Below are positions 1 through 49,904 of a DNA stretch of 49,904 bases, piece by piece (position 1 is the first letter of the stretch; every line of letters begins with the position of its first letter). A program made the translations under genes and the position numbers. The notes under the pieces were generated by a model, which saw nothing but the letters and a program-made list of their open reading frames with translations, did not search any database and had not been told where the DNA came from. The stretch is from a virus. The stretch is taken from positions 1-49,904 of the IMG/VR virus record IMGVR_UViG_3300046674_000267; one strand, given 5' to 3'.

Positions 1-127
1 GAATGGTGCGAACTCGTCTTACTGTTTCGAGGCAGACTTTATCGAATCCATCGTTGGCGACGTCGATCAGCACGCCCTCAAGTTCGTAGCCGAGCATTCT
101 CAAATCCGGCTGCGCCTCACGCGGTGC
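1..127. repeat. Exact 127-bp direct repeat, copy 1
   Basis: Bases 1-127 are identical to 47256-47382 in the same orientation. The match ends at base 128 (g versus a). It begins at the first base of the window, so its real left limit cannot be seen. It lies inside two leftward genes that share a domain. Confidence 0.95.
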
Positions 128-499
128 GCACTCGGCATTCAAATGCGCTTCGTAAGCTTCTGCGCCGTCGAAATTCGGACTGCCCGGTTGCGTTTCAACA
201 TGCTTGAGCGTGTTTTGCCATGCTTCGTAGAGTGCTTCGGCGTCTGTCTGTTGCGGTGCGCACTCGGCTTGCGGGGCGGTGATCCATCGGCCGTCTAGCG
301 GGCTTTTAAATCTCACCGCCTCACCCTTGCCGCCATCGGCTCGGGCTGACAGTGCGGCTTGCCATGCGTCCCATGCCTTCCGCGTATCTGCGTCAATGTA
401 TTCACCGTGATCTTGATGAAGGCCACCGACATTCATTGATGCCCATTCTTCGAACGTGTCCCGCTCCGCATCGTCTGCCGCGCGTTTTTCGTCTTTCAT
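1..499 (-). CDS. Phage accessory protein, C-terminus cut by window edge
   Basis: The reading frame starts with ATG at 499 behind a strong AGGAAAGGAA purine tract and runs off the left edge, so at least 166 residues are visible and the C-terminus is missing. The N-terminal part has acidic helices typical of small phage early proteins. The last ~42 visible residues (from about APREAQPDLR) are identical to part of the protein at 47074-47727, so the two genes are chimeric paralogues that share a C-terminal domain. It is the last visible gene of a leftward operon and overlaps the gene at 496-651 by ATGA. Function unknown. Confidence 0.8.
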   Translation of the reverse strand, partial: MKDEKRAADDAERDTFEEWASMNVGGLHQDHGEYIDADTRKAWDAWQAALSARADGGKGEAVRFKSPLDGRWITAPQAECAPQQTDAEALYEAWQNTLKHVETQPGSPNFDGAEAYEAHLNAECAPREAQPDLRMLGYELEGVLIDVANDGFDKVCLETVRRVRTI

Positions 500-651
500 T
501 TCCTTTCCTTTCTCTCTGCGATCAGGTGATCGGTTGAAATCTGCGTCATGAGCGCGGCGAGTTCAAGCGCCCCGCTCTCTGTCGTTTGCATCAGGGTCGC
601 AACGAGCGCCGCGCCCCGGTAAATCCACCATTTCACATAGGGCGCGCGCAT
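496..651 (-). CDS. Small hypothetical phage protein (51 aa)
   Basis: A 51-residue frame starts with ATG at 651 (MRAPYVKWWIYRGAALVATL...). It begins 2 bp after the stop of the gene at 653-820, and its TGA overlaps the ATG of the next gene (ATGA at 496-499). The tight spacing is the main support. The N-terminus is basic and aromatic with a short hydrophobic run. No family recognised. Confidence 0.6.
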   Translation of the reverse strand: MRAPYVKWWIYRGAALVATLMQTTESGALELAALMTQISTDHLIAERKERK

Positions 652-652
652 A

Positions 653-820
653 TCAGACCTCGAAGGTGACGGGCACGGCGATTTTCAGCGCGCGAGCGTT
701 GAGACCGGCGCGGGCTTCGGCTTCGGTGTCGAACCAGTCGGCGTGACCGCCTGGGAACACGTTCACATAAACGGTGCGGGTCGGGCGCTCGATCGCGGCC
801 GGCTTCGATGTAGTTGTCAC
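653..820 (-). CDS. Small hypothetical phage protein (55 aa)
   Basis: The frame has no ATG near its ribosome site. I chose GTG at 820 because AGAGAGGA lies 7-8 bases upstream. The product contains RTVYVNVFPGGHADWFDTEAEA, resembling small phage proteins with a beta-rich core and an EAEA helix. It is the first gene of the leftward operon downstream of the promoter at 856-883. Function unknown. Confidence 0.65.
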   Translation of the reverse strand: MTTTSKPAAIERPTRTVYVNVFPGGHADWFDTEAEARAGLNARALKIAVPVTFEV

Positions 821-855
821 TTCGTATCCTCTCTTTCGGGTTGTGCTTGCCTGAA

Positions 856-883
856 ATACTACCCTAACGAGAGCATATGTCAA
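856..883 (-). promoter_or_regulatory. Leftward sigma70-type promoter
   Basis: On the minus strand the -35 is TTGACA (complement of 878-883), the spacer is 16 bp and the -10 is TAGTAT (complement of 856-861). It would drive the genes at 820 leftwards. It shares the GGGTAGTATT core with the other leftward promoters of this phage. Confidence 0.75.
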
Positions 884-895
884 CAGGAGATTTCA

Positions 896-1468
896 ATGAA
901 GCGCGTGCAATGCAAAGCGTTCGCGCGCTCCACTGGCGCGCAGTGCCAAGCGAAGGCGGTTCCGGGTAAGGAAGTCTGTCGCGTGCATGGCGGGGCGTCT
1001 GAAGGGGCGCCCAAAGAGAACCAGAACGCGAAGAAACACGGCATCTACGGAAAGCACTTCACCGACCATGAGCGCGAAACGCTGCCCGACCTCGAATCGC
1101 GCATCGGCACGCTGACCGACGAAATCACGCTGTGCCGGGTGCGGATCAATCGCGCCCTGGCGGCGGAAAACAGCGCGTTCGAACTCGACCCGAACGGGCT
1201 TGAAATCGTGAAGTTCGTCGACAAGGCGGCAACCGAGTTCGCGGCCGGCCCCGAGCACGTTCACGAGCGCATCGATTACGGCGCGCACGTCGAGCGCTTG
1301 CTGCGGCGGCTCGAATCGCTCGAAAAGACGCGCGCCGAACTGATCAAGCTCGGTCGCGAGAACCCGGAAGTCGATGACGCGCCAGTGACGGAAATCGCCG
1401 TTCACGTCGTGACGGCCGAAAACGTGCATTTGTACCGGGACGGCGGCGACGATGACGAAGAGGCTTAA
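896..1468 (+). CDS. Terminase small subunit-like protein
   Basis: The 190-residue product starts at ATG 896 behind AGGAG. The N-terminus has a Cys/His cluster (C7, C17, C28, then HGG) followed by a GxxxGNxNAxxHG-like segment, a signature common in proteins encoded just before the large terminase in tailed phages. The centre and C-terminus are helical and end in an acidic DDDEEA tail. The gene overlaps the large terminase by 17 bp. Position and motif suggest DNA recognition for packaging; direct homology to a characterised TerS is not evident by eye. Confidence 0.7.
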   Translation: MKRVQCKAFARSTGAQCQAKAVPGKEVCRVHGGASEGAPKENQNAKKHGIYGKHFTDHERETLPDLESRIGTLTDEITLCRVRINRALAAENSAFELDPNGLEIVKFVDKAATEFAAGPEHVHERIDYGAHVERLLRRLESLEKTRAELIKLGRENPEVDDAPVTEIAVHVVTAENVHLYRDGGDDDEEA

Positions 1469-2774
1469 CCTCGTCATGACCGCGCCGCAGTCCGAGTTTT
1501 TCATGATGGAGGAAAAGTATTGCGCCTTCGTCGCGGGATTCGGAACCGGCAAGTCGGAAACGATGGCGAACTGCGCGGTGCGCGATGCAATGCACTCGTC
1601 GTCGTCGATGGTTGCGCTCTATGAGCCGACATACGACTTGATTCGCCTGATCATGGCGCCTCGGATGGAGGAAAAGCTGTCCGAAATCGGCGTTCGGTAC
1701 AAATACAACAAGACGGAAAACATCATTTACACGTCGTCGAGCGGGATAGGCGACTTCGTGTTGCGCACGCTCGAAAACCCGGCGCGGATCGTCGGTTATG
1801 AGAGCTACCGGGCGCACGTCGACGAATTGGACGTGCTGACCGAAGATAAAGCGCGCATGGCGTGGCAAAAGATCATCGCGCGGAATCGACAGCGCATCAC
1901 GGTCACGCAGAAAGACGGCAAGCGGAAAAAGATGCTCAATCGCGTCTCCGCATACACGACGCCGGAAGGGTTCAAGTTCACCTACAAGACGTGGAAAAAA
2001 AGCCCGAAGCGCGGTTATCGCATGCTGCAAGCCGCGACGGCCTCGAATCCGTTCCTGCCCGATGACTACATTCAAGGCTTGATGGATTCCTACCCGCCTC
2101 AGTTGATCGAGGCGTATCTGAACGGCGAATTCGTCAACCTGACGCAAGGCACGGTCTATCTGTGCTTCGACCGCAAAGAGAGCGTCAAGCCCTGCCCGTA
2201 TAACCCGGCGCTTCCGCTTCATATCGGGATGGACTTCAACGTAAATCCCATGAGCGCGAGCGTGCATCAGGAACAGCCGAACGGCGAAATCTGGTGCGTC
2301 GGCGAGTTCGCGGAGATGACGAGCAACACGCACGACCTGGCCGACAAAATCGCGGCGCGGTACGGGCGCCCGTCGTTCGACCCGGATAAGCCGGACCTGT
2401 CGCACATCACGATCTACCCCGACCCGGCCGGCACGCAGCAGAAAACGAGCGCGCAGGGCAAGACCGACATTTCGATTCTTCGCGAGAAGGGCTTTCGCGT
2501 GATTCACATGAATGCGCACCCGACGATTCGCGATCGCGTGAATTACGTGAACGGAATGCTGCTCAACGCCAACCGCGTGCGGCGCTACTTCGTCGACCCG
2601 TCTTGCGAAAACGTCATCCAGTGCTTCGAGCAGTTGATCTATGACCCGAACACAGGGCAACCCGACAAGAAAGGCGGTGCGGATCACATGCCCGATTCGG
2701 TCGGCTATTACCTGTGGACGAAATTCGTTTGGGTTCCGGCGCAGCGCGTTCAATCCGATCACCTTCACCGATAG
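1452..2774 (+). CDS. Terminase large subunit (packaging ATPase/nuclease)
   Basis: This 440-residue protein has a Walker A GFGTGKS (residues 29-35), a Walker B-like VDELD (123-127), and a C-terminal RNase H-like nuclease region beginning at HIGMDFN (about 257-263), with further acidic residues in YPDPAGT and GGADHMPDS. The length is normal for the family. It powers DNA translocation into the prohead and cuts concatemers. It overlaps the TerS-like gene and is followed after 7 bp by a small gene and then the portal. The packaging mode (cos or headful) cannot be told from sequence here. Confidence 0.95.
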   Translation: MTKRLNLVMTAPQSEFFMMEEKYCAFVAGFGTGKSETMANCAVRDAMHSSSSMVALYEPTYDLIRLIMAPRMEEKLSEIGVRYKYNKTENIIYTSSSGIGDFVLRTLENPARIVGYESYRAHVDELDVLTEDKARMAWQKIIARNRQRITVTQKDGKRKKMLNRVSAYTTPEGFKFTYKTWKKSPKRGYRMLQAATASNPFLPDDYIQGLMDSYPPQLIEAYLNGEFVNLTQGTVYLCFDRKESVKPCPYNPALPLHIGMDFNVNPMSASVHQEQPNGEIWCVGEFAEMTSNTHDLADKIAARYGRPSFDPDKPDLSHITIYPDPAGTQQKTSAQGKTDISILREKGFRVIHMNAHPTIRDRVNYVNGMLLNANRVRRYFVDPSCENVIQCFEQLIYDPNTGQPDKKGGADHMPDSVGYYLWTKFVWVPAQRVQSDHLHR

Positions 2775-2781
2775 GCGGCGC

Positions 2782-2961
2782 ATGAAACTCAAAAGCTATT
2801 CGACGCTGATTCACATCGACCATTACGGCCCGAAGCACGAGGCGACGCTGATCGAATCCGTGTTCGAGCACTCCGACGTCGACACGGTTTCCGCTGTTCT
2901 CACGCGCGTTCCCGATGGATGGATCGGCTCGACGCATATCAACCCCTACAGGATTCACTGA
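2782..2961 (+). CDS. Small hypothetical protein between terminase and portal
   Basis: A 59-residue frame starts at ATG 2782, 7 bp after the terminase stop; its stop TGA overlaps the portal ATG at 2961. It contains HIDHYGPKHEATLIESVFEH and ends THINPYRIH. Conserved small genes of unknown role at this position occur in related phages. Confidence 0.65.
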   Translation: MKLKSYSTLIHIDHYGPKHEATLIESVFEHSDVDTVSAVLTRVPDGWIGSTHINPYRIH

Positions 2962-4433
2962 TGTGGCAAACGCTCCGCGAGCGACACCCGAAGGATAACG
3001 ACCTGCCCGACCGGGCGCACGCAATCGGGTGTCTGACCGCAATCCTCGACGGCACGCAATACGACGTGCTGCCCTACTCGTTTCACACCGAAAAGTCGCA
3101 GGCTGAAGAATACATTCCGCTGCGCGAGCGCCGGCCGTCAGTGCGATACGCGCTCTGCACATCGGTCGTCGACGACTCGGTCGGCCTGCTGTTCTCTGAG
3201 GAACACTTTCCGACAGTCGCGAGCGAGAACCCCGACGCGGCCGAAAAACTCGAAGCCGTCGCGAAAGATTGCCACATAAACGAACTGATGATCGACGCGG
3301 CGACGCGCGGCTCGGTTGGATCGGTTGCTGTGCTGATGCGCGTGCTGTCGAGTCGGCTGTTCTTTTCAGCGCTGAACACGCAATTTCTCACGCCAGTGTG
3401 GAAGGCCGACGCGCCCGACACGCTCGAAAAGGTCGTCGAGCAGTACAAGACGAAGGGCCGGACGCTGAAGGAACAGGGCTACACGATCGCCGACGACGAT
3501 TTGGCGGTCGACTTCTGGTTTATGCGCCATTGGGACGCCAGCACCGAAACATGGTTTATGCCGTGGAAGGTGAAGGGCGAGCAACCGGCGCCGAGCGTCG
3601 ACGACACGCGCACGGTTACGCACTCGCTCGGCTTCGTGCCGGTCGTCTGGATGAAGAACCTCCCAGGCGGCGACGACATCGACGGCAAATGCACGTTCGC
3701 GAAGGCGATCGACACGAACATCGAAATCGATTATCTGCTGTCGCAAGGCGGTCGCGCGCTGAAGTATCAGAGCGATCCGACGCTGATGATCAAAGAGCCG
3801 GCAACCGGCGACGGCGGTTCGCTCGTCAAGGGCGCCGGCAATGCGATCACGGTCGGCGCAGACGGTGACGCGAAGTTGCTCGAAATGAGCGGCGACGGCA
3901 CGAACGCGCTGCTCGAATACGTGCGGCTCGCTCGTCAAATCGCGCTCGAATCGATTCACGGCAACAAGGCCGACGCCGACAAGATCGCGGCCGCGCAGTC
4001 GGGGCGCGCTATGGAACTGATGAATCAGGCGCTTATCTGGCTCGCCGACAAGCTGCGCATTTCATACGGCGAAAAGGGCTTGCTGCAACTCTATCGCATG
4101 ATTGCGAAGGCGTCGCAAAAAGTACCGCTCGTCGACTCGAACGGTGTGCGCATCGAGGCAATCGCTTCGGACAAGCCGCTCTCGCTGAAATGGCCGGCAT
4201 GGTATGCGCCGACCTGGTCGGACAAGCTGAACGAAGCAAGCGCGCTCACAACGCTCACGCAAGGCGGCTTGCTCTCGAAGGAAACGGCGACTGGATCGAT
4301 CGTCGAGCAATACGACGTCGAGGATTTGCCTAAAGAACTCGCGCGCATCAAAACCGAATCCGCAGAAGCGGACGCGGCGGAAGTTGCGAAAGCGACAGCA
4401 ATCAAACCCGTCCCGGATAACACCGGCGACTGA
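2961..4433 (+). CDS. Portal protein
   Basis: The 490-residue product resembles SPP1 gp6-like portals: a helical N-terminal region, a central wing with RSxR-type segments, a long helical clip region around 300-400 and an acidic C-terminal tail. I took ATG 2961 because it overlaps the preceding stop; an upstream ATG in frame would overlap the previous gene. The portal forms the dodecameric DNA channel of the head. No separate minor head protein or prohead protease is recognisable between this gene and the scaffold. Confidence 0.9.
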   Translation: MWQTLRERHPKDNDLPDRAHAIGCLTAILDGTQYDVLPYSFHTEKSQAEEYIPLRERRPSVRYALCTSVVDDSVGLLFSEEHFPTVASENPDAAEKLEAVAKDCHINELMIDAATRGSVGSVAVLMRVLSSRLFFSALNTQFLTPVWKADAPDTLEKVVEQYKTKGRTLKEQGYTIADDDLAVDFWFMRHWDASTETWFMPWKVKGEQPAPSVDDTRTVTHSLGFVPVVWMKNLPGGDDIDGKCTFAKAIDTNIEIDYLLSQGGRALKYQSDPTLMIKEPATGDGGSLVKGAGNAITVGADGDAKLLEMSGDGTNALLEYVRLARQIALESIHGNKADADKIAAAQSGRAMELMNQALIWLADKLRISYGEKGLLQLYRMIAKASQKVPLVDSNGVRIEAIASDKPLSLKWPAWYAPTWSDKLNEASALTTLTQGGLLSKETATGSIVEQYDVEDLPKELARIKTESAEADAAEVAKATAIKPVPDNTGD

Positions 4434-4458
4434 TCGCGCTTGATGCGCACACCAAACG

Positions 4459-4481
4459 GCCCGCTCGATGCGGGCTTTTTT
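4459..4481 (+). terminator. Intrinsic terminator after portal
   Basis: GCCCGC, loop TCGAT, GCGGGC, followed by six T. It lies between the portal and scaffold genes and probably attenuates readthrough. Confidence 0.85.
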
Positions 4482-4517
4482 CATTTCATAGGGCGGGCTG
4501 ATGCCCGAATCTGACAC

Positions 4518-5102
4518 ATGCGAATCTCGAATCTGCTTTCTACCCTGCTCGGCTTCTCGGGCCTGTTCCAACTGCGCGCCGATGAAGGCGACACAGGCGG
4601 CAACGCTCCCGACAACCGCCAGCCGGCGCCGAAAGAGTCTTTCTCCCGCGAGTACGTGAGCGAACTGCGCGAGGAAAACAAGTCGTGGCGGCTGAAGATC
4701 AGCGAGCGCGACACCGAACTCTCGACGCTCAAAGCGAAGGTCGCGGAACTCGAAACGGGCGGCAAAGACGCGCTCACGAAGGCCGAACAAGCCGCGAACG
4801 ATCGCGTGCTGCGCGCTGAACTGAAAGCCGTCGCCGCCAAGCATGGCGCTGTTGACGTTGCCGACGCGCTGAAGGTGCTCGACATCTCCGGCGTGAAGCT
4901 CGACGAGAACGGCAACCTTGTCGGCGCCGACGAACTGTTCGAGAGCGCGAAGAAAGCAAAGCCGTATCTCTTCGGCACGACCAACACATCGAGCACCGAG
5001 AAGCCGCCGAAGCCGGGCGACACGAAGCCGGTCGACGTTCGCACCGCAGACGCGAAGGATTACGAGGCACAAAAAGCGGCGTACCTGAAGGCGTCGCGCT
5101 AA
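4518..5102 (+). CDS. Scaffold-like capsid assembly protein
   Basis: This 194-residue protein lies directly upstream of the major capsid gene. It has a long central coiled coil (about residues 45-110, SELREENKSWRLKISERDTE and onward) and a charged Lys/Asp-rich C-terminus, the usual architecture of scaffold (gp20/DUF4355-like) proteins that template prohead assembly and are then removed. The start ATG 4518 has only a weak ribosome site. Confidence 0.8.
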   Translation: MRISNLLSTLLGFSGLFQLRADEGDTGGNAPDNRQPAPKESFSREYVSELREENKSWRLKISERDTELSTLKAKVAELETGGKDALTKAEQAANDRVLRAELKAVAAKHGAVDVADALKVLDISGVKLDENGNLVGADELFESAKKAKPYLFGTTNTSSTEKPPKPGDTKPVDVRTADAKDYEAQKAAYLKASR

Positions 5103-5140
5103 ACCCGCCCGAAACCGAGCAGTAACCCAACCTAAACCGA

Positions 5141-5165
5141 AGCCCGCCATTGCGCGGGCTTTTTG
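5141..5165 (+). terminator. Intrinsic terminator before capsid gene
   Basis: AGCCCGC, loop CATTGC, GCGGGCT, then a T run. It separates scaffold and capsid genes, so capsid transcription depends on partial readthrough or an unseen promoter. Confidence 0.85.
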
Positions 5166-5184
5166 CTTTTAAGGACGCATCACA

Positions 5185-6495
5185 ATGCCGATCAGCAATT
5201 TCCCCGCCGCTCTCCAGCCGGCAATCCAACAAGGTTTCCTGGCTCGCGAGTTTCAAAGCGGCCTGGAATCGCAAATCACTTACCGCGCTGTCGCTGACCG
5301 CGAGAAGTTCGCGAACGCGGTCGGTGAAACGATCACCAAGACCCGCCGCGGCCTGAAGGCGCCGGTTACGGCTCCGCTGAACCCGGCCGGCAACACCAAC
5401 CTCGACAACGGCCTCACGCCGTCGGGTTGGACGATCGAGCAGTACACGCTCGGCATCGACATGTACGGCGATACGATGGATTTGAACATGGTGACGACTC
5501 GCGTCGGCATCGCGTCGCAATTCCTTCAGAACGCGCATGTGAACGGCGTTCAAGCCCTGCAATCGCTCGACCGCCTCGCGCGTAACAAGCTGTTCGGCGC
5601 ATACCTGTCGGGCAACACGCGCGTTCGCACGACCCTCGGCGCTCCGGCCGCAACGGTCGCAGTCGATGACGTGCGCGGCTTCCAGTACGTGTCGGTCAAC
5701 GGCGTTCTCGTTCCGGTTTCCGGCACGAACACGCTCGCGGTCGTTTTCGCGAACGGCAACAGCTACACGCTGACCGGCGTCGCTGTCGACGGCTCGAACG
5801 TGTCGACCGCACCGCAAGGCGTATCGGGCACGCTGACGTTCTCGGGCAACGTGACCGTCGCCGACGCAACGGCCGGCAACTCGGTCATCGCTTCGAACGC
5901 CGCTTCGGTGCTGCGTCCGAATGCTCGCCTCTCGACCTCGGCAATCGTCGCGGGCGATCTGCTGACGATGCAAGACCTGCTGGCCGGCGTGACCGTGCTG
6001 CGCAATAACCGCGTGCCGACCATCGGCGGGCTGTACAACTTCTATGCGGACAACGCACAGTTGAAGGGTCTGTTTAAGGACGCCGATTTCAAACTGCTCT
6101 ATCAAGGTCAGTACGGCTCGCAAGCTTACCAGACCGGCCAAGTGATGGAACTGATGGGCCTGCGCATCATCCCGACCGTCGAAGCACCGCAACAGACGCT
6201 TGGCGCTGTCGCTGTTCACCGCGGCATCATGTGCGGTCAGGGCGCGCTGATCGAAGGCGATTACGAAGCGATCACGAACAACGAAATCGGCGACGACAAT
6301 GCGCTGATTGAGATGATCGACGGCGTTGCAATGGTCACGCGTGAACCGCTCGACCGCCTGCAACAAATCATTGCTCAATCGTGGTACTGGATCGGCGGCT
6401 TTGCTGTTCCGACCGACGTCACCGCGACGCAAAACATCATCCCGACCGCGACGAATAGCTACTTCAAGCGCGCTGTCGTGATCGAATCGGCCTAA
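5185..6495 (+). CDS. Major capsid protein
   Basis: The 436-residue product has the expected position after the scaffold and an abundance-type codon use. N-terminal residues 1-90 resemble a coat-protein arm (FLAREFQSGLESQITYR, then VGETITKTRRGLKAPV). The Thr/Val/Ala-rich segment at about 160-230 (NTLAVVFANGNSYTLTGVAV) looks like an inserted surface domain in an HK97-fold coat protein, as in P22-like coats. No N-terminal protease cleavage region is evident. It forms the icosahedral shell. Confidence 0.9.
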   Translation: MPISNFPAALQPAIQQGFLAREFQSGLESQITYRAVADREKFANAVGETITKTRRGLKAPVTAPLNPAGNTNLDNGLTPSGWTIEQYTLGIDMYGDTMDLNMVTTRVGIASQFLQNAHVNGVQALQSLDRLARNKLFGAYLSGNTRVRTTLGAPAATVAVDDVRGFQYVSVNGVLVPVSGTNTLAVVFANGNSYTLTGVAVDGSNVSTAPQGVSGTLTFSGNVTVADATAGNSVIASNAASVLRPNARLSTSAIVAGDLLTMQDLLAGVTVLRNNRVPTIGGLYNFYADNAQLKGLFKDADFKLLYQGQYGSQAYQTGQVMELMGLRIIPTVEAPQQTLGAVAVHRGIMCGQGALIEGDYEAITNNEIGDDNALIEMIDGVAMVTREPLDRLQQIIAQSWYWIGGFAVPTDVTATQNIIPTATNSYFKRAVVIESA

Positions 6496-6504
6496 TCGGT
6501 CATG

Positions 6505-6537
6505 GGGCGCGCGCTCAAAAGGTGCGCGCCCTTTCTT
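6505..6537 (+). terminator. Intrinsic terminator after capsid gene
   Basis: GGGCGCGC (6505-6512) pairs with GCGCGCCC (6524-6531), followed by TTTCTTTC. It probably sets the high capsid-to-connector expression ratio. Confidence 0.8.
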
Positions 6538-6548
6538 TCGAGGCAATC

Positions 6549-6824
6549 ATGAGTGACGCAAACGCGCCAGAAGGCGCACAGGCGGCTCTCGCGACCTCGG
6601 ATGCTCCAACCGATGCTCCGAAGGTCACGAAGCCCGCCAAGGCGGCAAAGAATGCGCCCGCGCTACCGGAATCGGTGACGCTCGCGGCGCCGCATCAATT
6701 CTACGACGAAGCCGGCGACCTTCAAGCCTGGTGGACGAACGACGTCGTGACGGCTAAGGCCGAAATCAAACTGCTGATCGAGCGCGGCGCGCGCCTGCTC
6801 GGCATCAACGGGGAACAAGGCTAA
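6549..6824 (+). CDS. Hypothetical head/connector-region protein (91 aa)
   Basis: ATG 6549 follows GAGGCAATC. The N-terminal half is an Ala/Pro/Lys-rich linker, and the C-terminal half is a compact domain (HQFYDEAGDLQAWW... to GARLLGINGEQG). The stop overlaps the next start (TAATG). Its place after the capsid suggests a head accessory or connector role; function not recognised. Confidence 0.65.
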   Translation: MSDANAPEGAQAALATSDAPTDAPKVTKPAKAAKNAPALPESVTLAAPHQFYDEAGDLQAWWTNDVVTAKAEIKLLIERGARLLGINGEQG

Positions 6825-7207
6825 TGCTCACCGACGCTCAACGGGTCGACGTTCGACGCTTCTGCGGCTTTCCGCTCTTTGGTGGCGATCCCGTTCAAGC
6901 GTTCGGGCATCGCTTCTATCAGCATTACGGCACGCTCGAATATCGCATGTCTCACATGCAAGACGCGGAAGAGGCGGTAGTGACGAACTACCTCACGCAA
7001 CTCACCGCGCTCGAAACGGCGATCTACGGCACGAGCGACAACCTCGACACCGACGTCGCCGCGGTGTGGACGCACAACAAGAACGAGCAGCGCGACCGTG
7101 AACGGCTGTTCGACGGCACGCGACGCCGTCTGTGCGGATTCTTCGGCATCCCGCCCGGCCCGGCGTTCGACGTCTCAGGCGGCGGATCAATCACGCTGGT
7201 GGTCTGA
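6824..7207 (+). CDS. Head-tail connector-like protein (DUF4054-type position)
   Basis: The 127-residue protein has the short helical fold expected of head completion/adaptor proteins: MLTDAQRVDVRRFCGFPLFG, a long middle helix (EEAVVTNYLTQLTALE) and a C-terminal GSITLVV. It sits in the capsid-to-sheath interval and overlaps its neighbours by 1 base each. Assignment is by position and size. Confidence 0.65.
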   Translation: MLTDAQRVDVRRFCGFPLFGGDPVQAFGHRFYQHYGTLEYRMSHMQDAEEAVVTNYLTQLTALETAIYGTSDNLDTDVAAVWTHNKNEQRDRERLFDGTRRRLCGFFGIPPGPAFDVSGGGSITLVV

Positions 7208-7851
7208 TGGACGGCGCCAAAGCACAAGCACAGGTCTACAAGGGATATGCGCAGGTCGCGAAGCGCCTCGGCAGTGTGTTCTCTCTCTACCGGCCGACGT
7301 CGGCGGATATGAGCGCGGCCGCGCCGATCGCAACCGGCTTTCTCGCGAGTCTCAACGCCGAAGATATGACCTACCGGCGTCCGAACAAGTACGGCAAACC
7401 GACCTGGTTCGCTGTGATGGACGGTCGACAAACGCAGGTCGGCGATTATCTCGTCGGCGCGACCGGCACATTCTTCGTCGGGGCGCAGCAACCGCTTCTC
7501 CCGATTCTCGTCATCGAGTGCAATCGCACCGTCAACATCACGCGCCCGCAGGTTCAGACCGAATTCGGCGCCGTCTCGAACTACGAAGGCACGACCGCCG
7601 CAAACGAAACGCCGCTCATGACCGGCTGGCCGGCGAGCGTGCTGCAAGGCACGAAGGGCGAGAAAGGCGGCGTTGCGCTGCCTGGTGACGTGCGCGACGC
7701 ATGGTGGTCGGTGCTGATGCCCGAATGTGCCGGCGTCATCCTCCGCTCGGGCGATCTGATCGCTGACGAACTCGGGCGCCGATACATCGTGTCGAGTGCG
7801 GAACTCACGGACCTCGGCTGGCGCATCACCGCGCAACAGGGGCAAACATGA
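7207..7851 (+). CDS. Hypothetical virion-assembly protein (214 aa)
   Basis: ATG 7207 overlaps the preceding TGA. The sequence is rich in beta-strand patterns (FFVGAQQPLLPILVIECNRTVNI) and has an ELGRRYIVSSAEL segment. It is in the head-tail joining block and has no recognised signature. Likely a connector or stopper component; inference from position. Confidence 0.6.
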   Translation: MDGAKAQAQVYKGYAQVAKRLGSVFSLYRPTSADMSAAAPIATGFLASLNAEDMTYRRPNKYGKPTWFAVMDGRQTQVGDYLVGATGTFFVGAQQPLLPILVIECNRTVNITRPQVQTEFGAVSNYEGTTAANETPLMTGWPASVLQGTKGEKGGVALPGDVRDAWWSVLMPECAGVILRSGDLIADELGRRYIVSSAELTDLGWRITAQQGQT

Positions 7852-8684
7852 GCGATTTGACTGACGTTCAGAATGTGCTCGTCGGAATGATCGCCGGCTG
7901 GCTCTATCCGAACGGCACGAACCAACCTTCAGCGGTTGGTTTCAACGTGCGCGTCGGCGCCGGATGGCCGACACAATCGAGCCTCGACGCCGATCTCGCG
8001 GCCGGCATCGCCCAGGTGTCGATCTATGCGACAGCGAGCGAACGCAAAACGACCCGCTACATGCAGGGCTGGCAACCGCTCGCGACATTCGCCCCGACGA
8101 TCACGCTCGCGAAGGCCGGCAACGTCGTCACGGTCGGCGGCGCAATGCCTGCTCCGTTCTCGACACAAAACCTCGCGGTATTCGTCGGCAACTCACCGTA
8201 TAGCTACTCGGTGCAACCGAACGACACGCTGACGAGCATCGCCGCCGCGCTCGCCGCGGTCATCGCGCAGGCTTACCCCGGCACGACAAGCTCGGGCGCA
8301 AATATCACGCTGCCCGCGAACGCCGCCATCGGTGCGCTTCGGACGGGCGGCACAGGAACCGCGATCAAGGTCATCAAAAATCAGGATCGCGTGTTTCAAA
8401 TCACGGCTTGGTGTAGCACGCCCGCGCAACGCACGGCGCTCGCCAACCTGATCGATCCGAATCTCGCCGACCTCAAGTTTCTCGCGATGCCCGATGGCTT
8501 CAACGCGCGAATCATTTACATGGATAGCCCGCAGCAGGACATCGGCGAGAAAGCGCGGCTGTTTCGTCGGGACTTTCGCTATCACGTCGATTTCGCGACG
8601 ACGAAGGTCATCGACGCACCGCAAGTCATTGTCGGCGACCTGAACATCATCACCGATGCCGGCGCCGTTCTAAAACCCGTCTAG
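7848..8684 (+). CDS. Putative tail terminator/neck protein
   Basis: The 278-residue product overlaps the previous gene by 4 bp. The N-terminus (LTDVQNVLVGMIAGWLYPNG) and C-terminus (LFRRDFRYHVDFATTK) match the pattern of tail-terminator-like proteins of myophages. The centre holds a small LysM-like insertion (PYSYSVQPNDTLTSIAAALA). Probably ends tail-tube growth at the neck. Moderately sure of the class. Confidence 0.6.
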   Translation: MSDLTDVQNVLVGMIAGWLYPNGTNQPSAVGFNVRVGAGWPTQSSLDADLAAGIAQVSIYATASERKTTRYMQGWQPLATFAPTITLAKAGNVVTVGGAMPAPFSTQNLAVFVGNSPYSYSVQPNDTLTSIAAALAAVIAQAYPGTTSSGANITLPANAAIGALRTGGTGTAIKVIKNQDRVFQITAWCSTPAQRTALANLIDPNLADLKFLAMPDGFNARIIYMDSPQQDIGEKARLFRRDFRYHVDFATTKVIDAPQVIVGDLNIITDAGAVLKPV

Positions 8685-8691
8685 GAACCCT

Positions 8692-8859
8692 ATGGCAAAG
8701 CAAGACGACGCGGCGAGTTTCGATTACGAACTCGTCGTGCTGCATCAATTCGGCTTCACCGAGCGCGGCACGCGTATCAGTGACCCGGCCGCAATTCAAG
8801 CGGTGATCGACGAAGGTCACGCCGACAAGTGCGTGCGAGTCGCAAAGGAGGCTAAATAA
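8692..8859 (+). CDS. Small hypothetical protein upstream of sheath (55 aa)
   Basis: The frame from ATG 8692 gives MAKQDDAASFDYELVVLHQF and onward to AKEAK. Its stop TAA shares a base with the sheath ATG at 8859, and its own AAAGGAGG region is the sheath ribosome site. Conserved placement supports a real gene; function unknown. Confidence 0.7.
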   Translation: MAKQDDAASFDYELVVLHQFGFTERGTRISDPAAIQAVIDEGHADKCVRVAKEAK

Positions 8860-10409
8860 TGCCGATTTATCAAGCGAACAGTTTGAACGTTTCGGCGCTC
8901 TCCGCTCCCGGCGTTTATCTGCAAATCCAGACGCCGCCGCTGCTTATCAACGGCGTCCCGTCGAACGTGCTCGGCGCGGTCGGTATCGGCTCATGGGGTC
9001 CGGTGAATGCTCCGGTGCTCGTCGGCTCGCCGAATGACGTCGCGCAATGGCTCGGCGCAAAGCAAGTGCGGAAATACGACCTCGCAACCGCGATGGACGT
9101 GTTTTTCCTGCAAGGCGCGACCGCGATCCAGTACGTGCGCGTCACGGACGGCACCGACGTCGCGGCAACCGGCAAGCTGATGGACACCAACGGCACGCCC
9201 GCAATCGGCGCCAACCTGACGGCGATCTACACCGGCACGCGCGGCAACTCGATCGTCGCATCGATGGCGGCTGGCACGAAGGCGAGCACGTTCAAGGTGA
9301 CGATTTCGCTGCCGGGCGTACAGGCGGAAGTGTTCGACAACATCGCCGGCTCGGGCGCTGCGCTGTGGACGAACGTCGTGAGCGCGATCAACAACGGGCA
9401 GTCGAACGTTCGCGGCCCGTCGCAACTCGTGATCGCAACAGCCGGCCCGGCAACCGCCGCACCGAACATCACGACGCCGAACACCTTCGCGACCGGTACG
9501 GACGGCACGACGACCATCACCGATGCGGTTCTCGTCGGCACTGACGGCAACGCCGGCACGCGCAAGGGCATGTACTGCCTTCGCAGCACCGCTGTGCAAG
9601 TTGGCGTCCTGGTCGATCACTCTGACCTTAGCGCCGCGTCGACCGTGCTCGCGTTTGGCTTGTCCGAAGGCATCTATTTCGGCATGCAGGGCGCGCCTAG
9701 CGCGAATTACACGACGGTCTCGACCGCACTCAACACGGCCGGCGCTGATGGTTACGGCCTGAAAGTGTTCGTCGGCGATTGGGTGACGTACTTCGACGGC
9801 ACGAACAACCAGAACCGTTTGCTCGGACCCGCTACGTTTTGGGCGGGCAAGCAAGCATCGCTCTCGCCGGAACAGTCGAGCCTGAACAAGCCGCTCTACG
9901 GCATCGTCAGCACGCAGCGCATCGCGCAAACCCTGCCGTACACGAGCGCGGAAATCGGCGCGATCAATCAAGCGCGTCTCGACGTGATCGCCAACCCGTC
10001 GCCGGGCGGCAACTTCTACGCGTGCCAAACGGGCGGCAACGCTTCGAGCGCGGCGGGTCAGGATGGCGACAACTACACCCGCATGACGAATTACCTGTCG
10101 CTCACCCTGGCGGCGGCGTTCGGCACGGTGATCGGCAAGAACCAGACGGTCGACCTTCGCAATGACGTGAAATCGGCGATGCAAGCGTTCCTCGCGAACC
10201 TTTGGCGCCTGAACATGATCGGCGACGTCAACAACCCGACCGTCGCGCCGTTCACGGTTCAAATCGACAAGGTGAACAACCCCGATTCAGCGGTCGCGGC
10301 CGGGTACATGCAAGCCGACGTCAAGGTGAAATACCTGTCGGTCGTGCTGTACTTCGTGATCAACCTGCAAGGCGGTCAGACGGTTCAAATCCAGTCGAGC
10401 GTTCAGTAA
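8859..10409 (+). CDS. Contractile tail sheath protein
   Basis: The 516-residue protein starts with APGVY (about residue 17) and a GPVNAPVLVGSPNDVAQWLG segment, the hallmark N-terminal handshake region of sheath proteins, and ends with a conserved C-terminal domain (DVKVKYLSVVLYFVINLQGG). The middle is a Thr/Ala/Gly-rich variable domain. It establishes the phage as myovirus-type. AAGGAGG upstream is a near-perfect ribosome site. Confidence 0.95.
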   Translation: MPIYQANSLNVSALSAPGVYLQIQTPPLLINGVPSNVLGAVGIGSWGPVNAPVLVGSPNDVAQWLGAKQVRKYDLATAMDVFFLQGATAIQYVRVTDGTDVAATGKLMDTNGTPAIGANLTAIYTGTRGNSIVASMAAGTKASTFKVTISLPGVQAEVFDNIAGSGAALWTNVVSAINNGQSNVRGPSQLVIATAGPATAAPNITTPNTFATGTDGTTTITDAVLVGTDGNAGTRKGMYCLRSTAVQVGVLVDHSDLSAASTVLAFGLSEGIYFGMQGAPSANYTTVSTALNTAGADGYGLKVFVGDWVTYFDGTNNQNRLLGPATFWAGKQASLSPEQSSLNKPLYGIVSTQRIAQTLPYTSAEIGAINQARLDVIANPSPGGNFYACQTGGNASSAAGQDGDNYTRMTNYLSLTLAAAFGTVIGKNQTVDLRNDVKSAMQAFLANLWRLNMIGDVNNPTVAPFTVQIDKVNNPDSAVAAGYMQADVKVKYLSVVLYFVINLQGGQTVQIQSSVQ

Positions 10410-10416
10410 AACCCCG

Positions 10417-10438
10417 GCCCGCCTCGCGCGGGCTTTTT
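10417..10438 (+). terminator. Intrinsic terminator between sheath and tube genes
   Basis: GCCCGC, loop CTCGC, GCGGGC and five T. Confidence 0.85.
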
Positions 10439-10452
10439 CATGAGGCTAAAAC

Positions 10453-10881
10453 ATGCCGCTCAACGGCTTTACGATCGGCCGCGATCTGTCGGTCAATATC
10501 CAGACGCCGACCGGCGCCCTGCCGCTGTCGCTGATCACCAAGTTCACCGCCAAGCCCGACATCACCGACGTCAAGGTGAAGGGTCTCGACGGCCGCACGC
10601 GTCACCTTCGCTTCCCTGATGGCTGGTCCGGCTCGTTCGAAGTCGAACGGCAAGACTCGACGCTCGACGACTATTTCGCAAGCGAGGAAGCGAATTATTA
10701 CGCCGGCCTCGACCTCGCACCGTCGACCATCACCGAAACGATCACCGAAGCAGGCGGCGCCGTCTCGCAATTCCAATTCGTCGGCGTGATTTTCAAACTC
10801 GAAGATGCGGGCGATTGGGCGGGCGATGCGACGGTCAAGCAAAAACTGTCGTTCGTCGCTGAACAACGCATCAGGCTCTAA
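10453..10881 (+). CDS. Tail tube protein
   Basis: The 142-residue product directly follows the sheath, the usual sheath-tube pair. It has the beta-rich tube pattern (TKFTAKPDITDVKVKGLDGR, then WSGSFEVERQDSTLDDYFA, ending VKQKLSFVAEQRI). It polymerises into the inner tube under the sheath. GAGG lies 7 bases before the start. Confidence 0.88.
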   Translation: MPLNGFTIGRDLSVNIQTPTGALPLSLITKFTAKPDITDVKVKGLDGRTRHLRFPDGWSGSFEVERQDSTLDDYFASEEANYYAGLDLAPSTITETITEAGGAVSQFQFVGVIFKLEDAGDWAGDATVKQKLSFVAEQRIRL

Positions 10882-10897
10882 ACCATAAGGAATCGAA

Positions 10898-11287
10898 ATG
10901 ACGACTGTGAACGTCCGCAAGAAAACAGCAGCACCGGCAAGCACGCCGTCGAGCGAACTCGTAAAGAAAGCCGCTGAAGTGGTAACGATCGAAACGCCCA
11001 ACGGCCTGACGGTGACGCTGAAGAAGCCGGGCGTTCTGTCTCAGTTTCGACTTGTGAAAATCCTCGGCGAAGCCGCGCGCAATCAGGTTTATGTGTCGAT
11101 GGTGATTCCGATCACCTTCGTCGCGTCGATCAACGGCGTCGCGGTTAATTACCCGAATACGGAACGCGAAATCGAGGCGACGATTCAACGTCTCGACGAG
11201 GAAGGCGTGACCGCAGTAATGAATGCGGTCATGGAAAACTTCGGCGGCGAATCGCCCGAAGCGCAAAAGGAAGAAGTAAAAAACTAG
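10898..11287 (+). CDS. Tail assembly chaperone, short form (G-like)
   Basis: The 129-residue protein lies between tube and tape-measure genes. It has a disordered Ala/Thr N-terminus and a compact C-terminal domain ending GGESPEAQKEEVKN. The last codons carry a slippery heptamer (11278-11284), so the gene also makes a longer product. By analogy with lambda gpG it should bind tape measure during tail assembly. Confidence 0.82.
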   Translation: MTTVNVRKKTAAPASTPSSELVKKAAEVVTIETPNGLTVTLKKPGVLSQFRLVKILGEAARNQVYVSMVIPITFVASINGVAVNYPNTEREIEATIQRLDEEGVTAVMNAVMENFGGESPEAQKEEVKN

Positions 11288-11457
11288 CGCGCTCTGTGGC
11301 GGTTCGCGAATCGCTTTGGCTAGTGCGGAACAATATGCCGTTCGACGTTGCGTTTTCACTCGACGACGCAACTCGGGCGGCGTTCTGCATTGTGTTCTCG
11401 GAATTCGAGGGTAATGAATTCGATTATGGTCGAATGGAATTCAAGGAGCGCAAATAA
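10898..11457 (+). CDS. Tail assembly chaperone, -1 frameshift product (GT-like)
   Basis: join(10898..11284,11284..11457). A -1 slip on A-AAA-AAC, 1 codon before the stop TAG, continues in an open frame (LARSVAVRESLWLVRNNMPF and onward to GRMEFKERK) to TAA at 11457, giving 186 residues. The extension overlaps the next ATG by 1 base. An internal ATG at 11335 could instead start a 40-residue peptide, but the intact frame back to the heptamer and the classic gene position favour frameshifting. Confidence 0.8.
11278..11284 (+). promoter_or_regulatory. Programmed -1 ribosomal frameshift site A-AAA-AAC
   Basis: The heptamer fits X-XXY-YYZ in the zero frame (GTA AAA AAC TAG). It lies directly before the G-like stop codon, and the -1 frame is open for 57 codons. 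Confidence 0.82.
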
Positions 11458-11960
11458 TGCTGGAGTTCGCCAGTTTGGGCGCATTCGCAAATCACGTTAC
11501 GCAGACGACAATTCCCGCTGTCCATTCGCATTTAGGGCATGGGCTTGAAGCTGCCGCAGAGCTAATTCAAAACACCGCTCGCGCGAAACTCGGGCATTAT
11601 CAAGATGGCGTCGATCACTTCCCGGCCTGGCCGGAACTCGCCGACTACACAAAGGCGGATCGCGTCGCCAAGGGCTTCACGGAAAACGACCCGCTTTTGC
11701 GCACTGGCGCGCTGCGCGACTCGATCGGGCACGCGGTGCGAGGGTTCGAAGCGGTGATTGGCTCGACTTCAGACGTTGCTGTCGCGCAGGAATTGGGAAC
11801 TGACAGAATCCCGCCGCGCCCTTTCCTCGGGCCGGCGGTTGTGCAAAACGAGGAAGCCTTGCGCGCGCTATGGCATGACGTGCTGCTGCGCGGCTTCCTA
11901 GGGCGCGGCGTCAATTCGACGACGCAAATGAACGGCACGCGCCTAAGAGATGGCGACTAA
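11457..11960 (+). CDS. Tail completion/virion morphogenesis protein (HK97 gp10-like)
   Basis: The 167-residue product contains the ALRDSIGHAV, AQELGTDRIPPRPFLGPAV pattern of phage virion-morphogenesis/gp10-like proteins (RPFL motif about residues 122-125), which act in head-tail or tail completion. Its position between chaperone and tape measure is atypical for this family, which usually lies with the connectors. It overlaps the minus-strand gene at 11957 by 4 bases. Confidence 0.75.
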   Translation: MLEFASLGAFANHVTQTTIPAVHSHLGHGLEAAAELIQNTARAKLGHYQDGVDHFPAWPELADYTKADRVAKGFTENDPLLRTGALRDSIGHAVRGFEAVIGSTSDVAVAQELGTDRIPPRPFLGPAVVQNEEALRALWHDVLLRGFLGRGVNSTTQMNGTRLRDGD

Positions 11961-12187
11961 ACCGCCGCGGCGACCATCACGACGACACAGAACAGGAATG
12001 TGATGCTGATAGCCGCCGCGATCGTCAGCACGATCACCTTAAGCGACCGCATCCACAAGCTAAAGAACTTGTCGAATCCTGTTTCGCGCTCGACGGCCAT
12101 GAACCGGGCGCGGGGTTGCGGGTATTGAACGGCGCTGAAATTGGACGCCGCCCAATCGTGGAGTCTAAAGCCTAGCCGACTTCTCAT
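11957..12187 (-). CDS. Antisense small membrane protein in tail operon
   Basis: A 76-residue frame starts with ATG 12187 behind GGGAG and ends with TAG sharing the CTAA at 11957-11960 with the convergent gene. The C-terminal third is one strong transmembrane segment (LKVIVLTIAAAISITFLFCV). Codon third positions are GC-rich like its neighbours, and without it the interval would be an odd 226-bp gap in a packed operon. Unknown function; a lysogenic-conversion or superinfection-exclusion role is only a guess. Confidence 0.65.
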   Translation of the reverse strand: MRSRLGFRLHDWAASNFSAVQYPQPRARFMAVERETGFDKFFSLWMRSLKVIVLTIAAAISITFLFCVVVMVAAAV

Positions 12188-13950
12188 TGCCAACTCCCAA
12201 GGGGGCTAAAATTTTTGAAGCATTCAAAATCGGGGTTCGCGTATCCCTGATAAACGGAGTATCGCACGGCCTTTTGCAAATGGCAAACCAGTTCGGGCAC
12301 GCGGAGCACGCGGCCGAACGTTTGCGGCGATCCATTCAGCGAATGAGCGGCGCCACACGTCTAATGTTCGGCGGCGCACTAACGACCGGCTTAGGCGTTG
12401 GCCTTGCGATGGCGTTTAAAGGTCCGCTCCAAGAGGCGAATAAGTTCGTCAAGCTGCAAAACGACATTCTTAGCAACGGCGCCAAACTGGCGCAATTGAA
12501 AGGCATCACCGATTGGGCGAATAACGACAAGTCGATTCGCAATCTGTCGGTGAACGAGAAAATGGCTGTCGCGGTCGAGTCTTTCGCTCTGACGCGTGAC
12601 GCGGGTCGCGACGACGTGCATCACACGCTGCGCCTCGCGCCGATCCTGGCAAAGATGGAAGCGATCGACAAGGCGAGCGGCAAGCACACGTCGGACGCCG
12701 AGCGCCAAAGTTTCGTCAAGGCGCTTGAACTGAGCGGCGGTTTCAATAACGGCGTGGACACCGAAGCGCGCGCCGACCTGCTCTACAAACTGATGGCATC
12801 GGGCAACGGAACGCTGCGCGCGGGCACGCTGCGCGCGATCTTTGCGGGCGACCCGGCCGACTTGCAGAAGGTGTCGAACGGCTTTCTCGCGCGCGCCGAG
12901 CCGATCATGCAGCAGATGGGGCCTGGCTTCGCAATCGCGATGCGCACGCTCCAAAACCGCATGCTCGCGCACGTCGGGTTCAATGGTCCGACAGGCGGCT
13001 ATCAGCTTGAAAAGCTGAAGAAGTGGGGCGTCATGGATAAGGATGGCCATGTTATCGACTCGCCGACGCTTATCAACGACACCGACAAGTGGGTTCAAAC
13101 GCACATGCCGGAGTTTTACAAGGCAGCGGGCGCGACCGACGACGCCGGCCGGAGAATGGTCGATCAGATTATCGGCAGTTCGACGGGCGCAAAGCTGATC
13201 GGCAATTTCCAGCGCGAAAGCTCGCTCATGGAAGCCTCGGAAAAGGCGGTCGGACGGCAAAGCGGCATCGACGAATCGCTCAAAAAGAAGGGTTCGCCGC
13301 TCGATCAGCAGATGACGGTTCTCACCGCGAAATGGCACGACCTGATGCTGCGCATCGGCATTGCGGTTTTGCCGATGGCGATCAGGGGTCTGTCGAAGCT
13401 TGCGAGCATCATGGAGTCGGTCGCTGGATTCGCGAAAGAGCACCCGAACCTCGTGAAAGTGTTGGCTGTTGCGACCGCGCTGTTCGGTGCGTTCCTCGTG
13501 ATCGGCGGCGCACTCTCTCTCACGATTGGCATTATCGGAACGCTCGTCGGCGCAATCGGCGTCGTCGGCGGTGTCGGCTTGTTTGGCGCGCTCGCCGGCC
13601 TTGCGATTCCAATTGGCATCGCGGTTCTCGCACTCGGCACGCTCGCGGCGGCTGCGTATGCGTTCAGCCCGCTCACGCAAAAGGAAATCGACGCGGCAAA
13701 GACAGGCGGCGGCGTCAAACTTTCGGCTGGCGCACAGAAGCGCGTCGACGCTGGCGAGGTTGGCGACAGCCCTAATGTCAAGACCGGCGCGCAAGCTAAC
13801 GCGGGCGGCAAGGGCGGCAACGTCTACCTCGACGGCAAGAAAGTCGGCTGGATCATGGACAAGCATCTCAGCAAGCAAACCGCGAGCGCCGGCAACTCGA
13901 ACACGTTCGATCCTTCAATGGGGCAACTGCCCGCAGGGATGGCTTACTGA
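12187..13950 (+). CDS. Tail tape measure protein
   Basis: The 587-residue protein has a helical N-terminus (GLLQMANQFGHAEHAAERLR), a TP901-like long helical body and a C-terminal stretch of hydrophobic segments (about residues 420-500, LVKVLAVATALFGAFLVIGG). It sets tail length and is ejected with the DNA; at about 1.5 angstrom per residue it implies a tail near 85-90 nm. The start is uncertain: TTG 12187 lacks a good ribosome site, and relatives often begin near FKIGVRV. Confidence 0.88.
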   Translation: MPTPKGAKIFEAFKIGVRVSLINGVSHGLLQMANQFGHAEHAAERLRRSIQRMSGATRLMFGGALTTGLGVGLAMAFKGPLQEANKFVKLQNDILSNGAKLAQLKGITDWANNDKSIRNLSVNEKMAVAVESFALTRDAGRDDVHHTLRLAPILAKMEAIDKASGKHTSDAERQSFVKALELSGGFNNGVDTEARADLLYKLMASGNGTLRAGTLRAIFAGDPADLQKVSNGFLARAEPIMQQMGPGFAIAMRTLQNRMLAHVGFNGPTGGYQLEKLKKWGVMDKDGHVIDSPTLINDTDKWVQTHMPEFYKAAGATDDAGRRMVDQIIGSSTGAKLIGNFQRESSLMEASEKAVGRQSGIDESLKKKGSPLDQQMTVLTAKWHDLMLRIGIAVLPMAIRGLSKLASIMESVAGFAKEHPNLVKVLAVATALFGAFLVIGGALSLTIGIIGTLVGAIGVVGGVGLFGALAGLAIPIGIAVLALGTLAAAAYAFSPLTQKEIDAAKTGGGVKLSAGAQKRVDAGEVGDSPNVKTGAQANAGGKGGNVYLDGKKVGWIMDKHLSKQTASAGNSNTFDPSMGQLPAGMAY

Positions 13951-14903
13951 TGGCGACCATTCTCACCCTTGGCGATGTGACATTCTCAGAATATGAGGTT
14001 CCCGAGCACATCGCCGTTCGCACCGCTCACCGCGCCGTCGTTCACCGATTCGTCGGCGGCGCCCGGCAGATTGACATGCTCGGCGCCGATCACGCGCCGA
14101 TCGACTGGTCGGGCTGGTTCGTCGGCTCGACCGCACTCGACCGCGCGCTCACGCTGAAGTCGATGCACGATGACGGCTTGCCGCTCACGCTGTCATGGTC
14201 GGAATTCCTTTACAAAGTCGTCATCACCGAGTTCGAGGCGGATTTTCAGCGGTCGTATCAAATCCCGTACCGCATCTCATGCACGGTGGTTCAGGACTAT
14301 CTGAACGATGACGGCGGCGGCGCCGTGCCGAGCGTCGACGATCTGATCAACACCGACTTGTCGAGCGCGACGTCGCTCTCGTCAAGCTTCCCGTCTCTCG
14401 CCGCGCCGATGGCATCGCTCAATTCGGCGATCAGCGCGGTTTCATCGTTCGCGACGGCGGCGAAAAGCACGATAAACGGCGTGCTTCAACCGCTCAACGC
14501 GGTTCGCTCCCAGGTGCAAGTTCTGATTTCGTCGACTGAAAACACGCTTATGAGCGTGACGACGCTCGGCGGCATCCTGCCGAGCAACCCGCTCTCACGG
14601 CAGGTCGCGAGCATCAGCACGCAGATAAACGCGATGCAGAATCAAGCCGCGCTCGTGCAGTTGAACAGCACGCTCGGGCGCATGGGGTCGAACCTCGGGC
14701 AAATCAACAGCGGCGTCAAGACGGTTCAGGTCGGCGGCGGCAATCTCTACGATCTGGCATCGAAGTTCTACGGCAAGGTGAGCGGGTGGACGGCGTTGCA
14801 GAAGGCGAACCCGCAACTCGGCAATGACACGAACATCAGCGGCAACCAGACCATCACCATCCCGCCCTATACCGGCGACTCAGGAGGCGTATTAGATGCC
14901 TAA
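13950..14903 (+). CDS. Tail/baseplate hub protein with C-terminal LysM domain
   Basis: The 317-residue product has a beta-rich N-terminal half (residues 1-115), a Ser/Ala-rich helical linker, and a C-terminal LysM-like domain (GGGNLYDLASKFYGKVSGWT at about 267-286, then ANPQL). Such proteins join tape measure to the baseplate hub (gp53/DNA-circularisation-like family). It overlaps the next gene by 8 bp. Confidence 0.75.
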   Translation: MATILTLGDVTFSEYEVPEHIAVRTAHRAVVHRFVGGARQIDMLGADHAPIDWSGWFVGSTALDRALTLKSMHDDGLPLTLSWSEFLYKVVITEFEADFQRSYQIPYRISCTVVQDYLNDDGGGAVPSVDDLINTDLSSATSLSSSFPSLAAPMASLNSAISAVSSFATAAKSTINGVLQPLNAVRSQVQVLISSTENTLMSVTTLGGILPSNPLSRQVASISTQINAMQNQAALVQLNSTLGRMGSNLGQINSGVKTVQVGGGNLYDLASKFYGKVSGWTALQKANPQLGNDTNISGNQTITIPPYTGDSGGVLDA

Positions 14904-16029
14904 CACCGCGCAGGCGGTACGCGGCGCGGTGAAGTTGAGCGGCAAAGATCAGAACCCGACGCCGATCACAGGTTGGATCGCGTTCGACGTCGACAACAAC
15001 AACTTCGCGAGCGCGGACAATTTCTCCGTGACGTTCGCCGCCAACAAGCTCCCGCCCGATCGCAATTTGCAATGGTTGTCGGACCAAACCGAGATTTACG
15101 TCGAGATTTTCGCGGGCGTGCCGGCCGATCCGTCGAATTGGACGGCCGAAGAATTGGCCTCGCTGATTTACGGTCAGGTCGACACGCTCGAATATGACCC
15201 GGTCGCCGGCACGGTTCACGTTTCCGGCCGCGACCTAACGCGGGTTTTCATCGACTCGAAAACAACCGAGAAGTGGCAAAACAAGACGTCATCGCAGATT
15301 GTGACGCTTCTCGCGCAGCGGCACGGCATGACGGCCGACGTCACCGAAACGACGACGCTCGCCGGCAAGTTCTACGAAATCGATCACGACAAGATGACTG
15401 CGGCGCGCACCGAATGGGATTTGCTCTGTGAACTCGCGCGTCACGAGCAGTTCGACGTTTGGGTGTCGGGGCATGTGCTGAACTTCAAGCCGAAGCCCGA
15501 CGCATCGAGCGTCGCGCCCTTTCGCGTCACCTGGGCGCCGCCCGACAGCGAAACCGGATACTCGGTGAGCAACGTCGAAGGGCTGAAGCTAGAGCGCGCG
15601 CTGACGGTCTCGAAAGGCATCGTCGTCGTCGTGCGTTCGTGGAATGACGCGGCGCAAAAGGTGTTCACCGCGACGTTTCCGCCGAACAAGCAGACGGCAA
15701 TCAAGCCGGGCGCATCCAAGATCGGCAGCGGATCGCAGACGTATTACTACAGCGTTCCGAACCTCACGCAAGAGAAGGTCTTGAAGTTCGCCGAAGCGAA
15801 ATACGCGCAAATCATTCAGCACGAGATGAAATGCGAGTTCGCTATTCCAGCGGCCGGCGCCGACGCACTCACCGTGTCGAGTGTGATCCAGTTGGCCGGC
15901 ACCGGTACGGCGTGGGACCAAACCTATTTCCCCGACTCGCTGCGGCGCGCGCTCGACTTCGAGAGCGGTTACACGCTGTCGGTGAGCGCAAAGAACCATT
16001 CACCCGACACGCAGGAGGCGAGCGATTGA
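14896..16029 (+). CDS. Baseplate hub protein (gp27/gpD-like)
   Basis: AGGAGG precedes ATG 14896. The 377-residue product has the late-control/gpD-type order of beta domains, with GQVDTLEYDPVAGTVHVSGR and RDLTRVFID, a helical AARTEWDLLCELARHEQFDV segment, then VWVSGHVLNFKP. It forms the trimeric hub that holds the spike. Confidence 0.82.
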   Translation: MPNTAQAVRGAVKLSGKDQNPTPITGWIAFDVDNNNFASADNFSVTFAANKLPPDRNLQWLSDQTEIYVEIFAGVPADPSNWTAEELASLIYGQVDTLEYDPVAGTVHVSGRDLTRVFIDSKTTEKWQNKTSSQIVTLLAQRHGMTADVTETTTLAGKFYEIDHDKMTAARTEWDLLCELARHEQFDVWVSGHVLNFKPKPDASSVAPFRVTWAPPDSETGYSVSNVEGLKLERALTVSKGIVVVVRSWNDAAQKVFTATFPPNKQTAIKPGASKIGSGSQTYYYSVPNLTQEKVLKFAEAKYAQIIQHEMKCEFAIPAAGADALTVSSVIQLAGTGTAWDQTYFPDSLRRALDFESGYTLSVSAKNHSPDTQEASD

Positions 16030-16676
16030 GCCGTTTAGCTAATGCAATCAGTCAGCGCGCGGCGCTCGCGATGCTCGACCTGACGACGCCGCGCACCGGC
16101 CTGATCACGTCATACGATCCGGCGAAACACGCGGTCAAAGTCGAGATTCAACCCGAAGGCGTCGAGGTAGCGGGCTGGATTCCGCTCGGCGCGGCCGGCG
16201 TCGGCAACGGCTTCGGCATCGTGTGCGGCCCGAATCTCGGCGATATGGTGCAAGTCGTATTCGACAACGCATCACCGAACGCGCCGCGCATCACCGGGCG
16301 ATTCTTCTCGAACGTGAACGTGCCGCCGAACGTACCGAGCGGCGAGACCTACATCGTGCATAAGTCGGGTTCGTTCCTGAAGTTCCATAACGACGGATCG
16401 GTTGAGATGAATGCGGCGGCGGGCGCTACTTACGCTGCAACGTCGCACACATTCACTGGCCCGGTCACGATGAACGATACCGCGCTTATCAAAAAAACGA
16501 TCACTGGTCAGGGCGGAATTGCTGTGTCGGGCGACAACGGCACCGGCAACGCTTCGTCGGTGAATGGCAATTTCGCGACAACCGGCACGATCACAAACAA
16601 CGGCAAGAGCATCGGAAGCACGCACACGCATAGCGGCGTGACAACGGGCGGCGGCACAACGGGGGCGCCGGTATGA
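16026..16676 (+). CDS. Baseplate spike protein (gpV-like)
   Basis: I chose TTG 16026 because a strong AGGAGG lies 8 bases upstream; this gives 216 residues overlapping the hub stop. An OB-fold N-terminal domain (TGLITSYDPAKHAVKVEIQP to GDMVQVVFDNASPNAPRI) is followed by a beta-helix with repeated G/T/N turns. The tip contains STHTHSG, an HxH motif that in P2 gpV-type spikes coordinates iron. It pierces the outer membrane. Confidence 0.85.
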   Translation: MSRLANAISQRAALAMLDLTTPRTGLITSYDPAKHAVKVEIQPEGVEVAGWIPLGAAGVGNGFGIVCGPNLGDMVQVVFDNASPNAPRITGRFFSNVNVPPNVPSGETYIVHKSGSFLKFHNDGSVEMNAAAGATYAATSHTFTGPVTMNDTALIKKTITGQGGIAVSGDNGTGNASSVNGNFATTGTITNNGKSIGSTHTHSGVTTGGGTTGAPV

Positions 16677-17074
16677 CGGATATTTATCATCTCTGGTCGG
16701 GCGATCTAAACGTCTCGGCATCAGGCGATCTTTTGCTCGCCGACAGCAGCGACACGACGCAGCAACAGATTCTTCGCGCGCTGCTTACAAACCCGGCCCT
16801 ATCCGACCGCGCCGGCAACCCGCTCGCAACCGCGGATTACTCGGATCATCCGACATTCGGCGCGGGCCTGCCGCGGCGCGTCGGCTCGACGCTCAACGTC
16901 GCGGAGCTACGCGCCATCATTCGCGGCGTCGTGGTCTCGTTCCCAGGTGTCGCGCGCAACCCTTCGCCAGTGATCGACGTTCTGCCGTTTAACGACGGCG
17001 CGACGATCAATATCCAGTATGCGGACCTGATCACCGGCACGACTGAAACCCTCTCCTTCGACATCAATCAATGA
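16673..17074 (+). CDS. Baseplate wedge protein (gp25/gp46-like)
   Basis: The 133-residue protein lies between spike and J genes. It contains TTQQQILRALLTNPALSD and GSTLNVAELRAIIRGVVVSFPG, matching the Mu gp46/T4 gp25 type of small wedge proteins. It overlaps both neighbours by 4 bp. Confidence 0.78.
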   Translation: MTDIYHLWSGDLNVSASGDLLLADSSDTTQQQILRALLTNPALSDRAGNPLATADYSDHPTFGAGLPRRVGSTLNVAELRAIIRGVVVSFPGVARNPSPVIDVLPFNDGATINIQYADLITGTTETLSFDINQ

Positions 17075-18222
17075 GCGTCAATACCCAATCATTCACGCAA
17101 ATCTTGACCGGGTTCGCGACGACTGTGCAGGGCGCCGCCTCGTCGCTCGTGAACTTCGTCATCGGCTCGGTGCTCCGCGCCATCGGCGAGGGTACGGCAT
17201 GGGTCGCGCTCTGGCTTCAGGGCTTGATCCTGAATGCGATCGCACTGACGCGCGCGGCGACGTCGAACGGCGCGGACCTCGACACCTGGTTCGCTCAATA
17301 CGGATTCACGCGGCTCGCGCCGACAGCGGCAAGCGGCGCGGTCACATTCTCGCGCTTCACGACGACGCAGCAAGCGCTCGTCCCGGTCGGCTCGATCGTT
17401 CAGACTGGCGACGGCACGCAGCAATATAAGGTCGTCGCGGACACGACGAACGGCGCATATAGCGCGACGCTCGGCGGCTTCGTCATTGCGGCCGGCTCGG
17501 CGTCGGTCACATGCGCGGTCGTCAGCATCACACCCGGATCGAACTCGTTGAGCCTGCCTGACTCGTCGGGCAACGTGAGCGCAAACACCATCACGGCGCT
17601 TTACCAGTCGATTCCATTCGTCGACACGGTGACGAACGCCCTGCCCTTCGCGAACGGCGTTGACGCTGAATCTGACGCCGCGGCGCGCGTGCGCTTCGTC
17701 GGGTATCTGGCATCGCTCGCACGAGCAACGAAAGCCGCGATCGGCGCGGCAATCACGGCGCTCGGCTCGAACTTTACGTATTCGATCGGCGAGAACCAGA
17801 CAAAGGCCGGCGTGACGCAAATGGGCTACTTTTACGTGATCGTGGACGACGGAACCGGCGCGCCGAGTTCGCCCGTTCTCTCGGCGGTTTATAACGCTGT
17901 CGACGCGGTGCGCCCCTTCACATCGACGTTCGGCGTATTTGCGCCAACAGTCGTCAATGCGACCGTCGTGATGACGCTGCAAACGACCTCGATCGGCGTT
18001 GCTCACTCGACGACGTGCTCGCTCGTGCAAACGGCGTTGCTCTCGTATATCAACACGCTACCGCTCGGCGCGAAATTGCCTTACTTCAAGCTCGGGCAAA
18101 TCGCGATCGACGCATCGAGTGACGTGCTCAGTGTGCTCACGCTGACGATCAACGGCGGCACGTCCGACCTGACGGTGACGAATCAGCAGGTCGTCAAATC
18201 GTCGTCTTGCTCCGTATCGTGA
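17071..18222 (+). CDS. Baseplate wedge protein J-like
   Basis: The 383-residue product is a standard-length gpJ-like protein. It has ANGVDAESDAAARVRFVGYL (conserved GxxxESDxxxR region), an N-terminal helical region, and a C-terminal LPLGAKLPYFKLGQIAI segment. It joins the hub to the baseplate periphery. Confidence 0.9.
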   Translation: MSVNTQSFTQILTGFATTVQGAASSLVNFVIGSVLRAIGEGTAWVALWLQGLILNAIALTRAATSNGADLDTWFAQYGFTRLAPTAASGAVTFSRFTTTQQALVPVGSIVQTGDGTQQYKVVADTTNGAYSATLGGFVIAAGSASVTCAVVSITPGSNSLSLPDSSGNVSANTITALYQSIPFVDTVTNALPFANGVDAESDAAARVRFVGYLASLARATKAAIGAAITALGSNFTYSIGENQTKAGVTQMGYFYVIVDDGTGAPSSPVLSAVYNAVDAVRPFTSTFGVFAPTVVNATVVMTLQTTSIGVAHSTTCSLVQTALLSYINTLPLGAKLPYFKLGQIAIDASSDVLSVLTLTINGGTSDLTVTNQQVVKSSSCSVS

Positions 18223-18232
18223 GGGTCGACCG

Positions 18233-18895
18233 ATGACAGGTGATCAAAGCGATTTTTTCAAGCGCATCAAAGCGCGCATGCCTAACGGCTGGTTCGGATC
18301 GACCTCTCCGATTCTCGATGCGCTGATCAAAGGCATCGCCTCGGCATTCGTTGTGGTGTATGCGGCCTATCAGTACATGCTCGCGCAAACGCGGTTGCAG
18401 ACGTCGAGCGATGGTTGGCTCGACCTTTCTGCGGCCGATTACTTCGGCGAGAGCGGCTTGCCGCGACTGGCGAACGAAACCGATCCGAACTACCGCACGC
18501 GCATCAAAATCAACATCATCCGAGAGCGCGGCACGCGCGCGGCGATCACGAAGATTCTGACCGACCTCACCGGGCGCGCGCCGGTCATCGTCGAGCCGAC
18601 CCGGCCGCAGGATACCGGCGCCTATGGCTTCGCGATGGGTTACGGCGTCGCGGGCGCTTACGGCTCGCTGCTGCACACCTATCAGGCGTTCGTGAAAGCG
18701 TATCGCCCTTCCGGCTCCGGCCTTCCTTACCTTCAGGGCTACGGCACGTCACCGGGCGGCTACGCAACGCCGTCGCGCGCCGCTTACGCCAACATTGGCG
18801 ACATGACGACCGGCGTCACCGATGCGGCGATTTATGCCGCGATCGCTTCAGTGCTTCCCGCCGCGACTATCGCATGGGTCGCAATCAGTAGCTAA
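18233..18895 (+). CDS. Baseplate protein gpI-like (DUF2612/gp48-type)
   Basis: The 220-residue product follows gpJ, as gpI does. It contains DWLDLSAADYFGESGLPRL-like and DPNYRTRIKINIIRERGTRA segments typical of the family and a Gly/Tyr-rich C-terminus. It probably anchors the tail fibres. A terminator follows. Confidence 0.78.
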   Translation: MTGDQSDFFKRIKARMPNGWFGSTSPILDALIKGIASAFVVVYAAYQYMLAQTRLQTSSDGWLDLSAADYFGESGLPRLANETDPNYRTRIKINIIRERGTRAAITKILTDLTGRAPVIVEPTRPQDTGAYGFAMGYGVAGAYGSLLHTYQAFVKAYRPSGSGLPYLQGYGTSPGGYATPSRAAYANIGDMTTGVTDAAIYAAIASVLPAATIAWVAISS

Positions 18896-18917
18896 TCCCC
18901 GCCGATATGCAGCACCA

Positions 18918-18940
18918 AGCCCGCCGCGCGCGGGCTTTTT
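18918..18940 (+). terminator. Intrinsic terminator after gpI
   Basis: AGCCCGC, loop CGCGC, GCGGGCT and a T run. Confidence 0.85.
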
Positions 18941-18955
18941 CTATTGGAGATTCAC

Positions 18956-20233
18956 TTGGATCGTCAGATTGTTTACACCGGCGCGGTTCCTTTGGAAACC
19001 GACCTGCTGAACACGAACAAAAACGCGATGTTCGCGCTCGGGCAGTTGTGTCAAGACGCATTCGGGCAAGGCGTGAGCGGGCCATTCTTCACCGGCCTCG
19101 CATGCGTGCCGAACACGCCCGCAGCGATGAACGTCATCGTGCAACCCGGCGCCGTGTATGCGCAGGCGGCGCTCGATGCGACCGCATATTCGTCACTCGC
19201 GGCCGATTCGACCGTGACGATGAAGCAAGGCATTCTCAAAACCGCGCAGACGTTCGCGACGCCCGCGCCCGTCACGAGCGGTCAGTCGATCGTGTACCTG
19301 ATTTCGGCATTGTTCCTCGAAGCCGATACGGGCGCGACCGTGCTCCCGTATTACAACGCATCGAATCCGGCGCAGGCGTATAGCGGCCCAGGTAACGCCG
19401 GGACGTCGCAGAATACGACGCGGCAAAATACGGTTCAGTTGACGCTCACGACGGGAGTGCCGGCGACTACCGGCTCGCAACTGACGCCCGCAACGCCGGC
19501 CGGTCAGACGGCGCTCTACACGGTCACGGTCGCCTATGGCGCGTCGACGGTCGTTGCGGGCAATATCGCAAGCGTGTTCGGTGCGCCTCGATTCACCGGG
19601 TTCGCGCGCGGCCTTCAGGCTTCCGCGTTCACCGTTATCACTGGCAACACTACGCTTGTCGCTTCGCATGCTGGATCGACGATCGTCGGCGGCTCCGGGA
19701 CGGCTATCACTGCGACGCTTCCGCTTGCTGCTACCGTTCCCGCGGGTGGTCGCCTCGAATTCATTAACCCTTCGATTGGTGCGCTTACCGTCACACGCCA
19801 AGGATCAAACAACCTTCGCTGGACGGATTCAAATGCAGTTTCGTCGGCGCTTGGCAATGGTGATTCGCTGGTTGTCGAGAGCGACGGCGGTTCGACGTGG
19901 TATGTCGTGGGTGGTACGGCGCAGCTTCCGGCATCGCCTTATTTCGGCGCAAACCTTGCCGCATCCGGCTATCAAAAGCTGCCGAGCGGGATGATTATCC
20001 AGTGGGGTTCGGGGTCAACTTCATCGGGGACATCCAACACCGTTTTCCCCCTTCAGTTTCCAAACTTATGCCGTCAGGTTGTCGCAACAATTTCGGGTGG
20101 TAGCTCAATTTCCACGGCGGCTTATTGGGTAACTATCGGCGCGGTTTCGGCTGCTAGTTTCTTCGCGTACACGACTCACGACGGAGCGACGGGAAGTACA
20201 AACCAGTTTAACTATATAGCCATTGGATATTGA
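18956..20233 (+). CDS. Tail fibre protein
   Basis: TTG 18956 lies 6 bases after GGAG; 425 residues. The N-terminal attachment domain (QIVYTGAVPLETDLLNTNKN) is conserved in fibres of related phages. The shaft is Ser/Thr/Gly/Ala rich, and the C-terminus is a gp53-like beta-sandwich (GYQKLPSGMIIQWGSG to NQFNYIAIGY) that should bind the receptor. The tip region from about 19600 on uses more AT-ending codons than the shaft, consistent with recent exchange of the receptor-binding part. Confidence 0.87.
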   Translation: MDRQIVYTGAVPLETDLLNTNKNAMFALGQLCQDAFGQGVSGPFFTGLACVPNTPAAMNVIVQPGAVYAQAALDATAYSSLAADSTVTMKQGILKTAQTFATPAPVTSGQSIVYLISALFLEADTGATVLPYYNASNPAQAYSGPGNAGTSQNTTRQNTVQLTLTTGVPATTGSQLTPATPAGQTALYTVTVAYGASTVVAGNIASVFGAPRFTGFARGLQASAFTVITGNTTLVASHAGSTIVGGSGTAITATLPLAATVPAGGRLEFINPSIGALTVTRQGSNNLRWTDSNAVSSALGNGDSLVVESDGGSTWYVVGGTAQLPASPYFGANLAASGYQKLPSGMIIQWGSGSTSSGTSNTVFPLQFPNLCRQVVATISGGSSISTAAYWVTIGAVSAASFFAYTTHDGATGSTNQFNYIAIGY

Positions 20234-20811
20234 TGATGGGCCAAAAACAAGCAGCGTATGACGCAACCGGCGCAATCGTCGCCTTTTACGACAGCATCGA
20301 CAGTCCGGCGCCAGCGGGCGCTCAGGTGATCGCTATCACTGAAGCCGAATGGCTCGACTGCCTCAACAATCAAGGCTCGAAGTTCGTCGAGAACGGCGTG
20401 CTCGCCGATGTGCCGCCGCCGAGCGATGCCGAATTGCTCGCCGCAGCGCAAGCCGCGAAGATCGCCGAACTGTCGGCCGCGTGTAAGGCGTCGATCGTCG
20501 CGGGCTTCACGTCGAGCGCGCTAGGCGCGGCGTACACCTACCCGGCGAAAGACACCGATCAGCAAAACCTCGCGTCGTCGGTGATCGACTCGCTGTTGAG
20601 CGATGGCGCGGCCGGTTGGGTTACGCCGTTCTGGTGCGCTGATGCGGCGGGTTCGTGGGCGTTCCGCATGCACAGCGTCGCGCAGATTCAGAAGGTCGGG
20701 CAAGACGCGAAGGCGGCGGTTCTCGCCTCGATGGCGAAGAATCAAGCGCTCGTCGGTCAAGTCGCCGCGGCCTCGACCGTTGCCGCCGTGAACGCGATCG
20801 CCTGGGGATAA
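20233..20811 (+). CDS. Tail fibre assembly-type protein with DUF4376 domain
   Basis: ATG 20233 overlaps the fibre stop (TGATG). The 192-residue product has an N-terminal domain with ITEAEWLDCLNNQ and a C-terminal DUF4376-like domain (KASIVAGFTSSALGAAYTYP, then DQQNL and AVNAIAWG). Proteins of this type are encoded next to fibres and are thought to aid fibre assembly. Confidence 0.78.
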   Translation: MMGQKQAAYDATGAIVAFYDSIDSPAPAGAQVIAITEAEWLDCLNNQGSKFVENGVLADVPPPSDAELLAAAQAAKIAELSAACKASIVAGFTSSALGAAYTYPAKDTDQQNLASSVIDSLLSDGAAGWVTPFWCADAAGSWAFRMHSVAQIQKVGQDAKAAVLASMAKNQALVGQVAAASTVAAVNAIAWG

Positions 20812-20815
20812 GGCG

Positions 20816-21043
20816 ATGCTCTCGCGCTGGTTCTGGAATGTGCTGATCGCGCTCGATCAACTCGTGAACGCGTTCGCGGGCGGTGATCCTGACGAAACTC
20901 TTTCGTCGCGAGCCGCAAAAGCCATGCAGGAGGGTAAGCGGTGGGCTTGCGTGCTCTGCCGTCTGCTCGACTTCATTCAAGCGAATCATTGCCTTCGCTC
21001 TCTCGAACCAGACGAGGGAGCGCGCGCAGTCATACCCGACTAG
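20816..21043 (+). CDS. Conserved small phage protein (75 aa)
   Basis: The frame begins MLSRWFWNVLIALDQLVNAF and contains GGDPDETLSSRAAKA and a CVLCRLLD...NHC cluster. Such proteins are common next to lysis or fibre genes of proteobacterial phages and often carry this Cys pattern. No established function. Confidence 0.72.
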   Translation: MLSRWFWNVLIALDQLVNAFAGGDPDETLSSRAAKAMQEGKRWACVLCRLLDFIQANHCLRSLEPDEGARAVIPD

Positions 21044-21056
21044 CGCATCACTTACG

Positions 21057-21078
21057 AGCCGCCTCCGGGCGGCTTTTT
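21057..21078 (+). terminator. Intrinsic terminator
   Basis: AGCCGCC, loop TCCG, GGCGGCT, then T run; ends the tail operon. Confidence 0.85.
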
Positions 21079-21091
21079 CTTTGGATGATCG

Positions 21092-21355
21092 ATGGATTTC
21101 AACATTCTCAATGGCTGGCTTCTCGCGGTTGCGTCCGCTGTCGGCGTCGTTATTTGGTGGCTTTTTCGTGCAGTTCACGCGAAATCCGACGCTAACGAAA
21201 AGGCGCTTGCCGAATTCAAGCTGCATTGCGCCGAAACCTTCGTCACATCGAACACGCTCGAAAAGGCGCTACAGGGATTGAACGACACATTTAAAGCCGT
21301 GTTCGCGAAACTGGATCGAATCGAGGATAAGTTAGATTTGAAGGCCGATAAATGA
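21092..21355 (+). CDS. Membrane-anchored lysis-region protein (holin/antiholin candidate)
   Basis: The 87-residue product has one N-terminal transmembrane segment (LLAVASAVGVVIWWLFRAVH) and a long helical, charged C-terminus (coiled-coil-like). It is translationally coupled to the endolysin (4-bp overlap). The one-pass topology fits a class III-like holin or an accessory holin; the small gene at 23093 is the other candidate. Confidence 0.6.
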   Translation: MDFNILNGWLLAVASAVGVVIWWLFRAVHAKSDANEKALAEFKLHCAETFVTSNTLEKALQGLNDTFKAVFAKLDRIEDKLDLKADK

Positions 21356-22005
21356 CGATCGCCATCACGCCCGCCCTGCTCGAAACCGCATGCCAGTCGA
21401 TGACGGTCAACGCCGCGAAATACGCCGCGCCGCTCACCGCCGCATGTGACCGCTACTCGATCAACACGCCGCAACGCCTCGCCGCATTCCTCGCGCAAAT
21501 CGCGCACGAATCCGGGTCGCTCGGCGCGACGTCCGAATCGTTCGATTACAAAATCCCCTCGCTGATGGCGACGTTCCCGCGCGTGATGACCTACGCCGTC
21601 GCGGTGAAGTACGGCCGGCAACCGAACGAGAAGGCGATTCCGCTCGCGCGGCAGCAGCAAATCGCGAACATGGTCTATGCCAACAAGTACGGCAACGGCA
21701 ACGCGGCGAGCGGCGACGGCTGGAAATATCGCGGCTCGGGTCTCGTGCAAACGACGTTCAAGGCGAACTTTGCGGACGCCGCGAAAGACATCGGCGTCGA
21801 CATCGTTGCGAACCCTGACCTCGTGCGCAATGACCCGGCAACGGCCGCGCTCGTCGCCGGCTTCTACTGGATCAATCACGGCTTGAACGCACTCGCGGAC
21901 GCGGGCGAGTTCGACGCCATCACGAAGCGGATCAACCCCGCGATGGTCGGCGCCGATCAGCGGCGCGCGCGATGGGCGAAGGCGAAAGCCGCGCTCGGCA
22001 TCTAG
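21352..22005 (+). CDS. Endolysin, GH19 chitinase/lysozyme family
   Basis: The 217-residue product is a single GH19-type domain: LAAFLAQIAHESGSLGATSE (catalytic Glu about residue 53), GWKYRGSGLVQTTFKANF, FYWINHGLNALAD. It has no signal peptide, so export should depend on a holin. It cleaves peptidoglycan at the end of infection. Confidence 0.9.
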   Translation: MTIAITPALLETACQSMTVNAAKYAAPLTAACDRYSINTPQRLAAFLAQIAHESGSLGATSESFDYKIPSLMATFPRVMTYAVAVKYGRQPNEKAIPLARQQQIANMVYANKYGNGNAASGDGWKYRGSGLVQTTFKANFADAAKDIGVDIVANPDLVRNDPATAALVAGFYWINHGLNALADAGEFDAITKRINPAMVGADQRRARWAKAKAALGI

Positions 22006-22061
22006 CATTAACTACCCGGACGAGATACAATCTGCAAAAAACTACCTTAAGGAGTCTGGGG

Positions 22062-22634
22062 TTGAAAACTTGCAGAAAGTGTCTCGTTCAAAAGCCGCTC
22101 ACGGACTTCGGAAAATACAGAGATGGCCTTCTGGCGCGGTGCAAGCCGTGCGTCAATGCTGCAAACAAAGCCTATCGCGCGAAGAATTTCGAGCGCTACA
22201 CCGAGTGGCATCAAAATTGGTCTCGCGAAAATGCCGAGAAGAAAGCCGCGCTCCATCGCGAATGGGTCGCAAAGAACCGCGACAAGAATCGCGAAATAAA
22301 GCGCTCTCATTACGAGAGAAATGCCGTCGAGCAGCGCGCAATAAAGAAAGCCTATCGCGAGGCGAATCTGACGAAGATACTTGCGCTGAACGCTCGCCGA
22401 AAAGCAGTCGAGGCGCGGGCGACGCCAGCATGGGCCGATCAGCGGTATGTTCGCCTGTTCTACGATATGGCGAAGCTCGACGAAATCAAAACCGGGCGAA
22501 AGGTGCATGTCGACCACATCGTTCCCCTGAATCATCGTCTCGTGTGCGGCCTTCACTGTGAGCACAACCTGCAACTGCTCTTTTCCGAAGAGAACATAAA
22601 AAAGTCAAATCGGCATTGGCCCGATATGCCTTAA
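22062..22634 (+). CDS. HNH endonuclease with N-terminal Zn-binding motif
   Basis: TTG 22062 has AAGGAG 7 bases upstream; 190 residues. Two CxxC pairs near the N-terminus (CRKC and CKPC) resemble a zinc site. The middle is a long Lys/Arg/Glu-rich helix, and the C-terminus has VDHIVPLNH...GLHCEHNLQLL with EN and KKSN, a clear HNH core. It stands alone between endolysin and a terminator, as homing-type or packaging-associated HNH genes often do. Confidence 0.8.
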   Translation: MKTCRKCLVQKPLTDFGKYRDGLLARCKPCVNAANKAYRAKNFERYTEWHQNWSRENAEKKAALHREWVAKNRDKNREIKRSHYERNAVEQRAIKKAYREANLTKILALNARRKAVEARATPAWADQRYVRLFYDMAKLDEIKTGRKVHVDHIVPLNHRLVCGLHCEHNLQLLFSEENIKKSNRHWPDMP

Positions 22635-22640
22635 CCAACA

Positions 22641-22663
22641 AGCCCGCTTTGTGCGGGCTTTTT
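22641..22663 (+). terminator. Intrinsic terminator after HNH gene
   Basis: AGCCCGC, loop TTTGT, GCGGGCT and a T run. Confidence 0.85.
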
Positions 22664-22670
22664 CTTTTCC

Positions 22671-23093
22671 ATGATCAAAAACGAGCACGAAGAAAAAGGC
22701 ACTATTCATTTCGACATTTGTTATCCAAATCACGCGCCGCGCACCGAGTCGGCGCTGTTCCGCGCGACAAAGCATCACCTGGTGAAAGTGCTCGATACGC
22801 CGTGTTGGGTTTGCGGCACGAAGGAAAAGCGCGAGGTTCATCACTTTCACATCGAATGGGCCGACAGCGAAGGCGTCGATTGGGAAAAGATGCGCGCGCT
22901 GCATCCCGCGTTCGACTGGTCGACGTTCAAAGAGGCGGCTGATTTCGTGGATTCCGCCTACAACATGCGCGTTCTCTGCGAGAAGCATCACCGCGGCGTG
23001 AATCACGGCATTCACATGCTGCCCTATCCGATGTGGATCATGCAGGCGGTTCAGCGCGCCGATTTCGTTTTCTCACCTGACGAGGCTCACTGA
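22671..23093 (+). CDS. HNH-like zinc-binding protein
   Basis: The 140-residue product carries CWVCG, then EVHHFHIEWADSEG, then LCEKHHRGVNHGIH: the Cys/His spacing of a beta-beta-alpha metal nuclease. It is coupled to the small membrane gene downstream (TGATG). Nuclease function is inferred; partner and target unknown. Confidence 0.65.
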   Translation: MIKNEHEEKGTIHFDICYPNHAPRTESALFRATKHHLVKVLDTPCWVCGTKEKREVHHFHIEWADSEGVDWEKMRALHPAFDWSTFKEAADFVDSAYNMRVLCEKHHRGVNHGIHMLPYPMWIMQAVQRADFVFSPDEAH

Positions 23094-23302
23094 TGTTCAA
23101 AAAACTGCTCGAAGCCGTGACGGGCGCGGACAACCTGACGATTGAACCCGCATACCTATGGTCGGCGGCGGCTGTCGCAATTGGCCTCGGTCTCGAAGTC
23201 TTTTCCGTGATCAGCGGCAAGCCCTTTGACATGCAAGCATACGGCATTGGATCTGGTGCGCTTCTCACCGGCCTCGGAATGTCCGCCAAGTTCGGCAAGT
23301 AA
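23093..23302 (+). CDS. Holin candidate, two transmembrane segments
   Basis: The 69-residue protein has two hydrophobic stretches (YLWSAAAVAIGLGLEVFSV and YGIGSGALLTGLGMSAKF) joined by a short charged turn: the size and topology of class II holins. It lies 1.1 kb after the endolysin, separated by two HNH-like genes. Confidence 0.65.
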   Translation: MFKKLLEAVTGADNLTIEPAYLWSAAAVAIGLGLEVFSVISGKPFDMQAYGIGSGALLTGLGMSAKFGK

Positions 23303-23325
23303 TCCCCCTCCCTCTCGCATCAAAC

Positions 23326-23349
23326 GCCCGCCTCGCGCGGGCTTTTTTT
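23326..23349 (+). terminator. Intrinsic terminator
   Basis: GCCCGC, loop CTCGC, GCGGGC, seven T. Confidence 0.87.
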
Positions 23350-23365
23350 CGTCCACAGGAAACGC

Positions 23366-23782
23366 ATGGCTTCGAATCTGAAATTTTCCGCCGCACTCAA
23401 AAACGCGCAACAGAACGCGATCACTTCGACGCTCGGCGCGAGCGCCGTTCTGAACCTGTACAGCGGCACGCAACCGGCAAGCCCCGACACGGCAGTGAGT
23501 TCGCAAGTGCTGCTCGCGACTCTCGCTTGCAATGCAACCTTCGCGCCGGCCGCATCGGGTGGCGTGCTCACGCTCAATTCCATCGCCAACGGCACCGGCA
23601 CGGCCGGCGCTGGCGCAGGCACGGCCGCAACCTGGTATCGCCTCACGACCTCGGGCGGCACCGCGCATATCGACGGCACTGTCGGCACGTCGTCGGCTGA
23701 TTTGATCCTGACGGGTTCGACGAGCATCGCGACGGGGCAAACCGTGAGCGTGACGGGCGCGACGTACACGAACGCGCAGTAA
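23366..23782 (+). CDS. Putative virion surface protein (138 aa)
   Basis: AGGAAA precedes ATG 23366. The N-terminus (MASNLKFSAALKNAQQNAIT) is followed by a beta-rich Ala/Gly/Thr sequence. Relatives of this kind are encoded beside variable surface proteins and are annotated as structural. It probably forms part of a decoration or fibre module with the next two genes. Confidence 0.6.
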   Translation: MASNLKFSAALKNAQQNAITSTLGASAVLNLYSGTQPASPDTAVSSQVLLATLACNATFAPAASGGVLTLNSIANGTGTAGAGAGTAATWYRLTTSGGTAHIDGTVGTSSADLILTGSTSIATGQTVSVTGATYTNAQ

Positions 23783-23789
23783 TTAGCAC

Positions 23790-25562
23790 ATGGGCGCGCT
23801 CTCCGGCTCAAATGCCGTACAGGCGGGCACAGAGACATTCAATCTTAGCTCGCCCGCCCGCACGGATTGGATTCAATTCCCCCAATCGTGGACCGCACCG
23901 AACCGTAAGTCGGGCGGCGGCTCCACCTTCGGCCTGCCGACTACGGTCGGCACCGGCACGCTGACAAAAGACAGTTTCAGCGGCATCGGCTACACGATCG
24001 CATGGTCGGACGGCACGCCCGCCGCAAGCGGATCGGTCACGCAGGGCATTATCGTCAGTCCGTCGACGCCGGCAGCGGGGCAAGGCATCACGTTCACCGC
24101 GCCGGCCGACACGAACACGCGAACGATTGACATATGGTGGGGCACGTATAGCGCGCCCGGCCGGATCGTCGCGCACTTGTCCGACAGTAGCGCGACCGAC
24201 CTCACGATCAACACGACGGGCAACAGCGGCAACCCGGCGTTTCAGAAAACGACGATCACTTACTCGGCGAATTCTGCCGGGCAAACGCTGACGCTGACGA
24301 TCACGATCACCGGCCTGCTCGCTAGTTCGGGGCAGGCGTGGTTAGAGGCGGCGGCGTACACGACATCAGCATCGGGCGTGACAGGTAGCGCGGCGAGCAC
24401 CCAGGCGGCGAACACGTCGAGCGTTTCCGGGGCGGTGAGCGTTTCCGGGAGCGCAGCGAGTACGCAAGCCGCGAACACATCGAGCGGCACCGGTGGCGTG
24501 CGCGTATCGGGCGCGGCGTCGAGTTCGCAGGCAAATAGCGGCACGGCGTCGGGTGGAGTGCTCACGTCGGGCGCCGCGGCAAGTTCCCAGGCGAGCAACG
24601 CGTCGAGCGCGTCGGGCGGTGTGATCGCATCGGGCGTCGCATCGGGCGCACAGGCGGCGAACACGTCGAGCGCAGCGGGCGCCGTCGCGCTGTCGGGCGC
24701 TGCGTCGGGCAATCAATCGCCTAATGCGACCGCTGCGGCCGGCGCGATCGCCATCACCGGCGCAGCGAGCGCGACACAATCGCCCAACACCGGCGCCGGC
24801 ACCGGATCGAACGGCAGCACCGAATCGATCAACGGCACCGCGATACCGAACAACGCGACGCAAATCATCGACGCAACGGCGGCGGTGTGGACGCTGACCG
24901 GCGACGGGCACGCGGCAAAGAACGGCGTCAATCAAGCGACTGGCTCGGCTAGTCCGTACACGCTGCTGCTGTATTGGAACCATGTTGTCTATGGCTACAC
25001 CGGTACGGAATGGCGCAAGAACACGGCGACACCTTGGACGGTTACGAGCGATCCACGCCCGGCCGCGGCGGTCGGCACTGGCTCGGCAACGCAGGCGCCA
25101 GGCGTTTCAAGTGCTATCGGCGGGGTAAGTGTCGGCGGGGGCGCGGCGAGCGCACAGGCGCCCAACGCGGCGGCGGCAAGCGGATCGACGGCGGTCAGCG
25201 GATCGGGCGCATCGATTCAGGCGCCAAACACCGGCAACGCTACCGGCGCGGTGATTTCTGTCATCACCGGATCGGCGAGCGCAACGCAGGCGCCGAATTC
25301 ATCGGCCGCGGTCGGTTTCGTCTCAATCACTGGCGTCGCGTCGTCTGTGCAGCGCTCGAGCACGTCGGCTGCATCGGCTGTCGTCATTGACACAAGCACG
25401 CCCGCCCCGATTCGCTTCTCGGTTCCGCTCGAGCGGCGCGTTTGCGCTGTTGCTCGAGATTCGCGTCGACTGACGGTTGCTCGAGAGGCGCGCGCCGCGC
25501 GCGTGACCCCTGAATCTCGTCGCGTCATCGTTCCGGCCGAAGTTCGCCGGATCACCGTTTGA
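23790..25562 (+). CDS. Repeat-rich surface protein (fibre/decoration candidate)
   Basis: This 590-residue protein has four parts: a globular N-terminal beta domain (1-190), a first block of ~18-residue Ala/Ser/Gly repeats of the type GAASxxQAxNtSsasGgv (about 195-335), an inserted compact domain (TESINGTAIPNN through YNHVVYGYTGTEWR-like region, about 345-430), a second repeat block, and an Arg-rich C-terminus with ERRVCAVARDSRRLTVARE. Repeat copies differ mostly at third and flexible positions. The low complexity suggests an elongated surface structure. No clear ribosome site precedes ATG 23790. Confidence 0.65.
   Translation: MGALSGSNAVQAGTETFNLSSPARTDWIQFPQSWTAPNRKSGGGSTFGLPTTVGTGTLTKDSFSGIGYTIAWSDGTPAASGSVTQGIIVSPSTPAAGQGITFTAPADTNTRTIDIWWGTYSAPGRIVAHLSDSSATDLTINTTGNSGNPAFQKTTITYSANSAGQTLTLTITITGLLASSGQAWLEAAAYTTSASGVTGSAASTQAANTSSVSGAVSVSGSAASTQAANTSSGTGGVRVSGAASSSQANSGTASGGVLTSGAAASSQASNASSASGGVIASGVASGAQAANTSSAAGAVALSGAASGNQSPNATAAAGAIAITGAASATQSPNTGAGTGSNGSTESINGTAIPNNATQIIDATAAVWTLTGDGHAAKNGVNQATGSASPYTLLLYWNHVVYGYTGTEWRKNTATPWTVTSDPRPAAAVGTGSATQAPGVSSAIGGVSVGGGAASAQAPNAAAASGSTAVSGSGASIQAPNTGNATGAVISVITGSASATQAPNSSAAVGFVSITGVASSVQRSSTSAASAVVIDTSTPAPIRFSVPLERRVCAVARDSRRLTVAREARAARVTPESRRVIVPAEVRRITV
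24370..24810 (+). repeat. In-gene tandem repeats, block 1 (~54 bp units)
   Basis: About seven degenerate units encode the pattern G-x-A-A-S-x-x-Q-A-x-N-x-S-S-x-x-G-G. Approximate limits. Confidence 0.7.
25075..25385 (+). repeat. In-gene tandem repeats, block 2
   Basis: About five further units of the same Ala/Ser/Gly type with a QAPN core lie after the inserted domain. Approximate limits. Confidence 0.65.
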
Positions 25563-25577
25563 TCACTGAGGAATCAC

Positions 25578-25889
25578 ATGGCTTTTCTCGCACCGCTGCC
25601 GGCAAAGGCGCCGGCCGCTGTTCTCGATTATCAGGTCGACTGGTCGGCATGGCTCGCGCAAGGCGAAACCATCTCGAGCGCCGTTGTCTCGAGTGACGCA
25701 GGAATCACGGTCAATCCCTCGAGCAAAGCGACAAGCTTCTCGAGCGGCGTCGTGACGTTCTGGCTCGGCGGCGGCACGTCGGGCACGACCTACGCCGTGA
25801 CCGTGACCGTCACGACCAACTCGCGCACCGACAGTCGGACGATTCAAGTGCCGGTCGGCCCGCGCTTAATCCTGGGGGTTTCACCATGA
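25578..25889 (+). CDS. Phage protein with Ig-like beta domain (103 aa)
   Basis: GAGGA precedes ATG 25578. The product contains DYQVDWSAWLAQGETISSAV and TYAVTVTVTTNSRTDSRTIQ, a small beta-sandwich pattern common in phage virion accessory proteins. It follows the repeat protein and overlaps Rz by 4 bp. Confidence 0.68.
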   Translation: MAFLAPLPAKAPAAVLDYQVDWSAWLAQGETISSAVVSSDAGITVNPSSKATSFSSGVVTFWLGGGTSGTTYAVTVTVTTNSRTDSRTIQVPVGPRLILGVSP

Positions 25890-26374
25890 TCGCAGCGCTT
25901 GCTTTGCACTGGCGCGCGGCGCTCGTCGCGCTCGTTGCTGCCGCGCTCTGTGCGCTCGGCTGGCATCTCGGCGCGGCGCACGTCTCCGCGCAATGGTCCG
26001 CTGAAAAGGTCGCGACCGCCGCCGCCGTCGCGAAGGTTGCGGCGCAACAAGGCGCCGTCACGACGCAGGTTGAAACGAAGGTCGTCACCCGGTTACAGGT
26101 GGTTCACGACCAAGGCAAAACCATCACGAAACAGGTCATCAAATATGTTCCGCTTTCTGCTCCCGATTTGCCTTATGGTTTCCGCCTGCTCCACGACGCC
26201 GCCGCCGCAGGTGTGCCACTTCCCGACACCGCCGGCAAGCTTGACGGCCCCGCCGTACCTGCCGCAACCGTTGCCGCAACCGTCTCCGACAACTACGCCG
26301 GGTGTCGCGCCAATGCCGAAGTGATCAGGGGCTGGCAAGAATGGGCCGACGAGCAAGCGGCGGCGTCAAAGTAG
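25886..26374 (+). CDS. Inner-membrane spanin subunit (Rz-like)
   Basis: The 162-residue product has an N-terminal signal anchor (ALVALVAAALCALGWHLGAA) and a long helical periplasmic part with KVVTRLQVVHDQGKTITKQV and a C-terminal NAEVIRGWQEWADEQ. A lipoprotein gene is nested inside in the +1 frame, the classic Rz/Rz1 arrangement. It completes outer-membrane disruption. It lies 3.9 kb from the endolysin. Confidence 0.85.
   Translation: MIAALALHWRAALVALVAAALCALGWHLGAAHVSAQWSAEKVATAAAVAKVAAQQGAVTTQVETKVVTRLQVVHDQGKTITKQVIKYVPLSAPDLPYGFRLLHDAAAAGVPLPDTAGKLDGPAVPAATVAATVSDNYAGCRANAEVIRGWQEWADEQAAASK
26145..26324 (+). CDS. Outer-membrane spanin lipoprotein (Rz1-like), nested
   Basis: ATG 26145 gives 59 residues wholly inside Rz in another frame. 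The N-terminal signal has a lipobox (LMVSAC, Cys at residue 15). The mature part is very Pro-rich (TPPASLTAPPYLPQPLPQP), as in Rz1. It should pair with Rz across the periplasm. Confidence 0.85.
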   Translation: MFRFLLPICLMVSACSTTPPPQVCHFPTPPASLTAPPYLPQPLPQPSPTTTPGVAPMPK

Positions 26375-26376
26375 GA

Positions 26377-26682
26377 TCAGTTCGCACCGAGTTCTTTTAG
26401 GCACTCGGCGGCGAACTTCTCGCCGGCCCGGTCGAAAAATGCTTGAATCGACCGGATGCCGCCTTTGTTCTCTCTGATCCAATCTATCTTCAGGCGCAAC
26501 TCCGGCTTGATCGACAGGTTGTATTTTTTCTCCCCTTCTGCGTCGATTATCTCGGGATTTTCCCAAGGGTAGCGGGCGTTTTTTGTCGCCTCGGCGCGCG
26601 CTTGCGCCTTTAGCCGCTTGATTTCGGCGAGCGCTTCGATAAGTTGACTTTCCGCCGTTGTTGTTGTGTTCGCGACCTTCAT
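26377..26682 (-). CDS. Ribbon-helix-helix-like DNA-binding protein
   Basis: I chose ATG 26682; upstream in-frame codons would run through the control region. The 101-residue product has an N-terminal coiled coil (AESQLIEALAEIKRLKAQAR) and a C-terminal KKYNLSIKPELRLKIDWIRE...IQAFFDRA segment that fits an RHH fold. It is divergent from parA and convergent with Rz. It may regulate the partition operon, be an incompatibility or antitoxin-like factor, or be unrelated to partition. Confidence 0.6.
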   Translation of the reverse strand: MKVANTTTTAESQLIEALAEIKRLKAQARAEATKNARYPWENPEIIDAEGEKKYNLSIKPELRLKIDWIRENKGGIRSIQAFFDRAGEKFAAECLKELGAN

Positions 26683-26712
26683 TGCTGCCTCATGACTGTT
26701 GGGAGAGGTTGC

Positions 26713-26741
26713 ATAGTACAAACTTGCGCAACTATCCGCAA
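26713..26741 (-). promoter_or_regulatory. Leftward promoter with palindromic operator
   Basis: Minus strand: TTGCGG, 17 bp, TACTAT. The spacer contains a TTGCGCAA palindrome flanked by inverted ATAGT/ACTAT, which suggests repression, perhaps autoregulation by the 26377-26682 product. Confidence 0.65.
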
Positions 26742-26775
26742 GGGAGCGCCGCACACTGTGGCGCGACGGACACAG

Positions 26776-26835
26776 GCGTATTGACGTATGGGCGTATGGA
26801 TGGCCCGCCATACGTCCATACGCCTTCGCGTATCG
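26776..26835. promoter_or_regulatory. Array of six 8-bp boxes: centromere/operator (parS-like) candidate
   Basis: Boxes of consensus RCGTATGG: GCGTATTG (26776), ACGTATGG (26784), GCGTATGG (26792) in direct order with exact 8-bp phase; an 8-bp gap; then inverted CCATACGT (26808) and CCATACGC (26816); then GCGTATCG (26828). Eight-bp spacing is what dimeric RHH proteins such as MetJ and ParG use. It lies just upstream of parA, so it may serve as both operator and centromere. Confidence 0.72.
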
Positions 26836-26891
26836 CTTGAAGTTCGTGCGCCTCTCCGTTACCCTTCCGGGAAACACAACCGGGAGAGCGC

Positions 26892-27542
26892 ATGACCATC
26901 ATCGCAGTCGTGATGCAGAAGGGCGGGGTAGGCAAGACTACGGTCGCAACCAATGTCGCCGGTACGCTCGCCATGCAGGGCGGCGCCGTGCGCCTGTACG
27001 ATGCCAACCCGTATCAAAGCAGCGCGTACCAATGGGGGCAAGTGCGCCTCGATGCAGGCGTGCCGCAGAACCTGAGCGTCGTGCGCGCCGAGCGTAATTA
27101 CGGGCACGCGGTCATTGCAGACGCGCCGAATTTTGATCACATCGTCATCGACTGCCCGCCGAGCCTCGGCACTGAAAGCGAAGTCGCTGCGGCGGTCGCT
27201 GAAATCATCCTGATCCCGCTTGCGATCGGGCAATTCGACGCATGGAGTCTCGCGCAGACGGGGCAACTGATTCGCAGACGGAAAGCGCTGCCGACGCCAG
27301 TGCGCGTGATCGCGTTTGTGAACTCCGTTCCACATTACATCAAAGCGGAACTTGAGGAATCGATTGATCTGATCAAAGATATGAGCGAAGAATTCGAGTT
27401 AGGGCCAACCCTTATCGATCGCGCCGCATATCGAAGGGCGGCAAAACTCGGGCTTTCGGTGATGGAATTGCCGCCTGACTATCGCGATGGCAAGGCGATC
27501 GACGAATTCTGCACACTGATGGCGGGGGTGTTCAATGGCTAA
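26892..27542 (+). CDS. parA: ParA-family partition ATPase (short, type Ib-like)
   Basis: The 216-residue product has a deviant Walker A KGGVGKTT (residues 10-17, with signature Lys10 and catalytic Lys15), a Walker A' region (LYDANPYQS) and Walker B HIVIDCPPS. It lacks the N-terminal HTH domain of type Ia ParA. GGGAGAG precedes ATG 26892. It should move plasmid copies over the nucleoid using the DNA-binding partner encoded next, with which it overlaps by 8 bp. Its presence implies the prophage is a segregating plasmid. Confidence 0.9.
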   Translation: MTIIAVVMQKGGVGKTTVATNVAGTLAMQGGAVRLYDANPYQSSAYQWGQVRLDAGVPQNLSVVRAERNYGHAVIADAPNFDHIVIDCPPSLGTESEVAAAVAEIILIPLAIGQFDAWSLAQTGQLIRRRKALPTPVRVIAFVNSVPHYIKAELEESIDLIKDMSEEFELGPTLIDRAAYRRAAKLGLSVMELPPDYRDGKAIDEFCTLMAGVFNG

Positions 27543-27804
27543 TCCTCCGCTCAATCGCAGCATGGTCGACGCCTTTGTCAGTGCGCCGCCAGAAGCCGCG
27601 CCGAAGCCCGCGCCCGTTGCACCGCGCGCCGAGCGGCCGGGGTTCAAAGAGCGCGAGGCGATGCAGAAAATGACGGTCAACATGCCGAAAGACTTGTACG
27701 AGGAATTGCGCGTGCATATGAAACTGACCGATATGCCGATGTCGGTCGTCCTAGTCGAAGGCGCGCGCCGTGAGCTTGCGCGGCTTCGAAAGCAGGAAGG
27801 CTAA
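27535..27804 (+). CDS. Centromere-binding partner of ParA (RHH, ParG-like)
   Basis: The 89-residue product has a flexible Pro/Ala-rich N-terminus and a C-terminal RHH (KMTVNMPKDLYEELRVHMKL, then MSVVLVEGARREL). Type Ib systems pair a short ParA with exactly this kind of small protein: the mobile tail stimulates the ATPase and the RHH binds the centromere. The 8-bp box array upstream of parA is the likely target. Confidence 0.78.
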   Translation: MANPPLNRSMVDAFVSAPPEAAPKPAPVAPRAERPGFKEREAMQKMTVNMPKDLYEELRVHMKLTDMPMSVVLVEGARRELARLRKQEG

Positions 27805-28174
27805 GGGCGTCGACCATCCCGCGTCCCTATGCACGGCAGGGCACAAGCCCCTTCGGGCTTGCACCCATCCCGCGCACAGGGAACCCTCGCGGCCGTCGCC
27901 TACGGCCTGACGCGCTTCGCTTGCCTCATTGAGAAAGAGAATCAACGTCAACCCAAGCGGCATAAGACCTAGATCAAGAGCAAATGCCCGCAGAGCCGCG
28001 CCAGCACTAGGCGTTGCGTCTCATTTTTGAGGCGCGAAGTGATCAAAATTGATTCTTTTTGTGCTCACCGCAATTAGCACTTCGGGAGCCAATTTTGGCG
28101 CTGATTGTGACAACAATCTTGCGCACATGGCATCGCTTGTTTATTCTCCACGAAGTGCTCACGGAGAATCGACA
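27805..28174. other. Gene-free 370 bp: candidate plasmid replication origin
   Basis: No gene seen. Contents: hairpin CAAGCCC-CTTC-GGGCTTG (27844-27861, no T run); hairpin GGCCGT-CGCCT-ACGGCC (27891-27907); an AT-richer stretch around 28020-28075 with GCGTCTCA/TGAGGCGC and ATCAA/TTGAT inverted repeats; GTGCT...AGCAC (28061-28080); and two copies of GTGCTCACSG (28061 and about 28156), the second just before the RepL-like start. No TTATCCACA DnaA box was found. Origin function is inferred from position. Confidence 0.45.
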
Positions 28175-28645
28175 ATGACAACCAAGTTCCACGGAATGCG
28201 CAGGATATGCGACGTCGACACAGGCGACATCATGAATGTCCAGGTGGTCGACAAGAGCGTCGGCGATCGAGGCTTCAAAAAGATTTGGATGGCGCAAATC
28301 CTCGATCTGGTCGACGAGGTAGGCAACGCAAAGATGAAGGTGCTCGCCTGGCTGATTGACGAGGCGGACAGCAAGAACCAAGTGCTCGCGACGCTCACCG
28401 AGATTGCAGAGGCGACCGACACGAGCCGCGCAACGGTTCAGCGCCTGATGTCCGTGCTGAAGAAAGCAAACGTGATCGCGGAAACGCGCCGCTCGCTCTG
28501 GCGCCTGAATCCCGACGTCGTGTTCGCCGGCAGTCACGACAAGCGAATGTCGGTGCTGATCCGCTACAACAACGAGAAGCAAAAAGACCTGTTCGACGAG
28601 GCGCCGGAACCTGTAGATGCTCCGGTGCTGCGTCGCGTCGCGTAG
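28175..28645 (+). CDS. repL: RepL-like plasmid replication initiator
   Basis: ATG 28175 follows GGAG by 8 bases; 156 residues. It has KKIWMAQILDLVDEVGNAKM, a winged-helix HTH (LTEIAEATDTSRATVQRLMS, residues 74-93), then LWRLNPDVVFAGSHDKRMSV, which matches the RepL family order (HTH, then NP-x-hydrophobic-F-x-G and a final strand). RepL proteins initiate replication of small plasmids. With ParA it makes a self-sufficient maintenance block. A HTH transcription regulator is the alternative reading. Confidence 0.78.
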   Translation: MTTKFHGMRRICDVDTGDIMNVQVVDKSVGDRGFKKIWMAQILDLVDEVGNAKMKVLAWLIDEADSKNQVLATLTEIAEATDTSRATVQRLMSVLKKANVIAETRRSLWRLNPDVVFAGSHDKRMSVLIRYNNEKQKDLFDEAPEPVDAPVLRRVA

Positions 28646-28667
28646 GGCACGCTCGCGTTTTAGTCGT

Positions 28668-28695
28668 TTGGTACCTTCATCGATAAAGGTACCAA
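28668..28695. repeat. Perfect inverted repeat, 10-bp arms
   Basis: TTGGTACCTT, 8-bp loop CATCGATA, AAGGTACCAA. It has no T tract. It lies between the convergent repL and HD genes. Confidence 0.8.
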
Positions 28696-28710
28696 GCGGG
28701 CAAGCAAGCT

Positions 28711-28738
28711 TTCACTGCTAATCCCTATTAGCAGTGAA
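28711..28738. repeat. Perfect inverted repeat, 12-bp arms
   Basis: TTCACTGCTAAT, loop CCCT, ATTAGCAGTGAA. It lies 15 bp after the first inverted repeat. It may terminate transcription from either side, or be a site for resolution or replication control. Confidence 0.8.
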
Positions 28739-28793
28739 GGATTTAATGCCCGAAATCCCGCTTTGCATGATCGCGCCGCGGGTTCTGGTGCTG

Positions 28794-29282
28794 TTATGCC
28801 GCCGTTTGTTCGCGCGCGAGCGCCAGCAGTCGCGGATCGGCCTTCGTCATCACGTCGAGCAGCAGGCGCTTTTCTTCGAGATACGTCACCGCGAATTTCG
28901 GATCGTGCTTCACGATGCTCGATGTGTTGCTGATCAGGTCGGCGCACTTGATCGTTTGAATCCATGCCGGCGCCGCCGCAAGCCGCGCGCGCGCCGCTGC
29001 CTTGCGCTCGGCTCGGTTGCCCGTTTCAAGGTCGGAAAGTTTCAGCACGCCCGCGGCAACGATTTCGCCAAACTCCCGAAAAAGCACTTCGGTCGATACG
29101 CCCTGATCCTCGATGCAGTCGTGAAGCCATGCGACGGCGATCGCGATTTCGCTGATCAATACCGTTGTCGCGATGCCGGCGACTTCGCCCAGGTGATCAG
29201 CGTAGGGGTTGCCGGTGTACTTGCGAACCTGCGTCTTGTGCGCTTCGCGCGCGAAAACCATTGCTTTGAATGCGATGCTCAT
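28794..29282 (-). CDS. HD-domain hydrolase, MESH1/SpoT-like
   Basis: The 162-residue product has the (p)ppGpp-hydrolase HD layout: [20 protein letters not shown] (His15, His30), AWLHDCIED (His54-Asp55, Glu58-Asp59), and KCADLISN (Asp near 114). It has no synthetase domain, like animal MESH1 and small bacterial hydrolases. It would lower alarmone or another nucleotide. It overlaps the DfrB-like gene by 4 bp, so the two are co-translated. Confidence 0.82.
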
Positions 29283-29470
29283 GTTGCCTCCGGTTGCAGT
29301 TCAAGCGCCGACTCCGGGTAAATCTGAACGCTGCCGTGCTCGGTCGAACTCTCGACCGCATAGCCGATCGGCGTGAGGTTCGTCGAGTAGAAGCCGACAA
29401 CGCGGCCATGCCATTGCGAGCCGCGCGTCTTGCGCACCAAGTCGCCGAGTTTGAATTTGTCGCCTGTCAT
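29279..29470 (-). CDS. R67-type (DfrB-like) dihydrofolate reductase
   Basis: The 63-residue protein aligns without gaps to the SH3-like core of type II plasmid DHFR. Using an offset of 18, it keeps Lys32 (here K14), Trp38 (W20), Ser65 (S47), Gln67 (Q49), Ile68 (I50) and Tyr69 (Y51), including the TNLTPxGYAVES and GSVQIYP blocks. Four such chains make one active pore in R67. The family confers trimethoprim resistance on plasmids; here it may support thymidylate synthesis during phage replication. The shorter, different N-terminus is the disordered part in R67. Activity is inferred. AGGAG is 5 bases upstream. Confidence 0.88.
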
Positions 29471-30246
29471 GCTTTCTCCTGTTGATTAATGAATGTGGTT
29501 AGGTTGGTCTTGGTCGGCCAAGGCAATGAGCCATGCACCCGCTTCAGCGCTTCGCTCGATGATTCGCAAATGAACAGATTTTCGGGGCGATCGTCCGCTT
29601 TATTGTTGTTGATGCGCAGCACGACCTCACATCGCTTCAGGTCACGCCCAATCGCCGCGCCCGCCACGAGCCGATGACTTCCGACATACTTGCCAACATA
29701 GCCGGGGCGCTCGTGCCTCTCGAATTTGTGCCCGGCTGAATCGGAGACATATTCCCCGCCCTTCCAATTTGGGCTGCGCGACTCACGGTAAAAAGCGGTT
29801 GAGCATTCTTGTGAGCAGCACGGCTTTTCGCTGCGCTGCCTTTGAGTCGACAGGTTGAGATAGAACATGCGCCCGCAGCAGGTGCAAGCCATCTCTTCGC
29901 CGCGCTTCAATCCTTCAGCGGCGCAGTTTTTGGAGCAGTATTTTTGATGCTCGTCCGCGTGCCCGGATTTTTTCGCCAGGAATACCGACCCGCAGGATTG
30001 GCACTCTCGATGCTCGGGACGGATGCACTCGCCCAGGAAGCATTCGCGCGAACAGAATTTCGGCCATACGCCATGATCTTGCGACGCGACAAAAGCGGCA
30101 TCGCAATGTTCACATTTCAGTTCGCGGCGCTCGACTTTCTTGTGCTCGATTCGGCAGGCGTTCGAGCAAAAGCAGGAAGCCTTCGCGCGCGAAGGCGATA
30201 CCCGATATAGCTTGTCGCAATGTGTGCAGGTCTTTGAGACTGGCAT
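29467..30246 (-). CDS. HNH-type protein with four N-terminal zinc ribbons
   Basis: The 259-residue product begins with four successive Cys4 units (CTHC...CSNAC, CEHC...CSREC, CQSC...CSKNC, CTCC...CSQEC), then NWKGG and an HNH_3-like core ([20 protein letters not shown], then [13 protein letters not shown]). Canonical members have HHIN where this has LRIN, so a catalytic His may be lost. It sits within the leftward operon. Homing endonuclease, or a binding protein derived from one. Confidence 0.75.
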
Positions 30247-30248
30247 GA

Positions 30249-30320
30249 TTACCGATGCGCCCCGCGGTTAAAGAGCAGGACTAGCGCGAGCGCTGCGGCA
30301 TATCCGAGCGCGTACATCAT
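30249..30320 (-). CDS. Membrane micropeptide (23 aa)
   Basis: ATG 30320 overlaps the preceding stop (ATGATG), and the stop TAA lies 2 bases before the next ATG. The product is one hydrophobic helix (MMYALGYAAALALVLLFNRG). Support is coupling and composition only. Confidence 0.42.
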   Translation of the reverse strand: MMYALGYAAALALVLLFNRGAHR

Positions 30321-30718
30321 CGCAAGCCCCGGATCACTTCGGCGCGCTGCTGAAAACTCTCGCGCTGGCGCCCCGATAGAACGTTGCCCTGATACTCGCG
30401 CGCGACGTAACCCGGCCCTCGTGTTGCCTCCGCTGCGCCCCGCATGCGCTGCAACTGCGACTCGTATCCGGTGAGGTTTCCCCAATCGGCTGACGGGCAG
30501 ATTTGCGGCTCTGCGCTCGTCTGCGCGCTTTTCTGCGCGAACTTCACATAAGAGAATTGGTTGCCGTTCCAGACTTCGCCGCGCTGCGTCAGCATCACGA
30601 GCGCGTCGTTCACGAGCTTGCGGTCGACGTCGGGAAAGGCGCTGTAAAACGAGGCGCGCGGGTATGCGGCGCCCTCTTCCATGAAATCTAAAATCTGTTG
30701 CGCGCTGATCGACTTCAT
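30317..30718 (-). CDS. Winged-helix-like hypothetical protein (133 aa)
   Basis: The N-terminal 60 residues (SAQQILDFMEEGAAYPRASF, then RKLVNDALVMLTQRGEVW) fit a small winged helix, followed by a long polar tail with GNLTGYESQLQRMRG. It lies between the Ref-like gene and the zinc-ribbon gene with 4-bp overlaps. Possibly a local regulator. Confidence 0.62.
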   Translation of the reverse strand: MKSISAQQILDFMEEGAAYPRASFYSAFPDVDRKLVNDALVMLTQRGEVWNGNQFSYVKFAQKSAQTSAEPQICPSADWGNLTGYESQLQRMRGAAEATRGPGYVAREYQGNVLSGRQRESFQQRAEVIRGLR

Positions 30719-31050
30719 TGATAAACCCTCTCGTGTTCTGGAACGTGCCTTTCGAGCGCGCGCTGCGTTTCTTCGACTAGATCGTGCTCACTGAAGCCGT
30801 AAAACTCTTCGTAGGCTTCGGCGTTATTGATGCCGTGAATCCCTTCGTGCGGGTCGACGTGATGATGGAGACAGACGCCGATCGTTCTATAGTTCGATGA
30901 CTTGCCCCAACCGCCGCGCCCGAATGCCTGGTGATGAACGATCGCCTGCATGTTCTCGACGTCGTAACCGAGCCGGTTACAGACAGCGCAACCGCGCGCC
31001 GCGACGAAGCCCATGTACCGCCTTTCCGCTGCTGGTGTCGCCTTGCTCAA
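30715..31050 (-). CDS. HNH nuclease, P1 Ref-like
   Basis: TTG 31050 was chosen because the diverged paralogue at 48184-48477 also extends before the YMG core. The 111-residue product has CAVCNRLG, VHHQAFGRGG, GVCLHHHVDPHEGIHG: the Cys/His arrangement of Ref-type recombination nucleases (RecA-directed in P1). It belongs to the recombination block with NinB and the VRR-NUC gene. Confidence 0.65.
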   Translation of the reverse strand: MSKATPAAERRYMGFVAARGCAVCNRLGYDVENMQAIVHHQAFGRGGWGKSSNYRTIGVCLHHHVDPHEGIHGINNAEAYEEFYGFSEHDLVEETQRALERHVPEHERVYQ

Positions 31051-31072
31051 TCTGCTATCCCGATGTGATTAA

Positions 31073-31765
31073 TCATACCAGTTCGAATTGCTCAAAGGTA
31101 GTATTTGCGGGCAAATTTTTTCGAAGATGCGGGGCGTTTGCGAGGTAGACCGCTTTCGCAAAACCGCGCGGCGTCGCGCTTCGAAAGTTCGCGCGCTCCG
31201 GGCCGGGTGCCGCCTTGTGAATGCGGTCATCCGGCTTGCCGAGCGTCGCATCGCGCGCCGGCTCCGGCATGACGAAGCCGCCACCAACGCGCAGGCAGGT
31301 CAGTTTCGTGTAGTTGTCGTCCGCGCAATGCGCCGTGTAGTCGCTCGGGTGGAACGTGTGATCGGGCTTGCCGAAAACGCCCGACAGCACGCTCACCGGG
31401 TTTTCCCAAAACCAAGGCGCGCCCGATAGCTCGCCGATCGTGCGGCACTGCTCCGCGACCGCTGCGGCCTTCGCCTGAAACATCGGGTCGGCCTTGCGCT
31501 TTGTCTCGAACCATCGCGCCCCGCTCACCGCGACGTCGGTGCATGGCGGGAAGCCGGCGACGAATACAACGTTCTCGCTGCGGATTATTTGAGACAGTCG
31601 CGGCATCGCGTCGACGATCGTTCCAGCAATGCGCTCTACAAGCCCGTCCGCGCCGCTGGCGCTGTGCTGCGGGTCGACCATGACGACGCGGTATCCGCCC
31701 TCGATCCAGTGTTCCGCCATATTCAGCGTAAGGTTGCACAGCAGAATCACGGTTCCTTTGCTCAC
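31073..31765 (-). CDS. Cytosine-C5 methyltransferase-like protein
   Basis: GTG 31765 has AAGGAGAG 7 bases upstream; 230 residues. It has FVAGFPPCTDVAVSGARWF (motif IV, catalytic Cys), WFWENPVSVLSG (motif VI, Glu), and an N-terminal CNLTLNMAEHWIEGGYRVVM in place of the usual motif I. It is short and lacks a clear target-recognition domain. It may modify phage DNA against restriction, or modify a nucleotide base in another way. No partner endonuclease is seen. Confidence 0.68.
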   Translation of the reverse strand: MSKGTVILLCNLTLNMAEHWIEGGYRVVMVDPQHSASGADGLVERIAGTIVDAMPRLSQIIRSENVVFVAGFPPCTDVAVSGARWFETKRKADPMFQAKAAAVAEQCRTIGELSGAPWFWENPVSVLSGVFGKPDHTFHPSDYTAHCADDNYTKLTCLRVGGGFVMPEPARDATLGKPDDRIHKAAPGPERANFRSATPRGFAKAVYLANAPHLRKNLPANTTFEQFELV

Positions 31766-31790
31766 GTCGCACTCTCCTTTTCCATCCCGC

Positions 31791-31823
31791 AATACTACCT
31801 GAAAATCTCTCTAAGGTAGTATT
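31791..31823. promoter_or_regulatory. Inverted repeat AATACTACC/GGTAGTATT
   Basis: Nine-bp perfect arms separated by 15 bp lie in the gap between the HTH gene and the methyltransferase gene. The left arm read leftward supplies a TAGTAT -10, but the -35 is poor, so this may be an activator- or repressor-controlled promoter for the methyltransferase gene. Confidence 0.5.
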
Positions 31824-31836
31824 GAAGGGCGAAATT

Positions 31837-32355
31837 TTACGCGATTTGCGCGATCAGCGATGCGAACACGTTGCGCGGCTGTGCGGCGAGCAGTTCGCGC
31901 AATCGCTTGTTCACTTGCTCTCTCGCCGTTTTATGGCGTTCGAGTCGCTCGGCAGCTTCTTGTGCGTCGATCGCCGCTTCGTTCGTGTCGCTTTTAAGGG
32001 CTGCACGCATTGCGCGGCGTCTGTCGTTCCATGACTGGTCGGCTTTGGCGCTGCGACTGGCTGCGGCCTTCAGTTCCCGCCGCTCACGCTGATATTCCGC
32101 GTTGTAGCTCGGGGCCGGTTTCTCGACACTTACGCCCGCGCCGAACGTGTAAATTTTCGTCGGGCCGTGCGGTGTGCGAACCCATTCGCTGACGTGAATC
32201 ACGCCGTCGATGATCGCTTGCTGAATCGATTGCCGCGCCGTCGTGTCGGGAATTGCGAGCGCTTTCATGATGTCGTTTTTACTCGACGAGCCGACGATCT
32301 CAAGTTGACGGATTACGCGCTTGTAGGTTGCGCTGCGTTTCTGAACTTCACTCAT
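31837..32355 (-). CDS. Winged-helix replication/recombination-region protein
   Basis: ATG 32355 is 8 bases after AGGG; 172 residues. The N-terminal HTH (KNDIMKALAIPDTTARQSIQ) is followed by PHGPTKIYTFG and a long basic helical tail ending NVFASLIAQIA. The paralogue at 48474 has the same order and a similar ending (NPFAQLIRASA). It overlaps NinB by 8 bp. Confidence 0.7.
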   Translation of the reverse strand: MSEVQKRSATYKRVIRQLEIVGSSSKNDIMKALAIPDTTARQSIQQAIIDGVIHVSEWVRTPHGPTKIYTFGAGVSVEKPAPSYNAEYQRERRELKAAASRSAKADQSWNDRRRAMRAALKSDTNEAAIDAQEAAERLERHKTAREQVNKRLRELLAAQPRNVFASLIAQIA

Positions 32356-32755
32356 TTTCATATCCCTTGTTTGCCGGCAGGCGCACGCCGTTCTGCGCGC
32401 ACCATGCGATCGTGTATTCGAGAAGGCTCGCCATGCGCGCGACGCTCATGTGTGCGCTGCTCTCTCTGATGTTCACAAATTCACCTTCAAGCCCTGGCAC
32501 GACGTCGGCGCCGCGCCCGGTTGCCATCGAGTGACCGCTGATGAACAGCGTTTTCCATTGCAGCGGCGCGATCACCCGGCCGTGAAACTTCGATTGCTTG
32601 GCGACGTTCGTGAACGTGCCGTGTAGCATCGCGTTTTGGGCGAGTGAGCGGGTCGGCGGCTTGATCGTCAACACCCAACCATCGGGAGCGTCGACGAAGG
32701 CTTGCGCGGCCCGCTGGCGCGTCGCATCGTTGAGAATTACGGCGACCTCATGCAT
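32348..32755 (-). CDS. NinB-like recombination protein (copy 1)
   Basis: The 135-residue product has the NinB (lambda Orf) pattern: KPPTRSLAQNAMLHGTFTNV, KFHGRVIAPLQWKTLFISGH, GADVVPGLEGEFVNIRESSA. Orf-type proteins load recombinase onto SSB-coated DNA. It is clearly related to, but far diverged from, the copy at 48866-49282. Confidence 0.88.
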   Translation of the reverse strand: MHEVAVILNDATRQRAAQAFVDAPDGWVLTIKPPTRSLAQNAMLHGTFTNVAKQSKFHGRVIAPLQWKTLFISGHSMATGRGADVVPGLEGEFVNIRESSAHMSVARMASLLEYTIAWCAQNGVRLPANKGYENE

Positions 32756-33146
32756 AGACGCGATGCTCGCCGAGTGACAGGTATGCGATCGTCTCTTCGC
32801 GCGCTTCCTCGAACCCTCGGCAAATCGCGACGTAATAGCCCGCGGCCTTCAGTTCGCGAACCATATCCTTTTGCGCTTCGCTCAGTGCGCCGCCCTTCTG
32901 GCGCTTCAGTTCGATGTACATGCCGCAATAGATGCCGGCCGGCTTCGCGATGATGATGTCGGGAATGCCCGACGTGACACCCTCTTTCTTCAGTCGCACC
33001 GCCGTGCGCAGTGAGCGCTTGCCGCCGTTCGGCACATGAAAGGCGATCAGTTTCGGGAGCGCCGCGCGAACCCATTGAAAGAACATCATTTGCTCGGTCG
33101 ACTCACTCGGAACGTGCTCGACACCGCGTTTCGCCTCTTTGCTCAA
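32748..33146 (-). CDS. VRR-NUC domain nuclease
   Basis: The 132-residue product shows the minimal VRR-NUC fold: HVPNGGKRSLRTAVRLKKEG, GIPDIII (catalytic Asp), MYIELKR (Glu-x-Lys). Such stand-alone nucleases act as structure-specific resolvases in phages. It takes the place that RusA has in the second module. Confidence 0.87.
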   Translation of the reverse strand: MSKEAKRGVEHVPSESTEQMMFFQWVRAALPKLIAFHVPNGGKRSLRTAVRLKKEGVTSGIPDIIIAKPAGIYCGMYIELKRQKGGALSEAQKDMVRELKAAGYYVAICRGFEEAREETIAYLSLGEHRVYA

Positions 33147-33328
33147 ATCTTCTTCTCGCTTCGGATGAATTCGTTCAACTCGCGACGGGCGATTGCTGCC
33201 GCCGCGTCGCCCCGCTCTTGCCTGATCCGCTCAACGAGCGCCTTCGCCTTCGCGAAATAGCCCTGGCGCCCGTCTTTTGCTGCGTCGCGGAACCTTTGCC
33301 AGCATTCCGCGCGGTGCTGCTCACTCAA
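33143..33328 (-). CDS. Small conserved protein of recombination module (copy 1)
   Basis: The 61-residue helical product (FRDAAKDGRQGYFAKAKALV) is a paralogue of the one at 49653-49829 and, like it, lies directly before the resolvase gene, overlapping by 4 bp. Function unknown; conserved pairing suggests a resolvase partner. Confidence 0.72.
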   Translation of the reverse strand: MSEQHRAECWQRFRDAAKDGRQGYFAKAKALVERIRQERGDAAAAIARRELNEFIRSEKKI

Positions 33329-34152
33329 AACGGCAACTCGTCTGCGAATTCGAGCGCGAAGGCCGGCGCCGGCTCGACGATCGGGCGGAATGTCATCTTG
33401 CGGAACGCGTTGCGCGCTGCGTCGACGTCATCGCGGCAGTAATCCGCGACCGCTTGAATCTGCCCTTGCTGGATCAGCGGCCAAACGTCGGCGCCGCAAA
33501 GCCCCTGGGTCTTGCCCTGAATGCCGAGCGCTTTGCACAGGTTGTCGAGCGAGATGTTGTTGCGTGAATCCCAACGAACCATCGTGTCGAAAATGTGTTC
33601 GGACCAAGGCGCCGCGCCGAACGGGATGAACGCGGGCGGCTTGATGCCGAGAATCACGGCGCGCTTGTACAGGAAAGGCAGGTCGAACCCGGCGACGTTG
33701 TGACCGATGAACACCGGCGTGCGCATGAGTGCCGGCGCGTACAGGTCGGCGATCGCACGAAAGAACTCGGTGAGCAGGTCGCGCTCTGCGTCGGCGTACC
33801 GGTTCGACATATCGCGCTTCAATGCGATCGACGGGTGATCATCGATCGCGAAGCCGATCACGGCGATTTGACCTTGCGCGCCGTCGAATGACGTTTTCGC
33901 GAGTTTGTCTTGCGCGGTTTCTTCGAGCTTCTCGTCGCGGAAGCGCTCGACCCACATTTCGAGCGCGCGCGCCTTCGACGTGAATTTGATCTGATCGGCG
34001 TCCGTCATGCCGATTTCAGCGCATGCGCGCTCTTTGGTCATATCGGACGGCGCTTTGAAGTTCGCGCGCAGGTCGGCGCGGATTTCTTCGATCAACGCCG
34101 GGTCGGCGCTTGGAATCGTTTCGATGTCGACAACAATCTCTAATTGGCTCAC
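33325..34152 (-). CDS. 3'-5' exonuclease, DEDD family (PolB exonuclease-like)
   Basis: GTG 34152 follows GGAGAGAG. The 275-residue product has VVDIETIP (Asp-x-Glu), FIGHNVAGFDLPFL (Asp) and YCRDDVDAA (Tyr-x3-Asp), i.e. a DEDDy active site like the predicted PolB-related exonucleases. It has no polymerase domain. It may process ends in recombination or degrade host DNA. Confidence 0.87.
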   Translation of the reverse strand: MSQLEIVVDIETIPSADPALIEEIRADLRANFKAPSDMTKERACAEIGMTDADQIKFTSKARALEMWVERFRDEKLEETAQDKLAKTSFDGAQGQIAVIGFAIDDHPSIALKRDMSNRYADAERDLLTEFFRAIADLYAPALMRTPVFIGHNVAGFDLPFLYKRAVILGIKPPAFIPFGAAPWSEHIFDTMVRWDSRNNISLDNLCKALGIQGKTQGLCGADVWPLIQQGQIQAVADYCRDDVDAARNAFRKMTFRPIVEPAPAFALEFADELPF

Positions 34153-34227
34153 TTTGCTCTCTCCGAGGTAGTTGTTTTAGCCAAAAAGAGAACGCCGCTA
34201 AAGGCGCTCTCTGCTCACCACGTAGTT

Positions 34228-34256
34228 AGAATACCCTCGCGGTGCGAAACCGTCAA
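34228..34256 (-). promoter_or_regulatory. Leftward sigma70-type promoter
   Basis: Minus strand: TTGACG, 17 bp, TATTCT, within the gap before the exonuclease gene. It divides the early operon into two transcription units. Confidence 0.68.
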
Positions 34257-34474
34257 GCGTTTCGTCTCGCACTTTTCAAGATCAGGTCGGCGCCGATCTG
34301 AACGCAACGCTCGTCGGTGACGGTTTCGAGAACCGCCATCGAGAGGCGTTGCACTTTGAGCGCAAGCCCGACGCTGTCTTTGCTGACGCCGCCTGTGAGC
34401 GATTGGTCTAGCTGGTGGATTGCCGCGCGCATCTCGATCAATGCCTCGGCGCTGTTTTTGGTCTGTTCGGTCAT
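34253..34474 (-). CDS. Small helical hypothetical protein (73 aa)
   Basis: The product (AEALIEMRAAIHQLDQSLTG, then LKVQRLSMAVLETVTDERCV) is mostly helical. It is the last gene of the operon segment that includes dUTPase and SSB. No family recognised. Confidence 0.68.
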   Translation of the reverse strand: MTEQTKNSAEALIEMRAAIHQLDQSLTGGVSKDSVGLALKVQRLSMAVLETVTDERCVQIGADLILKSARRNA

Positions 34475-34762
34475 TTATTTCTCGTGTGCGTAGTAGGTGA
34501 TGCTGTGTTCGAAGGTAATGTCGAAGCGCTGCCAGTCGCCGCCGTTCTGCCTGACCGACACCGTGCGCTCGCGCGGGCCGTCGCCGCCGTCGTCGCTCTG
34601 CTCGGCGTATTTCGCGGCGGCTGATTCGGCGTCGAACTCGTGAACGATTGTGAAGTCGCTTTCATCATCGTCGGCGTCGCGCACTTCCCATTTCGGCGGG
34701 CACTGGTGCAAGTGAAGCGCAAGCGCGTAAGCTCCGCACTCGCTGCAATATCCGCCGCTCAT
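34475..34762 (-). CDS. Hypothetical protein with N-terminal Cys motif (95 aa)
   Basis: ATG 34762 overlaps the previous stop (ATGA). The product starts MSGGYCSECGAYALALHLHQC, a likely zinc site, followed by an acidic domain with FDAESAAAKYAEQ. Unknown function. Confidence 0.66.
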   Translation of the reverse strand: MSGGYCSECGAYALALHLHQCPPKWEVRDADDDESDFTIVHEFDAESAAAKYAEQSDDGGDGPRERTVSVRQNGGDWQRFDITFEHSITYYAHEK

Positions 34763-35079
34763 GACGCGCCCCAAATCGCTTTGTTGAGCGCTGCGTGTGC
34801 CGCCAATGCGCGCTCGTCAGTGCGCGAAACGGCGATCGATCCGCCGTATTCGCTGATCAGGGCTTGAAGTGCGGCGAGCAGGTCGGGCGCGGCAGCGATC
34901 AGGCGGGCGTTTGCGCGCGTTTCTTCTGCGTCGCGCTCGTGCACGCCCTCATAAATCGGCGTCAGCACATTCGCAACCTTGTAGCGCCCGCCGAGCCGCG
35001 TGCCGCGAATTCGCACGTATGGCTTATGGCATTCTTCCGGCAACGTCGTCCACGGCCCCGGCGTATGTTTCGCGCTCAT
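34759..35079 (-). CDS. Conserved phage protein, HTPGPW family
   Basis: The 106-residue product has the widespread phage signature HTPGPW at the N-terminus and ETRANARLIAAAPDLLAALQ in the centre. The family is common in early regions but has no known function. Overlaps dUTPase by 4 bp. Confidence 0.8.
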   Translation of the reverse strand: MSAKHTPGPWTTLPEECHKPYVRIRGTRLGGRYKVANVLTPIYEGVHERDAEETRANARLIAAAPDLLAALQALISEYGGSIAVSRTDERALAAHAALNKAIWGAS

Positions 35080-35510
35080 TGTCCGGTGCTCCCAAAGCCG
35101 CCCGCGCCGCGCGCGGTGTCGCTGAGTTCGTCGACTTCCTCGATCTGAACGACCGGCAGCGCGACGATCATTGCTTGCGCGATGCGCTCGCCGTGCCCGA
35201 CGTCAAGATTCCCGTATGTGTCGGCCGTCAGCTTCACCATTACTTCGCCGCGGTAATCGCTGTCGATCACGCCGACGCAATTTGAGAGTCGGACATCGTG
35301 CTTGAATCCGTGTCCGCTGCGGCTGTAGACCAACATCACATGACCGGGCGGGATTTCGAACGACAATCCGGTGCTGAACACTGCGGACACGTTCGCAACG
35401 TCGCACACATATCCCGGCTCAATCGCATGCAGGTCGAAGCACGCCGCGCCATCGGTCGCGAACTTCGGGATAATTGCGCGCCCGTCGAGGCGCTTGATTT
35501 TGAGTTTCAT
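35076..35510 (-). CDS. dut: dUTP diphosphatase
   Basis: All five trimeric dUTPase motifs are present in 144 residues: DGAACFDLHA, YSRSGHGFKH, GVIDSDYRGEVMV, GERIAQAMI and the C-terminal RGAGGFGSTG. It hydrolyses dUTP to dUMP, keeping uracil out of phage DNA and feeding thymidylate synthesis. Confidence 0.95.
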   Translation of the reverse strand: MKLKIKRLDGRAIIPKFATDGAACFDLHAIEPGYVCDVANVSAVFSTGLSFEIPPGHVMLVYSRSGHGFKHDVRLSNCVGVIDSDYRGEVMVKLTADTYGNLDVGHGERIAQAMIVALPVVQIEEVDELSDTARGAGGFGSTGQ

Positions 35511-35567
35511 GCGGTCTCCTACTACCCTGGCGCGCGGGGCGCCAAGGCATCGATTGAAAGGTATTTG

Positions 35568-36041
35568 TTAGAAAGGAATATCGTCGTCCATCTCGTCGAA
35601 CCCGCCGCCGCTCGGCGGTTGCTGGCGGGCCGGTGCGGCGCGCTGGTTGGTGCGCTGCTGACGCGGGGCGCCGGTGCTCGGGTTGCTGCGCTGCTCGCCC
35701 TGGTTGTCTTGACGCGACCCGAGCATTTGCAACTGATCGACGCGCAGTTCGACGACGTATTTCGTCGTGCCGTCTTTCGCCTCGTATGTGCGGGTTTGAA
35801 TTTTGCCTTCGACGAGAACCGGCGCGCCCTTCTTCAGGTATTCGGCGGCAACTTCAGCGAGGCGCTTGAACGCCACGCAGGAAAACCATTCGCTTCGTTC
35901 CTGCTGCTCTCCGTTCGCGTTTTTCCAGCGCTCTGACACTGCGACGCGAAAGTTCGTCACGGCGTCGCCATTGGTCAAGTACCGCGTTTCCGGGTCAGCG
36001 CCCAAATTTCCAACAATCAAAATCTTCTGATAGCTTGCCAT
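35568..36041 (-). CDS. ssb: Single-stranded DNA-binding protein
   Basis: The 157-residue product has an OB-fold domain (KILIVGNLGADPETRYLTNG, KTRTYEAKDGT-type region), a Gln/Arg/Gly-rich linker and the acidic tip DDDIPF that recruits partners. It works with the ERF and NinB proteins encoded nearby. Confidence 0.95.
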   Translation of the reverse strand: MASYQKILIVGNLGADPETRYLTNGDAVTNFRVAVSERWKNANGEQQERSEWFSCVAFKRLAEVAAEYLKKGAPVLVEGKIQTRTYEAKDGTTKYVVELRVDQLQMLGSRQDNQGEQRSNPSTGAPRQQRTNQRAAPARQQPPSGGGFDEMDDDIPF

Positions 36042-36095
36042 TTCATTTCCTTTCGCTGGTGGTTGAGGCGCGCGCGAGGCGCGCCGGGTGTCTGG

Positions 36096-36731
36096 TTATG
36101 CGTCTGCGGGTTCCGGCTGTTCGGCCGGCTTGGTGTGCTCGGCGATCACTTCATCTTTCGCGGTCTTGAACTGTTCGAACGCGTCGCTATCGTTCAGTTC
36201 GACCGCATGCGTGCGCGCTGCGTTGAATGCTGCTTTGAGCGCGTCGCCAGTCTTGGCGCCTTTGATCGCGGCAAGGTGACGTTTCACGTCGGCCGGTTTC
36301 ATCGCTTGCGGCTTCTGTTCCTGCTGCGCGCGCTGACCGACGCCCGATGCGGCGTTGCCGTCGTCGTCATCCTGATACAAGCCCGTAATCGCTGCGAGCG
36401 AGTAACGGCGCATGTAGGTGATCGCCGAGCCGACGCCTTGCGGGTCCGACTTCTGAAGCGGCGTTACAGCCGTATCCTCGATCCATTCGCCCGACTCGTG
36501 AATCAAGCGCGTCGTCAGGTGGAGCTTGCCATCGTCAGACGGCGACGGGGACTGGATGAAAATGATTCCGGCGTCGTTCAGCGGGCCTTTCACGGCGTCG
36601 ATCACGCCGGGCAAGTCGGCATACTTGCTCTTGAAGTGCGGATTTGAGGCGTCCTTCGTCGCGAAGCGGATCGCGCGCTGTGCTGCCAGAAGGGCCGGGG
36701 CGATTTTGCTGATGCTTTCACTGGTTTTCAT
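36096..36731 (-). CDS. ERF-family single-strand annealing recombinase
   Basis: The 211-residue product has the ERF core: LLAAQRAIRFATKDASNPHF, SKYADLPGVIDAVKGPLND, GVGSAITYMRRYSLAAITGL. The C-terminus is a Gln/Lys-rich helical region ending TKPAEQPEPADA. It anneals homologous strands; it probably circularises or repairs the genome after entry. Confidence 0.9.
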   Translation of the reverse strand: MKTSESISKIAPALLAAQRAIRFATKDASNPHFKSKYADLPGVIDAVKGPLNDAGIIFIQSPSPSDDGKLHLTTRLIHESGEWIEDTAVTPLQKSDPQGVGSAITYMRRYSLAAITGLYQDDDDGNAASGVGQRAQQEQKPQAMKPADVKRHLAAIKGAKTGDALKAAFNAARTHAVELNDSDAFEQFKTAKDEVIAEHTKPAEQPEPADA

Positions 36732-36813
36732 TTTCGCTCTCTCCGTTGAGTTCGAGATATTGCTGTTCCTGTTCTTCGAGGTATTGCTGCACTTCGCGGT
36801 CGTCGTCGTTCAT
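36718..36813 (-). CDS. Acidic micropeptide (31 aa)
   Basis: ATG 36813; sequence MNDDDREVQQYLEEQEQQYL then LNGESENENQ. It overlaps the ERF start by 14 bp, and its ATG overlaps the preceding stop. Its GGAGAGAG codes for GES and is the ERF ribosome site. Confidence 0.5.
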   Translation of the reverse strand: MNDDDREVQQYLEEQEQQYLELNGESENENQ

Positions 36814-36893
36814 GCGATCCACCTTGCGGCCATGTATCCGAGAAACACGCCGTATCCGATCGCGACCGACCAATCAAAGGCGCGCGCGCTCAT
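36810..36893 (-). CDS. Membrane micropeptide (27 aa)
   Basis: ATG 36893; one hydrophobic helix (DWSVAIGYGVFLGYMAARWI). It is coupled by ATGA overlaps to both neighbours, which is the main support. Confidence 0.5.
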   Translation of the reverse strand: MSARAFDWSVAIGYGVFLGYMAARWIA

Positions 36894-37120
36894 GCCGACA
36901 CCTGGGCGAAGAAAGCCGCCATGCGGGCGAGGATTTCGATTTGCTTTTCGATTTCTGCGGCGCGCTCTTGCTGCTGGCGCAGATAAACGAGGTTCGAGCG
37001 CGAAGGGTTGCCCTTGTCTTGCTCGATCAGGAGATTCGCGACTGCGACGCCGCTCTCGGCGCTGAAGCGCGCGGCTTCAATGAGTGCTTTGAATTGCGGG
37101 AGGGATTTGGCTTGGATCAT
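36890..37120 (-). CDS. Small helical hypothetical protein (76 aa)
   Basis: ATG 37120 follows AAGGAA; an earlier in-frame start lies outside the ribosome site. The product has LPQFKALIEAARFSAESGVA and QQQERAAEIEKQIEILARMA (coiled coil). It is the first gene after the promoter at 37173-37200. Confidence 0.65.
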   Translation of the reverse strand: MIQAKSLPQFKALIEAARFSAESGVAVANLLIEQDKGNPSRSNLVYLRQQQERAAEIEKQIEILARMAAFFAQVSA

Positions 37121-37172
37121 GATCGTGTTTCCTTTCGCTGGTTGGTCGTTGTGTTTCGCTGCTATGGGATGA

Positions 37173-37200
37173 ATCATACCATGCCGAGATTTGACGTCAA
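37173..37200 (-). promoter_or_regulatory. Leftward sigma70-type promoter
   Basis: Minus strand: TTGACG, 16 bp, TATGAT. The -35 lies in the perfect palindrome TTGACGTCAA, a possible operator. It drives the ERF-SSB-dUTPase unit. Confidence 0.78.
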
Positions 37201-37226
37201 GCGTTTTATCTCGACAGGGTAGTAAA

Positions 37227-37832
37227 TTAGCTCGGCAAAAACCCTAACTCGGTGAAACGCTCTTTCAGCGCTGCGTATGCTCCCGCTTCGAGCGCGTGAA
37301 CGGCGCGCTGAACCTTGTGCGCGAGGCGCCAAACGCTCGGTTGCGATACGCCGTGATCCTTCGCTATCTGCACCGTCGAAGGCATGTACGCCTCGCCGTG
37401 AATGAACTCGCGATTGATCAAGGCTTCGAGCAGGTCTTTCTTCGCGTGCATGTGGCCGAAATTGAACTTGAGCAGCGCGAGCGCGTGCGCGTGCTTCTGA
37501 TCGCCGTCGTCGGCCTTCGCGGCAGTCCAGCGGCGCCCTTCGTACCGCCGAAGCGTGCCGGGGTCGCGGTGATAGCGCGCGACGATCGCGGCGCGCTCAA
37601 TGGCGCTCAACGTCGCGTCGATCGCCTGCATAGCCCAGGCGGCGTCGGTAATGCGATCAGTCCATTCGACTTTGCCGGTGACTGTGCTGCGCGCGACAGA
37701 TTCGCTGTAACCGGGAACCTTGACGGCCTCGATCAGAGCGAGCGTTTCGAAAATGCTTTCGAGCGCTCGGTGTACGCTTGTAAAGACGCCCATTCGTTGC
37801 ACCGCGCCCGCATCACTCGTTGTTTCGCGCAT
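37227..37832 (-). CDS. HTH protein of early region (201 aa)
   Basis: The C-terminal part carries an HTH (TVQIAKDHGVSQPSVWRLAH, about residues 152-171). The middle has ERAAIVARYHRDPGTLRRYE, reminiscent of small phage antitermination/regulator proteins. No definite family. It overlaps the next upstream gene by 100 bp, so its true start may be the inner ATG (MGVFTS). Confidence 0.65.
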   Translation of the reverse strand: MRETTSDAGAVQRMGVFTSVHRALESIFETLALIEAVKVPGYSESVARSTVTGKVEWTDRITDAAWAMQAIDATLSAIERAAIVARYHRDPGTLRRYEGRRWTAAKADDGDQKHAHALALLKFNFGHMHAKKDLLEALINREFIHGEAYMPSTVQIAKDHGVSQPSVWRLAHKVQRAVHALEAGAYAALKERFTELGFLPS

Positions 37833-37963
37833 ATCGTGTCACCCAGGAAATCAAATTTGCCAATCGACCAAACGCATTGCTTGCAGGTCGGGTTTTTCTC
37901 TTCGCGCTCGATCAAGATCACGAGCGGATCGCGCGCGTCGCCGCGCCTAGACCAATTCGCCAT
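37733..37963 (-). CDS. Putative zinc-binding protein (76 aa)
   Basis: ATG 37963 lies inside the end of the preceding gene. The product has NPTCKQCVWSIGKFDFLG, then C...C further on (CxxC, ICAKQ, ARCNEW), suggesting a four-Cys zinc site. Function unknown. Confidence 0.6.
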   Translation of the reverse strand: MANWSRRGDARDPLVILIEREEKNPTCKQCVWSIGKFDFLGDTICAKQRVMRARCNEWASLQAYTERSKAFSKRSL

Positions 37964-38444
37964 ATCGCCGCTCAAACCGATCGGTTAGTGCCGCGAATGC
38001 CTTCTTCTCAATTTCAGCTAGAATCGCCTCGGCTTTTTTCGTCGCTCGTGCGACCGAAGCGTGCGACGTTCCCATTCGAGCAGCGAGCGCTCTCATTACC
38101 TCCTGAGTCGGCAACCCTTCATCGCAAAGCCTCGCGACGACCGCATGAGACAGTGCGGGGCTTGGGTGAAACTTCGGGGCAACCTTCATGAAGTCGGCCA
38201 ATACTGCCGCGCGATCACCATCCTTGCGACCACGGAAAAACTTGGCGAACAGGTAGTTCTTTTGCAAATCTTCTAGTCCGTCGACCAATACGAAAACTTC
38301 ATGCGCCTCGATTGCCTTGTCGACCCTTTTCGAAACGCGCCAAACATGGCTTGTTTTGTAGTCGCCCCATTGATATTGCGAGCAGACGCCCGCCGCCGCA
38401 ATCGTTAGAACTTCAAACGCCTCTTCCAAAACTTTCCCGAGCAT
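37947..38444 (-). CDS. HTH-containing early-region protein (165 aa)
   Basis: Near the C-terminus, TQEVMRALAARMGTSHASVA reads as an HTH. The N-terminal half (YQWGDYKTSHVWRVSKRVDK) is of unknown fold. Together with the 37227 gene it may form a regulatory pair. Coupled to the next gene by a 1-base overlap. Confidence 0.62.
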   Translation of the reverse strand: MLGKVLEEAFEVLTIAAAGVCSQYQWGDYKTSHVWRVSKRVDKAIEAHEVFVLVDGLEDLQKNYLFAKFFRGRKDGDRAAVLADFMKVAPKFHPSPALSHAVVARLCDEGLPTQEVMRALAARMGTSHASVARATKKAEAILAEIEKKAFAALTDRFERRYGELV

Positions 38445-38740
38445 TACGCAAACTCCGTGCTGAAAAGGTCAGGCGCGCACGCGACGAGCTTGCATGTGCG
38501 CCGCGTGATCGGGTCTTTTATCCTGGCGCCCGGCTCGATCACAGCGCCCGTCGCGAGCAGTTCGTTCACGCGGCCCGTCACCGACTGGATCGGCAGGCGC
38601 AGCGCGCGCGAGATTGCGTTGCGCGTCACGCTCGCCGGGTAGATCGTCCGCAGGAAGCGCTCGACGGCGATGCGCTGGCGGTCGGCCTTGCCTTCGGCCC
38701 GGTGCTCGTCGAGTGCTTGCGTGCTGGTCGATGCGGTCAT
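38444..38740 (-). CDS. Winged-helix protein (98 aa)
   Basis: The product has TIYPASVTRNAISRALRLPI and VTGRVNELLATGAVIEPGAR, a clear winged-helix pattern with the wing before KDPITRRTCK. Probably a transcription regulator or replication accessory. Confidence 0.68.
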   Translation of the reverse strand: MTASTSTQALDEHRAEGKADRQRIAVERFLRTIYPASVTRNAISRALRLPIQSVTGRVNELLATGAVIEPGARIKDPITRRTCKLVACAPDLFSTEFA

Positions 38741-38747
38741 TTCGAGC

Positions 38748-39422
38748 CTATGCCGGTTGAATATCTACGGGTGATTTTAACGCCTTTACGCTCTCAAAGG
38801 TAGTATTTCCAGACAAATATTTCGTCGACTCGGTGAGCGCGATGCGCGGTGTGTTCGATCCGCCACTGAGCACGGCTTGCGCCTTCCGGGCGTCGCCAAT
38901 GAGCAGCGGCGGCGCAACGGGATAGCCCTGGCGCGCGTTGTAATCCTCGGGAGCGCCGATCAGCCGCGCCGGATAGGGCGGAACCTCGCCGCGCACCTTG
39001 TAGCCCTTGTACCGCGTCACGAACTCGTTTTGCGTGAACGGGTATTGATCGGAATCGACCCGGCAGAGCTTGATCCAGCCGCCCATATCCTCGACGACGC
39101 GGTGAATGAGCGGATCGTCGAACACGACCGAATACTGATCGCCGCGCGTGCGGATCGCGTAATCGACCGCCGACCATGCGATGTTGGCCGAATCCTTCGT
39201 CGACCCTTGCAGCATTTTCACGATGTCGGCGGGCTTCGGGCACCATTGCCCCGAATCCGGGTTCATCGCGTGCTGACCGACGGCGCGCTCGACCGCGGCA
39301 ATGTCGAACGGGTCCATCGCCATCGTCCAGACCTTCAACGCGAAGTCGGAAAAATCCTGACGATAGAACGCATGCACGTCCGCGAGGACGGCAGCAAGGC
39401 GAAGTTGGTCATTCTGTTTCAT
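38748..39422 (-). CDS. Replication helper protein (helicase-loader-like)
   Basis: The 224-residue product follows a DUF1376-type gene, as lambda P-like loaders follow O-like proteins. It contains LADVHAFYRQDFSDFALKVW, FDIAAVERAVGQHAMNPDSG and QWCPKPADIVKML, typical of the family. The stop-proximal DNA contains a regulatory-looking AATACTACCTTTGAG motif. Loader function is inferred. Confidence 0.66.
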   Translation of the reverse strand: MKQNDQLRLAAVLADVHAFYRQDFSDFALKVWTMAMDPFDIAAVERAVGQHAMNPDSGQWCPKPADIVKMLQGSTKDSANIAWSAVDYAIRTRGDQYSVVFDDPLIHRVVEDMGGWIKLCRVDSDQYPFTQNEFVTRYKGYKVRGEVPPYPARLIGAPEDYNARQGYPVAPPLLIGDARKAQAVLSGGSNTPRIALTESTKYLSGNTTFESVKALKSPVDIQPA

Positions 39423-40317
39423 CGTCGATCCCCTTTGCGGCCTCTTCGGCCTGAATGCGCGCCGCGAATCGCTCGACGACCGCGCGGTTATTGCGTTCGA
39501 GTTGTTCCTGCTTGCTCACGTACCCGCCCGCCTGCTGGCGCGGCCCTGCTGACCGCTGAACCTGTTGCGCAAGGTCGAATGTGCTTTGATTCCCGCCTTG
39601 CCTGCTTTGGATCATGTCGGCATTGAAGCCAGCAAACCCGCGCGCAGCGCAATGTTCGATAGCCTCGTTGAGCGAAACGCCGGCCTTTTCCGCCTCGCTC
39701 ACCGTGCGCTGAAACGCGGTCAGTGTGTTCGGCAGGCGCTTCTTTGCTCTTGCTGCGAACCAGTCGGTGATGTGCTGATCATCAACGCCTCGATCGGCGA
39801 GCCATTTGCGCGCATCGAAGCGCGAAGCGCTAGCGCTCGAAGAGCGCGCAGTGTCTTTGTCTTTGGTTACTGGTTCTTGGTTATTGGTTCTTGGTTCTTG
39901 GTTAGCTTGTGATCCGGTTTCGTCTGGGTTCCGCATGGCATCCGGATAGGAACCGGATAGGAACCCGCTGGGTTTTTCTGGGTTCTGATTAGCTTTCTTC
40001 GGGCGACCGCCCTTTTTCCCGTTCTCCCTTGCCACGTCTGCCTTTGCGTGATATTCGGCAATTTCAGCGTCGCACCGCGCGTGATGGTAGCCGTCGTCTT
40101 TGAGAGTGAACTTGTCGTCGAGCAATTCTTGTACGATCGCGCGCTGTTCATCGCCGCGAGCGCCGATTTTCTTGCATACGGCGTTCAGGTCGGCCGGCAA
40201 CGGCTGCTCGGTGTCGTAATACACCTCGATCATGTCGCGGTATATCCAGCGCTCAAGCTGCGACAGGCGCACGGTCCCGGCGTTGAAGTCGCCGATGTGG
40301 TGAGGGTAGTAATTCAC
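39409..40317 (-). CDS. Replication initiator-like protein, DUF1376 domain
   Basis: GTG 40317 overlaps the preceding stop; 302 residues. The N-terminal DUF1376/YdaU-type domain begins NYYPHHIGDFNAGTVRLSQL with ERWIYRDMIEVYYDTEQPLP. The linker has KKGGRPKKA and a slippage-prone NQEPRTNNQEPVT repeat. The C-terminal domain contains WLADRGVDDQHITDWFAARA. These proteins initiate phage replication, likely with the helper encoded next. Confidence 0.78.
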   Translation of the reverse strand: MNYYPHHIGDFNAGTVRLSQLERWIYRDMIEVYYDTEQPLPADLNAVCKKIGARGDEQRAIVQELLDDKFTLKDDGYHHARCDAEIAEYHAKADVARENGKKGGRPKKANQNPEKPSGFLSGSYPDAMRNPDETGSQANQEPRTNNQEPVTKDKDTARSSSASASRFDARKWLADRGVDDQHITDWFAARAKKRLPNTLTAFQRTVSEAEKAGVSLNEAIEHCAARGFAGFNADMIQSRQGGNQSTFDLAQQVQRSAGPRQQAGGYVSKQEQLERNNRAVVERFAARIQAEEAAKGIDDETE

Positions 40318-40652
40318 GCGCCCGCCCTTGCCGCTTCGAAAGCCTGGCGTTCCAATTCTTCCTGGTGTTCGCGGTAGTTGATCGCGTTGCACAGCGTGTC
40401 GAGGTCGACGGCGACGCCGAGCGACATAAAAATCCCGTACTGAAGCACGCGAGCGCTTGCATACGAGAGGTTCTTTTGTCCGATGCGCACCATCTCAAAG
40501 CCCCTGTAGCTCACGCCTGCGGCCTCGCAGATTGCCATCATGACGGCCGTCCCGGCTTGCTTCCAGACCCGGTGAGCGGTCAGCGCCGGCAGCGCTCGAA
40601 TCTGCGCGTCGAACTCCGCGGGAACGCCGTACATATTCTTTTGGACTTGCAT
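40314..40652 (-). CDS. Early regulator at switch (Cro/CII position)
   Basis: ATG 40652 follows GGAGAG. The 112-residue product has AVMMAICEAAGVSYRGFEMV, an HTH-like segment, and NLSYASARVLQYGIFMSLGV. It is the first gene leftward of the switch region, directly below a strong promoter, so a Cro- or CII-like role is likely. Confidence 0.62.
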   Translation of the reverse strand: MQVQKNMYGVPAEFDAQIRALPALTAHRVWKQAGTAVMMAICEAAGVSYRGFEMVRIGQKNLSYASARVLQYGIFMSLGVAVDLDTLCNAINYREHQEELERQAFEAARAGA

Positions 40653-40683
40653 GTGTCGCCTCTCTCCGGTAGTCAGTGAAGAG

Positions 40684-40712
40684 AGTATAGCCACCCGCAG
40701 GAGAGTATGCAA
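40684..40712 (-). promoter_or_regulatory. Leftward early promoter at the switch
   Basis: Minus strand: TTGCAT, 17 bp, TATACT. It would drive the long early operon from 40652 leftward. Confidence 0.75.
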
Positions 40713-40716
40713 GCAC

Positions 40717-40818
40717 AAAATGAGATTGGACGATTCGAACGGGCGCTCTAATGGTGCGACATAACGCGCAATTGCGTTTGCGGTTGACGTATCAAAGTGA
40801 TATTGTCCATCTCATAGC
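40717..40818. promoter_or_regulatory. Switch-region operator candidates
   Basis: ATGAGATTGGAC (about 40724) and its near-inverse GTCCATCTCAT (about 40805-40815) face each other 80 bp apart; TATCAAAGTGATA (about 40790-40802) is a short palindrome between them. They lie between the divergent early promoter and the repressor-like gene. Confidence 0.5.
40778..40806 (+). promoter_or_regulatory. Rightward promoter for repressor-like gene (weak)
   Basis: TTGCGG, 17 bp, TATTGT. The -10 is poor, as expected for a maintenance promoter needing activation. Confidence 0.42.
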
Positions 40819-40861
40819 GGAACACAACCAAAACACACATTTGCTCACCGGACGACAGAAA

Positions 40862-41299
40862 ATGGACATTTCAGAGATTCGATACAAGAACTTCGAACAC
40901 CTGTTCGAACAGTTTAAGGAAGAAACTCGGAGAGTCGATCCGGGTGCGCCTGATAAGGGCATGCTCAAGTTGTTCGGTGCTCGCCTGGGGATACGCGAGG
41001 CGTATATGTCCCACATCAAGACCAAGTTTAAGAACATCGGCCCGACGACGGCCCGGCAGATCGAGCAAGCTCTAGGCTTGGCGCATGGCTGGATGGATCA
41101 GCAGCACGGCAAGAAGCGAGCGACCGAGCCGGCGCCCGCGCCCGCTCCGCAAGCAGGCGTCGCAGCACCGGCAGAAATTCCCGAAACGACCGACGCCGAC
41201 GAAATCGAGTTTCTTGAGAACGCGATCCTGCTCTATCGCAAAGACCCGCTCGGCGCACAGAACGCCTTGCTGCGCGTGATGGCGTCCAAGTTTAAGTAA
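40862..41299 (+). CDS. Repressor-like HTH protein
   Basis: ATG 40862; 145 residues. The N-terminal domain holds GMLKLFGARLGIREAYMSHI and IGPTTARQIEQALGLAHGWM, an XRE-type HTH as in CI-like repressors. An Ala/Pro linker follows, then a short helical C-terminus (DEIEFLENAILLYRKDPLGA) in place of the LexA-type peptidase domain. So induction is unlikely to use RecA autocleavage. It is divergent from the early operon. Confidence 0.75.
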   Translation: MDISEIRYKNFEHLFEQFKEETRRVDPGAPDKGMLKLFGARLGIREAYMSHIKTKFKNIGPTTARQIEQALGLAHGWMDQQHGKKRATEPAPAPAPQAGVAAPAEIPETTDADEIEFLENAILLYRKDPLGAQNALLRVMASKFK

Positions 41300-41308
41300 G
41301 TGGACGCC

Positions 41309-41335
41309 TAACACAAAACGGCCGGTATGTGTTAC
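41309..41335. promoter_or_regulatory. Palindrome TAACACA/TGTGTTA
   Basis: Seven-bp arms around AAACGGCCGGTA-type centre, just after the repressor stop and before the AT-rich leader of the next gene. Possible operator. Confidence 0.45.
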
Positions 41336-41461
41336 CTGTTGCATTTAACAAAACGTAATTTAAACTTACACATTTTTTCGTCGTATGGACTGCGGAAAGG
41401 TATGATTCATCTCGTCGGCACCAATTTCAGCCGATGCGATCCGATCCCCAGGAACAAGAAA

Positions 41462-41623
41462 ATGTTGAGCGAGCAAAACGAAGCTGTACGGGACCAATCC
41501 CAACTCCGCGCGCCGATCGAGGCGCCGGGCGTCATGGGTGAGGCGGAATTTCTCGCAGCGGTGAAGCAGTTGAGTCACAGCGAACGGATGGAGTTTTTGC
41601 GTTGCATGAATACGACGCATTGA
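41462..41623 (+). CDS. Small hypothetical protein after repressor (53 aa)
   Basis: ATG 41462 has AGGA 8 bases upstream. The C-terminus (AEFLAAVKQLSHSERMEFLR) is one amphipathic helix. A longer form from ATG 41402 is possible. A TTGCAT/TAAACT promoter (16-bp spacer) lies about 100 bp upstream. Confidence 0.55.
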   Translation: MLSEQNEAVRDQSQLRAPIEAPGVMGEAEFLAAVKQLSHSERMEFLRCMNTTH

Positions 41624-41652
41624 ATTTTGGTGCGAAACATCTCTCTAGGGTA

Positions 41653-41681
41653 TTGACAGGGATGAATAGCTAAACTACAAT
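41653..41681 (+). promoter_or_regulatory. Near-consensus rightward sigma70 promoter
   Basis: TTGACA, 17 bp, TACAAT. It is the best rightward promoter in the window. No reading frame follows, only a terminator at 41735-41773. Confidence 0.85.
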
Positions 41682-41687
41682 TCATAT

Positions 41688-41773
41688 ATGTCGCGGTAAT
41701 CCGCAAGCAGCAAGTCTCTCCGAAGCAGTGATTGAAGGGCGCCCAGGGTCAAACCTCGGCGCCCTTTCTTTTT
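41688..41773 (+). ncRNA. Candidate ~86-nt small RNA
   Basis: It starts about 7 bp after the TACAAT -10 and ends at the T tract. It contains a small 5' hairpin GCGG-TAAT-CCGC (41692-41703), an unpaired middle (AGCAAGTCTCTCCGAAGCAG) and a terminator stem AAGGGCGCC/GGCGCCCTT (41735-41743 with 41758-41766) followed by TTTCTTTTT. No start codon with a ribosome site. Function unknown; the position beside the repressor suggests immunity or antisense control. Confidence 0.68.
41735..41773 (+). terminator. Intrinsic terminator of the small RNA
   Basis: Nine-bp perfect stem, 14-nt loop with a small inner AGG/CCT pairing, T-rich tail. Confidence 0.85.
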
Positions 41774-41832
41774 GCCGCTCGCAAACACAAGTCGAGAGTT
41801 CAAATCTCGCCGCCTGATCGGCGTAACCGGTC

Positions 41833-41934
41833 CCTTCGGGTGTCGCTGCCTCTTCTGGCGCGCAATGCGACGAATACCGCCTTTCTCGTGCCCTCTCTCC
41901 CGCGCGAACGGCGGTGAGGCGCGACACCCGAAGG
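41833..41934. other. Long stem-loop, 19-bp stem with one bulge
   Basis: CCTTCGGGTGTCGC (41833-41846) pairs perfectly with GCGACACCCGAAGG (41921-41934). After one unpaired T the stem continues with GCCTC/GAGGC. Inside, ACCGCC and GGCGGT form another stem. It could be a structured RNA or a DNA element. Confidence 0.6.
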
Positions 41935-42013
41935 CCAAGCGTCAAGCGGAATTCCCCGCCGCTCGATGCGCCAAACATACGCGATCGCGTGAACCAAGCG
42001 TCAAAAGACGAAA

Positions 42014-42031
42014 GCCGCTCAACGGAGCGGC
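42014..42031 (-). terminator. Leftward terminator
   Basis: GCCGCTC-AACG-GAGCGGC; read leftward it is followed by TTTCGTCTTTT. It ends the short operon at 42106-42571. Confidence 0.65.
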
Positions 42032-42105
42032 GCGGCGGATCAGGTTGCCACCTATGATCCAATGCCAACAGTCGGAAGCCCGATCCAGCGGACGGGCAAA
42101 CCGAA

Positions 42106-42444
42106 TTATCCGAGCGCCTTCTTCGCGCGCGCCTGTAGCGTGCGTATAGCTTCGGGATTGCCGGCGAGGTCATCGCCCCACGAAACGAGCGCCCTTGCAA
42201 TTGCGTGGAATTCCTTCGCATTTGCAAGCGCGTTTCTCTTGTCGATCATGCGCTGCTGCGGCTTTCGCGGCTTGCGCTCGATGGTCGCCAGTGCTTCGGC
42301 AAGCTCTGCGGCGCCACGCTCTTTCAGCGCGTTCTCGAAGTGCTCGCGCGTGCGTCGCGCGTAATCTCCCGGCGAGCCGATCACCTTGCGGTGAAGCTCG
42401 ACGAGCAGGTGTTTCGGCAAGGATTCAAGTTCCGGTCGTTTCAT
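42106..42444 (-). CDS. Hypothetical helical protein (112 aa)
   Basis: ATG 42444 lies 1 base after the previous stop. The product has LPKHLLVELHRKVIGSPGDY and ALKERGAAELAEALATIERK, all helical and basic. It resembles small phage accessory proteins; function unknown. Confidence 0.65.
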   Translation of the reverse strand: MKRPELESLPKHLLVELHRKVIGSPGDYARRTREHFENALKERGAAELAEALATIERKPRKPQQRMIDKRNALANAKEFHAIARALVSWGDDLAGNPEAIRTLQARAKKALG

Positions 42445-42445
42445 C

Positions 42446-42571
42446 TCAGTCGTCCATACGGGCAAAGTGACGGTCGGCCTGCGCTTCGTCACGAGCGGCG
42501 CGGCGTTCTTCGTCTGTCATCTCTTCATCGTCGTAATTGTCGCACTCAAAGTCGTCGTAGTAGTGGAGCAT
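42446..42571 (-). CDS. Acidic small protein (41 aa)
   Basis: ATG 42571 follows GAGG by 6 bases. The sequence MLHYYDDFECDNYDDEEMTD is strongly acidic, then ERRAARDEAQADRHFA. The acidic, DNA-mimic-like composition is notable but its role is unknown. It is the first gene after the promoter at 42605-42634. Confidence 0.58.
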   Translation of the reverse strand: MLHYYDDFECDNYDDEEMTDEERRAARDEAQADRHFARMDD

Positions 42572-42604
42572 TTCGGGCCTCGCGGTGTTGGTTGGTATGT
42601 ACGA

Positions 42605-42634
42605 ATCATACCGTCGAGGTAGTGCAACAGTCAA
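42605..42634 (-). promoter_or_regulatory. Leftward promoter overlapping 26-bp palindromic site
   Basis: Minus strand: TTGACT, 18 bp, TATGAT. The site AACAG-N16-CTGTT at 42626-42651 covers the -35. Confidence 0.72.
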
Positions 42635-42671
42635 TAGAATATCTCGCTGTTATTCGATAGGGGAAATCCTG

Positions 42672-42809
42672 ATGCTTTTCGCCCTTCTGAAATCTCCCGA
42701 AGATATGATAATATGGCTACTGCACTATGCGGGATATGGAACGACGGGCGGTGTGCCCTTCGGCCATGACCTGCATCTCACACCGTGCCGGGGAGTCATA
42801 CGACGATGA
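42672..42809 (+). CDS. Small hypothetical protein (45 aa)
   Basis: ATG 42672 follows GGGGAAA in a leader (CCTGATGCT) resembling those at 44251 and 46238. The stop overlaps the next ATG (42806). Product MLFALLKSPEDMIIWLLHYA and onward. Weak coding support apart from coupling. Confidence 0.42.
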   Translation: MLFALLKSPEDMIIWLLHYAGYGTTGGVPFGHDLHLTPCRGVIRR

Positions 42810-43174
42810 AACAAGAACGCATCTATGCGCAAATCACCCACGAGGTAGTTCGCCAGTGGCAAATCGACACCGGGCGCCAGGCTGCGCCGGCCTGGGTGAA
42901 CGAAAGCCCGCATTACCGTGAGGCGTTTTCCGGCCTGATCCATCAGGTGATGACGGGCGCGCTCGACCCTGAAACGCTCGCGGATTCGCTAGGTTCGGCC
43001 GGCCGAATCGCGATGCCGGTTCTGCTGGCGATCATGCCGGGCGTCGACGAAGAGACCGGCGACGTGTTCGAGCCGGATCGCAAGCCGGGATACAACGAGC
43101 GCGACCTGATGCGCGCCGCGCCGCACAAGCGCGAGGCACAGAAGCCGGGCGAAGTCGTGAAGGTGACGGTATGA
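42806..43174 (+). CDS. Hypothetical protein (122 aa)
   Basis: The product has RIYAQITHEVVRQWQIDTGR, FSGLIHQVMTGALDPETLAD and a C-terminal DEETGDVFEPDRKPGYNERD. It is the main gene of a short rightward operon of accessory proteins. Not recognised. Confidence 0.65.
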   Translation: MKQERIYAQITHEVVRQWQIDTGRQAAPAWVNESPHYREAFSGLIHQVMTGALDPETLADSLGSAGRIAMPVLLAIMPGVDEETGDVFEPDRKPGYNERDLMRAAPHKREAQKPGEVVKVTV

Positions 43175-43272
43175 AGCACGCGAAACAGTTCGTGATCGGC
43201 TTCGGTATTGGCGCGCTTTGGCTCGGTCTCGCGACCGCCCTTGCATATCCAATCGTGACGATCCTGCATTGA
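43171..43272 (+). CDS. Membrane micropeptide (33 aa)
   Basis: ATG 43171 overlaps the previous stop (ATGA). One transmembrane helix: KQFVIGFGIGALWLGLATAL. Supported by coupling and hydrophobicity. Confidence 0.55.
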   Translation: MKHAKQFVIGFGIGALWLGLATALAYPIVTILH

Positions 43273-43276
43273 TCAT

Positions 43277-43370
43277 GGGGCGAAGCGTCGAGCGTGAATG
43301 CGCGGGTGACGGCTTGACCGTTCCGCCGTTGCCCCGGCGATAAGGTCGCGCACCGCTCGCGCTTCGCCCC
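43277..43370. other. 94-nt structured element, 17-bp stem with one bulge
   Basis: GGGGCGAAGCG (43277-43287) pairs with CGCTTCGCCCC (43360-43370). After one bulged T the stem continues CGAGCG/CGCTCG. An inner ACGG-CTTGA-CCGT hairpin lies around 43309-43321. It occupies the leader of the gene at 43389, so it may be a cis-acting or stand-alone RNA. Confidence 0.58.
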
Positions 43371-43388
43371 TACCTACCGGAGAGAGAA

Positions 43389-43559
43389 ATGAAAGTTTGG
43401 GATAAAGCCTATTGGGCGGCAAATGGCGCGCTGCTCAGTACGTTCGTCGACGCGCTCATTCACGGCGACAAGACCAAATGCGCGATCTATGGCGCTGTCG
43501 TGACCCTGGCGGTGTTCATCGAGTTCGTGAAATGGGCGGCGCCGCGGAGTGTGCGATGA
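43389..43559 (+). CDS. Small membrane protein (56 aa)
   Basis: ATG 43389 follows CGGAGAGAG. The product (MKVWDKAYWAANGALLSTFV, then KCAIYGAVVTLAVFIEFVKW) has one or two membrane-spanning stretches. Coupled by overlap to the next gene. Unknown role. Confidence 0.62.
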   Translation: MKVWDKAYWAANGALLSTFVDALIHGDKTKCAIYGAVVTLAVFIEFVKWAAPRSVR

Positions 43560-43765
43560 AAAAGACGAAATGGTTTCCGGCGAACGTCAAGCCGGCGCGG
43601 GAAGGCGTCTATCAGCGCAAATACTCGTGGGGCGTGGATTACGCCTACTTCAACGGGCGCGATTGGGGTGTGAGTGAGGATACGACGGAAGGCGCCTTTC
43701 TTTGGCGAAACACTCTATCCGCTATGGAGTGCAAGTGGCGCGGCCTCACTGCTCCCGCGAAGTAA
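43556..43765 (+). CDS. Conserved phage/bacterial small protein (69 aa)
   Basis: The product begins KKTKWFPANVKPAREGVYQR and has YAYFNGRDWGVSEDTTEGAF then SAMECKWRGLTAPAK. This short Trp-rich family (KWFP..VKP.R.GVYE) is common in prophages and has no known function. Confidence 0.75.
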   Translation: MKKTKWFPANVKPAREGVYQRKYSWGVDYAYFNGRDWGVSEDTTEGAFLWRNTLSAMECKWRGLTAPAK

Positions 43766-43798
43766 CGCAACAGCCGGTGAGATTCCGGCTGGCTCATA

Positions 43799-43871
43799 CA
43801 TGACGTACCCAAACGGCTAAGGGAGCGGTCCGCAAAACCGCTTGCTACTGGTTCGAATCCAGTCGTCATGT
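43799..43871 (+). tRNA. tRNA-Cys (GCA)
   Basis: A full cloverleaf folds in 73 nt: acceptor CATGACG/CGTCATG (7 bp), U8-A9, D arm CCC...GGG with GG in the loop, anticodon stem GCGGT/ACCGC, loop CCGCAAA, T arm ACTGG-TTCGAAT-CCAGT. The anticodon is GCA at 43832-43834 and base 73 is U, the identity base for CysRS. Position 33 is C instead of the near-universal U. CCA is not encoded. Confidence 0.85.
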
Positions 43872-43950
43872 ATGAGAGTCAAGCGCAGTGCGGCGGAAGG
43901 TGCGCCGTGTTGCGTCGGGTTGCGAGCACGCGGCCGCTCTCGCCAATGAG

Positions 43951-43969
43951 AAAAGCCCCTTTCGGGGCT
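43951..43969 (-). terminator. Leftward terminator
   Basis: Read leftward: AGCCCC-GAAA-GGGGCT then TTTTC. It ends the gene at 43975. Confidence 0.78.
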
Positions 43970-43974
43970 GTTGG

Positions 43975-44151
43975 TTAGGCGAGAACTTCGATTGTTCGGT
44001 AGTTGATGCTGCTCGCCCCGATATACGGGCGGTACGTCTCGACCCACTCCATCGCGCTCGCGCGATCATCGAAGTATTCGTCGGCGTAGTTGTATTGCCA
44101 CCCTTCCAGCGTCCGCACATCTATGGCCCATTTGATCGTCAGTTCGCGCAT
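43975..44151 (-). CDS. Small hypothetical protein (58 aa)
   Basis: ATG 44151 has GGAGAG 7 bases upstream. The product is MRELTIKWAIDVRTLEGWQY, then DEYFDDRASAMEWVETYRPY and INYRTIEVLA. It stands between its own promoter and terminator. Unknown function, good coding character. Confidence 0.72.
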   Translation of the reverse strand: MRELTIKWAIDVRTLEGWQYNYADEYFDDRASAMEWVETYRPYIGASSINYRTIEVLA

Positions 44152-44190
44152 GTTCGTTCTCTCCGGTGTGTTCGTTGCTGCGATGTGTGA

Positions 44191-44219
44191 ATCATACCCT
44201 CACGAGATTTAACAGTCAA
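44191..44219 (-). promoter_or_regulatory. Leftward promoter overlapping 26-bp palindromic site
   Basis: Minus strand: TTGACT, 17 bp, TATGAT. The 26-bp site AACAG-N16-CTGTT is at 44211-44236. Confidence 0.8.
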
Positions 44220-44250
44220 CAAGTATTTTCGCTGTTCGGAGAAAAGCCTG

Positions 44251-44481
44251 ATGCTCAAAATTGCCGCCCTTCTCGCGTGCTGTGCGCTGACCTTGCCGGC
44301 GCATGCCGCCGACACTCTGCGCGACGGTGATCAGCACGAGTTGCCGACTCACAAATCGATGCTGCAATGGCACGACACGCTCGATGTGATCGAGGATGCG
44401 CAACGCGGCGTCGTTTGCTACGTGGCGCGCCAGAACGACAGCCATGCGCTTCAAATGCAATGCCTGAAGGTGAAGCCATGA
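44251..44481 (+). CDS. Small secreted protein (76 aa)
   Basis: ATG 44251 follows GGAGAAAAG. An N-terminal signal peptide (MLKIAALLACCALTLPAHA) with AHA-A cleavage leads a ~57-residue periplasmic part with two Cys. It may act in the envelope, for example in exclusion or conversion; inference. Confidence 0.7.
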   Translation: MLKIAALLACCALTLPAHAADTLRDGDQHELPTHKSMLQWHDTLDVIEDAQRGVVCYVARQNDSHALQMQCLKVKP

Positions 44482-44789
44482 AAGACGAAGCCGGGTTCTC
44501 GCTGCTGGTCGACACGACGGGCGCGCCTAGTTGCATGAAAGCAGAGCGCTCGCTGTGCGACTACGAACGCGAGTACATGCCGATCTTCCCGGTCCTCCCC
44601 GACTGGCAACAGCGCGCGATGGAGGAAAAGGCGGAACTCGACGCACGGCTCGACAAGCTCTGTGATTTCTTCGGGACCGCGGCATATCGCCAACTAGTCG
44701 ACATCGAGCGGCACTTGCTCTCGAAGCAGTTGGAATACATGCGCGATTACGCCCATATCCTGGGGATTCGCATCGCGAGGTTCGGGTGA
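44478..44789 (+). CDS. Hypothetical phage protein (103 aa)
   Basis: ATG 44478 overlaps the previous stop. The product has YMPIFPVLPDWQQRAMEEKA and YRQLVDIERHLLSKQLEYMR, largely helical. Unknown function. Confidence 0.65.
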   Translation: MKDEAGFSLLVDTTGAPSCMKAERSLCDYEREYMPIFPVLPDWQQRAMEEKAELDARLDKLCDFFGTAAYRQLVDIERHLLSKQLEYMRDYAHILGIRIARFG

Positions 44790-44986
44790 GGCGAATCGCT
44801 ATCTTGGGTCAGGTGGGCGTCGGCCTGCTGCTCGCGCGGGAACTGATGCGGTGCGGCGAGACTGTAGAACTCGTGAGTGACGACAGAAGGTCGCAATTCG
44901 ATCCGCTCGCGCCATGCGTGTATCGTGAGCCGGGAAAGCGCACCGCGCAATGGAAACAGGAAACGAGGCGCTATGGACGACGCTGA
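44786..44986 (+). CDS. Hypothetical protein (66 aa)
   Basis: GTG 44786 overlaps the previous stop (GTGA). The product has IAILGQVGVGLLLARELMRC, like the first strand and helix of a nucleotide-binding fold but too short to be one. Supported mainly by coupling. Confidence 0.5.
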   Translation: MRRIAILGQVGVGLLLARELMRCGETVELVSDDRRSQFDPLAPCVYREPGKRTAQWKQETRRYGRR

Positions 44987-45140
44987 AGTGCTGATGAAAC
45001 CCGCGACAACGCTCGATGACGTGCTGAAAGAGGTGCGGGAACTGCGCGAGGAAGTGCGGAAGTATCAGAGCCGAGTGAGCGCGTTCGAGGCGATTGAGAG
45101 CGCGAGAGAGGGATTGCGACGGATTGGTGCGATTGAATGA
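44973..45140 (+). CDS. Coiled-coil small protein (55 aa)
   Basis: ATG 44973 follows GAGG. The product (TTLDDVLKEVRELREEVRKY, then AIESAREGLRRIGAIE) is a heptad-rich helix. Coupled to both neighbours. Confidence 0.6.
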   Translation: MDDAEVLMKPATTLDDVLKEVRELREEVRKYQSRVSAFEAIESAREGLRRIGAIE

Positions 45141-45298
45141 ATGACGCGCTGAGACAGGCGATTCGCTACCGGGTCACTAATTACCCCCGCGCGCCCGCGA
45201 AACAACCGCACGACGCGCGCGAGGTCAAATGCTGGTACTGCTCGCGCCCGCACTTGGTCGGGGCGCGCTGCTGCTCTCCTGGCGACGTGCGGGGCTAG
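45137..45298 (+). CDS. Small zinc-finger-like protein (53 aa)
   Basis: ATG 45137 overlaps the previous stop. The C-terminal part has CWYCSRPHLVGARCC, a Cys/His cluster suited to bind zinc. It ends convergent to the gene at 45295, sharing 4 bases. Confidence 0.6.
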   Translation: MNDALRQAIRYRVTNYPRAPAKQPHDAREVKCWYCSRPHLVGARCCSPGDVRG

Positions 45299-45450
45299 GC
45301 TTCGAGAATCTTGATTATCTTTTCCGCTGTCGCCTTCGATTTCACGTCAGTCCAGCGATAGACCTGATGCAGTGTGTCGAGCGTGCGAACCTGAACCTTT
45401 CCGTTCCACAGGCGATATTGCTTGTTGTTTTCGAGAGTGACCGTTTTCAT
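45295..45450 (-). CDS. Small hypothetical protein (51 aa)
   Basis: ATG 45450; MKTVTLENNKQYRLWNGKVQ then LDTLHQVYRWTDVKSKATAE. Coupled to the upstream gene by ATGA overlap. Not recognised. Confidence 0.62.
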   Translation of the reverse strand: MKTVTLENNKQYRLWNGKVQVRTLDTLHQVYRWTDVKSKATAEKIIKILEA

Positions 45451-45605
45451 CACTTGCTCCAATGCTTGATGTATCGGAAGGCGTCAAGGGCGGCGAAGCC
45501 CTGGGCGCGCAGGTAGCGATAGTACGCGAGGCGCCCGATTTGCTTCTGCTCCCATTGTGCCTCGGGCGACTCGTTGAGCCAGTAGTTGATCGATTCGCGG
45601 TTCAT
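45450..45605 (-). CDS. Small hypothetical protein (51 aa)
   Basis: ATG 45605; NRESINYWLNESPEAQWEQK then IGRLAYYRYLRAQGFAALDA. Aromatic, helical. Overlaps both neighbours by 1-4 bases. Confidence 0.62.
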   Translation of the reverse strand: MNRESINYWLNESPEAQWEQKQIGRLAYYRYLRAQGFAALDAFRYIKHWSK

Positions 45606-45808
45606 TGCGCACCCCAGGCGGCGAAAGCTGCGCGCTGTGCGTCGGTCCATTTCGGCTCGTGATTGCCGCGAACGCCGATCTGACGCGCGGTGATGTTCAC
45701 GAAGTCGCTGTCGGCGTCGCCGCGAACGGTCGCGATCGTGAGGCCAAGGCCGGTTGCGCGGGTCAATGCGCGGTCGAAGTTTTCGATGTGGATGCGAATT
45801 TCGTTCAT
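45602..45808 (-). CDS. Small hypothetical protein (68 aa)
   Basis: The product has NEIRIHIENFDRALTRATGL and ITARQIGVRGNHEPKWTDAQ. It is the first gene of a three-gene leftward operon below the promoter at 45852-45880. Confidence 0.65.
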   Translation of the reverse strand: MNEIRIHIENFDRALTRATGLGLTIATVRGDADSDFVNITARQIGVRGNHEPKWTDAQRAAFAAWGAQ

Positions 45809-45851
45809 TTTCTCTCTCCGGTTGGTGCGCTTCGTTCAGCGCATGAGATGA

Positions 45852-45880
45852 ATACTACCGGCGAGAGATAGAACAGTCAA
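45852..45880 (-). promoter_or_regulatory. Leftward promoter overlapping 26-bp palindromic site
   Basis: Minus strand: TTGACT, 17 bp, TAGTAT. The 26-bp site at 45872-45897 is identical to that at 44211-44236. Confidence 0.8.
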
Positions 45881-45895
45881 CAAGTATTTTCGCTG

Positions 45896-46183
45896 TTAGT
45901 TCAACATTTGCCCGGTGCGCCGATCCCAACGCTGAATCTTGTAGATTCGGTTGCAGTCGTCGCCGGTGCAAATGCCGGGAATGCTCTGAATGCGCTTCGA
46001 CGCATAGCGCTCGTTCGCTGCGGAAATTTCCCGGTCTTGCTTCTCCTGCGCGATGTTGCGGCAAGCGCGCTGCCCGCCCGACCAAATGACGCCATCGGGG
46101 CATTTCTCGTCAGGCGGCGCAAGAATGTATGCCTGCGCGCTGATCGATGCGAAGGCGAGTGCTGCGGCGATTATCGTTTTCAT
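45896..46183 (-). CDS. Secreted small protein (95 aa)
   Basis: The signal peptide MKTIIAAALAFASISAQA is followed by a mature domain with four Cys (EKCPDGVIWSGGQRACRNIA and GICTGDDCNRIYKI). Probably periplasmic with disulphides. Its stop lies within the conserved operator block. Role unknown. Confidence 0.7.
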   Translation of the reverse strand: MKTIIAAALAFASISAQAYILAPPDEKCPDGVIWSGGQRACRNIAQEKQDREISAANERYASKRIQSIPGICTGDDCNRIYKIQRWDRRTGQMLN

Positions 46184-46237
46184 GGTCTCTCTCGTGATGC
46201 CCTGTCGGGCGTGGATTCGATTCTAGGAGAATTGCTG

Positions 46238-46363
46238 ATGCTTCGAAAGCTCGCCGCTCTGCTCGTAGCCGCGGCTGTTGCCCTGGTGCAAATCAACGCC
46301 CGACACGCAAAACGGCCCGCCAGCCGGACGGATGACGAGCACATGACGCAGAGTATCGGTTAG
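46238..46363 (+). CDS. Small secreted/membrane peptide (41 aa)
   Basis: ATG 46238 has AGGAGAA upstream. N-terminal hydrophobic segment (LRKLAALLVAAAVALVQINA), then a polar tail. Convergent with the DUF1289 gene by 4 bp. It resembles an inner-membrane peptide or a short signal-bearing product. Confidence 0.5.
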   Translation: MLRKLAALLVAAAVALVQINARHAKRPASRTDDEHMTQSIG

Positions 46364-46530
46364 CTATCGCGAGCGGCAAGACGCGCCCATACCGCGCGCT
46401 TTGTCTCGTCGCTCAGTTGCACCCAGGTCTGAACTTCCTCGGCAGTGCGCCCGCAACCCTTGCACACTGCGTCGAAGAGAGTCGAGCACACGCCGATGCA
46501 CGGCGAGTCGGTCAGTTCGTGGAGATTCAT
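46360..46530 (-). CDS. DUF1289-family protein (56 aa)
   Basis: ATG 46530. The product has DSPCIGVCSTLFDAVCKGCG, then RTAEEVQTWVQLSDETKRAV, a close match to the Cys-rich DUF1289 pattern (SPCIGVC, CxGCxRT, W, S-x-E-K-R). Four conserved Cys likely bind metal. The family is small, widespread and uncharacterised. Confidence 0.85.
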   Translation of the reverse strand: MNLHELTDSPCIGVCSTLFDAVCKGCGRTAEEVQTWVQLSDETKRAVWARLAARDS

Positions 46531-46811
46531 GCGCCGAATGCCTCGCGAGCGGCTTTCCAGCGCTGGCCGGGCGTCGATGCCGGCGTTGCTGCTGCCGCTT
46601 CCTCCGCGCGCATCGCCTTCCAGCGTTCGAGCGAATCAATCGCCTCTTGCACGTCTTTTTCGAGGCTCTTGTGCTGCCGACCGCCAGCGAACGCGATTTT
46701 CTTGAACGCGTGTTGCAGACACGGATCGGTGATGTTCAGGATCAGGATCAGGCGATACGCGTCGACGTGATCGAACGGGCACGGCTTAAAATAGTGGTTG
46801 TGTGCGGTCAT
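46527..46811 (-). CDS. Conserved phage protein (94 aa)
   Basis: The product starts TAHNHYFKPCPFDHVDAYRL and has DPCLQHAFKKIAFAGGRQHK and DVQEAIDSLERWKAM, a pattern seen in proteins of many Burkholderia-type and Pseudomonas-type phages. Unknown function. Confidence 0.75.
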   Translation of the reverse strand: MTAHNHYFKPCPFDHVDAYRLILILNITDPCLQHAFKKIAFAGGRQHKSLEKDVQEAIDSLERWKAMRAEEAAAATPASTPGQRWKAAREAFGA

Positions 46812-47077
46812 TTCTGTTCCGTTGCGGGAATGGGGGCGGCGACGAGATGAATATTCAGAACGCCTTCTGTGTCAAACCAAACTCTGTTGATCAACGCTTC
46901 GGTTTCCCCATGCAATCGAACCGATGGAATTGACCGAGCCTCCTGCCCGCTCACAGTGCGGCGTGCTGCTTGAGCGTCGATGTGCTGCATGACCCGCTGC
47001 GCAATTTCATATTCCATGAACAGCCCGAATTCGTTGCCGATCGCGTCGCGCAAATCTTGTACTCGTGCGTCTTTCAT
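46808..47077 (-). CDS. Hypothetical protein (89 aa)
   Basis: The product has LRDAIGNEFGLFMEYEIAQR, an amphipathic helix, and IHLVAAPIPATEQK at the end. 4-bp overlaps with both neighbours place it in the operon. Confidence 0.62.
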   Translation of the reverse strand: MKDARVQDLRDAIGNEFGLFMEYEIAQRVMQHIDAQAARRTVSGQEARSIPSVRLHGETEALINRVWFDTEGVLNIHLVAAPIPATEQK

Positions 47078-47727
47078 TTCTTCCCCTTGTCAGCGGCTAG
47101 GATTGCGCGGGCGAACGGCAGTATGTGACCCGGCTCCGCGTCTCCGGGTTCTTCGGTGTAGTGGTCTTGGAAAATCTCGATAATCTGTTCATCCGTCAGC
47201 GCCGCATCCTTTTCGGCGTCCGCACGCTCAGGCGTAGGGGCTGCGGCTTCACCAAGAATGGTGCGAACTCGTCTTACTGTTTCGAGGCAGACTTTATCGA
47301 ATCCATCGTTGGCGACGTCGATCAGCACGCCCTCAAGTTCGTAGCCGAGCATTCTCAAATCCGGCTGCGCCTCACGCGGTGCAGGAACCGGAACAAAGTC
47401 CTCCATAGCGTCGATCATTCCGGAACCATAAGACGCACGCGGGGCGATAGGGGCGGCGAATACCGTGCGCTTCTCAAAAAGCCACGGATGCAAGCTGTCG
47501 AATGCGCATTTGGAGTAATCCCGAAACCTGCCTTCCTCTTCCTGAAGGCTTCTCGCTTGATAGATTGGCTCGCGCTCGTCCGCAATATGGTTGTCTTTCA
47601 TCACGAACCGTCCGCCAGCGACAGCCGCTGCGTGTTCAGCGCGGCACTCGGGCGAATGGTTCGCGTCCGTCGCACCGCAATTCATGCCAGTGCAGCGAGG
47701 TAATAAAAAATGGTCATCGGTGTGCAT
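47074..47727 (-). CDS. Phage accessory protein, paralogue of the gene at window start
   Basis: The 217-residue product has an N-terminal Cys/His-rich start (CTGMNCGATDANHSPECRAE), a middle domain, and a C-terminal domain beginning APREAQPDLRMLGYELEGVL that is identical at DNA level to the gene at 1-499 over 127 bp. The remainder (LTDEQIIEIFQDHYTEEPGD) is a common phage motif. It is the first gene below the promoter at 47779-47807. Confidence 0.78.
   Translation of the reverse strand: MHTDDHFLLPRCTGMNCGATDANHSPECRAEHAAAVAGGRFVMKDNHIADEREPIYQARSLQEEEGRFRDYSKCAFDSLHPWLFEKRTVFAAPIAPRASYGSGMIDAMEDFVPVPAPREAQPDLRMLGYELEGVLIDVANDGFDKVCLETVRRVRTILGEAAAPTPERADAEKDAALTDEQIIEIFQDHYTEEPGDAEPGHILPFARAILAADKGKK
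47256..47382. repeat. Exact 127-bp direct repeat, copy 2
   Basis: Identical to bases 1-127 of the window, inside the C-terminal coding part of the gene at 47074-47727. Confidence 0.95.
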
Positions 47728-47778
47728 TTTCGGTTCCTTCCGGTTGGTTGTTATTCGAATGATCCTGCTATGGGAGTA

Positions 47779-47807
47779 ATACTACATCCACAGTATCACT
47801 TGTGCAA
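47779..47807 (-). promoter_or_regulatory. Leftward promoter
   Basis: Minus strand: TTGCAC, 17 bp, TAGTAT. It drives the operon at 47727 leftward. Confidence 0.7.
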
Positions 47808-47818
47808 GCGGAAAATTG

Positions 47819-48187
47819 CTATCTGCGAACGGTCATGCATAACTCTTGATGACGCTTGTTCGTCGCTTCATATCCGATCAGGTCAGCTTGCATCCATGCG
47901 GGTGTTTCGCCGCGCGTCGTCTTGCGGTCGATGGCATCCCGGAGAGCCTCGCCTTCGAGCAGGGTATAGCGGACGCGCGAATCGTTTTTCGTGCGGTTCT
48001 CGCGCCACACGATTCCGCGGTCGACGAGAGAGTGGAGGGTATCGCGCACAGAAGCGCGCGGACGATCGGCGAGCAGGGCCATCACCTGGTCTTGCGTGTA
48101 CTCGCGATTCTCTTCCATCGCAGCGATCAGCTCGTCATGCGATACGGTTTCCGGCTGGCGGTTGGCGACGAAGGCGATGTTTTTCAT
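47819..48187 (-). CDS. Winged-helix regulator-like protein (122 aa)
   Basis: The product has SHDELIAAMEENREYTQDQV and RASVRDTLHSLVDRGIVWRE, a winged helix with the wing NDSRVRYTLL. It is the last gene of the second recombination module, coupled to the Ref-like gene. Confidence 0.68.
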   Translation of the reverse strand: MKNIAFVANRQPETVSHDELIAAMEENREYTQDQVMALLADRPRASVRDTLHSLVDRGIVWRENRTKNDSRVRYTLLEGEALRDAIDRKTTRGETPAWMQADLIGYEATNKRHQELCMTVRR

Positions 48188-48477
48188 GAGTGGAGTCGAT
48201 CGAGTGTTGCGTTAAGCAGATCCAGTTCCGTGCACTTCAAGATGCGCAGATACGTCTGATCGCCGTGAATGCCGTTCGGACCTTGATGGCAATCGTCATG
48301 GCAAAGGGGCAGCACGAGGAAGTTACCGGCCCGCTGCGCGCCACCTTGGCCCGTTCTGATGTGATGGACGTCGGTCTTGCTCTCCTGGCGACGGTCGAGC
48401 AGGTAGCAGCAGATACACGACATGCCGGCGACGCGGCCCATGTAGTCGCTTTCGCGCTTCGTGGCTCGCCGCTTCAT
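48184..48477 (-). CDS. HNH nuclease, P1 Ref-like (copy 2)
   Basis: ATG 48477; 97 residues. SDYMGRVAGMSCICCYLLDR, TDVHHIRTGQGG, LPLCHDDCHQGPNGIHGDQ match the Cys/His spacing of the copy at 30715-31050 and of P1 Ref. It ends with a LLNATLDRLHS helix. Confidence 0.7.
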   Translation of the reverse strand: MKRRATKRESDYMGRVAGMSCICCYLLDRRQESKTDVHHIRTGQGGAQRAGNFLVLPLCHDDCHQGPNGIHGDQTYLRILKCTELDLLNATLDRLHS

Positions 48478-48869
48478 GCGCTCGCCCGGATTAACTGCGC
48501 GAACGGATTGCCCTGCATCGATTTCGCCCAGCGCCGCGCCTTCTCGATGGCCTTGTTCTTCTCGTAGTGGCGAGCATGTCGCAACTTGGCGCATGTCCGC
48601 TTCGACGGCTTCGGCTTATCCTTGCCTTCGCCAGCCTTCCAGATCGCCATGACGCGGCCGCGATCATTGATCTTGTGATGCCAGCCAGCGATGTGGATCA
48701 GCCCGTCGGCGTGCATCGCGCGCATTGCCCTGCGCACGGTATCCTGGTGGAGCCCCATCACGTCGGCAAGGTCGATTCCCGTCATGCCTTTTTGCAGCAG
48801 ATCCAGCATCACGCGCCAGTTGTCATAGCGCTTCGATTCGGGGTTGAGACTGCATCCTGTGTTGCTCAT
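48474..48869 (-). CDS. HTH protein of second recombination module
   Basis: ATG 48869; 131 residues. LLQKGMTGIDLADVMGLHQD, TVRRAMRAMHADGLIHIAGW is a winged HTH; the tail is basic and helical and ends NPFAQLIRASA, as in the copy at 31837-32355. Coupled to NinB by ATGA. Confidence 0.7.
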   Translation of the reverse strand: MSNTGCSLNPESKRYDNWRVMLDLLQKGMTGIDLADVMGLHQDTVRRAMRAMHADGLIHIAGWHHKINDRGRVMAIWKAGEGKDKPKPSKRTCAKLRHARHYEKNKAIEKARRWAKSMQGNPFAQLIRASA

Positions 48870-49282
48870 GCTGCCAATTCCTCCATGCCTGGATCTGCTG
48901 CGATCCGAATGTCGTTGTCTGCCGCCCAAGAAAGCGTGTACTCGAGCAAACTGTTCAAGCGTTTAACGCCCATCTGCGCCGTGCTCTCTCTGATGTTGAC
49001 CCACTCTCCTTCGAGCCCCGGAACCATGTCAGCGCCGATTCCGGTAGCGACCGCATGCGCAGATACCAGCAGCGTTTTCCATTGGATGGCCGTCAGGCGC
49101 CGGCCGTGAAACTCGGCTTGCTTCGCGATCTGCGAGAACAGGCTGTGCAGCATCGCGTTCTGGCGCACGGTGCGCGTAGGCTCCTGGAGCACGAGAACAT
49201 GGCCGTCGGGGCGGCTGTGTACCGCGTCGGCTGCCATGCGGCGATTTGCGCGATTGAGGAAGATCGTGGTCTTGTCGCTCAT
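48866..49282 (-). CDS. NinB-like recombination protein (copy 2)
   Basis: ATG 49282; 138 residues. PTRTVRQNAMLHSLFSQIAK, EFHGRRLTAIQWKTLLVSAH, GADMVPGLEGEWVNIRESTA give an unmistakable NinB. It is diverged at protein level from the first copy, so not a recent duplication. Confidence 0.9.
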   Translation of the reverse strand: MSDKTTIFLNRANRRMAADAVHSRPDGHVLVLQEPTRTVRQNAMLHSLFSQIAKQAEFHGRRLTAIQWKTLLVSAHAVATGIGADMVPGLEGEWVNIRESTAQMGVKRLNSLLEYTLSWAADNDIRIAADPGMEELAA

Positions 49283-49656
49283 GACGCCATCACCATGACT
49301 GTGCATTCGCCACCTTTGACGATCGGTCCGCGCTTCACATGCAGTTCGTCGATCTGCTCGTCGTCATCGAATAGGCCGGCGTGTTCCAGCGCGTCGTTCA
49401 GCGCCTTCAGACGGTTGTCGAGGTCTGCTGCACGTCTATCGCGCATCGACAGCTTGACGGCCATGAACAGGCGCGCAGAGCCGAATTTGATAGCGTTGTG
49501 TTCGGCGACGATCTCGGCAACCTTCTGGCGAAAGTCTTTGCCTTCCTGGCTGATGTACATGCCCTTGGGTGACTTCCTCCAATACGAATTGACGGAGGGC
49601 GGCAGGGGCAGCGTCAGAAACTGCGCGAGCCCGGATAATTCGTTTTGGCCTGTCAT
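49279..49656 (-). CDS. rusA: RusA-family Holliday junction resolvase
   Basis: The 125-residue product has FLTLPLPPSVNSYWRKSPKG and a DLDNRLKALNDALEHAGLFD segment that carries the catalytic Asp residues, with a further Asp at DEQIDEL. It resolves branched DNA. Its place in the module matches that of the VRR-NUC gene in the first module. Confidence 0.92.
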   Translation of the reverse strand: MTGQNELSGLAQFLTLPLPPSVNSYWRKSPKGMYISQEGKDFRQKVAEIVAEHNAIKFGSARLFMAVKLSMRDRRAADLDNRLKALNDALEHAGLFDDDEQIDELHVKRGPIVKGGECTVMVMAS

Positions 49657-49829
49657 GCTTTTTTATCGCTTTTTATGTATTTCCAGATTTCCGCTTTCGC
49701 CGTCTCGGCCGCGGCATCACCGGCCTTCGATCTCACGCGCTCGACGATCGCGCTGGCCTTTCCGTACTGGCCGCGTCGACCGTCTCGCACTGCCTCCATG
49801 AACGACGCCAGGCATTCGGCGGCCTTCAT
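49653..49829 (-). CDS. Small conserved protein of recombination module (copy 2)
   Basis: ATG 49829; 58 residues (FMEAVRDGRRGQYGKASAIV, ERVRSKAGDAAAETAKAEIW). It aligns with the protein at 33143-33328 through GRxGxxxKAxAxVERxR and again overlaps the resolvase start by 4 bp. Confidence 0.78.
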   Translation of the reverse strand: MKAAECLASFMEAVRDGRRGQYGKASAIVERVRSKAGDAAAETAKAEIWKYIKSDKKA

Positions 49830-49830
49830 G

Positions 49831-49904
49831 TCAGCACCAGCAGATGCGCGAGTAGTCCACCGTCCTGCGGATCACGTAGTGGCGCAGCAGGGGAGCGAGC
49901 CACG
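49831..49904 (-). CDS. C-terminal end of a gene cut by window edge
   Basis: The frame ending at TGA 49831-49833 reads WLAPLLRHYVIRRTVDYSRI then CWC. Almost all its codons end in G or C, unlike the other open frame. Start and family unknown. Confidence 0.6.
   Translation of the reverse strand, partial: WLAPLLRHYVIRRTVDYSRICWC

Follow-up and report, generated by a model that had tools for sequence, protein, structure and literature searches.

A phased array of RCGTATGG-like boxes as the putative centromere of a type Ib partition module in a probable plasmid prophage

To our knowledge, each of the known type Ib partition systems has its own box and its own reader. RHH dimers of MetJ occupy contiguous 8-bp sites, the arrangement proposed below; the met boxes, unlike the boxes described here, are palindromic and control methionine genes. 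In type Ib systems the centromere lies 5′ of the operon and is composed of direct and inverted repeats, and the RHH proteins also act as repressors (PMC5016525). Full activation of the pSM19035 ATPase needs at least four contiguous repeats (PMC9499535).

The stretch of DNA analyzed here, hereafter the window, comprises 49,904 nucleotides of a phage recovered by environmental metagenomics (IMG/VR, IMGVR_UViG_3300046674_000267) and carries a short array of boxes 5′ of a parA gene. We consider it about 80% probable that these boxes act both as operator and as centromere (parS) for a type Ib ParA/RHH partition module in a RepL-type plasmid prophage, with the RHH protein as their predicted reader.

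The window encodes portal, tail sheath, tape measure, terminase, Erf-like annealing and repressor proteins, and no tyrosine integrase was found in it. These features fit a temperate phage with a contractile tail that is probably maintained as a plasmid; the RepL gene next to the module points, indirectly, the same way. An Rfam scan of the window returned only a tRNA. Bases 1–127 recur exactly at 47256–47382, a size equal to a common assembly k-mer overlap; this repeat points to a genome of ~47.3 kb, circular or with terminal redundancy, to which the contig adds a divergent tail of 2.5 kb. Separately, six copies of the 7-bp TTGGTT(A/C) lie at 39863–39904, inside a primosomal/O-like gene (39409–40392, minus strand), and may mark a lytic replication origin, as in lambda O.

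The par module and its box array

Profile matches identify the ParA gene (Pfam AAA_31/CbiA and PHROG 164, ParA-like), and along its whole length the product matches ParF of TP228. As in type Ib systems, it is a short Walker ParA that lacks an N-terminal HTH domain. Relatives of this ParA on genome contigs reach ~36% identity at best and have different upstream repeats where these were inspected.

The array holds four exact and two single-mismatch RCGTATGG-like boxes, six in 60 bp (Table 1). The initial annotation had described three direct boxes, an 8-bp gap, two inverted boxes and one more direct box, and this layout is present. It had placed all six in exact 8-bp phase, which holds for boxes 1–5; box 6 starts 52 bp from box 1 (4 mod 8) and is thus shifted by 4 bp. 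A further correction concerns the first and last boxes, each of which has one mismatch to RCGTATGG. Read as tetramers, the array runs GCGT ATTG, ACGT ATGG, GCGT ATGG, ATGG CCCG, CCAT ACGT, CCAT ACGC, CTTC, GCGT ATCG, followed by CTTGAAGT. The grid is better described as one of 4 bp, on which 8-bp units may flip at half-unit steps.

Table 1. Coordinates of the array, the presumed promoter and the genes of the module and its replication neighbor
Feature	Coordinates	Strand	Details
Box 1	26776..26783	+	GCGTATTG, 1 mismatch to RCGTATGG
Box 2	26784..26791	+	ACGTATGG, exact
Box 3	26792..26799	+	GCGTATGG, exact
Gap	26800..26807		ATGGCCCG; 8 bp, one box length; register kept
Box 4	26808..26815	-	ACGTATGG, exact, inverted
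Box 5	26816..26823	-	GCGTATGG, exact, inverted; many relatives have an inverted box at the same place (-76)
Box 6	26828..26835	+	GCGTATCG, 1 mismatch; 4 bp off the 8-bp register; directly 5′ of the presumed -35
Presumed -35	26837..26842	+	TTGAAG; conserved in RCGTATGG-type relatives
Presumed -10	26860..26865	+	TACCCT; 17-bp spacer; called from conservation
parA	26892..27542	+	216 aa; Walker ATPase without N-terminal DNA-binding domain; P-loop at residue 10
RHH centromere-binding protein gene (putative)	27535..27804	+	89 aa; overlaps the parA stop by 8 bp; residues 1–44 tail, 45–86 RHH domain
RHH DNA-binding domain	27667..27792	+	Residues 45–86; strand KMTVNM, then two helices
RepL-type plasmid replication gene	28175..28645	+	Pfam E 1.4e-31; neighbor of the module, exchanged in relatives, outside the par module proper

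Box matches with at most one mismatch occur across the whole window at the rate expected by chance (62 found, 62.5 expected). Their clustering and phasing are what set the array apart. With six boxes in 60 bp it exceeds all of 40 windows simulated by a Markov model, where the maximum was three, and with five in register it exceeds a simulated maximum of two. An unbiased register statistic for any 8-mer, computed on the window alone, was borderline (4, against 3–4 in 12 simulations). Judged from sequence, the array is not a product of chance, and the conclusive support for this is its conservation in relatives rather than the window statistics alone. No second box array was found elsewhere in the window.

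The presumed parA promoter is placed by conservation and was not among the calls of a generic sigma-70 scan. The palindrome TTGCGCAAGTNTGNACTA, lying between -35 and -10, is shared by the presumed promoter of the divergent gene (26714–26742, minus strand) and the parA promoter of a related clade with RCGTRTGC boxes (L087–L094, L105), and is perhaps a site for a common repressor.

Conservation of the array in relatives

A ParA scan of viral contigs yielded 27 close relatives, 72–97% identical. Those of the RCGTATGG type keep box arrays 5′ of parA, with number, order and orientation varying; across relatives the number of boxes per array ranges from 2 to 7. We counted boxes with up to one mismatch, and distances from the parA ATG, in 16 loci: the window, 13 others of the same ParA type, and two with a second ParA type (L147 and L150). 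For each of the 80 boxes found, the distance to the ATG is a multiple of 4 bp; they represent 42 distinct combinations of position, strand and sequence at 18 distinct positions, and, as the relatives come from a few related metagenomes, locus counts here and below are not counts of independent events. Box density in these loci is 52.6 per kb 5′ of parA, compared with 0.24 between -420 and -160 and 0.78 over the 400 bp that open parA. With scrambled boxes, counts of 10 or more hits were rare, and the two scrambles that exceeded 20 hits are overlapping shifts of the box itself.

The initial annotation had noted the RHH-style phased geometry beside parA, and a phased array is indeed kept across the 16 loci. 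It had also named loss of the boxes in relatives that keep parA as grounds for abandoning its reading; when this comparison was run, the array proved to be retained wherever DNA 5′ of parA was readable among loci of this RHH type (16/16). Overlaps of 4 bp between boxes occur in some relatives (CCATACGTATGG), and there 8-bp dimers could not occupy every box simultaneously. We take the 4-bp phase to be selected, since inverted boxes on the same grid would not be explicable by tandem duplication alone.

A gene-blind scan gave a concordant picture. IMG/VR was searched for tandem boxes with CGTATGGRCGTATGG, and 34 stretches were returned. Five of these (L197, L212, L213, L214 and L215) have 4–7 boxes on the 4-bp grid, all beside a ParA gene of the window's family, and clusters of at least five boxes occurred only beside this family. 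The remaining stretches have 2–4 boxes with no ParA or RHH motif nearby and look chance-like. Within records of the window's type, tandem box pairs lie at parA except for one isolated pair in G010, and no other box arrays were found in the remainder of these records.

These distributions bear on whether the array might be an operator only, through which the RHH protein represses parA-RHH, with the true centromere elsewhere in the genome. The array does end 1 bp before the presumed -35, and RHH partition proteins double as repressors (PMC5016525). However, neither the window nor other records of the same type contain another box array, the length of the array and its variable box number (2 to 7) exceed the needs of an operator, and in known type Ib systems an upstream array is commonly the centromere (PMC5016525, PMC9499535). 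We regard the operator-only explanation as unlikely, and favor a combined centromere and operator.

The protein that goes with the boxes

In the relatives examined, parA is followed by an RHH gene (MANPPLNRS...) that overlaps the parA stop by ~8 bp. Box type sorts with the strand of this RHH protein in 22/22 loci: K-[T/S] accompanies RCGTATGG in 16/16 and R-A accompanies RCGTRTGC in 6/6, the change of box type representing a single event. The clade with RCGTRTGC boxes has the RHH strand QRMAVNMP in place of QKM[T/S]VNMP, and this covariation is the basis for the predicted recognition of the boxes by the RHH protein.

Neighboring genes do not sort in this way. One upstream gene family is common to nine loci (L087, L088, L090, L092, L094, L098, L104, L147 and L150), of which six have RCGTRTGC boxes and three RCGTATGG, and one downstream replication-gene group, composed of the L087-type loci with L095 and L150, mixes both box types. 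Exchange of the upstream gene, of the replication gene or of parA itself leaves the array in place. In L147 and L150, a second ParA type (that of L150 is 30% identical to the window ParA) and a different RHH tail are combined with a closely similar RHH domain, the same boxes and the same promoter; DNA similarity to the window family covers the array and promoter, is lost either ahead of parA or in its first 90 bases, and picks up again in the RHH gene. Two more distant loci, L151 and L152, share the second ParA and tail type and have a diverged RHH domain. A search with the second ParA type found no family members beyond those already known. The exchange of ParA and tail in L147, L150, L151 and L152 indicates that ParA and the tail travel together, as do the RHH domain and the boxes. 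By these comparisons of gene content, the array follows one gene only, the RHH gene.

The same exchanges weigh against reading the boxes as iterons of a plasmid replication origin bound by the neighboring RepL-type protein. Iterons are short phased repeats, and the RepL-type gene, identified by profile, lies ~1.3 kb downstream; yet the same box type occurs alongside Rep_3, RepL and other winged-helix replication genes, one replication-gene group has both box types, and a separate conserved non-coding element lies 5′ of RepL and is common to Burkholderia phage FLC5, where a RepL-type gene is also found. An iteron function is accordingly very improbable, and we return to the RHH protein as the predicted reader. 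The non-coding element (27815–27960, between the RHH gene and RepL) is also present in L085, L099, L104 and L147, is 84% identical over 77 bp in FLC5, and is possibly a RepL origin or leader. Throughout L081–L107, the exchangeable replication genes 3′ of parA-RHH (Rep_3, RepL and other winged-helix types) amount to cassette exchange behind one par module.

Both RHH-like genes flanking the site had been put forward as candidates in the initial annotation, and only one of them withstands the comparison. The divergent gene at 26377–26682 is adjacent to the array, and the C-terminal half of its product can be read by eye as strand-helix-helix, so the boxes might be the operator of an RHH-like repressor encoded there. 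However, our search found no relative of this gene near any other array or in the viral collection, and the arrays persist; no library calls it RHH; and its own presumed promoter (26714–26742) carries a different palindrome, TTGCGCAA. Of the alternatives weighed here, this is the least probable.

Assignment of the 27535–27804 product to the RHH proteins is good but not proven, and a small RHH protein directly 3′ of parA is a type Ib feature. The window protein has no match in Pfam. Of 17 family members, eight match Pfam RHH_3 (best E 0.0043) and 14 have a weak match to an Arc-like PHROG (best E 0.014); profile matches are weak overall, with best E-values of 0.0017–0.0043. An AlphaFold monomer has helices at residues 52–65 and 69–88 (pLDDT about 90), no strand, and a tail of low confidence. 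Foldseek with this model gave no PDB match, VIA-align was likewise empty, and a PDB profile search returned chance matches only. The protein had no detectable match in the named phage and plasmid collections searched, and the gene was not found in 399 genomes from the order to which a Methylophilus genome belongs, a search run without a positive control. Single distant partners (Acinetobacter ParB, Sphingobium) were considered as relatives and rejected, as hhalign produced no alignment. Within the window's ParA type, Arg8 of the low-pLDDT tail is invariant, and the tail type changes together with the ParA type.

Proposed mechanism and comparison with known systems

We infer that dimers of the RHH protein occupy adjacent boxes, each dimer on one box of 8 bp and in whichever orientation that box has, much as omega sits on its 7-bp heptads, so that dimers would coat the 60-bp array. 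The array lies against the parA promoter, and its coating would therefore also repress transcription of parA-RHH. The disordered tail of the bound protein, in which Arg8 is presumed by analogy with ParG to be an arginine finger, would reach the nucleoid-bound ParA ATPase and trigger ATP hydrolysis, and the action of ParA would carry copies of the plasmid prophage apart before cell division. Among the points that count against this mechanism, the window array has three contiguous boxes plus two, where pSM19035 needs at least four for full ATPase activation, and the overlapping boxes of some relatives do not allow every box to be filled at once.

More tentatively, and at somewhat less than even odds, the centromere may be written in 4-bp words, each RHH strand reading one tetramer (RCGT or ATGG). 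Units would then be able to flip, to overlap (as in CCATACGTATGG) and to come and go 4 bp at a time, and a shift in specificity would take one tetramer (ATGG to RTGC) and two strand residues (K to R, T/S to A).

The module would add to the RHH partition systems a sequence family with no match in the named collections of phages and plasmids that were searched, with a putative centromere, reader and ATPase identified together in phages that are uncultured and probably plasmid-borne. It is valuable chiefly for a natural domain exchange in which the RHH protein's ATPase-contacting tail and its DNA-reading domain part company, and which would so map the two contacts to separate parts of a ~90-residue protein. 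The clade with the changed box offers a minimal pair for how RHH strands may set centromere specificity, and hence plasmid incompatibility.

Among described systems, delta/omega/parS of pSM19035 (RHH type Ib, Firmicutes) likewise has an RHH protein, a small ParA, and contiguous short non-palindromic repeats, direct and inverted, that overlap promoters. It differs in having six sites of 7-bp WATCACW heptads (PMC9499535), against one array of 8-bp RCGTATGG boxes on a 4-bp grid here, and in transcribing its genes separately, where parA and the RHH gene overlap here; the difference in boxes rules out membership in omega/parS. ParF/ParG/parH of TP228 resembles the module in its ATPase, in an array 5′ of the operon and in tetramer-sized words, and ParG is an RHH protein whose flexible tail carries an arginine finger (PMC7308502), as proposed here. 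The parH boxes are degenerate tetramers with AT-rich spacers (PMC7308502), whereas here the second tetramer is itself conserved (RCGT and ATGG). A PDB profile search did not return ParG, and we do not place the protein in the ParG sequence family.

Modules of NCBIfam NF041546 (e.g., Acinetobacter plasmid pIC001B) match the window ParA over nearly its whole length and also have a small DNA-binding gene downstream and, by eye, short repeats 5′ of parA. The window ParA scores 126.8 bits, below the curated cut-off of 180; the DNA-binding partner is not alignable and the repeat words differ. In Burkholderia phage KS14 (P2-like; L185), a small ParA (ParA-like gp40), 32% identical to the window ParA, is also preceded by a repeat-rich stretch, with GTTGATAT-like repeats at ~11-bp spacing by eye; these repeats are likely a partition site of another design.

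The initial annotation had suggested a new centromere type. The box sequence is new, and the predicted working principle is that of type Ib partition. The direct and inverted repeats of the putative centromere lie 5′ of the par operon as in type Ib systems, and in its sequence-level features the module is one that would work like type Ib partition, within which the 4-bp grid may be a variant.

Follow-up and report, generated by a model that had tools for sequence, protein, structure and literature searches.

A conserved R67-type dihydrofolate reductase homolog in phages and its probable use as a shuffled accessory module

The dfrB-like gene and its locus

The window analyzed here is the whole of a viral record of 49,904 nucleotides (IMG/VR record IMGVR_UViG_3300046674_000267). 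An ATG-initiated open reading frame of 63 codons spans exactly positions 29279-29470 on the minus strand, and its translation, together with PDB, Pfam, AlphaFold2 and Foldseek comparisons, identified it as a dfrB-like gene for an R67-type (DHFR_2) SH3-like protomer. The first-pass annotation had given these coordinates exactly but was silent on the strand; a plus-strand reading of the interval yields a different, meaningless peptide and was rejected. R67 dihydrofolate reductase (DHFR) chains in the PDB matched residues 4-56 (E 2e-17), and the Pfam DHFR_2 model (PF06442) scored 76.1 bits against a cut-off of 25, which confirmed the assignment to the R67/DfrB type by an alignment without gaps. 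The NCBIfam model trim_DfrB (NF000331) scored 83.3 bits, under its cut-off of 137, and thus the window protein should be considered as a homolog rather than a named dfrB resistance allele. PHROG 31682, a family of unassigned function, matched at 81 bits.

All six pore residues listed by the annotation were found in the protein (R67 numbering is the window residue plus 18): K14 (K32), W20 (W38), S47 (S65), Q49 (Q67), I50 (I68) and Y51 (Y69). V48 (V66) was also kept, and W20 corresponds to the tryptophan of the dimer-dimer interface in R67. The codon of K14, equivalent to the ligand-binding lysine of R67, lies at 29429-29431, and those of residues 46-51 (GSVQIY, R67 G64-Y69), which form the pore floor and ceiling and are conserved in viral cores, lie at 29318-29335, both on the minus strand. 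Compared with R67 and DfrB1-DfrB21 (PF06442), the window protein shares the ungapped core, K32, W38, S65, VQIY and the SH3-like fold, whereas it lacks the disordered N-terminal tail of these 78-residue proteins, has Phe27 in place of W45, is only 60-62% identical to DfrB1, DfrB2, DfrB4 and DfrB10, falls below the NCBIfam cut-off and lies outside an integron context. W45 could be replaced without significant loss (PMC9835603).

A single-chain AlphaFold2 model based on an alignment of 71 relatives had a pLDDT of 91.1 and a pTM of 0.77. All seven Foldseek matches in the PDB at E < 0.001 were R67 DHFR, including 1vie and 2rk1, and the SH3-like barrel of the model superposed on 2rk1 (R67 with NADP and dihydrofolate) at 1.0 Å, with TM-scores of 0.87/0.94. 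As the model covers one chain, we infer the D2 homotetramer with its central pore. Two metagenomic relatives were 95-96% identical to the window protein, so the conservation of this reading frame exceeds chance by far. Over a core of 162 bp, the nearest relative (L080) differed by six synonymous and one amino-acid-changing substitutions (pS 0.155, pN 0.008), showing strong purifying selection between the window gene and its close relatives. The window gene is thus confirmed as a real, conserved phage protein of the R67 type.

The dfrB-like gene sits in a leftward gene run, and a Shine-Dalgarno-like AGGAG, read directly from the sequence, lies upstream at 29476-29480 (minus strand). Downstream, on the same strand, is a gene for an HD_4/RelA-SpoT-hydrolase-like protein of 162 residues (28794-29282; Pfam HD_4, 2.9e-11; phrog_990, 1.7e-34), whose ATG overlaps the dfrB-like stop as ATGA; this translationally coupled protein may act in the phage as a hydrolase of nucleotides or alarmones. 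Upstream, an HNH-endonuclease-like gene of 259 codons (29467-30246, minus strand; phrog_1271, 6.6e-11) overlaps the dfrB-like ATG with its own stop, again as ATGA. It has no counterpart in L080, although the sequence on either side aligns, and is a possible mobile or homing insertion. The same gene run contains a phage DNA methyltransferase-like gene 1.6 kb upstream (31073-31792, minus strand; phrog_757, 3.9e-66; no Pfam match), and a dUTPase gene is located at 35076-35510 on the minus strand (TIGR00576, 1.6e-37; PF00692). One tRNA-Cys (gca) gene was observed at 43798-43872.

Terminase, portal, capsid and tail genes are present in the window, as are genes for NinB, an Erf-like recombinase, SSB, a repressor-like protein and, on the plus strand at 26892-27542, a ParA-like partition protein (phrog_164, 6.3e-36; AAA_31). 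A search for a tyrosine integrase found none in the window, which may be an incomplete record. The structural genes and ParA, together with the absence of a tyrosine integrase, make a phage-plasmid plausible, which the annotation had stated as fact.

Pore conservation and spread of the unit in viruses and bacteria

Five scans of viral contigs revealed 281 loci, which fall into 152 species-like groups; one of the scans by itself confirmed 268 relatives, and nine further species-like groups were obtained from a phage database. A single scan that covered 84,980 species of bacteria and archaea recovered 49 loci; since the scans differ in number and pattern, these counts should be read as orders of magnitude and not as rates. 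Among 20 bacterial loci with phage-like cores, 14 had one or more additional genes with viral homologs within 6 kb, which suggests prophages. The corresponding figures were 1 of 22 for loci of the Burkholderiales type (KKSGAAW) and 1 of 7 for those of the Rhizobiales/Sphingomonadales type. The latter include short DfrB homologs (GDYAAKKGRASWRGKIVGWYRTD; L069, L070, L073, L076, L077 and L078) that had neither phage genes nor common neighbors around them, and the Burkholderiales chromosomal dfrB genes shared no neighbor of clear function. A Polynucleobacter contig (L035) carries two DfrB copies on opposite strands 8 kb apart (2146-2310 and 10001-10162).

K32, W38, V66, Q67, Y69 and P70 did not vary in any of 165 unique viral cores, and S65 and I68 were 98% conserved, whereas position W45 was variable (Thr 48%, Phe 23%, Trp 13%). 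The pore columns (K32, S65, V66, Q67, I68 and Y69) had a summed entropy of 0.32 bits in these cores, compared with a per-column median of 1.27 bits in the remaining columns, and random sets of six columns were equally conserved in 0.06% of draws. It should be noted that these figures may be biased because several search patterns include VQIY; in a scan with VQIY-free patterns, SVQIY was present in 77 of 80 loci and K32 in all 80. Thus, the catalytic pore is essentially invariant across the viral cores. The intact pore and the contrast between 152 viral groups and the 49 loci found among 84,980 bacterial species point to phages as a large natural reservoir of DfrB. DfrB is among the smallest drug-resistance enzymes, and its phage carriers, including the cultured Sinorhizobium phage phiM9, offer natural systems for testing its role.

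The occurrence of DfrB in phages is not new and had already been reported (PMC9835603; PMC12466917). DfrB-H3 from a Pseudomonas phage and DfrB-H4 from a Vibrio phage were published in 2023 with DNA methyltransferases nearby and their native function left unknown: DfrB-H4 gave trimethoprim resistance in Escherichia coli, although lysates showed no measurable DHFR activity, and DfrB-H3 gave no resistance and was poorly expressed (PMC9835603). In the same study, DfrB-H5 proved to be a DHFR that forms tetramers and has kinetics like those of R67. Eight dfrB candidates were counted in lytic phages in 2025 (PMC12466917). Judged by host and neighborhood, DfrB-H3 is probably the PS-1 copy (L028) and DfrB-H4 the 1.030.O copy (L026). 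Both resemble the window gene in being phage-encoded, in K32, W38 and VQIY and in the nearby DNA methyltransferase, but they are fused to extra domains, whereas the window copy is the bare unit. GenBank genes labeled 'R67 dihydrofolate reductase' in Ochrobactrum phage ZX86, Caudoviricetes ctOsX528 and Rhizobium phages represent the same unit, 54-75% identical to the window protein and without an integron, but in different phage groups, with different neighbors and in several cases fused. What our data add to PMC9835603 and PMC12466917, in a literature search that covered a minority of the subscription papers, is the breadth of the phage family, the conservation of its pore and the shuffling of the unit as a module.

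Probable function and alternative roles

On the basis of current results, we consider it probable that the protein is an NADPH-dependent folate/pterin reductase of the R67 type, that it is tetrameric and that phages use it as a shuffled accessory module. The window gene would encode an SH3-like protomer, four copies of which would assemble into an R67-type homotetramer around one central pore, with K14 (K32) and V48-Q49-I50-Y51 (VQIY) as its lining. NADPH and dihydrofolate, or a related dihydropterin, would bind in this pore end to end, and hydride would pass between them. The unit of ∼55 residues, alone or fused to unrelated phage proteins, would serve as an accessory module that probably maintains reduced folate or pterin during infection, independent of the host FolA. 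The match to R67, the fold, the pore columns, the selection on the gene and the tested homologs DfrB-H5 and DfrB-H4 make this reading reasonably likely. The gene, its fold, the pore conservation, the purifying selection, the operon position and the wide spread of the unit in phages are observations of this analysis; the tetramer, its catalysis, its substrate and the benefit to the phage we infer. A FolA-type DHFR occurred in none of 50 DfrB-containing records or contigs longer than 36 kb (a count with no matched background rate for comparison), so no other gene there duplicates the function of DfrB. On the other hand, DfrB-H3 gave no resistance, and gene searches of the whole window found no ThyA, ThyX, FolA or QueD-type gene, so that a need for an additional DHFR is not evident.

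The architecture of the family also bears on this question. The ∼55-residue unit is joined to roughly 60 unrelated partners in viruses: among 161 species-level viral loci, the unit stands bare in 62 and is preceded by more than 60 residues in 77, although starts taken from the longest open reading frame may exaggerate some of these extensions. Grouping of the extensions gave one set of 49 and about 60 small sets. In 100 fused proteins, Pfam recognized a Lar restriction-alleviation domain in three and DUF551 in one, and PHROGs recognized Lar in four and three pyrophosphatase families in one protein each. That about half of the phages have the unit fused to large and variable partners is odd for a simple metabolic enzyme. 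A relative (L081) was 94% identical in DNA to the window across 155 bp only; the sequences flanking this stretch on either side were unrelated and the N-terminal part differed, and with such a sharp boundary the segment looks like a unit exchanged as a module. The fusions and the sharp boundary would fit a unit that is an oligomerization or small-ligand-sensing SH3-like module spliced into accessory proteins, with folate reduction as a latent side activity useful only since the introduction of trimethoprim, and the emergence of catalysis from a non-catalytic fold has been proposed (PMC9835603). However, the residues that contact NADPH and folate in R67, including K32 and Q67, are invariant in both stand-alone and fused versions, which is more than a role in oligomerization alone would demand. 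Thus, we regard this alternative as unlikely, though it deserves serious consideration, and retain the folate/pterin reductase as the preferred reading.

A different substrate was suggested by a subset of the phages. In about 28 species-level phages, DfrB lies within a few kb of FolE, QueD, QueE and/or a recurrent gene that looks like a transglycosylase. DfrB adjoins QueD, in several cases with FolE and QueE near, in L095, L109, L115, L132, L133, L330, L338, L340, L347 and L348, and in nine of these (all except L095) the end of QueD and the start of dfrB share 4 bp. The position of DfrB varies inside the cluster, and elsewhere it follows FolE or the transglycosylase-like gene. FolE, QueD and QueE, whose identities in the DfrB clusters were checked, are preQ0 genes of phage DNA modification (PMC6884629), a study in which dihydrofolate reductase is not mentioned; no report of an association between DfrB and 7-deazaguanine genes was found in our literature search, which covered a minority of the subscription papers. 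The native substrate might therefore be a pterin of the preQ0 pathway instead of dihydrofolate, which DfrB would re-reduce, or DfrB would supply tetrahydropterin for QueD/QueE. As a general role, this partnership looked strong from adjacency but was weakened by the finding that none of 78 other nearest viral QueD loci contained DfrB, which implies that the pathway runs without it and that DfrB is an optional extra in one group. QueD/PTPS was also absent from the window and from 40 of the 50 DfrB-containing records (present in 10), the association is limited to one DfrB group, and the putative transglycosylase (DpdA-like) was read by eye and had no match in four libraries. Taken together, a preQ0-pathway substrate appears improbable.

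Finally, the suggestion of the annotation that the gene serves thymidylate supply jointly with the phage dUTPase is very improbable, as the dUTPase gene is real and only 5.6 kb away but nothing ties it to dfrB, the window has neither ThyA nor ThyX, and in the 50 DfrB-containing records ThyA was confined to eight (all > 65 kb; none of the 35 smaller ones) and ThyX to one. A control set of NinB phages, with few contigs > 65 kb, had ThyA in none of 33; the two sets were matched solely for contigs < 65 kb, where ThyA was absent from both. Host ThyA could be the partner of phage DfrB.

Relationship with integron dfrB genes

The reverse possibility, that the phage captured a recently acquired antibiotic-resistance gene from an integron, must also be weighed. 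The window protein belongs to the same family as integron DfrB, and an approximately unbiased (AU) test did not reject their grouping (p 0.375). However, the identity to DfrB1/2/4/10 noted above is low, the nearest relatives, at 95-96%, are from other phages, and the window locus had no plasmid match. The gene has a GC content of 0.60 and a GC3 of 0.75, the same as neighboring phage genes, which bears out the phage codon use claimed in the annotation. The annotation had also seen no integron cassette features: a simple scan of both strands found no attC-like core-site pair within 400 bp of the gene and flagged five of six integron controls, and the ATGA overlaps on both sides leave no room for such a site. 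A recent capture from an integron is therefore hardly credible.

Trees were based on 56 columns and 113-206 rows, and most forks were left open because of the small number of columns. The window gene fell with phages and outside the cluster of integron and Burkholderiales genes, but the AU result given above does not reject the integron grouping; a placement of a Pseudomonas plasmid copy inside the integron set was likewise not rejected. Trees were thus set aside as the means of deciding the origin. DfrB1-4, DfrB10 and a DfrB9-like plasmid copy clustered shallowly with Burkholderiales chromosomal genes and one phage copy (L168; aLRT 94), which agrees with the proposal that Burkholderiales chromosomal dfrB is the environmental source of integron dfrB (PMC11662351). 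These chromosomal genes are of the same family as the window gene but form a tight KKSGAAW cluster, mostly without phage neighbors, outside which the window gene lies. The phage copy in this cluster (L168:9971-10180) was 80% identical to integron DfrB1/2/4, has the KKSGAAW and VAALE motifs, and is surrounded by genes for a RecE-like exonuclease, helicases and a serine integrase. The idea raised by the annotation that the window copy points to the source of integron dfrB is not supported, because the integron set clusters with the Burkholderiales genes and L168 in a largely open tree. It is possible, though our confidence in this is low, that the DfrB fold has its main natural home in phages, where it would act as an NADPH-dependent folate/pterin reductase that is shuffled as a module, and that integron DfrB is a shallow branch of the phage pool that was taken up more than once, via Burkholderiales chromosomes and, in a separate event, as a cassette in antisense orientation within class 1 integrons of Pseudomonas.

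This cassette contains a phage-like DfrB in antisense orientation beside aadA1 (L159:3986-4189 and L160:3980-4200). The Pseudomonas copy shared 62-64% identity with DfrB1/2/4 and 78% with phage copies, a pattern that suggests a separate DfrB capture. A 221-bp query matched six Pseudomonas plasmids with 100% identity over 92-100% of its length; of the six, three had no annotated gene at this position, one was from urine and one from bird faeces.
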